From a virus: a stretch of 34,631 nucleotides of DNA. How positions within the stretch are numbered: the stretch's first letter is position 1; the number at the start of each line of letters is the position of its first letter. The translations under genes were made by a program, and so were the position numbers. Under the pieces are notes generated by a model. That model did no database searches and had not been told where the DNA came from. It was given only the letters and a program-made list of their open reading frames with translations. This document shows positions 1-34,631 of this stretch, one piece after another. Location: positions 1-34,631 of the IMG/VR virus record IMGVR_UViG_3300020451_000231; one strand, 5' to 3'.

Positions 1-620
1 AAAACACCATTTCCCTCAAGGATGCTCTGAAGGCAGAGGATTTTGTTAGAGGCAAGGTCGATTTCGTCAAGGAGCAAGACTGCACCTCGTTCAAGGGCTT
101 CGATAACAGGACCGTTGTGCCAAACGGTGTCGCCATTAACAAGACGGAAACCGCCAAGAAGGTCATCTTCATCTGTTTCAATAGTAATGTTTACTCTGAT
201 AAGTTCTCTGTTGAGCATTGCACATGCTTGCTCTACTGATAAGGTCTTACCATTACCTGATAGTCCTGTAATGAATGCAGGGTAGAACATCTTGGATTGT
301 ATAATCTTCTTGAGTGGACTATAGTTTCCAAATGGTACGAACTCAGCATTCTTAGAGGGTACGTGTGATACTTTATCTGGTGCAGGTTTCTTTGCTGCAG
401 GTGCTTCATATGCTTTGAGTATCTCATTAGCAGTTAAACACCACTTACCACGACCAACCTTTTGTAGGCGATTGATTTTGTTCATGCGTTTAGTAACACT
501 CTGAACTTTTACACCTAAGTGTGCTGCAGCAGACTTAACGTTGTCTGCAGATATGTCTGAACCGAACTGCTGAAAATATGTGAGGAGTTCGTCTTCTGTA
601 AATTTTGCTTGGAATGGCAT
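1..620 (-). CDS. cobS: CobS/MoxR-like AAA+ ATPase (3' end cut by the window)
   Basis: The frame is open from the ATG at 620 to the window edge and shows 206 residues. It has a short N-terminal winged-helix-like segment (about residues 1-65), an Ala/Pro/Lys linker, then the start of a AAA+ domain with Walker A GLSGNGKT at 119-126 and Walker B LLLDEID at 182-188. The region between them (IETDEDDLLGG) is typical of MoxR/CobS ATPases. Marine T4-like phages commonly carry this gene under the name cobS, after the cobaltochelatase subunit. MoxR ATPases usually remodel target proteins together with a VWA-domain partner, and such a partner lies two genes upstream at 1385-3619. A cobalt-chelatase role is therefore only a family name here. 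It has its own sigma70-type promoter 25-52 bases upstream of the start. The sensor and C-terminal parts are outside the window. Confidence 0.88.
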   Translation of the reverse strand, partial: MPFQAKFTEDELLTYFQQFGSDISADNVKSAAAHLGVKVQSVTKRMNKINRLQKVGRGKWCLTANEILKAYEAPAAKKPAPDKVSHVPSKNAEFVPFGNYSPLKKIIQSKMFYPAFITGLSGNGKTLSVEQACAMLNRELIRVNITIETDEDDLLGGFRLVNGDTVWHNGPVIEALERGAVLLLDEIDLASNKILCLQSILEGNGV

Positions 621-644
621 GGTTTCTTTGTTGTCTATACTAAT

Positions 645-672
645 AGTATAGCATCATAGTATAGAAGATCAA
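645..672 (-). promoter_or_regulatory. Sigma70-type promoter of the cobS-like gene
   Basis: On the minus strand TTGATC (667-672), a 16-base spacer and TATACT (645-650) are preceded by TGC, giving an extended -10 box TGCTATACT. The predicted start of transcription is about 18 bases before the ATG at 620. The -10 sits in an inverted repeat, CTATACTA-A-TAGTATAG (635-651). A second TATACT lies about 15 bases further upstream. The promoter is inferred from sequence only. Confidence 0.6.
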
Positions 673-698
673 GCCTTGAGTGGACAGAGATTATACTG

Positions 699-1388
699 TC
701 ACATCCTCAAAAAAGGTTTAGGTTGATCAAACAGTACTGTATCTATATAATTTTTTGCCCAATTTGGGTCAAACCATGATCCTAATACTGCTTCAGTTTT
801 TTTATTCTGTTTTTGTTGCTTACAATAATATATTTGATCTTGATATCTTTCATAGGTTGCATCTATATCTTTATCTTTTTCTGCGTTCTTTACTGCGTTT
901 ACATATACTGTAAGGTATTCTTCTAATAGTTGTACATACATTATCTGTTCATGCTGTTTATGTAATCTCATAAACTTACAATGAGGAGAGAATATATCTG
1001 CCCATAGAGGTAGTTTACGAAAATCAAAATCCATATACTTATCACTTATAGGTTTTATATCTTTATAGAACTCTGTTCTAACTCCTTTAACAGGAGATAC
1101 ATCTACAATAGCAGCAGTAACTATACGATTGTTTGCTATAATATCACACCCAAAGATAGGTAATTTATATCGAGGGTCAGGAAATAATACACAGTGAAGT
1201 ACATCTAAGTATTTTGTTTTACATGTTTCCAGATGAATCTTTCTGAGTTGTGGACATGACCACATTTCATTATTAATAGTAATATCACCCTTAACGATAC
1301 TTCGATAAGGGTCTTCTGGTAAATGTTTTAAGTTAGGTAGAGCACAGGTTATTCTGCGAATACTCTGTGCAACATCATCTACAATCAT
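699..1388 (-). CDS. pcyA: PcyA-family ferredoxin-dependent bilin reductase (phycocyanobilin synthesis)
   Basis: This 229-residue protein aligns by eye over its full length with cyanobacterial PcyA (about 240-250 residues), which reduces biliverdin IX-alpha to phycocyanobilin with four electrons from ferredoxin. Family blocks seen: LRKIHLE (48-54), LHCVLFPDP (64-72), LPIFGCDI (76-83), AAIVDVSP (92-99), YCKQQ near the C-terminus and a closing VLFD. The PcyA catalytic residues Glu76, His88 and Asp105 correspond to E54, H65 and D82, and all are present. Keeping Glu at the first position favours PcyA over the phage enzyme PcyX, which is reported to have Asp there. The position of PcyA Asp220 appears to be Lys. 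The ATG overlaps the stop of the upstream metallopeptidase/VWA gene as ATGA, so translation is probably coupled. It is a host-type light-harvesting pigment gene and marks the host as a phycobilin-using cyanobacterium. No heme oxygenase gene is in the window. Confidence 0.9.
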   Translation of the reverse strand: MIVDDVAQSIRRITCALPNLKHLPEDPYRSIVKGDITINNEMWSCPQLRKIHLETCKTKYLDVLHCVLFPDPRYKLPIFGCDIIANNRIVTAAIVDVSPVKGVRTEFYKDIKPISDKYMDFDFRKLPLWADIFSPHCKFMRLHKQHEQIMYVQLLEEYLTVYVNAVKNAEKDKDIDATYERYQDQIYYCKQQKQNKKTEAVLGSWFDPNWAKNYIDTVLFDQPKPFLRM

Positions 1389-3619
1389 GCGATATGTTCA
1401 ATGAATTTATTTAGAATGGTTTTGTTCTGCATCTTTGAACTCATGTGCTTTTTGAATGCTCTGTTCAATTCTGCTCTTGTTGCTTCAACACCTTTCTGTT
1501 TGATCTCTAGTTCTTCATTATCTGAACCATTGTTTCTATCAGGCATGAAGAATGCTTCAGTGAAACCTGCATCATCTTTGATAGAGATAAACTTTTCTTT
1601 TCTCCATTGCTTGTCAAACTTTTGTAAGTCCTCATAGTTCTCACATAAGTTTCTAACAACTCTATTCAATTCTGACTTAGAGCATAAGCGAATACCTATC
1701 CAGTTGTAGTCTGTGATTGATCTCATGTATGATACGATCTCTTTAGTTGTTAGGTAAGGACTACCATTAAGACGTTTCTGATAACCAGTTGACTTATCAC
1801 GAAGAACAAATACTTGAGAACCACTACAGATATTTCTTTGACGTAATTCTTCAAAGTGCTCAGACTCTGCAGTATAGTTCATAGGATTTGCTTCACCATC
1901 AGTTAGGCAAACAACATTCACTTTCTGAACTTTCTCTTGTGCTCTCATTTGTGCAACGATTGTTTTTGCACAATAGATTGCTTCTGCAAGTGGAGTACCA
2001 CCAAGACCATAAGGTTGATTTGCTTTGATATTATAGTTGTTCATTGCAAATACTTGTAAGTAAAGAATCTTCATAGATGCTTCTAGTGATCTATTGTTTT
2101 GTCTTGATGAAAGAAACTCAAGAAGTCTAAAGTCATCACCGATAGCAAGTTGATTTGCTTTATGCTCAATACCTTCATGAAGTCCAGAACCATATCTGTA
2201 TGAATTGTGATATCCACTCTGGAAACCATAGACTCTGAAAGGAATGTTTGCTTTCTTACAGAACCATACTAGGTTGTATGTTTGCTTAAGTGTATCAAGT
2301 AAGCACTGACTCATAGAACCAGACCAATCAAGGAACATAACAAGACCATGATTCTTACCATCAGGTATTACTGTAATCTTCTTGAAGATATCCTCTGTCA
2401 ACTTGTACTTGTATAGAGATTGAGTATTGATAACACCAGTTTTAGATGTTGCCTGTCTCTTGTACTGATCAGCAGACTTCTTCATTTCAAATTGCTTGAG
2501 AAGATAGTTTACTGTCTTGCCAGTTGACTTCTTGAATGTTTGATAGTGTCTGCGACCAGTATCGATTGCATCTTTTTGCTCTTTAATTTGATATTGTCTC
2601 CAATCACTATTCTCGGAGGGGTCTAACTCTTTAGCATACTCATCGTCAAAGTGCTTTTCTAAATCTTCTCTGATTTTTTTGTTGTCGATAATAAGTTTGT
2701 CGATGTTTGTGATCTTAGGCATTGTAAGATAAACCCATTCTCTTGAATCTTCATCAACAAGAGTCTCGATAGATTCTGCTAATGCTTCATCTGTAACACA
2801 CTCTGTTTCTCTGAATTCTGTTTCTAGATTAGTACCACCACCTACTACACCAGTATCATAGTCTAGTCCTTCATCTTCAAACTCATCATCAAAGTCTGTA
2901 TCATCTTCACCTAAGTCTGGACGACCTTGACCTTTTTCACCTTCTCCTTCTTCTCCCTGTCCTGCAGGTGCAGGTTGCTTTTGACCTAACTCATACTCAC
3001 CATCACCATCTTTCTCTCCGTTGAATGGTATCTCTGGAACTTCTGTCTCGTCTATTTTCTCTTGATCTTTCTCCTCTGCACGATCCATCATCTCACGTGC
3101 TAGATCTAATACATCTTGGAATGTCTTAGTTACTGCTGCACGATCTACATATACTTGCTCATCTGAATCAAAATCTATTGTTGAATTACCTTTGAAAAAT
3201 AAATTGATACGATCAATCAAAGATAGTTTCTCTATATCGTCATCTGATACACCGAAGAACCCATCATTCCATAACTCTTTATAACCTTTGAAGAATGTAT
3301 TACGAAGACCTGGATATTTTAATTTCATCATACGCTCGATACGTGCATCCTCAAGAACATTTACGAATGCTCTAGGTGCATCGTTGAGTTCATCAGCAGG
3401 TGTGAATAATGCATGACCAACCTCATGACCTACAAGTAAATCATATACTGTATTAGAAGCAGACTTCCAGATAGGAAGGCATAGGATACGTTTCTCTACA
3501 TCAAAGTATGCTGTAGATACTTTACGATGTTCAATTGTAAGGTTCTCTGTTGCAAGTAGTTTTGCAAGTTGTCCTTTTACTTCTTGGTTGATTAGCATGG
3601 GTGTCTCGTCTATACCCAT
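1385..3619 (-). CDS. Metallopeptidase-like protein with C-terminal VWA domain (CobT-like)
   Basis: 744 residues. The N-terminal domain carries a zinc-peptidase helix HEVGH (65-69) followed by a glutamate-rich helix around LEDARIERMM (89-98) that could supply the third ligand. Residues about 185-260 form a very acidic, low-complexity linker. The C-terminal half is a von Willebrand A domain with a MIDAS motif DWSGSMS (431-437) and a later LTDGE. This acidic-linker-plus-VWA layout is that of CobT, and the gene is usually annotated 'peptidase' in cyanophages. With the MoxR/CobS-like ATPase at 1-620 it probably forms an ATPase/VWA remodelling pair; the client is unknown. pcyA follows through an ATGA overlap. 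The start is uncertain: a TATAAT ends one base upstream of the first ATG, and the eighth codon is also ATG. Confidence 0.85.
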   Translation of the reverse strand: MGIDETPMLINQEVKGQLAKLLATENLTIEHRKVSTAYFDVEKRILCLPIWKSASNTVYDLLVGHEVGHALFTPADELNDAPRAFVNVLEDARIERMMKLKYPGLRNTFFKGYKELWNDGFFGVSDDDIEKLSLIDRINLFFKGNSTIDFDSDEQVYVDRAAVTKTFQDVLDLAREMMDRAEEKDQEKIDETEVPEIPFNGEKDGDGEYELGQKQPAPAGQGEEGEGEKGQGRPDLGEDDTDFDDEFEDEGLDYDTGVVGGGTNLETEFRETECVTDEALAESIETLVDEDSREWVYLTMPKITNIDKLIIDNKKIREDLEKHFDDEYAKELDPSENSDWRQYQIKEQKDAIDTGRRHYQTFKKSTGKTVNYLLKQFEMKKSADQYKRQATSKTGVINTQSLYKYKLTEDIFKKITVIPDGKNHGLVMFLDWSGSMSQCLLDTLKQTYNLVWFCKKANIPFRVYGFQSGYHNSYRYGSGLHEGIEHKANQLAIGDDFRLLEFLSSRQNNRSLEASMKILYLQVFAMNNYNIKANQPYGLGGTPLAEAIYCAKTIVAQMRAQEKVQKVNVVCLTDGEANPMNYTAESEHFEELRQRNICSGSQVFVLRDKSTGYQKRLNGSPYLTTKEIVSYMRSITDYNWIGIRLCSKSELNRVVRNLCENYEDLQKFDKQWRKEKFISIKDDAGFTEAFFMPDRNNGSDNEELEIKQKGVEATRAELNRAFKKHMSSKMQNKTILNKFIEHIA

Positions 3620-3648
3620 ATTATAGTACCTTTTGATGTGTTTGAAAA
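3620..3648 (-). promoter_or_regulatory. Possible promoter abutting the peptidase/VWA start codon
   Basis: Minus strand: TTTTCA (3643-3648), 17 bases, then a perfect TATAAT (3620-3625), with the annotated ATG beginning at the next base. An RNA from here would start within or just after the first codons, so the internal ATG at codon 8 would be the usable start. An AAAAGG about 9 bases before the first ATG could instead be its ribosome site if the RNA comes from upstream. Confidence 0.35.
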
Positions 3649-3664
3649 CAATTAATGTGACAGC

Positions 3665-5383
3665 TTATAGATCGTCCACTAATTTGGAGAAGTCATTGAT
3701 CTTTTCAAATCTTAACGTCCTGTGAAATTTCTCAATAAGAATGTCACCTTTGTGTGATATTACGAAAATATTCGTATTACTTCCTAGCGTTCCAAGTATA
3801 GAAAGTAGAGCACCTGTACTATCAGTATCTAAAGAACTATCAAATACCTCATCAAGAATCAACAGGTTAGTTGCTGCTGAGTTCTTCATACGTGCTACCT
3901 CTCTCCATGTAAAGAGAAGTGCTAGGTCAATCTTTTGTTTCTCTCCTTCAGAGAAAGATGAATAACAAAAGTCATCTCTAAAACGACTCTTGATCTCTTC
4001 ATTAAACTCCTCATCAAGAGTAAAGTTAACAAAGAAATCCATGCTGTGAAGATATTTATTAATGAGTTGATTGAATATAGGTATGTATTTCTTGATTATA
4101 CGACGCTTGATTCCACTGTCCTGTAACAAACTTTTTACTGTATGGTATTCATCTATCTTCTGTGCTACTTTACCACAGTCAATTTTAGTGTCTTCAAAAT
4201 CCTCTACTAATGTTTTTAGAACATGTTCTTCTTTCTCTATCTTAGGTGCTGCAACTAAATTACTCAGTTCTTTTTCTATTGATAGGTTCTCAGATTCTAA
4301 TCTTACAATGTCTCTATCAAAAGTTGAGATCTCACTACGTAATTCATGAGCTTTCATTGATAACTCATTGGCTTGATCTAAGATAGAAACTACGTCTTCA
4401 ATAGCTTTTTCTTCTTTCTTTAAAGCTTTAGCAAAGTCAACTCCGCTATTAGTCAGTGATTCTATCTTCTCTCCTTTAAATTCTTCACTTATTGTTTGTG
4501 TACATGTAGGGCATGTGTCATGTGTTTTAAGAAATTTCATTTCCTTAGACACCCTTTTCATCTCAGATTTAAGATCTGCTGTCTTAGATTTGAGATCAGA
4601 TAGTATATATTGATGCGTATCTGTTTCGATCAATTGTTTTTCTAGTGTAGAAAGTTCACTATTTCTTTGAGATTGATCTGATGATATGGTTTCTATTAAG
4701 GCTTTGTTCTGTATTACTTTCTCTTCCTTCTCTTGTCTTCTAACACTGTTTACTTCTCTTAAGGATTTTATAAGTTTTTCCTGTGATTTTAACCTCTCTT
4801 CTGCTATAGATAGAAGGTTGCTACAATCTTTACTTTGTTGATATGCTATCTTATATCGATCTTTTAAGATCGTATTCATCTGTGAGAAGATCTTGATGTC
4901 GAGTAGATCTTCGATAACTTCTCTCCTGACAGGAGCATTGAGTTGCATGAAGGGGACAAATGTGGATGAACCCAAGATGACGACTTGTGTGAAGGACTTG
5001 AAGTTGAGTTTGAGAATTGATTGTTCGAGATATTTCTGGGTATCCTTAGTCGCAGCGTCCTGATCAACCAACTTATTGTTTTTGTAAAGCTCGAAAAGAT
5101 TTGGTTTGATTGCTCTGAATACACGATACTCATCCCTCCCTATACTAAATGTTACCTGTACCTTAGTTCCTTTTTCATTAATGCTATTTACCAGTTGACT
5201 CTTACTTATCTTTCTAAAAGGTTTATTAAATAAAGCAAAGCACAAGGCATCTAGCATGGTAGATTTACCTGCTCCATTGGATCCGACAATAAGTGTCGCT
5301 CCTGCATCATCAAGTTGGATGTCAGTCCATTGATCACCTGTAGAAAGAAAGTTCTTCCAAGCAATCGTTTCAAATGTAATCAA
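3665..5383 (-). CDS. 46: gp46 recombination endonuclease subunit (SbcC/Rad50-like ATPase)
   Basis: 572 residues, close to T4 gp46. Walker A is GSNGAGKST (34-42). Two coiled-coil arms flank a zinc-hook CPTC at 291-294. The C-terminal lobe has the ABC-type signature SFSEGEKQK and Walker B LLILDEVFD. With gp47 it forms the Mre11/Rad50-type complex that resects double-strand ends, feeding recombination-dependent replication and, in T4-like phages, host DNA breakdown. The ATG overlaps the stop of the 88-residue gene upstream, and gp47 lies just beyond, so the three genes form one translational unit. The next gene downstream starts 45 bases further on. Confidence 0.97.
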   Translation of the reverse strand: MITFETIAWKNFLSTGDQWTDIQLDDAGATLIVGSNGAGKSTMLDALCFALFNKPFRKISKSQLVNSINEKGTKVQVTFSIGRDEYRVFRAIKPNLFELYKNNKLVDQDAATKDTQKYLEQSILKLNFKSFTQVVILGSSTFVPFMQLNAPVRREVIEDLLDIKIFSQMNTILKDRYKIAYQQSKDCSNLLSIAEERLKSQEKLIKSLREVNSVRRQEKEEKVIQNKALIETISSDQSQRNSELSTLEKQLIETDTHQYILSDLKSKTADLKSEMKRVSKEMKFLKTHDTCPTCTQTISEEFKGEKIESLTNSGVDFAKALKKEEKAIEDVVSILDQANELSMKAHELRSEISTFDRDIVRLESENLSIEKELSNLVAAPKIEKEEHVLKTLVEDFEDTKIDCGKVAQKIDEYHTVKSLLQDSGIKRRIIKKYIPIFNQLINKYLHSMDFFVNFTLDEEFNEEIKSRFRDDFCYSSFSEGEKQKIDLALLFTWREVARMKNSAATNLLILDEVFDSSLDTDSTGALLSILGTLGSNTNIFVISHKGDILIEKFHRTLRFEKINDFSKLVDDL

Positions 5384-5646
5384 TTTTTTATAGTTTTAGG
5401 GGGAGGTATAACGAGGTCATTTGGGGGAATTATCATATAATGATAACCATTACCACCACAATTAACTTCTATGAGTTCATCTTCTACTTCTAATACAAGT
5501 AGTTCATGATCTGAACCATTAGCAATAAGAAGGTCTAAATATCTTCTACAATCATCTTCCTCTTCAAAACACTGCACAGTTTTTACAGCATTTTTATCTA
5601 AGACAGAATAAATCCCGCCAGATTTTTTATCAGTTAATACAAACAT
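5380..5646 (-). CDS. Small DUF3110-like protein between gp47 and gp46
   Basis: 88 residues, linked at both ends: its start overlaps the gp47 stop and its stop overlaps the gp46 start. The pattern (a short N-terminal strand, then FEEEDDCRRYLDLL, an acidic DELIEVNC segment and a closing MIIPPNDLVIPP) resembles the small cyanobacterial proteins of the DUF3110 type, whose function is unknown. The likeness is from memory of the family pattern, not a search. Position argues for a modest accessory role with the gp46/gp47 nuclease or simply for hitchhiking in its operon. It has no membrane segment or signal peptide. T4 also has small unrelated genes between 46 and 47. Confidence 0.75.
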   Translation of the reverse strand: MFVLTDKKSGGIYSVLDKNAVKTVQCFEEEDDCRRYLDLLIANGSDHELLVLEVEDELIEVNCGGNGYHYMIIPPNDLVIPPPKTIKN

Positions 5647-6677
5647 TAGATTGCTGATGCCTCCATGTACAGAGATCTCATAACACTTTTCACATTATCT
5701 TTACTTACTTGTAGATCTATATCATCTATGTAGGTATCGAGTAATGTTAAAGTATCTTCAGTTTCTAATAACGAATCACTTTCACCAAGTACACTAAGAT
5801 CTTCTACAATCTTAAGGTCTGCAATGTTCATGTCTTGTAGACGTTTAACTGCATAGTCAAACTTGGCATAGTCTCCTTTTTCTTCTACGATGAGTTTGAC
5901 GAATGTTCCTTCGACATCTTTCTCGCTTGGGAGACTAACTCCGTTATTATAATACAATTTATGAAAAACGTCAAAGGGATTCCTATAATGAGTAGTTTTA
6001 AGAGTAAGTGTATCAAAAACATGGAAGCCTCTTTTGCATCCGAAGTCATTCCAGTAAAGTTGGTAGGGATTTCCAAGATAATAAATGTTGTCTTTATGTG
6101 ATTTAGAATGATAGTGTCCTGTAAACACTTTCTTAAATTTTTTGAAGACCGAATGATCCATGCCACGTTCCATCATGTGACCAGGATGTGCTTCAAAACC
6201 ATTGAGTTCTAAGTGTCCCATACACACTTTGCTTTTGCTTTCCTTGATTGCTCTGAATGATTGTTCAAGGTTGTCATCACATATCCAAGGAAGACATAGA
6301 ATATCAAGACCATCATATGTTATGTTGGTTGGTTCTGTGATTACATGAATGTTATGGTACTCACCTAGAAGTTCATCTGGTGCGTTGACTCGTAATGTAT
6401 TCTTATAGTATATGTCATGGTTACCTACAAGCATATCCATTTTGACACCCATTTCTCTTAGAGGGTCAAACCACATCTCTTTAGATTCATCTAATGAATT
6501 AAAATTTATAGATTTACGTTTATCAAACGTATCACCTAAACAAAAGACATGTTCTATTTTATGTGCTTTTATAAAAGGTATGACAACTTTACTATAAAAC
6601 TTTTTATAGTGATTAATAAAATGCTTGTTATCATTACGAACACCAAAGTGTTGATCAGTTATCAGCAATAATTTCAT
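5646..6677 (-). CDS. 47: gp47 recombination nuclease subunit (Mre11/SbcD-like phosphoesterase)
   Basis: 343 residues, near the length of T4 gp47 (339). All calcineurin-like phosphoesterase motifs are readable in order: ITDQHFG (metal ligands D8, H10), CLGDTFD, VGNHD, MGHLE and FTGHYHS. It is the catalytic partner of gp46 in end resection. Its ATG overlaps the last codon of gene 55 (ATGA), so nuclease and late sigma factor are co-translated from the promoter at 7174-7202. No insertion or frameshift is seen. Confidence 0.97.
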   Translation of the reverse strand: MKLLLITDQHFGVRNDNKHFINHYKKFYSKVVIPFIKAHKIEHVFCLGDTFDKRKSINFNSLDESKEMWFDPLREMGVKMDMLVGNHDIYYKNTLRVNAPDELLGEYHNIHVITEPTNITYDGLDILCLPWICDDNLEQSFRAIKESKSKVCMGHLELNGFEAHPGHMMERGMDHSVFKKFKKVFTGHYHSKSHKDNIYYLGNPYQLYWNDFGCKRGFHVFDTLTLKTTHYRNPFDVFHKLYYNNGVSLPSEKDVEGTFVKLIVEEKGDYAKFDYAVKRLQDMNIADLKIVEDLSVLGESDSLLETEDTLTLLDTYIDDIDLQVSKDNVKSVMRSLYMEASAI

Positions 6678-7150
6678 CGCTTTTGATTCATCTCCACTCT
6701 GTTCTTAATTTGATTATAGTCGGTACTTGCGTCTCCGTCAACACTAAAGACATGATCGTATCCTGACTTCTCCAAAATTTTATCTTTAATATCCATCTGT
6801 CTTTTCTCCTTTGCTATACGTCTTAGAAATGCATAATACACTATCTGAGTAAAATATGCAAATGGATTTCTTGATTTAGTAGGATCAAAGTTATCAATAT
6901 ACTGTATGCAATTTTCTATACCATCACAGACCATATCATCTTTATACATGTAATTGATAAAGTTAGGTCTATATGACAAGTGAGTTGCAATCTTTAGAAA
7001 ACACCCACCGATATAATTATTGACGCGAGGTTTTGGAAGACCCTTCACTTCGGCAATCTCAACTTTTTCTTTGTACTTTATTATTGCCTCAAGAAATTTT
7101 TTGTTATCAACGTAGTGTTGTTTCTTCTTGGTGCTCGCTCGTGCAGCCAT
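6674..7150 (-). CDS. 55: gp55 late-transcription sigma factor
   Basis: 158 residues, slightly shorter than T4 gp55 (185). The core resembles a minimal sigma region 2: DGIENCIQYIDNFDP followed by the aromatic-rich NPFAYFTQIVYYAFLRRI, where promoter melting and polymerase contact occur, then a basic helix RRIAKEKRQ. gp55 redirects host RNA polymerase to TATAAATA late promoters, and such octamers occur several times in this window. Ribosome site AAGGAG is about 4-5 bases before the ATG. A perfect-consensus sigma70 promoter lies directly upstream, so the gene can be made by unmodified host polymerase. Confidence 0.95.
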   Translation of the reverse strand: MAARASTKKKQHYVDNKKFLEAIIKYKEKVEIAEVKGLPKPRVNNYIGGCFLKIATHLSYRPNFINYMYKDDMVCDGIENCIQYIDNFDPTKSRNPFAYFTQIVYYAFLRRIAKEKRQMDIKDKILEKSGYDHVFSVDGDASTDYNQIKNRVEMNQKR

Positions 7151-7173
7151 ATTTCTCCTTCTGGATTGTTCTA

Positions 7174-7202
7174 ATTATAGCAGAGCTTGACAAAGATGTC
7201 AA
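7174..7202 (-). promoter_or_regulatory. Perfect-consensus sigma70 promoter of gene 55
   Basis: Minus strand: TTGACA (7197-7202), a 17-base spacer, TATAAT (7174-7179), and TGC directly before the -10 (extended -10). The inferred start of transcription leaves about 17 bases before the ATG at 7150. The -35 is one arm of an inverted repeat TTGACA-TCTT-TGTCAA (7187-7202), so the second arm fills the upstream half of the spacer. This could be an operator that lets a repressor cover the -35. Confidence 0.85.
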
Positions 7203-7240
7203 TTTGCTGTACACTAACCGTGTAGGGGTTTCTGAATATA

Positions 7241-7690
7241 TTACTTACCTTTATTCAACCTATACATTTTTTCAAATAATGTTCTAGCAGAGTCAATAGA
7301 TCCCAAATAACCCAGATGTTTGTTGGGTTCAGATTCCATCTGTTCTCTTCTTTCACCTACCGTCTCGCCTTTTAGGTACGACTCGTACATAAATCTGCAT
7401 TCTTTAGACATAGAAGATATAGTTACGATATCCTTTTCTCTAATTACATAAAAATCTTCATTAGATAATTGCATCCATTTAGAAAAACCAATACCTCGTG
7501 CCAATCTATTGCCCTCAACATCACGTTCTACCATCTGAACTGCCACTGGGTTTTGTATGAAACATAAAGTTTCATTACCCTCGTTTGTTAACACAGCTTT
7601 ACCTAATACTTCCTCTCCATTTATGAGTTTAAGTACTCCGTAAAATTCTTCCTCGTGTTTGGCGTAACTAATCATCTTTGAGTTTAACAT
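7241..7690 (-). CDS. Conserved-type cyanophage protein with Sm-fold-like N-terminus, function unknown
   Basis: 149 residues. Residues about 15-75 have the rhythm of a small Sm-like beta-barrel: EFYGVLKLINGEEVLGKAV, a turn, then IQNPVAVQMV and IGFSKWM, ending in a strand-rich DFYVIREKDIVTI. Short phage proteins with this pattern occur in cyanophages and are usually hypothetical; Sm folds bind RNA, but I cannot show that here. The C-terminal third is polar and helical. The start lies 23 bases inside the end of uvsW, and the gap to gene 55 holds the sigma70 promoter, so this is the last gene of the uvsY-uvsW unit. The fold is an inference. Confidence 0.75.
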   Translation of the reverse strand: MLNSKMISYAKHEEEFYGVLKLINGEEVLGKAVLTNEGNETLCFIQNPVAVQMVERDVEGNRLARGIGFSKWMQLSNEDFYVIREKDIVTISSMSKECRFMYESYLKGETVGERREQMESEPNKHLGYLGSIDSARTLFEKMYRLNKGK

Positions 7691-9131
7691 CTATGATCTC
7701 ATAATCAAATTTTTCTTCATTATAAATTTTGACTCTTTCTAACAAATGATTCAATGTGTAATTGTTTCCTTTGTCAGTGGATATGTCATCAGCAATATCA
7801 TAAAGAGTTGCTTTTGATTTATTGTCTCCCTTCCTAAGTACTCGTCCAATGCTTTGTAAATTACGAATGCGAGATTTAGAAGGAGAAGCAAAGATAACAT
7901 TATGCAGATTACGAATGTTTATACCTGTACTGAATGTACCGTAGGAGGCAACAATAATAGAATTGTCTGATTTTTCAGTTAACTCTCGAATTTCTTCTCG
8001 GTCTTCTGTATCAACTCCACCGTGTACAACATACACAGGTCTTTCTGTATCACTATTTATCATATTGAATAGAGGAATACCATGTCTTTCAACGTAGTTA
8101 AATAGAATTAGTGTATTACCTTTAAGATCTTTTGCTAAATTTTTAATAAATTTATTTCTAGGTTCATGCTCAACGAGATAGTCCATCTCATCTTGATACC
8201 CTTCAAATATTTTATCTTTATGTTTTATTAGTATAATTTTTACTTTTAATTTGGAGAGATAACCTTGTTTCATCAATTCATTGGTCTTAGTTACCTTAGA
8301 ACATTTACCAAAAACTCCCTCCAATACTAATTGATTAACGTTTGCACCATCTAAAGTACCAGTAAATCCTATACGATACTTACAATCATGAAGTTTACCC
8401 ATGAGTGATGTCAAAGATTTTGCTTTAAATAGATGTGCTTCATCACCTATTACACAATCAAATTTATCAAACCATTTCTTAGGTTCTTTATAGATTGATT
8501 GCCATGTGGAAATCACTACATCATGTTCCGTATATTTCTCTGCTCCTGCATAAAGTTTATGACAATGATGACCTACATTCCAACCATATTCTTTAAAGTC
8601 TTTATACATTTGTTCCACAAGAGATGTTGTGGGTACAACTATTAATATATTTCTGTCCGCATTAACATGGTATCTCACCAATGAATAGATCATCAAGGAT
8701 TTCCCGCTTGCAGTTGGCGACAATAGGAGTCGTCTGTTGTATTTCAGGCATTCGTATATTGCTTGGTATTGGTAATCCCTTACCCTATGATTCAAGTGTA
8801 GACTCTGTACAAATGAAGCAACTCCCTCAGGAGTAATTAAATCATTTGTTTCTTGGGGATGTCCATAGTAACTATCCTCGTCTAAAACGTAGTCATATCC
8901 TTTCTTCTCTGCCCAGTCAGTAAGATAATCTACAAGACCACAATATATCTCTCCATTAGCAGGTGAATATAATCTTATCTTTCCATCCCATCCTTTATAT
9001 CTTCTTGTCTTCTGCATGTACTTCGCAGACTCTACCTCGAAGGTAAAAAAATCTGCCAATTCATAATTTATATGAGGTTGTGCCTCAATCTTTAAATAGA
9101 CTTCATTCTTCTTACTTATAAGGAGGTCCAT
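7668..9131 (-). CDS. uvsW: UvsW RNA-DNA/DNA helicase
   Basis: 487 residues (T4 UvsW is 503). It is a superfamily 2 helicase: a small N-terminal domain, a Q-like region HRVRDYQYQAI near 115-125, Walker A SPTASGKS (138-145), GDEAH box (229-233), SAT-like motif III GFTGTLDG, and C-terminal motifs including the VI segment QSIGRVLRKG. In T4, UvsW unwinds R-loops and branched DNA, shutting off origin-dependent replication and acting in fork repair with UvsX/UvsY. The start overlaps the end of the upstream oxygenase by 20 bases. Confidence 0.96.
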   Translation of the reverse strand: MDLLISKKNEVYLKIEAQPHINYELADFFTFEVESAKYMQKTRRYKGWDGKIRLYSPANGEIYCGLVDYLTDWAEKKGYDYVLDEDSYYGHPQETNDLITPEGVASFVQSLHLNHRVRDYQYQAIYECLKYNRRLLLSPTASGKSLMIYSLVRYHVNADRNILIVVPTTSLVEQMYKDFKEYGWNVGHHCHKLYAGAEKYTEHDVVISTWQSIYKEPKKWFDKFDCVIGDEAHLFKAKSLTSLMGKLHDCKYRIGFTGTLDGANVNQLVLEGVFGKCSKVTKTNELMKQGYLSKLKVKIILIKHKDKIFEGYQDEMDYLVEHEPRNKFIKNLAKDLKGNTLILFNYVERHGIPLFNMINSDTERPVYVVHGGVDTEDREEIRELTEKSDNSIIVASYGTFSTGINIRNLHNVIFASPSKSRIRNLQSIGRVLRKGDNKSKATLYDIADDISTDKGNNYTLNHLLERVKIYNEEKFDYEIIDVKLKDD

Positions 9132-9705
9132 AAAACCATGCTACAATTGATTTCCTGACTCCAGACTTTACAGGTCTAACTCTGTGCCAAACATCTGATT
9201 GAAAGAAGATTGCTGAACCTCTCTTCAACTTAAATGTTTCGTATCTACAATCAGTCTCTGGTTTATATAGCTCCAAATCAAACTCCCCTCCTTTGTACTC
9301 GTCTGGTTCATTCATGAAAAGAGTCATACTTATCTTTCTTACTACACCTTCTCTGGATCCACTATCTGCTACCCAATATACAGGTTTGGGATGTTGATCT
9401 ACGTGCCAATCATACTTACCACCTTGGGAATATATACCATACTGTATTGGTTCAACACCTGTTATATTTAAGTTCCATAAGTTCTGTTCGTTCATTGTCT
9501 TTGCTATATCAATAAACATTTGACAGAATCTAGCGTCTCTAACCCATGCTTGTTGAGATATTCTATCTATTGAACTCCTTGCTAGGTTTGAATTATGTGT
9601 AAGACTATCTTTAAATACTAAATTCTCATTATCAAGTGTGCGTTGAATCCTAGTCATTGCACTGTCATTTAATTCAATGACTCTATAAGAACAACCGTAC
9701 TTCAT
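9112..9705 (-). CDS. 2OG-Fe(II) oxygenase (PKHD-type hydroxylase)
   Basis: 197 residues. Double-stranded beta-helix dioxygenase signs: iron ligands H101 and D103 in YDWHVD, distal H174 in VWHRV, and R184 in the VRKSIVAWF strand, which would bind 2-oxoglutarate. The closing SIVAWFYGPP and the GGEFDLEL strand are typical of PKHD/PiuC-type hydroxylases. T4-like cyanophages often carry several such enzymes, with unknown substrates. The ATG overlaps the uvsY stop (ATGA), and the gene runs 20 bases into uvsW, so it is embedded in the recombination operon. DNA or protein hydroxylation are both possible. It is unlike the second oxygenase at 11315-11905. Confidence 0.9.
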   Translation of the reverse strand: MKYGCSYRVIELNDSAMTRIQRTLDNENLVFKDSLTHNSNLARSSIDRISQQAWVRDARFCQMFIDIAKTMNEQNLWNLNITGVEPIQYGIYSQGGKYDWHVDQHPKPVYWVADSGSREGVVRKISMTLFMNEPDEYKGGEFDLELYKPETDCRYETFKLKRGSAIFFQSDVWHRVRPVKSGVRKSIVAWFYGPPYK

Positions 9706-10130
9706 ACACCGTTCTGGAATTTAGTCCAGTCTATAGCATTTTTAATTTGAAAATTTCTATTGTTTATCTGTCTCAATACACCGTCTAGGTAATTAAGACA
9801 TTGATCTACATACTCAATTTTATATTGTAATTTTCTTACGTCCTCATCTCCTTCAATAAACATGTTGACTTCCTCTTTAGTAGTCAACTTGTAATCGAAT
9901 GGCATTTCTTTATACACACTTGATGGTGCTTTTCCTTTATAGTATATCCATTTCTCTCTGATAAGTCTCTTCATGTCAATCTCACGTTCTTTCTTCATCA
10001 GTCCAAACGTGGTGTATAGTTCCATATATCGCATATGAAGTTGTGGAATTTTTGTGGATTCTTCGCAGTAAAGATCGTTATCAATTACTGAATCCTTTTT
10101 CCACATCTCCTGTATCTGTTCTAGATTCAT
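9702..10130 (-). CDS. uvsY: UvsY recombination mediator
   Basis: 142 residues from the ATG at 10130 (T4 UvsY is 137). An upstream TTG two codons earlier also reads in frame, but ATG is the likelier start. The pattern of T4 UvsY is kept: an N-terminal IQEMWKKDSVID, a basic central helix with REKWIYYKGKAP, and the C-terminal RNFQIKNAIDWTKFQNG, matching the T4 ending in both spacing and character. UvsY loads the UvsX recombinase onto gp32-coated single strands. It is mostly helical with no catalytic motif. It heads the unit that continues as oxygenase and uvsW. Confidence 0.92.
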   Translation of the reverse strand: MNLEQIQEMWKKDSVIDNDLYCEESTKIPQLHMRYMELYTTFGLMKKEREIDMKRLIREKWIYYKGKAPSSVYKEMPFDYKLTTKEEVNMFIEGDEDVRKLQYKIEYVDQCLNYLDGVLRQINNRNFQIKNAIDWTKFQNGV

Positions 10131-10617
10131 TATCAATCCAAGGGTCTGGTATTACACTCCTTGATCCTTCGTTTCCTTGAAGAAATCTTGGAGACTGCTC
10201 TGGCAGTTCACTGTTTTCTCTTTCTTGGGTCTGATCCCTTTCATCTTTTCGTAGTCGTTGTGCATCGCTCCTAGTAACCATGCCTGTGCTAGTTGCTTCG
10301 GACCTTCGTTCAACAATTGGATTTGAAATTTCGAGAGACCAGCCTTCATCTCCAAATACTCCTTTCTCCACGATGTTTGGTCTTTTGATTGGTTCATTCC
10401 TGTCCCACTCTTTTACTAATTGTTCAGCTTGTGCGTCAACTGATCGCATTGTGTTTTCTATTTTAGCATAGATCCACTTTTTTTTCAACCACTCTATCAA
10501 ACCAAGTGCTAAATGCCTGACGAAAGGGTTCTTGAATTTCTTCTTTACCCATCGTTCTGCCTTGCTATACCAAGGGTCTACACCTTTACCAAAGGTTTTT
10601 TCAAAGGAGAATAGCAC
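10081..10617 (-). CDS. Hypothetical protein, long frame overlapping the 81-residue ORF and uvsY
   Basis: 178 residues from a GTG at 10617. The first 70 residues look like an ordinary protein: a basic amphipathic segment WVKKKFKNPFVRHLALG, a helix IEWLKKKW, then VDAQAEQLVKEWDRNEP. The second half is highly polar and fully overlaps another frame (10152-10397), and the last 50 bases overlap uvsY. Codons in this frame end mostly in A or T through the overlap, like neighbouring genes, which argues that it is genuinely read. The start overlaps the end of the upstream 52-residue ORF by 17 bases. Function unknown. If only the first half is real, a frameshift or a missed stop would be needed to explain it. 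Confidence 0.5.
   Translation of the reverse strand: MLFSFEKTFGKGVDPWYSKAERWVKKKFKNPFVRHLALGLIEWLKKKWIYAKIENTMRSVDAQAEQLVKEWDRNEPIKRPNIVEKGVFGDEGWSLEISNPIVERRSEATSTGMVTRSDAQRLRKDERDQTQERENSELPEQSPRFLQGNEGSRSVIPDPWIDNESRTDTGDVEKGFSN
10152..10397 (-). CDS. Hypothetical 81-residue protein nested in another frame
   Basis: Begins at an ATG preceded by GGGACAGG and ends 21 bases before the uvsY start. The sequence looks like a compact folded protein: WRKEYLEMKAGLSKFQIQLL, then NEGPKQLAQAWLLGAMHNDY and a basic KKEK tail. Amphipathic helices, balanced composition and correct operon spacing make it more convincing as a protein than the second half of the larger frame around it. Its third codon positions are richer in G/C than those of its neighbours, as expected if another frame is also under selection. 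No function recognised. Confidence 0.6.
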   Translation of the reverse strand: MNQSKDQTSWRKEYLEMKAGLSKFQIQLLNEGPKQLAQAWLLGAMHNDYEKMKGIRPKKEKTVNCQSSLQDFFKETKDQGV

Positions 10618-10759
10618 CTATTATAAACCCCTTAGCGAAAGCAAGACAATGTATTTGATAGTCTGACAACTTATATTTATCTTGAAATTTCTTTATTAGT
10701 TTTTTATCCCACTCGACAAACTTGTCGAACCATTTTTGTGTTTTGTCTGATAGTGCCAT
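10601..10759 (-). CDS. Small 52-residue protein with hydrophobic C-terminus
   Basis: ATG at 10759, two bases after the stop of the tail-tube-family gene, and TGA at 10601-10603. The sequence reads MALSDKTQKWFDKF, a Lys-rich helix, then a C-terminal AFAKGFIIGAILL that could be a short membrane anchor or amphipathic helix. Tight packing between two genes, with the next GTG inside its end, supports it. No function recognised. Confidence 0.55.
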   Translation of the reverse strand: MALSDKTQKWFDKFVEWDKKLIKKFQDKYKLSDYQIHCLAFAKGFIIGAILL

Positions 10760-10761
10760 GT

Positions 10762-11313
10762 TTACCTACGTGTTGATTCGTTTACGTTTCTTACCTCATA
10801 CAAGGTATATCTAAATGTTGCTGATGCTGTAAAGTATGTAGTATCACTTCCTGTCACATCAAATGGTAATGATGATAAGTTTACAGGAAAGATTGATTTA
10901 AAAACTACATCAAAGTTTGCAAGGTTATTGTTATTTAATACTTGCAATGTAGCATCAGAAAATCGTGGATCTTGGTTAGTTCCTCTGGTAATGTTTTCTT
11001 GATTCCAATTATATCTATCTTCATATTCACCTGGTGTAGACAATGCTCTCATCCAGTTATGTATCTCCATATAATTCTTTAAGTCCTCATCTACTATAAA
11101 CTCTATAGTTAAATCTTCGTATGATGCTGTGCTTTCTACTGGTATTGTTACAAAACCACGTGTAGGTATTTCAATATTACCTGTCGTAAATGCAGGAATA
11201 TTTGCTTTCTGACATAAGAACGATGTCTTCTTTGCTCTATCTAATAGGAATAAGAATCCTATAGGAGATAGAAAGTTCTTATTAGTCAGTTGATCCTGAT
11301 ACCAATTTGCCAT
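10762..11313 (-). CDS. Tail-tube-family structural protein (gp19/gp54-like; position of cyanophage gp3)
   Basis: 183 residues. The fold signature of the T4 tail tube family is visible: an N-terminal LSPIGFLFLLDRAKK strand pair, PTRGF, a central IEFIVDEDLKNYMEIHNWM segment like the 'volts-per-turn' strand and helix of gp19 and gp54, and a C-terminal strand TASATFRYTLYEV ending the beta sheet. It is not the main tube protein, which is at 17227-17808. It may be the tube initiator or another hub/collar tube-like ring; in related phages the gene at this position is often labelled gp3 (tail completion). It starts two bases before the end of the upstream oxygenase's stop region and is the first structural gene after the terminators. 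Confidence 0.75.
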   Translation of the reverse strand: MANWYQDQLTNKNFLSPIGFLFLLDRAKKTSFLCQKANIPAFTTGNIEIPTRGFVTIPVESTASYEDLTIEFIVDEDLKNYMEIHNWMRALSTPGEYEDRYNWNQENITRGTNQDPRFSDATLQVLNNNNLANFDVVFKSIFPVNLSSLPFDVTGSDTTYFTASATFRYTLYEVRNVNESTRR

Positions 11314-11314
11314 T

Positions 11315-11905
11315 TTATCCGTTAATATTTTCTAACCATGATGTAGAAATGTATTTGTCACCATCTAAAGGAGGTAATCCTCTATGAGTATGTGTAAACC
11401 CTGCTGGCCAAATCAATACTTGTCCTTTCTTAGGTTTGTATCGTCTGTGAATATAGAGAAACTCTGTCTCTCCTCCTTCAAAATTATCATTGAGATACAT
11501 CATAGTTGCTAACAATCTACGATTAGTTCCCATAGAACCATTCTCAGAATGCCATGCATGGTAACCTTCACCTGGTCTAGTCTTTTGTACATTCAGATAT
11601 ACTTGTTGATATCTGTATTGTAGTAGACTTTCATACTCATCAATGTATAATTCTAAACAATCACCACAAATTTCATTATATTGTTTCATCCATTCATAAC
11701 CACAGGTGTGATCTAATATAAAATCTTCCGTAGCAAGACATTGGTCTTTACGTTGATTTGCTCTACGTTCTTTACCAAAGATACCTTTGCGATTAAACGT
11801 AGCACCACACTTCTTTTGATATTCCCAATAGTCAATTACTGGTTGAGTATTAAACTGAGTATCAAAGATACCAATAAAATCTTCATACCTTACATCATCT
11901 ATCAT
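11315..11905 (-). CDS. 2OG-Fe(II) oxygenase, prolyl-4-hydroxylase-like, with HxE iron motif
   Basis: 196 residues. The dioxygenase core reads VYLNVQKTRPGEGYHAWHSE, where H119 and E121 would be the first two iron ligands (Glu in place of the common Asp), then MMYLNDNFEGGETEF, the GQVLIWPAG strand, and the distal His in FTHTHRG (172 or 174), with K184 near the usual 2-oxoglutarate anchor. This is the prolyl-4-hydroxylase-like layout common in cyanophages. It lies between the gene 23 terminators and a tail gene, two bases from the latter. Substrate unknown; hydroxylation of a virion protein is a guess from position. Weak late-promoter variant upstream at 11928-11935. Confidence 0.85.
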   Translation of the reverse strand: MIDDVRYEDFIGIFDTQFNTQPVIDYWEYQKKCGATFNRKGIFGKERRANQRKDQCLATEDFILDHTCGYEWMKQYNEICGDCLELYIDEYESLLQYRYQQVYLNVQKTRPGEGYHAWHSENGSMGTNRRLLATMMYLNDNFEGGETEFLYIHRRYKPKKGQVLIWPAGFTHTHRGLPPLDGDKYISTSWLENING

Positions 11906-11927
11906 AATTAAGCATACTCTACGTTTA

Positions 11928-11935
11928 TATTTAGA
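11928..11935 (-). promoter_or_regulatory. Possible late-promoter variant TCTAAATA
   Basis: Minus strand TCTAAATATAAA, 23 bases upstream of the oxygenase start and just past the tandem terminators. It differs from the T4 late octamer TATAAATA at two positions; its location makes it the natural restart point for transcription. Confidence 0.35.
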
Positions 11936-11937
11936 CG

Positions 11938-11964
11938 CAAAAAAAGAGTGCCCTTACAGCACTC
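11938..11964 (-). terminator. Second intrinsic terminator after gene 23
   Basis: Minus strand stem GAGTGC/GCACTC (11946-11951 with 11959-11964) around a 7-base loop, followed by a run of seven T. It lies downstream of the stronger hairpin at 12003-12024. Confidence 0.8.
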
Positions 11965-11999
11965 CTTCCCCTTTTCACACGTGTAATATTATTTAGTAT

Positions 12000-12024
12000 A
12001 AAAAAGCACCCTTTTGGGTGCTTT
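12000..12024 (-). terminator. First intrinsic terminator after the major capsid gene
   Basis: Minus strand perfect 9-bp stem AAAGCACCC/GGGTGCTTT with an AAAA loop (12003-12024), then T residues. It begins 25 bases after the gene 23 stop codon and would end the capsid operon transcript. Confidence 0.88.
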
Positions 12025-12048
12025 AATATTAATTCTTTCTTAAGAGAA

Positions 12049-13437
12049 TTACATGAGGTTAGCAACCTGTACTCTTCTGTAGTACTTGTTAGCGTTAGCT
12101 GTAAGTGCACCAGAACCTTGTGTAAGACCACCTGAGAATGGGTTTGAAACCATACCATAACGTGTCTTAAACCCGATTTTTGGTTGGAAGGTGTTAGGGT
12201 TGATTGCTCTAACTTGCTGTAATGGAACGTAAGGACAGTAGAATAATCCTGCGTCATAAGGTGATGTACCTTTGTATCCTGCAACGTAGAAGTGCTTGTC
12301 AGCTACGTTTGAAGAATATGGGTCAACATAAACCTTGATACGTCCGTTAAGTGTACCAACAAGAGTTGATGAAGTATCATCTACACCTGTTAACTGTGCA
12401 TTACCCTGTAGACCAGGTGCATAGTCAAGTACTCCAGCCATTCCGAGAGCAGATGCAACGTCTGCAGAGCAGATCAAAATGTTGCCCTTCCCGCGTCTTG
12501 TCTCTTGACCGATTGCGTTAGCGTCTCTTTCAATCTGGAATAATAGTCCCTTGAATTTCTCAACTGACCATCTACCATTTGAGTCAACGTCTAAGTCAAA
12601 TATACCGTCTGTAGCAGTGTTAGCGATAGCACCTTTAACAGCGTTTACATAGATTGTACGAACGACTTCTCTGTTGATCTCAGCAAGTATCTCTGTTGAA
12701 AGGATATTTGCTAATTCAGATTCAGCGTCCAATCCGTGAATCGCCTTAAGGTCTTGAGCCATCTCTATGCTGTACTCTGCCTTTAATGCTCTAGATTTAG
12801 CAGTAACAGTTACCTTCTCAATGGAGAAACCCATTTCTCTGAAGGCTGTTGAAGCAGATGAATCATCTAATGCTTCAGCAGTTGCTGTTGCCATACCTGT
12901 AGCATCGCCAGTTACCTCGTAAGTTCCTGGTGAACTATCGTTAAGTAATCCTGGGTTTGCACCTTCTGCATCGTTAACTGCAGATGAGGAAGCTGTTGGA
13001 TCATAGTTTGATAATCCTGTACCTGCTCCACCTGAGAAACCTGCGTTAGGTTCGTTGAATAGTGCTTCTCTGAAGTCACTGTTTGCAGGTCTACGCTCAG
13101 AACCGTAGAATGATCTCATTGCAAAGATAAGACCTGTAGGACCTGTCATTGGTTGAACACCTGCAACGTCATATGCAATGAGTTGTGGCATTGAACGTCT
13201 GATTAGACTGATCAAAACTGGGTCGAAACCTGCAACAGGACCTGTAGCGGTATCGCCTGTGGTATAACCTGTAGTCTGAAGTGTCTCGTTAAGAACTTGA
13301 CCTTCTTCCTTGATTGCGTTTTCTTGGTTTTCTAAGAGTTGTGCAACTACGCCTTTTTTATATGAATCTTTGATTTCAGGAACTGATTCGTGATTCAATA
13401 CGGGTGCCCACTTCTCTTGGAGTTGTTGTAAAGACAT
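12049..13437 (-). CDS. 23: gp23 major capsid protein
   Basis: 462 residues, a HK97-fold capsid precursor shorter than T4 gp23 (521) as in other cyanophages. The N-terminal part (about 1-45) is a helical delta region, and IKE at 42-44 fits the gp21 cleavage consensus (I/L)xE. Diagnostic blocks are IRRSMPQLIAYDVAGVQPMTGPTG, the P-domain GKGNILICSADVASAL and the terminal FKTRYGMVSNPF. It forms the hexamers of the head. Ribosome site AAGGAAAAAG lies 8-9 bases before the ATG. No late octamer is seen in the 36-base gap to gene 22, so it is probably read through from there. Two terminators follow. Confidence 0.97.
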   Translation of the reverse strand: MSLQQLQEKWAPVLNHESVPEIKDSYKKGVVAQLLENQENAIKEEGQVLNETLQTTGYTTGDTATGPVAGFDPVLISLIRRSMPQLIAYDVAGVQPMTGPTGLIFAMRSFYGSERRPANSDFREALFNEPNAGFSGGAGTGLSNYDPTASSSAVNDAEGANPGLLNDSSPGTYEVTGDATGMATATAEALDDSSASTAFREMGFSIEKVTVTAKSRALKAEYSIEMAQDLKAIHGLDAESELANILSTEILAEINREVVRTIYVNAVKGAIANTATDGIFDLDVDSNGRWSVEKFKGLLFQIERDANAIGQETRRGKGNILICSADVASALGMAGVLDYAPGLQGNAQLTGVDDTSSTLVGTLNGRIKVYVDPYSSNVADKHFYVAGYKGTSPYDAGLFYCPYVPLQQVRAINPNTFQPKIGFKTRYGMVSNPFSGGLTQGSGALTANANKYYRRVQVANLM

Positions 13438-13473
13438 TTTTATCTTTTTCCTTAAGTTAGTGTTAATTTACAA

Positions 13474-14508
13474 TTATTTGGACCAACGTGCTAGTGCATC
13501 TACGTATTTACCCATAGTGCCAGACACGGTAGATTCTACCAATGGTGCTGATGCTTCTTCGGTGGGTTCAGTTGCTTTTTCAGCGACTTCAGCCTTCCTA
13601 GTGAAGTATGATTCCTTGATAGTTTCGATCTTCTTACGAAAATCTTCTTCATTTTCAAACTCAACACCCTCTGCTAAAGATGCTAGCTTCTCCTTTTGGG
13701 TTTCTGCTAGACCTGCAGCTGCGTCGTTCACAATCTCCATTTTACTATACTCACCAATTCGCTTTTGTAAAGCAATATTAGTGTCTATTTGTTCGTTGAG
13801 CTTTTTCTCCATCTCATCAAGTTCTCCTGTCATTCCATCTAACAGGTTGAACTTCTCTTCGGGAACAGTAAAGTTGTGCTCCACATAGAGATCTTTTAGA
13901 CCTTTAAAGAACGACTCTGCCATCTCATTCTTTATGCCATGTTCAACAGCGAGGGCATTCTCCTCTATCCACTGTTTAGTAGCATAAGAAACGTAGTCGT
14001 CTACTTTCTCGGCCAAATCTGTTTTGATTTTCTCTACCTCTTCGGTTAGAGATTCTTCAAATGCTTCTTGCAACGATTTAACTTCGTCGTTAACTCTTGA
14101 AGTGACTGCTGCCTCAAAGATTGTTGCTGCCTTTACTCTGAACTCTTCTGAGAGTTCTTCACCAGAGACAAGAGCGTCAACATCTTGACTAAAGTCGTAC
14201 TTGGTTTCAGAGGTCTCTTCTTCTGCGATTGTTTCGTCATTAGATTCAGTTTCCTCCATCTTTGCGGACGCATCACTTGGTTTTGTGGAAGGAACAGGTG
14301 CCTTACCTACTGGTGCTGCTGCAGATTTACCTGCGTTTTTAGTTCCCTTCGCACCTTCCATTGAATCAGTAGTGACAGATATCACTTTAGAAGCACCACC
14401 TTTGGAGGTGTCCATTGATTCGCCAGGTTTTGCGTTTTTAGTTACAGGATTGGAACCTTCGGCCACTTCTTCCATGTTATCTAATTCCTTTTCGAGGGTT
14501 TCAGCCAT
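13474..14508 (-). CDS. 22: gp22 prohead core scaffold
   Basis: 344 residues, longer than T4 gp22 (269). Acidic, Lys/Glu/Ala-rich and largely helical, without tryptophan-rich or catalytic features. The N-terminal 120 residues are low-complexity; residues about 120-300 are coiled-coil-like, including LQEAFEESLTEEVEKIK and MEKKLNEQIDTNIALQKRI. This is the expected scaffold that forms the prohead core and is cut up by gp21. Several (I/L)xE tripeptides are present. The position between protease 21 and capsid 23 is the T4 order. A perfect late promoter is 45 bases upstream. Confidence 0.92.
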   Translation of the reverse strand: MAETLEKELDNMEEVAEGSNPVTKNAKPGESMDTSKGGASKVISVTTDSMEGAKGTKNAGKSAAAPVGKAPVPSTKPSDASAKMEETESNDETIAEEETSETKYDFSQDVDALVSGEELSEEFRVKAATIFEAAVTSRVNDEVKSLQEAFEESLTEEVEKIKTDLAEKVDDYVSYATKQWIEENALAVEHGIKNEMAESFFKGLKDLYVEHNFTVPEEKFNLLDGMTGELDEMEKKLNEQIDTNIALQKRIGEYSKMEIVNDAAAGLAETQKEKLASLAEGVEFENEEDFRKKIETIKESYFTRKAEVAEKATEPTEEASAPLVESTVSGTMGKYVDALARWSK

Positions 14509-14552
14509 TTCTTTTAACTCCGTTAAATTTTTACGTTGCTGTTTTATATATT

Positions 14553-14560
14553 TATTTATA
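14553..14560 (-). promoter_or_regulatory. T4-type late promoter of genes 22-23
   Basis: Perfect octamer TATAAATA on the minus strand, one base after the gene 21 stop codon and 45 bases before the gene 22 ATG. It is the gp55-dependent late motif and probably feeds scaffold and capsid genes. Confidence 0.8.
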
Positions 14561-14561
14561 C

Positions 14562-15206
14562 TTATAAACTCTTCAGAAATTTACTGAACGCGGAAATCTT
14601 CCTTTCCTGTAAGTTTCTAAGTGTTGCTGCATCAATTTCTTTCTTAATTTCAGCAACAGCAGACTCTTTAAGTATACCATTATCCCAAACCCACTCTTTT
14701 CCTTCCATGATACCATCCACAAATGCGTCAGGTGCTGAAGGATCTGCAACTATATCAGCAGCAGTAGCGAGCATGAAATCGTCTTGGACTACATTACAAT
14801 TAGATTCTTTCTTCAAAGAACCCATACCTCTAGAAGAAACTCCTAATCTTACACCCTCATCGAGTAAAGACTTTGCAATTTTTCCGTTTGGTGTATCAAG
14901 TATCTTCGCACGACCAACAAAGTTGTTTCCATCTTCGCTAAGACGTTCGATTTTATGTGATACTCTATCAAGATTTATTGAAGGACCTTCTGGATGACCA
15001 AGTTCTCCGAGTGCTCTACCTTGACGGATGAAATTTTCATCGTACTTGGCAACTTCTCTCTGCAAAGTTTTGAATGGATACATGCGTCCATTTTTATTTG
15101 CAAGTTCTGACTGCAAGAATATACCTTCTATAAAGTAATTCTTTTTACCTTCCTTTTCTTCAGTTAAAAATTTAACTTCTGTAAGTTCTTCAGCTATCAG
15201 TCTCAT
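14562..15206 (-). CDS. 21: gp21 prohead core protease
   Basis: 214 residues, as T4 gp21 (212). It is a herpes-assemblin-type serine protease: FIEGIFLQSELANKNGR at 25-41, catalytic His H71 in GELGHP, and catalytic Ser in LGVSSRGMGS (124 or 125). It matures the prohead by cleaving scaffold and capsid precursors after (I/L)xE. The ATG lies 17 bases inside the end of the small prohead-core gene upstream. Its stop abuts the late promoter of gene 22. Confidence 0.95.
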   Translation of the reverse strand: MRLIAEELTEVKFLTEEKEGKKNYFIEGIFLQSELANKNGRMYPFKTLQREVAKYDENFIRQGRALGELGHPEGPSINLDRVSHKIERLSEDGNNFVGRAKILDTPNGKIAKSLLDEGVRLGVSSRGMGSLKKESNCNVVQDDFMLATAADIVADPSAPDAFVDGIMEGKEWVWDNGILKESAVAEIKKEIDAATLRNLQERKISAFSKFLKSL

Positions 15207-15528
15207 CTTTTGGTTCCTCGGTTGGTTCTTCTGCGGATGCAGTAGGTTGTTCTACTGGTTCGTTAGGATCTGGATCTTCTGGTTTGCGACCTTCATAATC
15301 CACACTTGTCACATCTCCTGTATCAGTTGCTTTATCAGCAAGTTCATCAGCTACGGCTTGTCCTGTTTCATCAGGATTAAAACCCCATTGTTGTGCGAAC
15401 TCAAGTTTCTTTGCTTGGATCGCATCATACGCAGATGCTGCTAATGCATCATTTGTTGCATCAACTGCTTTTGCTTTTTCATCACCAAAAATGTGATTTA
15501 CTATTTGATTTGCTACGTCAGTAGGCAT
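15190..15528 (-). CDS. Acidic prohead-core protein (gp67/gp68 position)
   Basis: 112 residues. The N-terminal half is helical (VANQIVNHIFGDEKAKAVDA, then AYDAIQAKKLEFAQQWGF); the C-terminal half is a disordered Asp/Glu/Pro/Thr tail. T4 has the small core proteins gp67 and gp68 between portal 20 and protease 21, and this gene holds the same place, but I see no clear sequence likeness, so the role as core component or internal peptide precursor is positional. It overlaps gp21 by 17 bases. Ribosome site GGAGGAA lies 8 bases upstream, preceded by a CATAAATA. Confidence 0.7.
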   Translation of the reverse strand: MPTDVANQIVNHIFGDEKAKAVDATNDALAASAYDAIQAKKLEFAQQWGFNPDETGQAVADELADKATDTGDVTSVDYEGRKPEDPDPNEPVEQPTASAEEPTEEPKDETDS

Positions 15529-15549
15529 AATAAGAGTTCCTCCATTATG

Positions 15550-15557
15550 TATTTATG
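15550..15557 (-). promoter_or_regulatory. Late-promoter variant CATAAATA
   Basis: Minus strand CATAAATA, 22 bases before the ATG of the prohead-core gene. One mismatch to the T4 octamer, at its first base. Spacing matches the other late promoters here. Confidence 0.5.
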
Positions 15558-15560
15558 TTT

Positions 15561-17174
15561 TTAGATCTCTGCTCTTTTTTGATCTGCGGGACTAACTGCA
15601 GAATTAGGGTCAGCAGCAGGAGCTTCTCCACCCTCAGGTGCAGGTTCTTCCTCACCTATACCCATCTCAATGGCTTGCATTGCTTGTGGATCCATGATAA
15701 CTCCGTCTTCGATTTCTTGTTTAATTTCTTTGTCAATTTCCCTAATCTCTGACTCGGTTTGTTTAAGAACCTTTGTACGTATATAGTTCGCTGAGAAGTA
15801 TTTACCCACGTAAGGATCCATTTGTGCAACTTCATTCATTCTTTCGTTGCGGATTTCTATCTCTTTTAGTTCTGTGAAATAGTTATCTGCAATAAAGTCA
15901 AACTGAATGTGCTCTTTCATCTCTTCCCATTCTTCAATAGAGCATATACCCTTAAGAATGAGTTGAGTTTTTAAAAGATCTACAAACAGTTCAGAGAATC
16001 TTTTGCGTAAACGTGCGATAAATTTCTGGAACTTTACTTCGTCCCTAGTAATTTCAGCAGCACGACCAATGTTAAAGGTAGTTTCTGTTTCTAACCTTGA
16101 GCTTGGAACGTTGAGTGCCTTGTATAACTTCTTTTGGAAGTACTTGACATCCTCAAGTTCTCCAAGATTTTGTCCACCTGGTAACGTAGTGATTTCAGTA
16201 CCTCGTCCTCCTTCTCTTCTGGGTAACCAGAAGTCTTCAAGCATGGACATGAATTTTTTGTCATCTTTGATTTCTCCAGTGTTGGCATCATAGACTAACT
16301 TGTTTCTGTACCTACCCATAACTTCACGAAGGTATTGCTCCGCTTTATTCTTAGGTAAGTTTCCAACGTCAATATAAAATATACGACGTTCTGGTGCTCT
16401 TGATAATCTATAGATTACCAAAGAGTCCTCAATCATACGCAGTTGGTTTACTGCCTTGATTGCTTTGTGTAGGTGTGATAACACCATGTTCTTATTGAGA
16501 TCCTGTATACCAGAATGACAATAAGCAATTGAATCAGGTGCAATTTTCATACCCTGATTAGTTGAGTTCTTTAATCCTTTAGGATTGTATAGGAAATATG
16601 ACGCACTCTGCTGTGTTAGTTGCTGATTGAGATCTTGAGTCCTTAATGCTTCAGGTCTCTTTGCCTCATACTCAGTTACCTTACGAATCTTTCTTGGATC
16701 AACATATCTTAGTTCTACTAAACCCTGTCTTGGTTTTTTAGGATCTATTACCTTATGAAAAAACAATCTCCCATCAACATACCATCGACGGAAGATTTCA
16801 TAAGCTCTGTTATCAAAATCAAGAAGACGAAGTATCTCATCAAATTCTTTACGAATTAACTTCTTAATTTTTTCTGATTGTTTTAAATTGTGTAAGTCTA
16901 TTGATATAGGAACATCATCAAAGTTCCCACATATAGTCTCATTCACTACATCATCTACAGCACTATCGCATTCTGGATTCAAGACCATCTCTCTATAACG
17001 AGTGATTAGTTCATGATCATTACGAATAGTACCATCAAAGTCAACAGAATAACCGAAGTAACCGCCACCAACTATGGGTTGCGATCCATCTAAACTATCC
17101 TTCTGAACAAAAGAAGGTCCCTTCGGAACCTTCTTCGCTCTTTGTAATGAAAATCCAAAGAGTTGTTGTGCCAT
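15561..17174 (-). CDS. 20: gp20 portal vertex protein
   Basis: 537 residues (T4 gp20 is 524). Family blocks: VLNPECDSAVDDVVNE near 65-80, VDPRKIRKV, RRIFYIDVGNLPKNKAEQYL, DFWLPRREGGRGTEI and LNVPSSRLETETTFNIGRAAEI. It forms the dodecameric ring at the unique head vertex, through which gp17 pumps DNA and to which the neck attaches. The C-terminal 50 residues are an acidic, Ala/Pro-rich tail. A perfect late octamer lies 26 bases upstream. Confidence 0.97.
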   Translation of the reverse strand: MAQQLFGFSLQRAKKVPKGPSFVQKDSLDGSQPIVGGGYFGYSVDFDGTIRNDHELITRYREMVLNPECDSAVDDVVNETICGNFDDVPISIDLHNLKQSEKIKKLIRKEFDEILRLLDFDNRAYEIFRRWYVDGRLFFHKVIDPKKPRQGLVELRYVDPRKIRKVTEYEAKRPEALRTQDLNQQLTQQSASYFLYNPKGLKNSTNQGMKIAPDSIAYCHSGIQDLNKNMVLSHLHKAIKAVNQLRMIEDSLVIYRLSRAPERRIFYIDVGNLPKNKAEQYLREVMGRYRNKLVYDANTGEIKDDKKFMSMLEDFWLPRREGGRGTEITTLPGGQNLGELEDVKYFQKKLYKALNVPSSRLETETTFNIGRAAEITRDEVKFQKFIARLRKRFSELFVDLLKTQLILKGICSIEEWEEMKEHIQFDFIADNYFTELKEIEIRNERMNEVAQMDPYVGKYFSANYIRTKVLKQTESEIREIDKEIKQEIEDGVIMDPQAMQAIEMGIGEEEPAPEGGEAPAADPNSAVSPADQKRAEI

Positions 17175-17199
17175 TACGATTTAATTTTTGGTTCTGATA

Positions 17200-17207
17200 T
17201 ATTTATA
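17200..17207 (-). promoter_or_regulatory. T4-type late promoter of gene 20
   Basis: Perfect TATAAATA on the minus strand in the 52-base gap between genes 19 and 20, 26 bases before the portal ATG. Confidence 0.8.
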
Positions 17208-17226
17208 CAGGTTTCAAAAAGTCGAA

Positions 17227-17808
17227 TTATGATCCTGCGATAACTGGTTTCCAGTATTGTACTTGCATCTCTACAGTAAATTCTTCAACCGCATCATTGT
17301 TTCCGTAATCTAGGTCAATAGCAGCGATGTTACTTGGGAAGATGTTGTAGAACTTATAAGACTTAAGAATCTTAGGTGCTTCTCCGTCTTTAAGATCTCT
17401 TGCTAACTGATGGACAGTCATGTCTGCGAAGTATCCAGAACTATCTGAATTGTCTCCGAGTGTACCTGCAGAAGTAAAGTTCTCATTGTATGCTTGGATT
17501 GAACTTGCCCACAATTCCATTGCGGATCTTAACTTGAACTCACTATCGTTCATGATAGTAATTGTCCAAGGTTCAAATGTTCTGTCTCCAGCTATCTTTA
17601 GAACTCTTCCTCTAAAAGGAACTTCTATAACACCAATCTGTGAACTTGGTAAATTTGCTGCACGAACAGTGAACTTACCTAGATTAACAAGATCAGAGTC
17701 TTGTATAATTTCAGCAGGGAATGCCAAATCTACTTGGAATAGATTAGGTCTTGCGAAGTCCGACTTAACATTCGCCTTAAATTGATCAATTGTTCCTTTG
17801 TTTGCCAT
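17227..17808 (-). CDS. 19: gp19 tail tube protein
   Basis: 193 residues (T4 gp19 is 163). It opens with FARPNLFQVDLAF and then carries RVLKIAGDRTFEPWTITIMND, both almost the T4 text, and ends with the strand EEFTVEMQVQYWKP. It stacks into the inner tube of the contractile tail, enclosed by gp18. A cyanophage-type insertion lies around residues 105-135. It follows sheath gene 18 after a 55-base gap with a weak late-promoter variant. Confidence 0.96.
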   Translation of the reverse strand: MANKGTIDQFKANVKSDFARPNLFQVDLAFPAEIIQDSDLVNLGKFTVRAANLPSSQIGVIEVPFRGRVLKIAGDRTFEPWTITIMNDSEFKLRSAMELWASSIQAYNENFTSAGTLGDNSDSSGYFADMTVHQLARDLKDGEAPKILKSYKFYNIFPSNIAAIDLDYGNNDAVEEFTVEMQVQYWKPVIAGS

Positions 17809-17833
17809 TTTTAATTAGGATCTCCGTCTTTTA

Positions 17834-17841
17834 TATTTAGT
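17834..17841 (-). promoter_or_regulatory. Possible late-promoter variant ACTAAATA
   Basis: Minus strand ACTAAATA in the gap between genes 18 and 19, 25 bases before the gene 19 ATG. It differs from TATAAATA at the first two bases. Position rather than sequence is the main support. Confidence 0.35.
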
Positions 17842-17863
17842 CAAAAAAGTATTTTGAGAGGTT

Positions 17864-20113
17864 TTATGATGCAACCTCTGCAAAACTTACTCCAGTTCTG
17901 GTAGCAACGAATGTTAACTGTACATAGTTGATAGTTCTTGTTGGTTTCAAGAATACTTCCGCATAGAACTCACCACGGTCAACTGCCTCAGGTGTGTTAT
18001 TAGAACTATCACACTTGACTAGGAAGTCAACTACACCACGACGACCCTGTACATCACGGAGATATGGTTCAACAATATTGATGAATAGTGATCTCTGTGC
18101 CTCATCGTTCTGTTCAAAGAGTTGTGCCTTAGCAGCAGTACTAATAACTCTCTCAACTGTTAGGAAAAGACGACGTATATTAATTCTGTCAAACGCTGAT
18201 GCAAATCCAAGTGCAGTCTTGTCTCCGTAAAGAACAACACCTTGTCCTGGGAATGAAACAATTGGGTTAACTCTGTTTGCATAGAGTTGATCTCTTTGTG
18301 ATTTATTTGGTGTGTATGCTAACTTAATTGCATTTCTTAGAATACCACGTTGGAATCCTGCAGGTGAGAACCAAGGTTCTGAAATTTCGTTAGTCTGTAA
18401 ACATAGACCTGCGATATCTCCATTGCAAGGTACATAACGGTAAACGTCATTATACTTGTCATAGATGTACTTGTATCCTGAGTCAAATACCATGTAAGAA
18501 GAACTTGGTAGTTGCTTAAAGAAGTCTACAATGTTTGTAGTAATAGTTGTTGTATTACTAATTCCGATTACGTTACCTCTACGAGGTGAAACGAATACCA
18601 TGCAGTCTCTTCTCTCTTCTGCAATGTTTACAAGAGATGTAATCTTCGCAAGTGCGTTTGCATCACTTGTTCCAGAAGGACCTGCAATGATAAAGTCGAT
18701 GATTTGTGATTCTGGATCTTCAACCAATTCGTATGCACTACCTATGTCAACATTAGTAATTGTATACTGTCCTGCTGATACTGTGTAGTTTACACCACCT
18801 GCTAATCTGTAGTAGTAAGTAGCATTGTTCTTAGAACCTAGAGTTGTTGCTCCTGCAGGATAATCTACAGAACCATTTGCACTACGGAATAAGTTGAACT
18901 GTCTACCTGCTGCAGTTTGTCCAAATACACCATCAGATGCAGATGCAGTAGCAGCAAATAATGTTCCCTCATGCTCTGCCCAGAAAATAAATTCTGATTT
19001 TTGTTTAATTACTTCTGCGTAGTAGTTTGTTTCTCCAACAGATGTCTTAGCATCAGATGCTTTAGAAACATCGATGTATCTCTCAAGAAGAGCACCAACT
19101 GTTCCTGTAATACCACCGTCAATATCAATTAAGATAATGTGCATTTCATCTCTGTGTCCACCAACACCATTAGCATATAGTGAAGTGCCTGGTCTTGGAG
19201 CAACGTTAATCCACTTAACGCCAGGTAGATACTCACGCTCTGTATACTCATCTCTTACTGATGTTACAGTAATGTTTGTTGAGTTTGTATCTTGTACAAC
19301 GTCAGCAGCAGCAAATTCAATACTATCTTTGTTAAGAGCAACAAGTAGTTTTCTTTCGATTGTTACGTTAACCTTACAAGTGTTTGTACCCTGTGTGATA
19401 ACTTGGTTATCTGCAATGATACCTGTAACACCACCACTAGGTAGTCCGATTTCTAATTTCTTATTAGCAGCGTCATAAGCAAGGACGTTAATTGTCTCAT
19501 TAGAACCACTGATACTAATTGTTGTAGTAGAACCAGGTGTGAATGAACCAACTATATCATCGATTGTTAATACGATACTATACTTAAATACTTTACCTGC
19601 AGCACCAGATGCAGCAGATACAGCAGCGTCTGCAACGAACTCGTGCTCGTTACCTGAGCCAGGAGCAGGAACTACAACCACTTGGTCTGCACCTGCGTCT
19701 GTTACAAAAATACCGATTGAGTTTCCTACATTACCAGGTGTTCTTGCAACCCATGTAAAGTTGTTGGATGCTGATTCAATGTTTGTTTCGTAATCTTGTA
19801 AATTCTTAACTAAAGGTGCTGTACCTGTGTCAACAGAGTTCTTTAATGAAGAAGAATTAACACGAATGGTTTTTAGTAAACCACCGTAAGATAAAAATTG
19901 TGCTGCAGAGAACCAGTACTCATAGTTGCTTTCGTTTGGTTCACCGAAACGTTCTGCTAGTTGCCTTTCAGAAGTAATCTCAACGATTTCTTCTACAGGT
20001 CCTTTGGTAAATGGTGCTGCAATAACTCCAACATTCGCGGTAGGAATAGTAGAGACAGTGGTCAGATCCCTTTCCTGAATTACTACACCTGGCGATGATT
20101 GATTAGTTGCCAT
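17864..20113 (-). CDS. 18: gp18 contractile tail sheath protein
   Basis: 749 residues, larger than T4 gp18 (659). It opens with SPGVVIQERDLT, the usual sheath N-terminus, and the conserved C-terminal core is present: FDRINIRRLFLTVERVI, then FVKCDSSNNTPE-like text and a final block FLKPTRTINYVQLTFVATRTG, the strand handshake that links subunits. Residues about 100-330 form the variable outward-facing domain and explain the extra length. It contracts around the gp19 tube to drive DNA injection. Late octamer 46 bases upstream; ribosome site AAGGAG about 9 bases before the ATG. Confidence 0.97.
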   Translation of the reverse strand: MATNQSSPGVVIQERDLTTVSTIPTANVGVIAAPFTKGPVEEIVEITSERQLAERFGEPNESNYEYWFSAAQFLSYGGLLKTIRVNSSSLKNSVDTGTAPLVKNLQDYETNIESASNNFTWVARTPGNVGNSIGIFVTDAGADQVVVVPAPGSGNEHEFVADAAVSAASGAAGKVFKYSIVLTIDDIVGSFTPGSTTTISISGSNETINVLAYDAANKKLEIGLPSGGVTGIIADNQVITQGTNTCKVNVTIERKLLVALNKDSIEFAAADVVQDTNSTNITVTSVRDEYTEREYLPGVKWINVAPRPGTSLYANGVGGHRDEMHIILIDIDGGITGTVGALLERYIDVSKASDAKTSVGETNYYAEVIKQKSEFIFWAEHEGTLFAATASASDGVFGQTAAGRQFNLFRSANGSVDYPAGATTLGSKNNATYYYRLAGGVNYTVSAGQYTITNVDIGSAYELVEDPESQIIDFIIAGPSGTSDANALAKITSLVNIAEERRDCMVFVSPRRGNVIGISNTTTITTNIVDFFKQLPSSSYMVFDSGYKYIYDKYNDVYRYVPCNGDIAGLCLQTNEISEPWFSPAGFQRGILRNAIKLAYTPNKSQRDQLYANRVNPIVSFPGQGVVLYGDKTALGFASAFDRINIRRLFLTVERVISTAAKAQLFEQNDEAQRSLFINIVEPYLRDVQGRRGVVDFLVKCDSSNNTPEAVDRGEFYAEVFLKPTRTINYVQLTFVATRTGVSFAEVAS

Positions 20114-20158
20114 GTTTATATACTCCTTGAAATGCTGTTCAATCGGGTTGTCTAAGAT

Positions 20159-20166
20159 TATTTATA
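20159..20166 (-). promoter_or_regulatory. T4-type late promoter of gene 18
   Basis: Perfect TATAAATA on the minus strand between genes 17 and 18, 46 bases before the sheath ATG and 12 bases past the gene 17 stop. Confidence 0.82.
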
Positions 20167-20177
20167 TTTTTAAATCT

Positions 20178-21830
20178 TCACCTATACTCCCACATATATG
20201 ATTTGTCTCCATATTCCGCGACCTGCCAAACATCTCCCTGAGCATCTTTAAACTGATCTTCTTCTAATCCATCAGATACAAACCCAAAAGGTGCCATGTC
20301 TTGTTCTATCTGGTCTCTCTGATCTTCGTATATTCTTTGTCTAACATCATTGTCATGCATTTCTTTAAAATATGGTTGCATTGCCATCCATGAGAATATA
20401 ACTAAACACATTGCTAGGTCATCGTTACATCCATCCTCCGCTTGGAATGATTGACCTTTTTGAATAAAGGTTGTCAACTCCGCAATAGTATCATAATCTT
20501 CAACGATTAATTTATCATCTTCTATCAATGCTTTAAGGTTAGAACATCCTACCTGTTTAACAGCAGTTGACATCTTAATACCTAGTTGAGTCTTCTTACC
20601 AGAGAATCCTTGACCAAGTTGCTGACCTGCTCTACCTCTCATGGATACCATAAGTAGATTCTCATACTCTAGATCATACTGTATAATATCTGCTACCTGT
20701 CCACCTATATCATTTACTTCGCATAAGATGTATGCATTATTATAGTTCATAGCAACATCTACAATTAGATTTGGAAAAACTATAGGTTTAATTTGATTGT
20801 TCTTATATCTTGCTACTACTTTATATGGAATTGCAGTTGTATCTATGACACAAAATGCTGAGTAATCATTACCAACTCCTCTTGATACGTCAACTGTAAT
20901 TATATAATTGTGTTCTGCAATTACTTGTTCATATACTGCAAGACCCTTTTTCTGTTGTATAGGATCTTTATATGGCATCATTCTCAATTTACTTGGTGTG
21001 ATAAGAGTATCAACAGATCCTAAGAACTCACACTCAAACTCAACTCTGAACTGTGCCTCAGATGTATTCTCAATAGTTTGTTGTTTCCATTTGTCATCTC
21101 TGCCAGGTACTTGTGACCAGTGTACCTCAGTTGCAACATAGTTATTTGCATTTCTTTCTGCATCATGCCACAACTTATAGAATTGATTCATCCCATGAGG
21201 AGTGGAGATAATAATAACTTTAGTTGACTTACCAGATGAAATTGTAGGATACACACTAGCAAAAAACTGTTCAGCAATATGATTCGGAACGAAAGCGAAT
21301 TCGTCCAAAAATATAATGTTAAAGGACATACCGCGAACAGCACTAGCAGAAGTAGAAGAAGCGAGGATTTTACTTCCGTTCTCCAATTCGAGTGACCCTT
21401 TGTTCCATCCGACAATACCCTGTTGCATCCATTTAGGGAGATTCTCATAAGATAGTTGGAGGCGACCCAACATTTCTCTTGCAGTTGGTGCTTTGTTTGC
21501 GAGGATTGCGACATTTACATTAGCATTGAATAGTACATACCATAATAGATATGCTGTAACGATAGTTGACTTACCAGACTGACGAGGTAGTTTGCATATA
21601 TTGAATCTATGTTCATGAAACTTCTCTACCATTGATTCTTGGAAATCATACATGTCAAAAGGTATGACACCCTCATCAAGAGATACGATCCTAATATACT
21701 CTCTAATAAAATAGACAGGATCTTGAGCACACTTCATGTACTCAGAAACTTGTTTCTTAGTAAACTCAGTAGATACGTTTGCTTTTTTAAGATTAGGATT
21801 ACCTAAGTATATCTCTTGTTTGATACTCAT
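20178..21830 (-). CDS. 17: gp17 large terminase (packaging motor)
   Basis: 550 residues (T4 gp17 is 610). N-terminal ATPase: adenine-binding FDMYDFQ near 58, Walker A PRQSGKST (82-89), Walker B IIFLDEF with D176 and E177, and coupling motif IIISTPHG (207-213). C-terminal RNase H-fold nuclease: D314 in ITVDVSRG, an acidic CEVND and the DGCNDDLAM block. It cuts concatemers and pumps DNA into the prohead through gp20. The ATG overlaps the stop of the NifU-like gene (ATGA). No intein or insertion. Confidence 0.97.
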   Translation of the reverse strand: MSIKQEIYLGNPNLKKANVSTEFTKKQVSEYMKCAQDPVYFIREYIRIVSLDEGVIPFDMYDFQESMVEKFHEHRFNICKLPRQSGKSTIVTAYLLWYVLFNANVNVAILANKAPTAREMLGRLQLSYENLPKWMQQGIVGWNKGSLELENGSKILASSTSASAVRGMSFNIIFLDEFAFVPNHIAEQFFASVYPTISSGKSTKVIIISTPHGMNQFYKLWHDAERNANNYVATEVHWSQVPGRDDKWKQQTIENTSEAQFRVEFECEFLGSVDTLITPSKLRMMPYKDPIQQKKGLAVYEQVIAEHNYIITVDVSRGVGNDYSAFCVIDTTAIPYKVVARYKNNQIKPIVFPNLIVDVAMNYNNAYILCEVNDIGGQVADIIQYDLEYENLLMVSMRGRAGQQLGQGFSGKKTQLGIKMSTAVKQVGCSNLKALIEDDKLIVEDYDTIAELTTFIQKGQSFQAEDGCNDDLAMCLVIFSWMAMQPYFKEMHDNDVRQRIYEDQRDQIEQDMAPFGFVSDGLEEDQFKDAQGDVWQVAEYGDKSYMWEYR

Positions 21831-22072
21831 ACTGCTAATACCTGTGTGACCTCAGGAAATACTTCTTTGACTCTACGTTCAATACCCAACTGTAAAGTTT
21901 GGGCACTCATTGCACAACCTGAGCATGCTCCTCCCATTCTAACCATAACAATAGCACCTTCTTTCAAGTAATCTATACCGATATACTCAAGGTAACCTCC
22001 ATCAGATTCTATGTATGGACGCAATTCGTTAAGAACATTATTAACGTTTAAGTCGTTTAATTCTTTAGTCAT
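21827..22072 (-). CDS. NifU C-terminal-domain (NfuA-like) Fe-S cluster protein
   Basis: 81 residues from the ATG at 22072, which has a near-perfect ribosome site GGAGGATA. An in-frame TTG nine codons upstream has no such site. The protein is a lone NifU C-terminal domain: LNELRPYIESDGGYLEYIGI, then VMVRMGGACSGCAMS with the CxxC that binds a shared 4Fe-4S cluster, and a LGIERRVKEVFPEV helix. Family members carry Fe-S clusters to target proteins. It sits between a membrane protein and terminase 17, with overlaps at both ends (TAATG, ATGA). Possible clients are host photosystem or ferredoxin-linked proteins, or phage Fe-S enzymes; the sequence does not say which. Confidence 0.92.
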   Translation of the reverse strand: MTKELNDLNVNNVLNELRPYIESDGGYLEYIGIDYLKEGAIVMVRMGGACSGCAMSAQTLQLGIERRVKEVFPEVTQVLAV

Positions 22073-22353
22073 TATCCTCCACTCCAATCCCAGTTCCAAG
22101 GCAACATTGCCATGCCAAGATAAGGCATAAGAATATAGTGATCCATTAGAATCATCAAAGGTATAGCAACACCTAATTCAATAGCAATCTTCTTTCTTGG
22201 TGGTAATGTTTCTAACCATCGTCTATATCGATTATTTCTTGCACGTTGAAATAATCCTGTTTTATTACCAATAAGATTTGCCCACCATTGTGGATCAAGT
22301 ATATCCTTCAACCACATAAAAGGTGTCAATAACAATCTGAGAAGTTTGATCAT
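22072..22353 (-). CDS. Small membrane protein, function unknown
   Basis: 93 residues. It has an N-terminal hydrophobic helix LLRLLLTPFMWLKDIL, a basic middle RARNNRYRRWLETLPPRKK, and a long hydrophobic segment IAIELGVAIPLMILMDHYIL continuing to the C-terminus, so one transmembrane helix with a re-entrant or amphipathic N-terminus is likely. The start overlaps the nuclease stop and the stop overlaps the NifU-like start (TAATG at each), so it is in the same translational unit. Role unknown; a lysis or envelope function cannot be told from sequence. Confidence 0.75.
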   Translation of the reverse strand: MIKLLRLLLTPFMWLKDILDPQWWANLIGNKTGLFQRARNNRYRRWLETLPPRKKIAIELGVAIPLMILMDHYILMPYLGMAMLPWNWDWSGG

Positions 22354-22817
22354 TATCCTTCATTCAATGTGCCAAAAGACCTTCGTATTTCACGAAGTTC
22401 TTCAAAATTCTTTTGCTTTGTTCCACCATCATAACCCCAAGCGTACCCTTCGTTAATCATTTGTTCGTTGAGCGATACAGAATCATCGCCAATGTATAAC
22501 CAACCAAGCAACCTACCATACTTACCCATGCCACCTTTGAGTTCAGTTCGTATAGTGAGTTCATCATCTCCATCAATTGCTCCTTCTAATTTTTCTTTCA
22601 TCCAGTTAGTAGCATCTAATCCCAATGCTTTCTCTTCCAGATCTCTTGTTCTTTTCTCTGGCGTATCAACTCCTGCAATTCTAACTCTTTCTTTCTTGTA
22701 TAAGTCAAACCCAAGATCAATGGTGACATCAATAGTATCCCCATCAACAACACGATTAATCTCCGTTACTCGAAAATTGTAGCAACTCTTCCTGCTCGGT
22801 GGCACCATAACTCCCAT
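22353..22817 (-). CDS. Staphylococcal-nuclease-like (SNc) nuclease
   Basis: 154 residues from the ATG at 22817, chosen because GGGAGG stands 6 bases before it; an ATG two codons upstream sits directly on that site. Catalytic pattern of thermonuclease, numbered from the upstream ATG: VVDGDTI (D27, D29), VRIAGVDTPE (R48, D53, E56) and KYGRLLGWLY (R104), matching SNase D19/D21, R35, D40, E43 and R87. No signal peptide, so it probably acts in the cell, perhaps on host DNA or RNA. A perfect late octamer lies 28 bases upstream inside the preceding gene, so expression may be late. The start overlaps that gene by about 60 bases. Confidence 0.92.
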   Translation of the reverse strand: MGVMVPPSRKSCYNFRVTEINRVVDGDTIDVTIDLGFDLYKKERVRIAGVDTPEKRTRDLEEKALGLDATNWMKEKLEGAIDGDDELTIRTELKGGMGKYGRLLGWLYIGDDSVSLNEQMINEGYAWGYDGGTKQKNFEELREIRRSFGTLNEG

Positions 22818-23031
22818 AATCATCCTCCCATGATTCTATAGCTGTATTTATAGCATCATCGGGTTGTGTCTTTTTCTGCTCTATTTGATATTGTATTTGA
22901 TATTCTTTATAATAATGTAATGCTTCCCAAATTAATTTATTGGGATCTTCTGCCTTTGCAGCAGCACACCACGCTATAGAACCAACTATGAACACAATGT
23001 ATAGTATTCTATTTGATACTCTTTCAATCAT
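22756..23031 (-). CDS. Small secreted or membrane-tethered protein, function unknown
   Basis: 91 residues. The N-terminus is a Sec signal: basic IERVSNR, a hydrophobic LYIVFIVGSIAW core, then CAAAKAED with a plausible signal peptidase I site after AKA. The remaining 60 residues are acidic and Gln/Glu-rich, with a helical IWEALHYYKEYQIQYQIEQK. There is a Cys at the end of the core, but a Trp directly before it makes a lipobox unlikely. The last 60 bases overlap the nuclease gene. It follows a 35-residue membrane ORF by an overlap of 8 bases; an export-linked pair is possible. Confidence 0.65.
   Translation of the reverse strand: MIERVSNRILYIVFIVGSIAWCAAAKAEDPNKLIWEALHYYKEYQIQYQIEQKKTQPDDAINTAIESWEDDYGSYGATEQEELLQFSSNGD
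22845..22852 (-). promoter_or_regulatory. T4-type late promoter of the nuclease gene
   Basis: Perfect TATAAATA on the minus strand, inside the 91-residue gene and 28 bases before the nuclease start at 22817, the same spacing as at gene 20. Confidence 0.65.
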
Positions 23032-23131
23032 CTTTCATCTCATCGTAGGCATACTTTAGTATAGCATAGATTATGCACGATACACCAACAAGGAGTATTG
23101 CAACCATTATATTAACACTATGTACTGGCAT
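23024..23131 (-). CDS. 35-residue single-span membrane peptide
   Basis: ATG at 23131, TGA at 23024-23026. The sequence begins MPVHSVNIM, has a hydrophobic stretch VAILLVGVSCIIYAIL, and ends in a charged EMKDD tail, so it is one transmembrane helix with an acidic cytoplasmic or periplasmic tail. It starts four bases after the upstream stop and overlaps the next start by 8 bases. Such peptides are easy to miss in annotation. Function unknown. Confidence 0.5.
   Translation of the reverse strand: MPVHSVNIMVAILLVGVSCIIYAILKYAYDEMKDD
23058..23066 (-). promoter_or_regulatory. Extended -10 promoter TGCTATACT
   Basis: Minus strand TGCTATACT inside the 35-residue ORF, with the -10 hexamer 27 bases before the ATG of the secreted-protein gene (23031). 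No convincing -35, so it would rely on the extended -10. Confidence 0.4.
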
Positions 23132-23134
23132 TTG

Positions 23135-23416
23135 TCAATATGTTCCTCTATAAAGCCACTCGGAAGATCCGTTATCCTCTAATATTTCATCATACTCTGG
23201 CATGTCATAAGGACCGTCAAGTTTCTTTTTATATTCTCTCTCATCTAATACTTCATTAATAAGTTGTTTTAATTCAACCTTCAATGCATCTGATAAAAGA
23301 TTCATTTTATTCACCTGCATGGGTTTGATAGCAGCACGTTGTTCTTCTATAGATCTACCGCTACCACCTTTACCATACGACATACCCTGTGTGTTAATCA
23401 CGTTGCCTCCAATCAT
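23135..23416 (-). CDS. Hypothetical protein, 93 residues
   Basis: The N-terminus is Gly/Ser-rich (SYGKGGSGRSIEEQRAAI), followed by a helix LSDALKVELKQLINEVLDER and an acidic C-terminus with PEYDEIL. Soluble, with no signal or motif. It overlaps the end of the 97-residue gene upstream by 23 bases, and the 35-residue ORF starts four bases past its stop, so it is in the small-gene operon. Function unknown. Confidence 0.65.
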   Translation of the reverse strand: MIGGNVINTQGMSYGKGGSGRSIEEQRAAIKPMQVNKMNLLSDALKVELKQLINEVLDEREYKKKLDGPYDMPEYDEILEDNGSSEWLYRGTY

Positions 23417-23687
23417 CAGATCTACTATTTTTAAAGAAGTCTGCTATATCTTCTGCACCTTGAAATCCTCTTTTAGATTTACGTGGATCACCTATATCCA
23501 AATACTTAAGACAAGATCCGTCTTCATCTATTGCTAATCTTCTTGCTTGACTTAACATACCTCTCGCTGATGTGTTTGCCTTTGATAATTTCTCTGCCCA
23601 TATCATATCATCTATTCCTACTTCTGTTCCTGCTGCAATTGATTTGCAGATTCCTTCTAACCGAAGGCGGTATTGTGTAGATAACAT
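23394..23687 (-). CDS. Hypothetical cyanophage-type protein, 97 residues
   Basis: Small soluble helical protein: LSTQYRLRLEGICKSIAAG, then DMIWAEKLSKANTSARGML and a polar YLDIGDPRKSKRGF, ending ADFFKNSRSDDW. The pattern resembles small conserved proteins I associate with marine T4-like phages, but I cannot name a function. It overlaps the next gene by 23 bases and begins about 34 bases after the 40-residue ORF upstream. Confidence 0.68.
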   Translation of the reverse strand: MLSTQYRLRLEGICKSIAAGTEVGIDDMIWAEKLSKANTSARGMLSQARRLAIDEDGSCLKYLDIGDPRKSKRGFQGAEDIADFFKNSRSDDWRQRD

Positions 23688-23720
23688 TTACTAATATGTT
23701 TGATAAGTTTGTACTATCTA

Positions 23721-23843
23721 TTAACCTAACAAATACCTTTTTATTTTCCGTTCTGATTTCAAAAGAAATCTACTGATTCTTGTAAGAATTGGTACATTTT
23801 TTCTTCTATAAACTGGTAGTATTTCTTTGAAACGATGTGTCAT
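23721..23843 (-). CDS. Possible 40-residue basic peptide
   Basis: The ATG overlaps the stop of the 54-residue ORF upstream as ATGA, the same link used between real genes elsewhere here, and the frame ends at TAA 23721-23723. The peptide is very basic (MTHRFKEILPVYRRK, then RFLLKSERKIKRYLLG), as a nucleic-acid or membrane-surface binder might be. Short and AT-rich, so it could be chance. Confidence 0.35.
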   Translation of the reverse strand: MTHRFKEILPVYRRKNVPILTRISRFLLKSERKIKRYLLG

Positions 23844-24004
23844 TGCCAATATTCATCAAGTACATCAAAGCATTTATTAAGGTATTCATTCGCTCCTATA
23901 CATTCCCACTTACCTTTCTCTCCGATCTCACACTTATAGTGTAGTTCTCTTTTGAGTTGCATTAGTCTATTGGTCATTGCAACCTTGTCTAGTCTTCCGT
24001 TCAT
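23840..24004 (-). CDS. Small 54-residue protein, function unknown
   Basis: ATG at 24004, TGA at 23840-23842. The sequence is well balanced and helical: MNGRLDKVAMTNRLMQLKRE, then YKCEIGEKGKWECIG and EYLNKCFDVLDEYW. Three Cys and two Trp in so short a protein are notable, and two Cys could bind metal, though no CxxC is present. It starts one base past the stop of the 52-residue ORF and is linked by ATGA to a possible 40-residue ORF. Likely a real small phage gene. Confidence 0.6.
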   Translation of the reverse strand: MNGRLDKVAMTNRLMQLKRELHYKCEIGEKGKWECIGANEYLNKCFDVLDEYWQ

Positions 24005-24005
24005 A

Positions 24006-24164
24006 TTAGTCCTCTAATATACAATACTCTGCAGCATGGGGATTATTAAAATCTGGTAGATCTTCCCTTGCTTGTTTTATAGCGTTATACGCATCGTCTG
24101 CATACTCACAAATTTCATAGTGAGTGTTAAGGTTATCATGGTAACCTACTGTGTAATGTGACAT
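24006..24164 (-). CDS. Small 52-residue protein, function unknown
   Basis: ATG at 24164, TAA at 24006-24008. The sequence has a normal protein look: MSHYTVGYHDNLNTHYEIC, EYADDAYNAIKQAREDLPDF and a closing AAEYCILED. Soluble, acidic, with no known motif. It is the first gene after a clear promoter-like region (24199-24207, extended -10), about 28 bases past the inferred start of transcription. Confidence 0.58.
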   Translation of the reverse strand: MSHYTVGYHDNLNTHYEICEYADDAYNAIKQAREDLPDFNNPHAAEYCILED

Positions 24165-24198
24165 TTTAACAGCACAATTCTACTATACTAGCTATAAT

Positions 24199-24207
24199 AG
24201 TATAGCA
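24199..24207 (-). promoter_or_regulatory. Extended -10 promoter of the tiny-gene island
   Basis: Minus strand TGCTATACT, followed by TATTATAG. The best -35, TTGATA, is 21 bases upstream of the -10, which is long, so the extended -10 probably does most of the work. The -10 lies in an inverted repeat CTATACTA-N7-TAGTATAG (24183-24205), the same arms as at 635-651. Confidence 0.45.
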
Positions 24208-24231
24208 CTTGAGTATGTAGTTTGGTATCAA

Positions 24232-24357
24232 TTATTGCTTTTTGCTGATATTACTGGGTTGCTTACAGCAACTCTCATCATGCTCTTTTTGTAGAGCATC
24301 TATAGCGTTCTTAATTGTAGTGATACGCTTTTTTGTTTGTTTTTGGGAGTTTTCCAC
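24232..24357 (-). CDS. Possible 41-residue ORF with GTG start
   Basis: Opens at a GTG 47 bases before the stop of the 222-residue gene (an in-frame GTG nine codons upstream is also possible) and ends at TAA 24232-24234. It reads ENSQKQTKKRITTIKNAIDA, then LQKEHDESCC and a Lys-rich tail. The helix is plausible, but start and ribosome site are weak, and the DNA also forms two hairpins. Confidence 0.3.
   Translation of the reverse strand: MENSQKQTKKRITTIKNAIDALQKEHDESCCKQPSNISKKQ
24258..24299 (-). other. Twin hairpins after the basic-protein gene
   Basis: Two perfect stem-loops lie 7 bases apart on the minus strand: ATGCTCT/AGAGCAT with a 6-base loop (24280-24299) and GTTGCT/AGCAAC with a 3-base loop (24258-24272). 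Neither is followed by a T run, so they are not standard intrinsic terminators; RNA processing or end protection is possible. Confidence 0.45.
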
Positions 24358-24979
24358 TTCTGATCTTTGTTCCTGATGTCTCACCTTCACCTTTTGGATT
24401 TTTACCTGGATTGGATTTCCCTAGATTTACTGATTTGCTTGGTTTTTTACTTTGTGTATCGTGTAGTCTTGCAGGTTTGTCTTTGTCTTTTGTAATTACT
24501 GATTCTTGACCATGTTTACGACCAAGACGACGCATTACTTTTCCAAATCTACGTTTTGACATTCCTTTTTTAGGACTTGTTTGGTACGTGACCTCACGAC
24601 CTGTACCTTCTTTGCCATCGTCAGATTTGTATTTATACTCTCCTACACCCTTCTTGTAACCAATACCCTTTTTCTTTAAATCTTTTTCGAGACTTTTACG
24701 TTTAGCTCGATTTTCTTTTTCATCTGATCCTCTGTCAGCACTTATGTTACCAGTCTGTTTTGTCTTAGACTTACTTAACATACGTGTAGTAGGGTTGCCC
24801 TCTACTAATTTTACGAAATCCTGATAATACATGACCTTTAAGTTTTCCTTTTGTGCTAACTTATTGGCAGTTGCATACATGACACTTTTAGCGTCATCAC
24901 CATACAAACGATTGAAACTTTTCTTTTTGCGTTTCATCGCCATTACAATTTTTTCTGCCTTTTGATTAACAGCTGGCAT
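24311..24979 (-). CDS. Highly basic protein between small and large terminase, function unknown
   Basis: 222 residues, extremely rich in Lys, Arg, Gly and Ser. The first 65 residues include a conserved-looking helical motif MAMKRKKKSFNRLYGDDAKS followed by VMYATANKLAQ, a pattern that I associate with proteins of marine T4-like phages. The rest is low-complexity and basic (KKKGIGYKKGVGEYKYKS, then GKVMRRLGRKHG), as expected for a nucleic-acid-binding or virion-internal protein. It overlaps the stop of the 177-residue gene upstream by one base. It could bind packaged DNA or be a head-internal protein. A TATAAATA at 24630-24637 lies inside and may be chance. Confidence 0.72.
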   Translation of the reverse strand: MPAVNQKAEKIVMAMKRKKKSFNRLYGDDAKSVMYATANKLAQKENLKVMYYQDFVKLVEGNPTTRMLSKSKTKQTGNISADRGSDEKENRAKRKSLEKDLKKKGIGYKKGVGEYKYKSDDGKEGTGREVTYQTSPKKGMSKRRFGKVMRRLGRKHGQESVITKDKDKPARLHDTQSKKPSKSVNLGKSNPGKNPKGEGETSGTKIRSGKLPKTNKKAYHYN

Positions 24980-25512
24980 TATCCACCAACTACTTGTATC
25001 TCTTCTAATGCTATGGCATTGCCTGTGACTGCTACTTTAGTAGCACGTTTCATAACTGCCTGAGGACCAGAAGCATATGTGTAATCTGCAGATGCACTGG
25101 AAGAATCTATATCGGTGCTAACGAAGTTACCTACAACTGCAGTTATCTTTTTACCTGCAGTTCCTGCAGAAAGAAAGTTGCTATCAATAGCAGGTGAAGT
25201 ACTATCATCTTCTACAGCAATAAAATCGCCCACTGAAAATGGATGACTTGATGATGTTTCATGTAGGTGTCTACCTAATGTATAATCTGCTGTGGAATCA
25301 TCAACACCTTTTACAATTTTTGCATGACCAGGCTTACCACCTTTAAGTAGTATTGCTTCGTCTTGAATTATTGTAATTGCAGGACCGTCATTAAATGCTA
25401 CAGTAGCATCTCCTGCGGTTGCTACAACACGATAGAATCCAGTCTTTACAACTTGATATTCTGTCGCACCTGCTGCAATGGCGTTAGTACTTAATACGTT
25501 TAGAACTGTCAT
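24979..25512 (-). CDS. Probable small virion protein, function unknown
   Basis: 177 residues, Ala/Ser/Thr/Val-rich and beta-rich, without Cys or Trp: MTVLNVLSTNAIAAGATEYQ, then FYRVVATAGDATVAFNDGPA and a closing VAVTGNAIALEEIQVVGG. Composition and repeating strands resemble phage surface or decoration proteins. It overlaps gene 16 by four bases and the basic-protein gene by one. Its place in the packaging operon fits a head or neck component, but no named family is recognised. Confidence 0.7.
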   Translation of the reverse strand: MTVLNVLSTNAIAAGATEYQVVKTGFYRVVATAGDATVAFNDGPAITIIQDEAILLKGGKPGHAKIVKGVDDSTADYTLGRHLHETSSSHPFSVGDFIAVEDDSTSPAIDSNFLSAGTAGKKITAVVGNFVSTDIDSSSASADYTYASGPQAVMKRATKVAVTGNAIALEEIQVVGG

Positions 25513-25943
25513 TTCTTGTCTGTTGTCTTGTCTTCCGTATCTTTATTTATGTTTTTTAACATCTTCTGTAAATCAGTAGTGCTTCCTACGAAGAGTGCAT
25601 TAGTAGTATTGTTAGTCACCTTCTTATCTTCTGCATCTAATTCTTTCATCTTTCGTTGTAAATCTATAAGTTTCTCTGTAGTATCTGCAACGTTTTTAAT
25701 CATTAATGCAGCAACTTCATATGCTCTTGGATGATCACTGCTCTGTGCGACCTCTAGGATCCCATCTACTGCCTCTTGTCCTTTAGAAACTAGATTATGC
25801 ATCTGTGCACGTGCAGTCTCGTAGTCATGTCTTACATCATCCTCTTGACTTTTCTTAAGAAGAGGTTTAACTTTATCGACATGCTTCTTCAAATCACCTT
25901 TCGGTTCTTCTCCAAATGCTTTATCTAGTCCAGAAAATTCCAT
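25509..25943 (-). CDS. 16: gp16 small terminase
   Basis: 144 residues (T4 gp16 is 164). A central coiled-coil pair, DDVRHDYETARAQMHNLV and ADTTEKLIDLQRKMKELDAED, is the hallmark of T4-type small terminases, which form rings that recognise DNA and regulate gp17. Helical throughout, with polar ends. It starts on the gene 15 stop and overlaps the following gene. Genes 16 and 17 are separated here by about ten small genes, unlike in T4, where they are adjacent. Confidence 0.92.
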   Translation of the reverse strand: MEFSGLDKAFGEEPKGDLKKHVDKVKPLLKKSQEDDVRHDYETARAQMHNLVSKGQEAVDGILEVAQSSDHPRAYEVAALMIKNVADTTEKLIDLQRKMKELDAEDKKVTNNTTNALFVGSTTDLQKMLKNINKDTEDKTTDKK

Positions 25944-26974
25944 TAGATGTTCTCATCCTGTCCACTTACAGGATTATATTTCTTCATGTCAGTATACTCA
26001 GAGAACAACTCACCAAATCCAAAGTCGTCATCAGATTCTACTAAAGCATGATCATCAGCATTAACTATGAATACATTTGATCCTACACTATGTACAGTAG
26101 GAGTTGTCTTCTCATATCCTCTAATAACACTTAGATTATTACCAACCTTGTTAGAGACTCTCATGAGTTCATTACCAATGTATATGTTGTCCCATTGATT
26201 GATACCAGAAGCATTGGCAACTGCAAATCCAGTAGCAGTTTTACTAATAGTTCCAGAAAGAGTTGTTGCTACTGTACCATCTCTATCAATAGTAGATTCT
26301 GGTTGTACAGTATATCTCTTTGCTCTTGGTGCTGTAGTAGTGTCTGTATTTGCGTAGTAATCGACTTGAGTCTTCCTGACAACTTTTGCATCTGTGACAG
26401 GACCGTAAAGGTATGTCTTAGCAGTAAATGATAGAGTGTATATAATTGCTCTACGAGTTGCAAAATCTCCCTCATAATCATCTTCATAGTCTATATTGTT
26501 TAAGACTATAGGTACGTCTTTAGTTTCTCCAACAGTTGTTAATAATTTTACAGATAGATTATAATGAGGTTGGAATATAGGTAATATTTGTTCTATAATT
26601 TGCAGTCCATCATCTTGGTTCTTTGCTATGACTGCTAACTCAAAACCTATGTTATATGGCACAGGCATGTATACATTTTTATTTTCGTCTGAGTCTTTTT
26701 TAAATTTAATTTTTTGTGTAGGTGAAACTTTTCTTGTTGCATCATATGATATATCATTAATCTCAAATGAAAGTCTTGGAAGAGTTATCTGTACTCTTTT
26801 ATTTGTAGGATCTGGATTCTGATCTAAACGTGCTAAGAATTTTTGTTTAGGACCATATGCAAGAGGTACTTTCATAACCTCATCCGATCTACGGATTTCT
26901 ATGTTATTAAACAGAGTTCCGAAAGATACAATTGTCTTACGAAATATTTCGTTGTATGAATAAGTTCCTAGCAT
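25943..26974 (-). CDS. 15: gp15 tail terminator / sheath stabiliser
   Basis: 343 residues (T4 gp15 is 272). The first 210 residues match the family: MLGTYSYNEIFRKTIVSFGT, FNNIEIRR, VPLAYGPKQKFLARL, ITLPRLSFEI and the strand-rich AKNQDDGLQIIEQILPIF. It caps the tail and joins it to the neck. The last 100 residues are a cyanophage-type extension with a YIGNELMRVSNK block that looks like a small beta domain, then a Ser/Asp-rich tail. It overlaps gene 14 by one base. Confidence 0.94.
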   Translation of the reverse strand: MLGTYSYNEIFRKTIVSFGTLFNNIEIRRSDEVMKVPLAYGPKQKFLARLDQNPDPTNKRVQITLPRLSFEINDISYDATRKVSPTQKIKFKKDSDENKNVYMPVPYNIGFELAVIAKNQDDGLQIIEQILPIFQPHYNLSVKLLTTVGETKDVPIVLNNIDYEDDYEGDFATRRAIIYTLSFTAKTYLYGPVTDAKVVRKTQVDYYANTDTTTAPRAKRYTVQPESTIDRDGTVATTLSGTISKTATGFAVANASGINQWDNIYIGNELMRVSNKVGNNLSVIRGYEKTTPTVHSVGSNVFIVNADDHALVESDDDFGFGELFSEYTDMKKYNPVSGQDENI

Positions 26975-27900
26975 TAGATTGTGTTATCAGTAATAGATCC
27001 GACTGAACCAAATGGGTTTGCTTCAGTAAAGTCAATGATCTGATTGTCAAGAGTTTCAAAGTCATTGTTTTGATCGTACTCAGTATTAGCATTGTCGATC
27101 GTATTATATGTAGCAGTTGTAAAGGATGCACCCGAAGTACCACCTGTCAAAGTTTCTGGTACTGTAAATGTTCCAGAACGATTAATAACAATAAGTGTTC
27201 TTGTAGTATTATCCCAAGATTTAACCTCAGCAGTTACGTTAGATGAACCCCCAGTGACAGTTTCACCAACGGTAAAGTCTCCAGTACCACCTGCAACAAG
27301 ACCAACTGTAATAGCATTTGCAAAAGCAGTCTCGATAGCATCGAGTTCTGTAATACCTGTATTGATCTCTTCGTCGCTGTACTCGAATAGTTCACATTGA
27401 CACTCCCAAACATAGTTTCTACCTAACTGATAGAAAGGTCTTTCTACTTCTACAAATTTTATTTCAAACAAATGTTTAGTTATAGGAAACCAAATTAAGT
27501 CCCCTTCGTTGGGTCTGCCTTCGACGTTAAGGACTGTAGAATCATCCACGTTTTCTTTAAATTTTTCACGGGAGAATATAAAAGTTGTCTTGTCTTCAAT
27601 ACGGATTCCAAATTTTGTAAGTAACTCACCTTGTCCTTCCCATCCTTCAACATTATTGACGTAAGCTCTGATAGGTTTCGCTGACTCAAATTTTCCATCC
27701 GAATCTTCTTCAAAGATTGAATCTTGACTGACAATCGTTCTCGGAACATAGTAAATGTCTTGCCCATAAATCTCGATACTTTCTACAACTAAGTTTTCAA
27801 TAAATTTTTGCTCCTGTGCAGAAGCATTTGCTTTCAATCTTCCTGCACTAGCATAGTTAGACTGAACGTAATCTTGAGCTGGTGAATTCTGTATTGCCAT
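26974..27900 (-). CDS. 14: gp14 neck protein
   Basis: 308 residues (T4 gp14 is 256). Family text is clear in the first 180 residues: LVVESIEIYGQDIYYVPRTI, FESAKPIRAYVNNVEGWEGQ, KFGIRIEDKTTFIFSREKF, then WFPITKHLFEIKFVE and GRNYVWECQCELFEYSDEEI. With gp13 it completes the neck after packaging. A 75-residue insertion (about 195-270) rich in Gly/Thr, with FTVGETVTGG and FTVPETLTGG, forms two small repeats not found in T4. It starts two bases before the end of the gap after gene 13. Confidence 0.94.
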   Translation of the reverse strand: MAIQNSPAQDYVQSNYASAGRLKANASAQEQKFIENLVVESIEIYGQDIYYVPRTIVSQDSIFEEDSDGKFESAKPIRAYVNNVEGWEGQGELLTKFGIRIEDKTTFIFSREKFKENVDDSTVLNVEGRPNEGDLIWFPITKHLFEIKFVEVERPFYQLGRNYVWECQCELFEYSDEEINTGITELDAIETAFANAITVGLVAGGTGDFTVGETVTGGSSNVTAEVKSWDNTTRTLIVINRSGTFTVPETLTGGTSGASFTTATYNTIDNANTEYDQNNDFETLDNQIIDFTEANPFGSVGSITDNTI

Positions 27901-27901
27901 A

Positions 27902-28708
27902 TTAGCCTACAATATCCAATGGTGGTGTTTCATAACGATCACGAAGATCTTTTTCAAGATCTGCCTTGAACTGACTAGCATCTTCAAGGATTTGACGACC
28001 ATTAAGAGTCACCCCACCTAACATTTGAATACCATCATACTTGCTTAAGTTTCTACCCCACTGCTGTTGGAATAGTGCCTCAACATAATCCTTCAACCAG
28101 TTATCATTATACATGTCTGTATAGGTATCTGGATCTTGACGCATTGTCATGTCTACCATTATATAGTCTCCTACTGTGAGGTCGTCCCAGTCAAAGTCTA
28201 AGTAAAGTCTATTGGAATGTTCATTCCATTTAACTCTTCTATTTGCTTGAGAGTTAGTAACAAAGTCAAGAGTTTCTAAGTATTGAGATGTTAGGAAATA
28301 GTGTAATATCTGTCCATGAGTCATAGAGTAGATATCATTTAAAAATATTTGATATTTAATATTGAAAATATTACCTGGTACTATACTTGATGCACCTATG
28401 TTTGTATATACATGGTTAACACCTAAAGTACCTGGTGGTGTAGATACGTAATTATCTTGTCCATACCAAGGAGTTGATCCTTCTTGAGTAAATCCTTTTG
28501 CCTGTGTTTTGATAGCTTCAGTAACTTCAATTCTCATAAAGGTTTGAATACTACCATTGTAATGATATTCTTGGTAGTAATCTATTGCCTCTTCTATCAA
28601 ATCATCTAGTTGTTCAGTCGCAACGTTAATATCTATCGTAGGATATCCTAATCTACGAAGAGCATAGTCTTTTAATTCTGTTTTACTTGCAGGTCTTGTA
28701 GCAGACAT
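27902..28708 (-). CDS. 13: gp13 neck protein
   Basis: 268 residues (T4 gp13 is 309). It starts with TELKDYALRRLGYPTIDINV, then a helical LDDLIEEAIDYYQEYHYNG, and later YIMVDMTMRQDP and the C-terminal ILEDASQFKADLEKDLRDRY, all of the gp13 family. It binds the portal after DNA packaging and, with gp14, provides the site for tail docking. One base separates it from gene 14, and only six bases from the giant gene upstream. Confidence 0.94.
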   Translation of the reverse strand: MSATRPASKTELKDYALRRLGYPTIDINVATEQLDDLIEEAIDYYQEYHYNGSIQTFMRIEVTEAIKTQAKGFTQEGSTPWYGQDNYVSTPPGTLGVNHVYTNIGASSIVPGNIFNIKYQIFLNDIYSMTHGQILHYFLTSQYLETLDFVTNSQANRRVKWNEHSNRLYLDFDWDDLTVGDYIMVDMTMRQDPDTYTDMYNDNWLKDYVEALFQQQWGRNLSKYDGIQMLGGVTLNGRQILEDASQFKADLEKDLRDRYETPPLDIVG

Positions 28709-28714
28709 AGTTTA

Positions 28715-31700
28715 TTAACCGAATGAACTGATAGTTAAGTTAGTTACATCATTAGCACCAACTGTTTCTCCTTTCTTGAAGAATCCAGATACATTATCAA
28801 CAGTCACAGAGGATTCATCCATCGCTGTAATAACCCCTGTACTGGTAGAAGTTGCACCAGTTATAGTTGCTCCGACCTCCATAGTTGTGATGTCGGATAG
28901 ACTGAAGGTAGCATTAGTGAATACAGTTGCAACGTTAACAGTTGCGTTAGTAAAGATTGTAGCAATGTCAATTGTAGCTCCGTTTCCGTGAATAGCTGAT
29001 ACTGGAATTGTACATCCATTTCCGTGTATAGCAGATACTGGGATTGTACATCCATTACCATGAATTGCTGTTGCATCGAATGTAAGAGAAGCAGCACCGC
29101 CACCACCAAGTTGAGCATCAGCAATTGTGATTGTCTCATTAACAATGAAACCAGCTCCATCATCTGTGACAGTGATGGAATCAACAGTACCACCGACTCC
29201 AATAACAACGGAGAATGTTGCATTAGCACCTGATGCCTGAGTAATATAATCAGATGTTCCTATGGTATAAGTGCCAGGTGTTCTTGCTGCGTCAGTTGCA
29301 CCAAAGTTTCCTACAGTCTTAATACCAGATGCATTAGCGTTAACAATAGTTATAACTTCAGATGCTGCATATCCAGATCCATCGTTATTAATTGTAACTC
29401 CTGTCACAACTCCATTGTCTACAGTTATGTCTGCAGTTAGTCCAGTACCAGATCCAGATGATGTGGTAGCAATTGCAGATCCTGCTGAATATCCTGTTCC
29501 TCCTGTGGCAATTGTTCCTAGAGTTTGAACACCAGATGCGTTAGCATTTGTGATTGTGATAGTATCAGAAGTTGTAAATCCAGTACCATCATTATTGATT
29601 GCTGCTGCTGTGACTGCACCAGAGGCATCTACAGATGATATGTCAATAGTAAAGTCTGATCCAGATCCATCATTGGTTGTTGCGATTGCAGTTCCAGTTG
29701 AGTATCCTGTTCCTGCTGTAGCAATAGATCCAAGAGTCTTAACACCAGATGCGTTAGCATTGACGATTGTTATTGTATCATCAACTGCGTATCCAGATCC
29801 TGCAGCGTTTATTGCTGCACCAGTAACAACACCGTTTGAAGTTGTCAAGTTAACTGTCAATCCTGATCCAGAACCAACAGTTGTTGTAGCGATAGCAGTT
29901 CCGTTTGCATATCCTGTACCACCTACAAGTGTGTCAACTGTCGCTGCTCCACCTGCATTAGAGTTTGCAATCGTAATTGTATCACCTGCAGCATATCCTG
30001 TTCCTGCAGCATTAATAGCAACGTTTGTTATTGCTCCGTTTCCATCAACCGTAGTATTAACTGTTAAAGCATTATCACCAGATCCAGAGTTTGTGGTAGC
30101 AACACCAGTTCCTGCTGTAAATCCACCGACACCTCCTGATAATGTACCCAAGTTAAGAGTATCAACACCACCAAGATTAGAGTTAGTGATTGTTAAAGTG
30201 TCTCCTATTAAATAACCAGTTCCTGCAGTGTTCAATGCAATTGCTGTAATTACACCATCAGAATCTACTGTAGTATCAACTGTCAATCCTGATCCAGTTC
30301 CACCACTTGTAGCAACGTTAGTCGCACCTGTAAATCCACCAACACCACCTGCTGAAATTGAACCAAGAGAAACAACTGCACCAGGTGTAGGATCACCAGA
30401 TAGATTTAACTTAAGTGTAGTAGAAGTTGCAAGATTATTCAACATTGCTTTGAGTTGTTCAAACGCATGATCAAGTTTTGTTTGTACTCTTGCTTCTGTA
30501 TGATATAGATTAGTTCCTTCTGAAAGATTAGTAGTAGACTTTTGACTTAGATCTAAGTTTGCACCAGTAGCAGCAGCGACTCTTGCATCTGCTCTTGTAT
30601 TTGTAAAGAATACATTTGTAGACCCTTCAGTGACATTATCAGTATTAATATCTGACTGAGTTACAGCAAGTCCACCTGCACCATCATGCTCAATACCAGT
30701 TCCATATGTAAAGTGAGTTCTAGTTCTTGCAGCAGTAGTAAAGAGATTTGTTGATCCTTCAGTTACATTATCTGTGCTTATCTCAGACTGAGTGACAGAT
30801 ATAGTTCCTGATCCATCATGCTCAATACCTGTACCATAAGTAAAGTGAGTTCTAGTTCTTGCAGCAGTAGTGAATAGATTTGTAGATCCCTCAGTGACAT
30901 TGTCAGTATCAATATCTGACTGAGTTACAGATAGTTGACCTCCTGCACTTAATTCAATACCAGTTCCGTATGTAAAGTGTGATCTTGTTCTTGTATTTGT
31001 TGTGAATAGATTAGTTGTTCCTTCTACAACGCTATCTGTATCAAACTCAGAGAATGCAAATGCTAATGTATAAGTTCCTGCAGCGTCATCATAAGTCTTA
31101 GTAAGTCCTGTACCTGCAACTATAAGGGCATCAACTCTATCATCAACTCTTTCGTCTGTATAGTATAGATTTGTAGATCCTTCAGAAAGAGCATCAGTAT
31201 CATGGTTTGTAATACTAGAAACTGTACCAGTTAAGGTTCCTGTAATAGCAGTAATATTTGCAGCATCTGCGTATATGTTCTGCCATCTAACTGAGTTAGT
31301 ACCAAGATCGAATGCACTATCACTAGCAGGGTTAAGATTCTTAGCAGTTGAAGTTGTTGCGACAATGTTTCCAGTAATATCTCCTTGAATATTACCTACC
31401 ACATTACCTGTGAAGGTTGTCGAATGTACGTTTGCGTACTTGTTAGAAGAAGAACCAATGCTTCTAGTATTATTGGAATCTGATAATAGATCACCTGTTA
31501 GAGTTGCACCTGTTGATGTTGTGACAAATGTAGCAGTTCCATTGTATCCTAAAGTGGCTGAACCATCAGCATCAATAATCATTCCAAATGAAGTACCATC
31601 TTGACTCTTAACTTCAAATTGAGCAGTCTGAATTATTTGTTTAGATGATCCTGTTGACTTATAAAGAGTATCAGTGCCATCAGATTCAATAACTATGTCA

Positions 31701-34631
31701 GTTCCTGCACCAAGTTTGACAGCAACGTTATCACCAAATACTAATGCGTTATCTGATTTATCAAATACTATATTACCACCACTTGCTGATACAAGAGTTA
31801 AGTCATCATTAAGTGTTGTTGAACCAGCTACTGTTAAGATATCATCTACTGCAACAGTTCCACCTGCAGAATCAAGTGTTAGATTACCAGTTGATGTATC
31901 AATCTCATTTGCTCCTGTGACACCAACTTGAATATTCTGTGCGACTAACTTAGAAGTAATTTGATTAGATGCAAAATTACCAGATCCATCACGTAAGACT
32001 AAGTTGTTTGAAGCGTTTGTGCTTGCAGATGCAACGTTAATTGTAGTATTACCAGATATACCATCAGCGTTTGTTAGTGTAATACCAGAAGATGCTGTGA
32101 CTGCAAATGTGCGATGAGCATATGTGTTCGCAGCAGTCCTGACCATATATCCTGTGCCAGACTGTGCAGCAAGTGCAGTTATATCTGCATCGTTAAATGT
32201 GACTGAAAGTGTTGGATCAGAAGCACCATTAATTGATACTGAACCATCTACAACACCATCAATAGTTAATGTTCTTGCAGTCTTCCAAGCATCAGCAGTA
32301 GATGCGTTTCCTAAAATACCTGCTGAAGAACCTGCACCACTATTGACTGTAATTTGATTAGCAGAGAAATCACCAGATGATCTAACTACAACACTATTAC
32401 CAGTTGTGTCTGTGGCACTTGTGTTTAATCCATCAAGTAAATCTGCGTTAAGATTATTGACCTTAGTTGTAGATGCAACTACGAATGGTGCAACACCCTG
32501 AGCAAGTTGAGAAATTATTTGACCATCAACTGTTGCTGTACCATCAACATTTAAGTTATTATCAATATCAACAGATGTACCTGCACCAGTTACATGAAGT
32601 GAACCTGCTCTAAGAGCACCGTCAGTACCAGAGAAGACTTCGCTATTATTAGTAGCAGCAGTCATAAAAGCAAATTCTGATGTACCTCTATCAAATCCGA
32701 AGAATCCAACTTTAGCAGATCCATCATAATATCTAAATTCTATACCTCTATCTTTACCATCATTAGATGCAGGAGCAGTATCACCACCTAAGGTGAAGAC
32801 TGGATCATCTATAGTAACCGTTGTTGAGTTAACTGTAGAAGTTGTACCATTAACTGTAAGATTACCTGTGACAATCAAGTTAGACTGGGCATTAACATCT
32901 CCAGCTACAGTTAAATCACCTTGTGATACTGTATTACCATTATCAGTATCAACTGTAAACTTATCAACAGCACCAGCTGTTTGTACTTTGAAGAACTTAT
33001 TATCTGCCTTAACAATTAATTGGTTCTCAACGATTGTTGAACCTGATATATTTGCACTACTATTAAGATCGAGAGCACCTGATAGTTCAGTACCACCATA
33101 AACTCTAAGCCCGCCACCAACTGCTAAGTTTTTCGCTAATCCAATACCACCAGAGAATCTTGCAGCACCATCAGCAGCGTATGATCCTGTTAGAGTTTGC
33201 TCTGTGTTGTTTGTAAATGTATTGACACCAGATGTTCCGAATGTATCGTTGATCTGAGTTGCATCACCTACTGTTAATGTTCCAACAATGTTTGTATTAC
33301 CGTTGTCAGTATCAATACTGAACTTAGTTACACCAGAACCAGTGTTTACATTAACTACCTCATTATCACTTTGAATAATTAAAGAGTCATTAATTGTTGT
33401 TTGACCTGCAACAACTAGAGTACCATCAGTTGCAATATTACCTGTAGAAGATGCAACAGTCATCTTATCAGTAGTTCCTGATCTGACTGCAAAGTTTGCA
33501 TCAACATCTAAGGTGCCATTTATTTCTGTGTTGTTAGCAACAGTTAACGTACCACCAAGAGTTGTATTACTATCAACATTAAGTGTTGAATTTAATTCAG
33601 TGTGCCCATCAGCAGTCAGCGTACCTTCAATATTAGTATTACCAGTTACGTTATCAACAAAGAACTTATCAGTCGTTCCGTTTCTAACTGCGAAATCAGC
33701 ATCAATATCAGTAACACCATTAATATTAACTGTACCTTCAATTACTGTATTACCATTATCAGTATCAACTGTAAACTTATCAACTGCAGATCCATTTTGA
33801 ATCTTAAAGTTTTCATTTGATGCATTGATAGTGACCGAATCTTGAATAGTTGTATTACCTTCAACATTCAAAGTACCTTGAATATCTGTATTACCACTTG
33901 CACCAATAACACTAAACTTCTCAGTATCACCACTGTTCAATTTACCAACTGAGAACCTCTCTCCTGACCCTGTAGCACCAACGTACAAGGATTTCATAAT
34001 ACCTGCACCACCATGTGCTTTTATAGTGGAGAAGTTATGAGAAGCATATGAAGGAGATGCTTGATATGTATCACCAAAACGACCTCTGTATCTTACTCTT
34101 AACCAGTTCAATCTAGATTCAGTTTCTGTCGCACTATCCTTAACTTCAATAGGACCATTGACATGCAACGTACCATCAATCAGACCAGATCCTGCTACAT
34201 AGAAACCACCATCAAGTCTAAGTGCACCATAATCATTTGATTGAATCTCCCAAGCACCAGAAGTTCCGTTCTTAGCAGTTGTAATATCGTTTGTACTTTC
34301 TAAATGAACATCACCTGAGACAGCAGCAGAACTGTTAGCATCTATAGCACCAGTGACTGTAAGGATACCACCTACATCAACATTACCTGTAGTAGTATGA
34401 AGTGTAGTTTTAGTAGTTCCTGATCCGTTCTTAAGTTCTAAGGTCTTGGAAGCACCTTGGAATACAATATTATCATCAAATCTACTTGTAGAATTAGCAC
34501 GGAATGTACCATCTACATCTAATAATCCACCAATATTAACATCTTGTGTAATTCCAACACCACCTGCAACTACTAAATCTCCAGTAGTATTAGATGTTGA
34601 GTTTGTATTTGTTGTAAGTTTTAAGTTACCC
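28715..34631 (-). CDS. Giant repetitive virion/tail-fibre-like protein (5' end beyond the window)
   Basis: At least 1,971 residues: the frame has no stop up to the window edge, so the TTG at 34168 is not the true start. Layout N to C: beta-rich repeats with VDTDNGNT and GTLxVxG-type units (34600-32850), a domain with GGDTAPASNDGKDRGIEFRY and FFGFDRGTSEFAF that recurs in cyanophage structural proteins, a long Thr/Asn/Asp-rich part, a 44-residue repeat (30490-31200), a 69-73-residue Gly/Thr repeat (29270-30400), 12-residue repeats with IHGNGCTIPV (28961-29068) and a small C-terminal domain. The composition (Gly, Thr, Asn, Asp, Ser) and strands suggest a trimeric or beta-solenoid fibre or baseplate-linked protein. 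It lies directly before neck gene 13. Receptor binding is an inference. Confidence 0.85.
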   Translation of the reverse strand, partial: GNLKLTTNTNSTSNTTGDLVVAGGVGITQDVNIGGLLDVDGTFRANSTSRFDDNIVFQGASKTLELKNGSGTTKTTLHTTTGNVDVGGILTVTGAIDANSSAAVSGDVHLESTNDITTAKNGTSGAWEIQSNDYGALRLDGGFYVAGSGLIDGTLHVNGPIEVKDSATETESRLNWLRVRYRGRFGDTYQASPSYASHNFSTIKAHGGAGIMKSLYVGATGSGERFSVGKLNSGDTEKFSVIGASGNTDIQGTLNVEGNTTIQDSVTINASNENFKIQNGSAVDKFTVDTDNGNTVIEGTVNINGVTDIDADFAVRNGTTDKFFVDNVTGNTNIEGTLTADGHTELNSTLNVDSNTTLGGTLTVANNTEINGTLDVDANFAVRSGTTDKMTVASSTGNIATDGTLVVAGQTTINDSLIIQSDNEVVNVNTGSGVTKFSIDTDNGNTNIVGTLTVGDATQINDTFGTSGVNTFTNNTEQTLTGSYAADGAARFSGGIGLAKNLAVGGGLRVYGGTELSGALDLNSSANISGSTIVENQLIVKADNKFFKVQTAGAVDKFTVDTDNGNTVSQGDLTVAGDVNAQSNLIVTGNLTVNGTTSTVNSTTVTIDDPVFTLGGDTAPASNDGKDRGIEFRYYDGSAKVGFFGFDRGTSEFAFMTAATNNSEVFSGTDGALRAGSLHVTGAGTSVDIDNNLNVDGTATVDGQIISQLAQGVAPFVVASTTKVNNLNADLLDGLNTSATDTTGNSVVVRSSGDFSANQITVNSGAGSSAGILGNASTADAWKTARTLTIDGVVDGSVSINGASDPTLSVTFNDADITALAAQSGTGYMVRTAANTYAHRTFAVTASSGITLTNADGISGNTTINVASASTNASNNLVLRDGSGNFASNQITSKLVAQNIQVGVTGANEIDTSTGNLTLDSAGGTVAVDDILTVAGSTTLNDDLTLVSASGGNIVFDKSDNALVFGDNVAVKLGAGTDIVIESDGTDTLYKSTGSSKQIIQTAQFEVKSQDGTSFGMIIDADGSATLGYNGTATFVTTSTGATLTGDLLSDSNNTRSIGSSSNKYANVHSTTFTGNVVGNIQGDITGNIVATTSTAKNLNPASDSAFDLGTNSVRWQNIYADAANITAITGTLTGTVSSITNHDTDALSEGSTNLYYTDERVDDRVDALIVAGTGLTKTYDDAAGTYTLAFAFSEFDTDSVVEGTTNLFTTNTRTRSHFTYGTGIELSAGGQLSVTQSDIDTDNVTEGSTNLFTTAARTRTHFTYGTGIEHDGSGTISVTQSEISTDNVTEGSTNLFTTAARTRTHFTYGTGIEHDGAGGLAVTQSDINTDNVTEGSTNVFFTNTRADARVAAATGANLDLSQKSTTNLSEGTNLYHTEARVQTKLDHAFEQLKAMLNNLATSTTLKLNLSGDPTPGAVVSLGSISAGGVGGFTGATNVATSGGTGSGLTVDTTVDSDGVITAIALNTAGTGYLIGDTLTITNSNLGGVDTLNLGTLSGGVGGFTAGTGVATTNSGSGDNALTVNTTVDGNGAITNVAINAAGTGYAAGDTITIANSNAGGAATVDTLVGGTGYANGTAIATTTVGSGSGLTVNLTTSNGVVTGAAINAAGSGYAVDDTITIVNANASGVKTLGSIATAGTGYSTGTAIATTNDGSGSDFTIDISSVDASGAVTAAAINNDGTGFTTSDTITITNANASGVQTLGTIATGGTGYSAGSAIATTSSGSGTGLTADITVDNGVVTGVTINNDGSGYAASEVITIVNANASGIKTVGNFGATDAARTPGTYTIGTSDYITQASGANATFSVVIGVGGTVDSITVTDDGAGFIVNETITIADAQLGGGGAASLTFDATAIHGNGCTIPVSAIHGNGCTIPVSAIHGNGATIDIATIFTNATVNVATVFTNATFSLSDITTMEVGATITGATSTSTGVITAMDESSVTVDNVSGFFKKGETVGANDVTNLTISSFG
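28961..29068 (-). repeat. Tandem 36-base (12-residue) repeats
   Basis: Three direct copies at an exact spacing of 36 bases (starting at 29068, 29032 and 28996) encode AIHGNGCTIPVS twice and AIHGNGATIDIA once. They run into two degenerate 11-residue units (TIFTNATVNVA, TVFTNATFSLS). The short period resembles a beta-solenoid rung or stalk. Confidence 0.85.
29270..30400 (-). repeat. Five tandem 207-219-base repeats in the fibre gene
   Basis: Landmark segments encoding (N)(A/S)(N/G)xGxxT recur at 29324, 29531, 29744, 29951 and 30170, that is every 69-73 residues. Each unit has TxTIxNAN, a GTGYxxG turn, AIATT and SGSG, and differs mainly by short indels. Confidence 0.8.
30490..31200 (-). repeat. 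Tandem 132-base (44-residue) repeats in the fibre gene
   Basis: Copies are aligned at 30621, 30753, 30885 and 31017, exactly 132 bases apart, with partial copies at either end. Each encodes DNVTEGSTNLFTT, ARTRTHFTYGTGIEHDG and VTQSxI. The two central copies are nearly identical in DNA. Confidence 0.88.
32850..33920 (-). repeat. Degenerate beta-repeats in the N-terminal part of the fibre protein
   Basis: About eight imperfect units of roughly 35-50 residues share a KFTVDTDNGNT or similar segment followed by IxGTLxVxGxTxIN. Copies differ more than in the two arrays nearer the C-terminus, suggesting an older expansion. Confidence 0.7.

Follow-up and report, generated by a model that had tools for sequence, protein, structure and literature searches.

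Genes that overlap on the same strand with a +1 offset, so that one stretch of DNA yields two proteins, are an established arrangement in viruses, with a median overlap of 14 nt (IQR 8-26) across all viruses and short overlaps in large double-stranded DNA genomes (PMC8903798). The locus analyzed here agrees with these genes in strand, phase and the encoding of two proteins, but its overlap measures 137-317 nt, much longer than in that survey, and becomes a full nesting in the clade of our window. Both partners belong to cataloged families. The outer protein is a member of phrog_6464 (T4-GC 410) and an orthologue of PSSM4_112, where the inner overlap is unannotated, and the inner protein, a full-length match to phrog_16908, belongs to the phrog_16908/phrog_869 family (T4-GC 284), whose overlapping copies are usually unannotated as well. 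No report of the overlap was found in the literature searched, a body of work without most subscription journals; the locus adds a new, largely unannotated case to a known overlap type.

Judged from the window and its relatives, it is very probable that two separate protein-coding genes share this DNA, with both constrained, the inner one started independently and the overlap maintained. In double-stranded DNA phages of 180 kb, it is unusual to find overlaps longer than 100 nt with both frames under selection. Moreover, natural controls of the kind available here, namely each gene alone, both genes overlapping and lineages with one frame broken, are seldom found together, and they allow the constraints that dual coding places on two proteins to be tested directly.

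The window, that is, the whole 34,631-nucleotide stretch of DNA analyzed, covers part of the genome of a T4-like cyanophage of the Kyanoviridae that is close to the Prochlorococcus phages P-SSM4 and P-SSM3. Its minus strand carries, in order, the major capsid protein, a 2OG-Fe(II) oxygenase, gp3, a 52-aa open reading frame (ORF), the outer frame, uvsY, another 2OG-Fe(II) oxygenase and uvsW (Table 1). The initial annotation had described an 81-codon frame lying wholly inside a 178-codon frame on this strand, and its coordinates, strand and lengths were all exact; the roughly 250 bases over which it reported both frames to be open correspond to 246 shared nucleotides, with the inner frame +1 relative to the outer. 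It was likewise right that the outer frame keeps A/T-ending codons (GC3 of 0.29 within the overlap, as against 0.56 for the inner frame), a difference that is probably why gene finders pick the outer gene, and that the inner gene is well spaced from uvsY, its stop codon lying 21 nt ahead of the uvsY ATG. The outer frame in turn runs 50 nt into uvsY when counted from this ATG, or 56 nt if the TTG at 10136 is the start. The 52-aa ORF (10601-10759, minus strand), located between gp3 and the outer gene, has a hydrophobic C-terminus and reaches 17 nt into the outer gene. P-SSM4 conserves the C-terminal part of this ORF and has no annotation for it.

Table 1. Features of the overlapping locus and its surroundings, in window coordinates
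Feature	Position	Strand	Description and basis
uvsY	9702..10130	-	Pfam UvsY 1.7e-46; PHROG 231; adjoining single-coding baseline gene
Outer gene	10081..10617	-	178 aa, GTG start; phrog_6464; T4-GC 410 in P-SSM4 (= PSSM4_112)
Inner gene	10152..10397	-	81 aa, ATG start; fully nested, +1 relative to outer gene; phrog_16908/869
Outer N-terminal helical domain	10399..10617	-	About residues 1-73, single-coding; AlphaFold2; also found without the inner gene
Candidate inner ribosome-binding sequence GAGTGGGA	10404..10411	-	Within the outer codons for E-W-D
IPDPW motif, outer tail	10138..10152	-	Directly past the inner stop codon; sequence and relatives
Second overlap, outer-frame end over the first uvsY codons	10081..10130	-	Coordinates

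The outer protein matched the phrog_6464 profile over most of its length (residues 1-136, E 2.9e-56) and is 88.8% identical to its annotated P-SSM4 orthologue. Outer genes without an inner gene occur in P-RSM6, S-SZBM1, S-WAM1, P-TIM40 and many viral contigs, and these solo genes end in a different tail, ETPSEVxGLxxMEI. Among overlapping outer genes this tail motif is absent except in the form of EEGPSSV or EETPSSV (S-RIM and S-WAM2 types). An outer-domain model that does detect its target in a phage-like contig (G004) found the domain in none of 300 genomes of the Prochlorococcus family. AlphaFold2 placed helices at residues 16-27 and 31-73, with a pLDDT of up to about 80; confidence was low from residue 79 on, falling below a pLDDT of 50 over the overlap, and this overlapping part of the tail is, according to the model, probably disordered.

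The inner protein, too, matched its family profile over practically the whole chain (phrog_16908, residues 2-81, E 1.5e-24); a stand-alone member from P-TIM68 reached E 3.1e-39 against the same profile. The family is annotated alone, as T4-GC 284, in S-SSM5, P-SSM2, P-SSM7, S-SM2 and S-ShM2. In S-SSM5, S-IOM18 and S-ShM2 the slot between gp3 and uvsY holds the inner gene with no outer gene, and S-SM1 carries a shorter relative there. Other solo copies lie near psbA, psbD, cobS, nrdC or replication genes (P-SSM2, S-SM2, S-B05, P-SSM7, P-TIM68), P-RSM6 carries an inner gene alone and away from the gp3-uvsY slot, and P-TIM68 has two tandem inner-family genes of different subfamilies (1498-1909 of its locus record). 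Viral contigs commonly carry a further subfamily (NWEKEYL...HEGMxYGxMY). Inner relatives are encoded by 96 of the 300 Prochlorococcus-family genomes; picocyanobacterial copies are often tandem or interrupted. The structure predicted for the inner protein consists of four helices (mean pLDDT 73). Neither protein had a significant match in Pfam or NCBIfam or a solved relative in a PDB sequence search, and the fold search came back empty for the inner protein, whose good matches in BFVD were cyanophage proteins that are likewise uncharacterised, among them several known inner-family members.

Wherever both genes occurred together, the inner frame was in the +1 phase relative to the outer (170 of 170 loci checked). 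The commonest form is a staggered overlap of 137-190 nt in which the outer gene ends within the inner one, and full nesting is found in the P-SSM4-like and S-RIM-like clades. The pair also exists in other places: P-HM2 carries it after nrdB, S-SSM7 between psbA/tRNAs and nrdC. Annotation pipelines retain one frame, so that many cyanophages seem to lack T4-GC 284, a conserved gene, although they carry it. The overlap is unannotated in P-SSM4, P-SSM3, P-RSM4, P-HM2 and S-SSM7, and ORF_140 of S-TIM4 is an inner gene annotated with a late start; in overlapping lineages the inner gene is usually missing from annotations or truncated because the outer gene is called instead. Among 84 unique overlapping loci, 71 had the outer phase open across 41 codons of the inner core, where about 1% would be expected, and in the remaining 13 the outer gene's own stop fell near the end of this stretch. 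Both frames are hence open in diverged homologues beyond chance. Premature stops, which the initial annotation had named as a result that would count against it, appeared only as isolated lesions: a TGG-to-TGA change (W to stop) in the inner gene of S-RIM8, and one A missing from an A-run in the outer N-domain of P-RSM3, where nearby DNA is identical to P-SSM4 and the deletion may be a sequencing error. Such broken copies suggest that neither gene is strictly essential in every lineage.

Comparing substitution rates in each frame across related phages, as had been proposed, pointed to purifying selection on both. We classed differences by their effect on each frame in disjoint pairs, taking silent sites of uvsY as the baseline. 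By simple pair counting, which carries some non-independence and recombination, and going from the closest pairs to the most distant, sites silent in the outer but changing the inner frame diverged at 0.28, 0.20, 0.15 and 0.10 times the silent rate of uvsY, and sites silent in the inner but changing the outer frame at 0.73 [0.46-1.10], 0.45, 0.28 and 0.20. The intervals excluded 1 in every class but the outer-only-changing sites of the closest pairs, so that purifying selection is seen on the inner frame throughout (0.10-0.28) and on the outer frame outside the closest pairs (0.20-0.45). Complementarily, inner genes of 80-90% identity diverged less at inner-silent sites when overlapping (0.251 [0.219-0.284]) than when standing alone (0.452 [0.409-0.497]), and the same held at 70-80% and 60-70% inner identity. 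At the level of sequence comparison, both proteins are thus statistically shown to be under purifying selection, the inner one more strongly, which indicates that the overlap is maintained and is not a chance open frame.

The alternative that survives this analysis best, albeit as an improbable one, holds that the inner gene alone counts within the overlap: what is needed of the outer gene would be its N-terminal domain, with the tail a passive run-on that stays open by chance and owing to the inner codons. The predicted disorder of the tail would fit this reading, as would an outer end point that varies by lineage, from roughly 118 to 178 aa, and an OLGenie-style dNN/dSN of about 1 for the outer gene in distant pairs. 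We attribute this weaker signal to strong constraint on inner second codon positions, although caution remains. However, a passive tail does not account for outer-only-changing sites that lie 2- to 5-fold below uvsY silent sites outside the closest pairs and are also suppressed relative to stand-alone inner genes. Nor would the outer frame be expected to stay open: with the inner protein fixed and synonymous codons drawn at random, it did so in 0 of 3000 trials. Finally, the IPDPW motif beyond the inner stop codon recurs across lineages, being found in P-SSM4, P-SSM3, S-RIM8, S-RIM50 and S-H35, with PDPW in S-WAM2 and P-TIM40.

With two constrained genes as the preferred reading, the outer gene would specify an N-terminal helical domain and a tail predicted to be disordered, and the codons of this tail would double, one base out of phase, as codons of the inner gene. 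The inner product would be a small protein made of helices, one that elsewhere is encoded alone, in cyanophages as well as in picocyanobacterial genomes. Ribosomes would most likely start it at its own ATG, by way of a Shine-Dalgarno sequence embedded in the conserved Trp-Glu/Asp codons of the outer gene. Among 44 representatives, the inner ATG was usually preceded by a TGGGAGGAA-like sequence, with a mean anti-Shine-Dalgarno duplex energy of -7.3 kcal/mol (median -8.8), compared to a mean of -2.1 at random control positions. In most relatives these bases are the Trp-Glu-Glu codons of the outer gene; 31 of 59 overlapping genes use GAG as the codon directly after the conserved Trp, and 15 of 22 solo outer genes use GAT. 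The window site, GAGTGGGA, is weaker (-3.6 kcal/mol) than the TGGGAGGA of most relatives, and this value, shared with P-SSM4, is within the range of chance sites. We would further guess that the pair of small proteins is co-expressed from the gp3-uvsY region, and that the two are kept together because shared DNA moves both as a unit.

The initial annotation had offered, as an alternative, a frameshift joining the first part of the outer frame to the inner one. A programmed +1 frameshift that attaches the inner frame to the outer N-terminal domain would suit the +1 offset and an inner frame that, in the window, stays open for 5 codons ahead of its ATG, but we consider it very unlikely. The upstream inner-frame stop lies 4-37 codons from the ATG in relatives and in many of them only 4-6, leaving almost no room for slippage, and no recurring slippery site was seen between this stop and the ATG, so that the anatomy of a programmed frameshift, a conserved slippery site without an independent second-frame start, was not found. 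The inner gene instead has its own conserved ATG with, in most relatives, a strong Shine-Dalgarno sequence, and its homologues include stand-alone genes with their own start. A frameshift fusion was rejected on this start and stop anatomy, and independent internal initiation is the simplest reading and the likely mechanism.

The claim that the nested frames exceed chance expectation held in one direction. It was weak for the length of the inner ORF, as 2.1% of random synonymous recodings of the outer protein yielded a +1 ORF of 81 aa or more and nested +1 ORFs of 72-122 aa are present in six other window genes; with P about 0.02 and these six further cases, ORF length was discarded as evidence. 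It stood in reverse, in the 3000 trials with the inner protein fixed. Both frames also retrieve many relatives by tblastn, but their identity there was equally rejected as proof, since a chance 93-aa nested +1 ORF inside gp47 (5885-6166, minus strand) gave similar matches, 136 phage records in all. This frame finds relatives because a conserved host frame carries a shadow, and the case for both genes therefore rests on other evidence. That only the outer gene is real, with the inner frame a shadow ORF whose apparent conservation reflects that of the outer gene, would be in keeping with the gp47 matches and with the modest significance of the inner ORF length, but it is the least credible reading of all, because inner homologues are annotated alone in other neighborhoods and in host genomes with no outer frame, and outer-silent sites in the overlap evolve at only 0.10-0.28 times the uvsY silent rate.

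As to how the two constrained genes came to overlap, the initial annotation had suggested overprinting. Two genes with selection on both frames bear this out in part; strict de novo overprinting, in which one gene would be absent outside the overlap, is not demonstrated, given that each family is also found by itself. One way in which the overlap may have arisen is that the outer gene was extended across the inner start. A tree of the outer N-domain with few resolved branches shows 6 switches between overlapping and solo forms, of which at least 4 are forced, and this suggests recombination between the outer N-domain and the tail. The tree does not fix the direction of origin, that is, which frame came first.

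We also entertain, as a tentative and rather doubtful idea, that the inner family, common to picocyanobacteria and their phages, has been repeatedly overprinted in the same +1 phase; if true, the family would recurrently act as a platform on which genes are born or extended through overlap. The idea concerns a second frame of about 95 codons (MLRKILSLV...EIPDPW), which has another N-terminus, lacks the outer N-domain and runs over inner genes in the same +1 phase. At the amino-acid level, inner-silent changes were not suppressed in this frame, and the likeness of its tail to that of the outer gene may be a shadow of the inner protein. The frame was nevertheless open in 15 unique diverged copies from viral contigs, where synonymous shuffling predicted 0, and we keep it as a lead.
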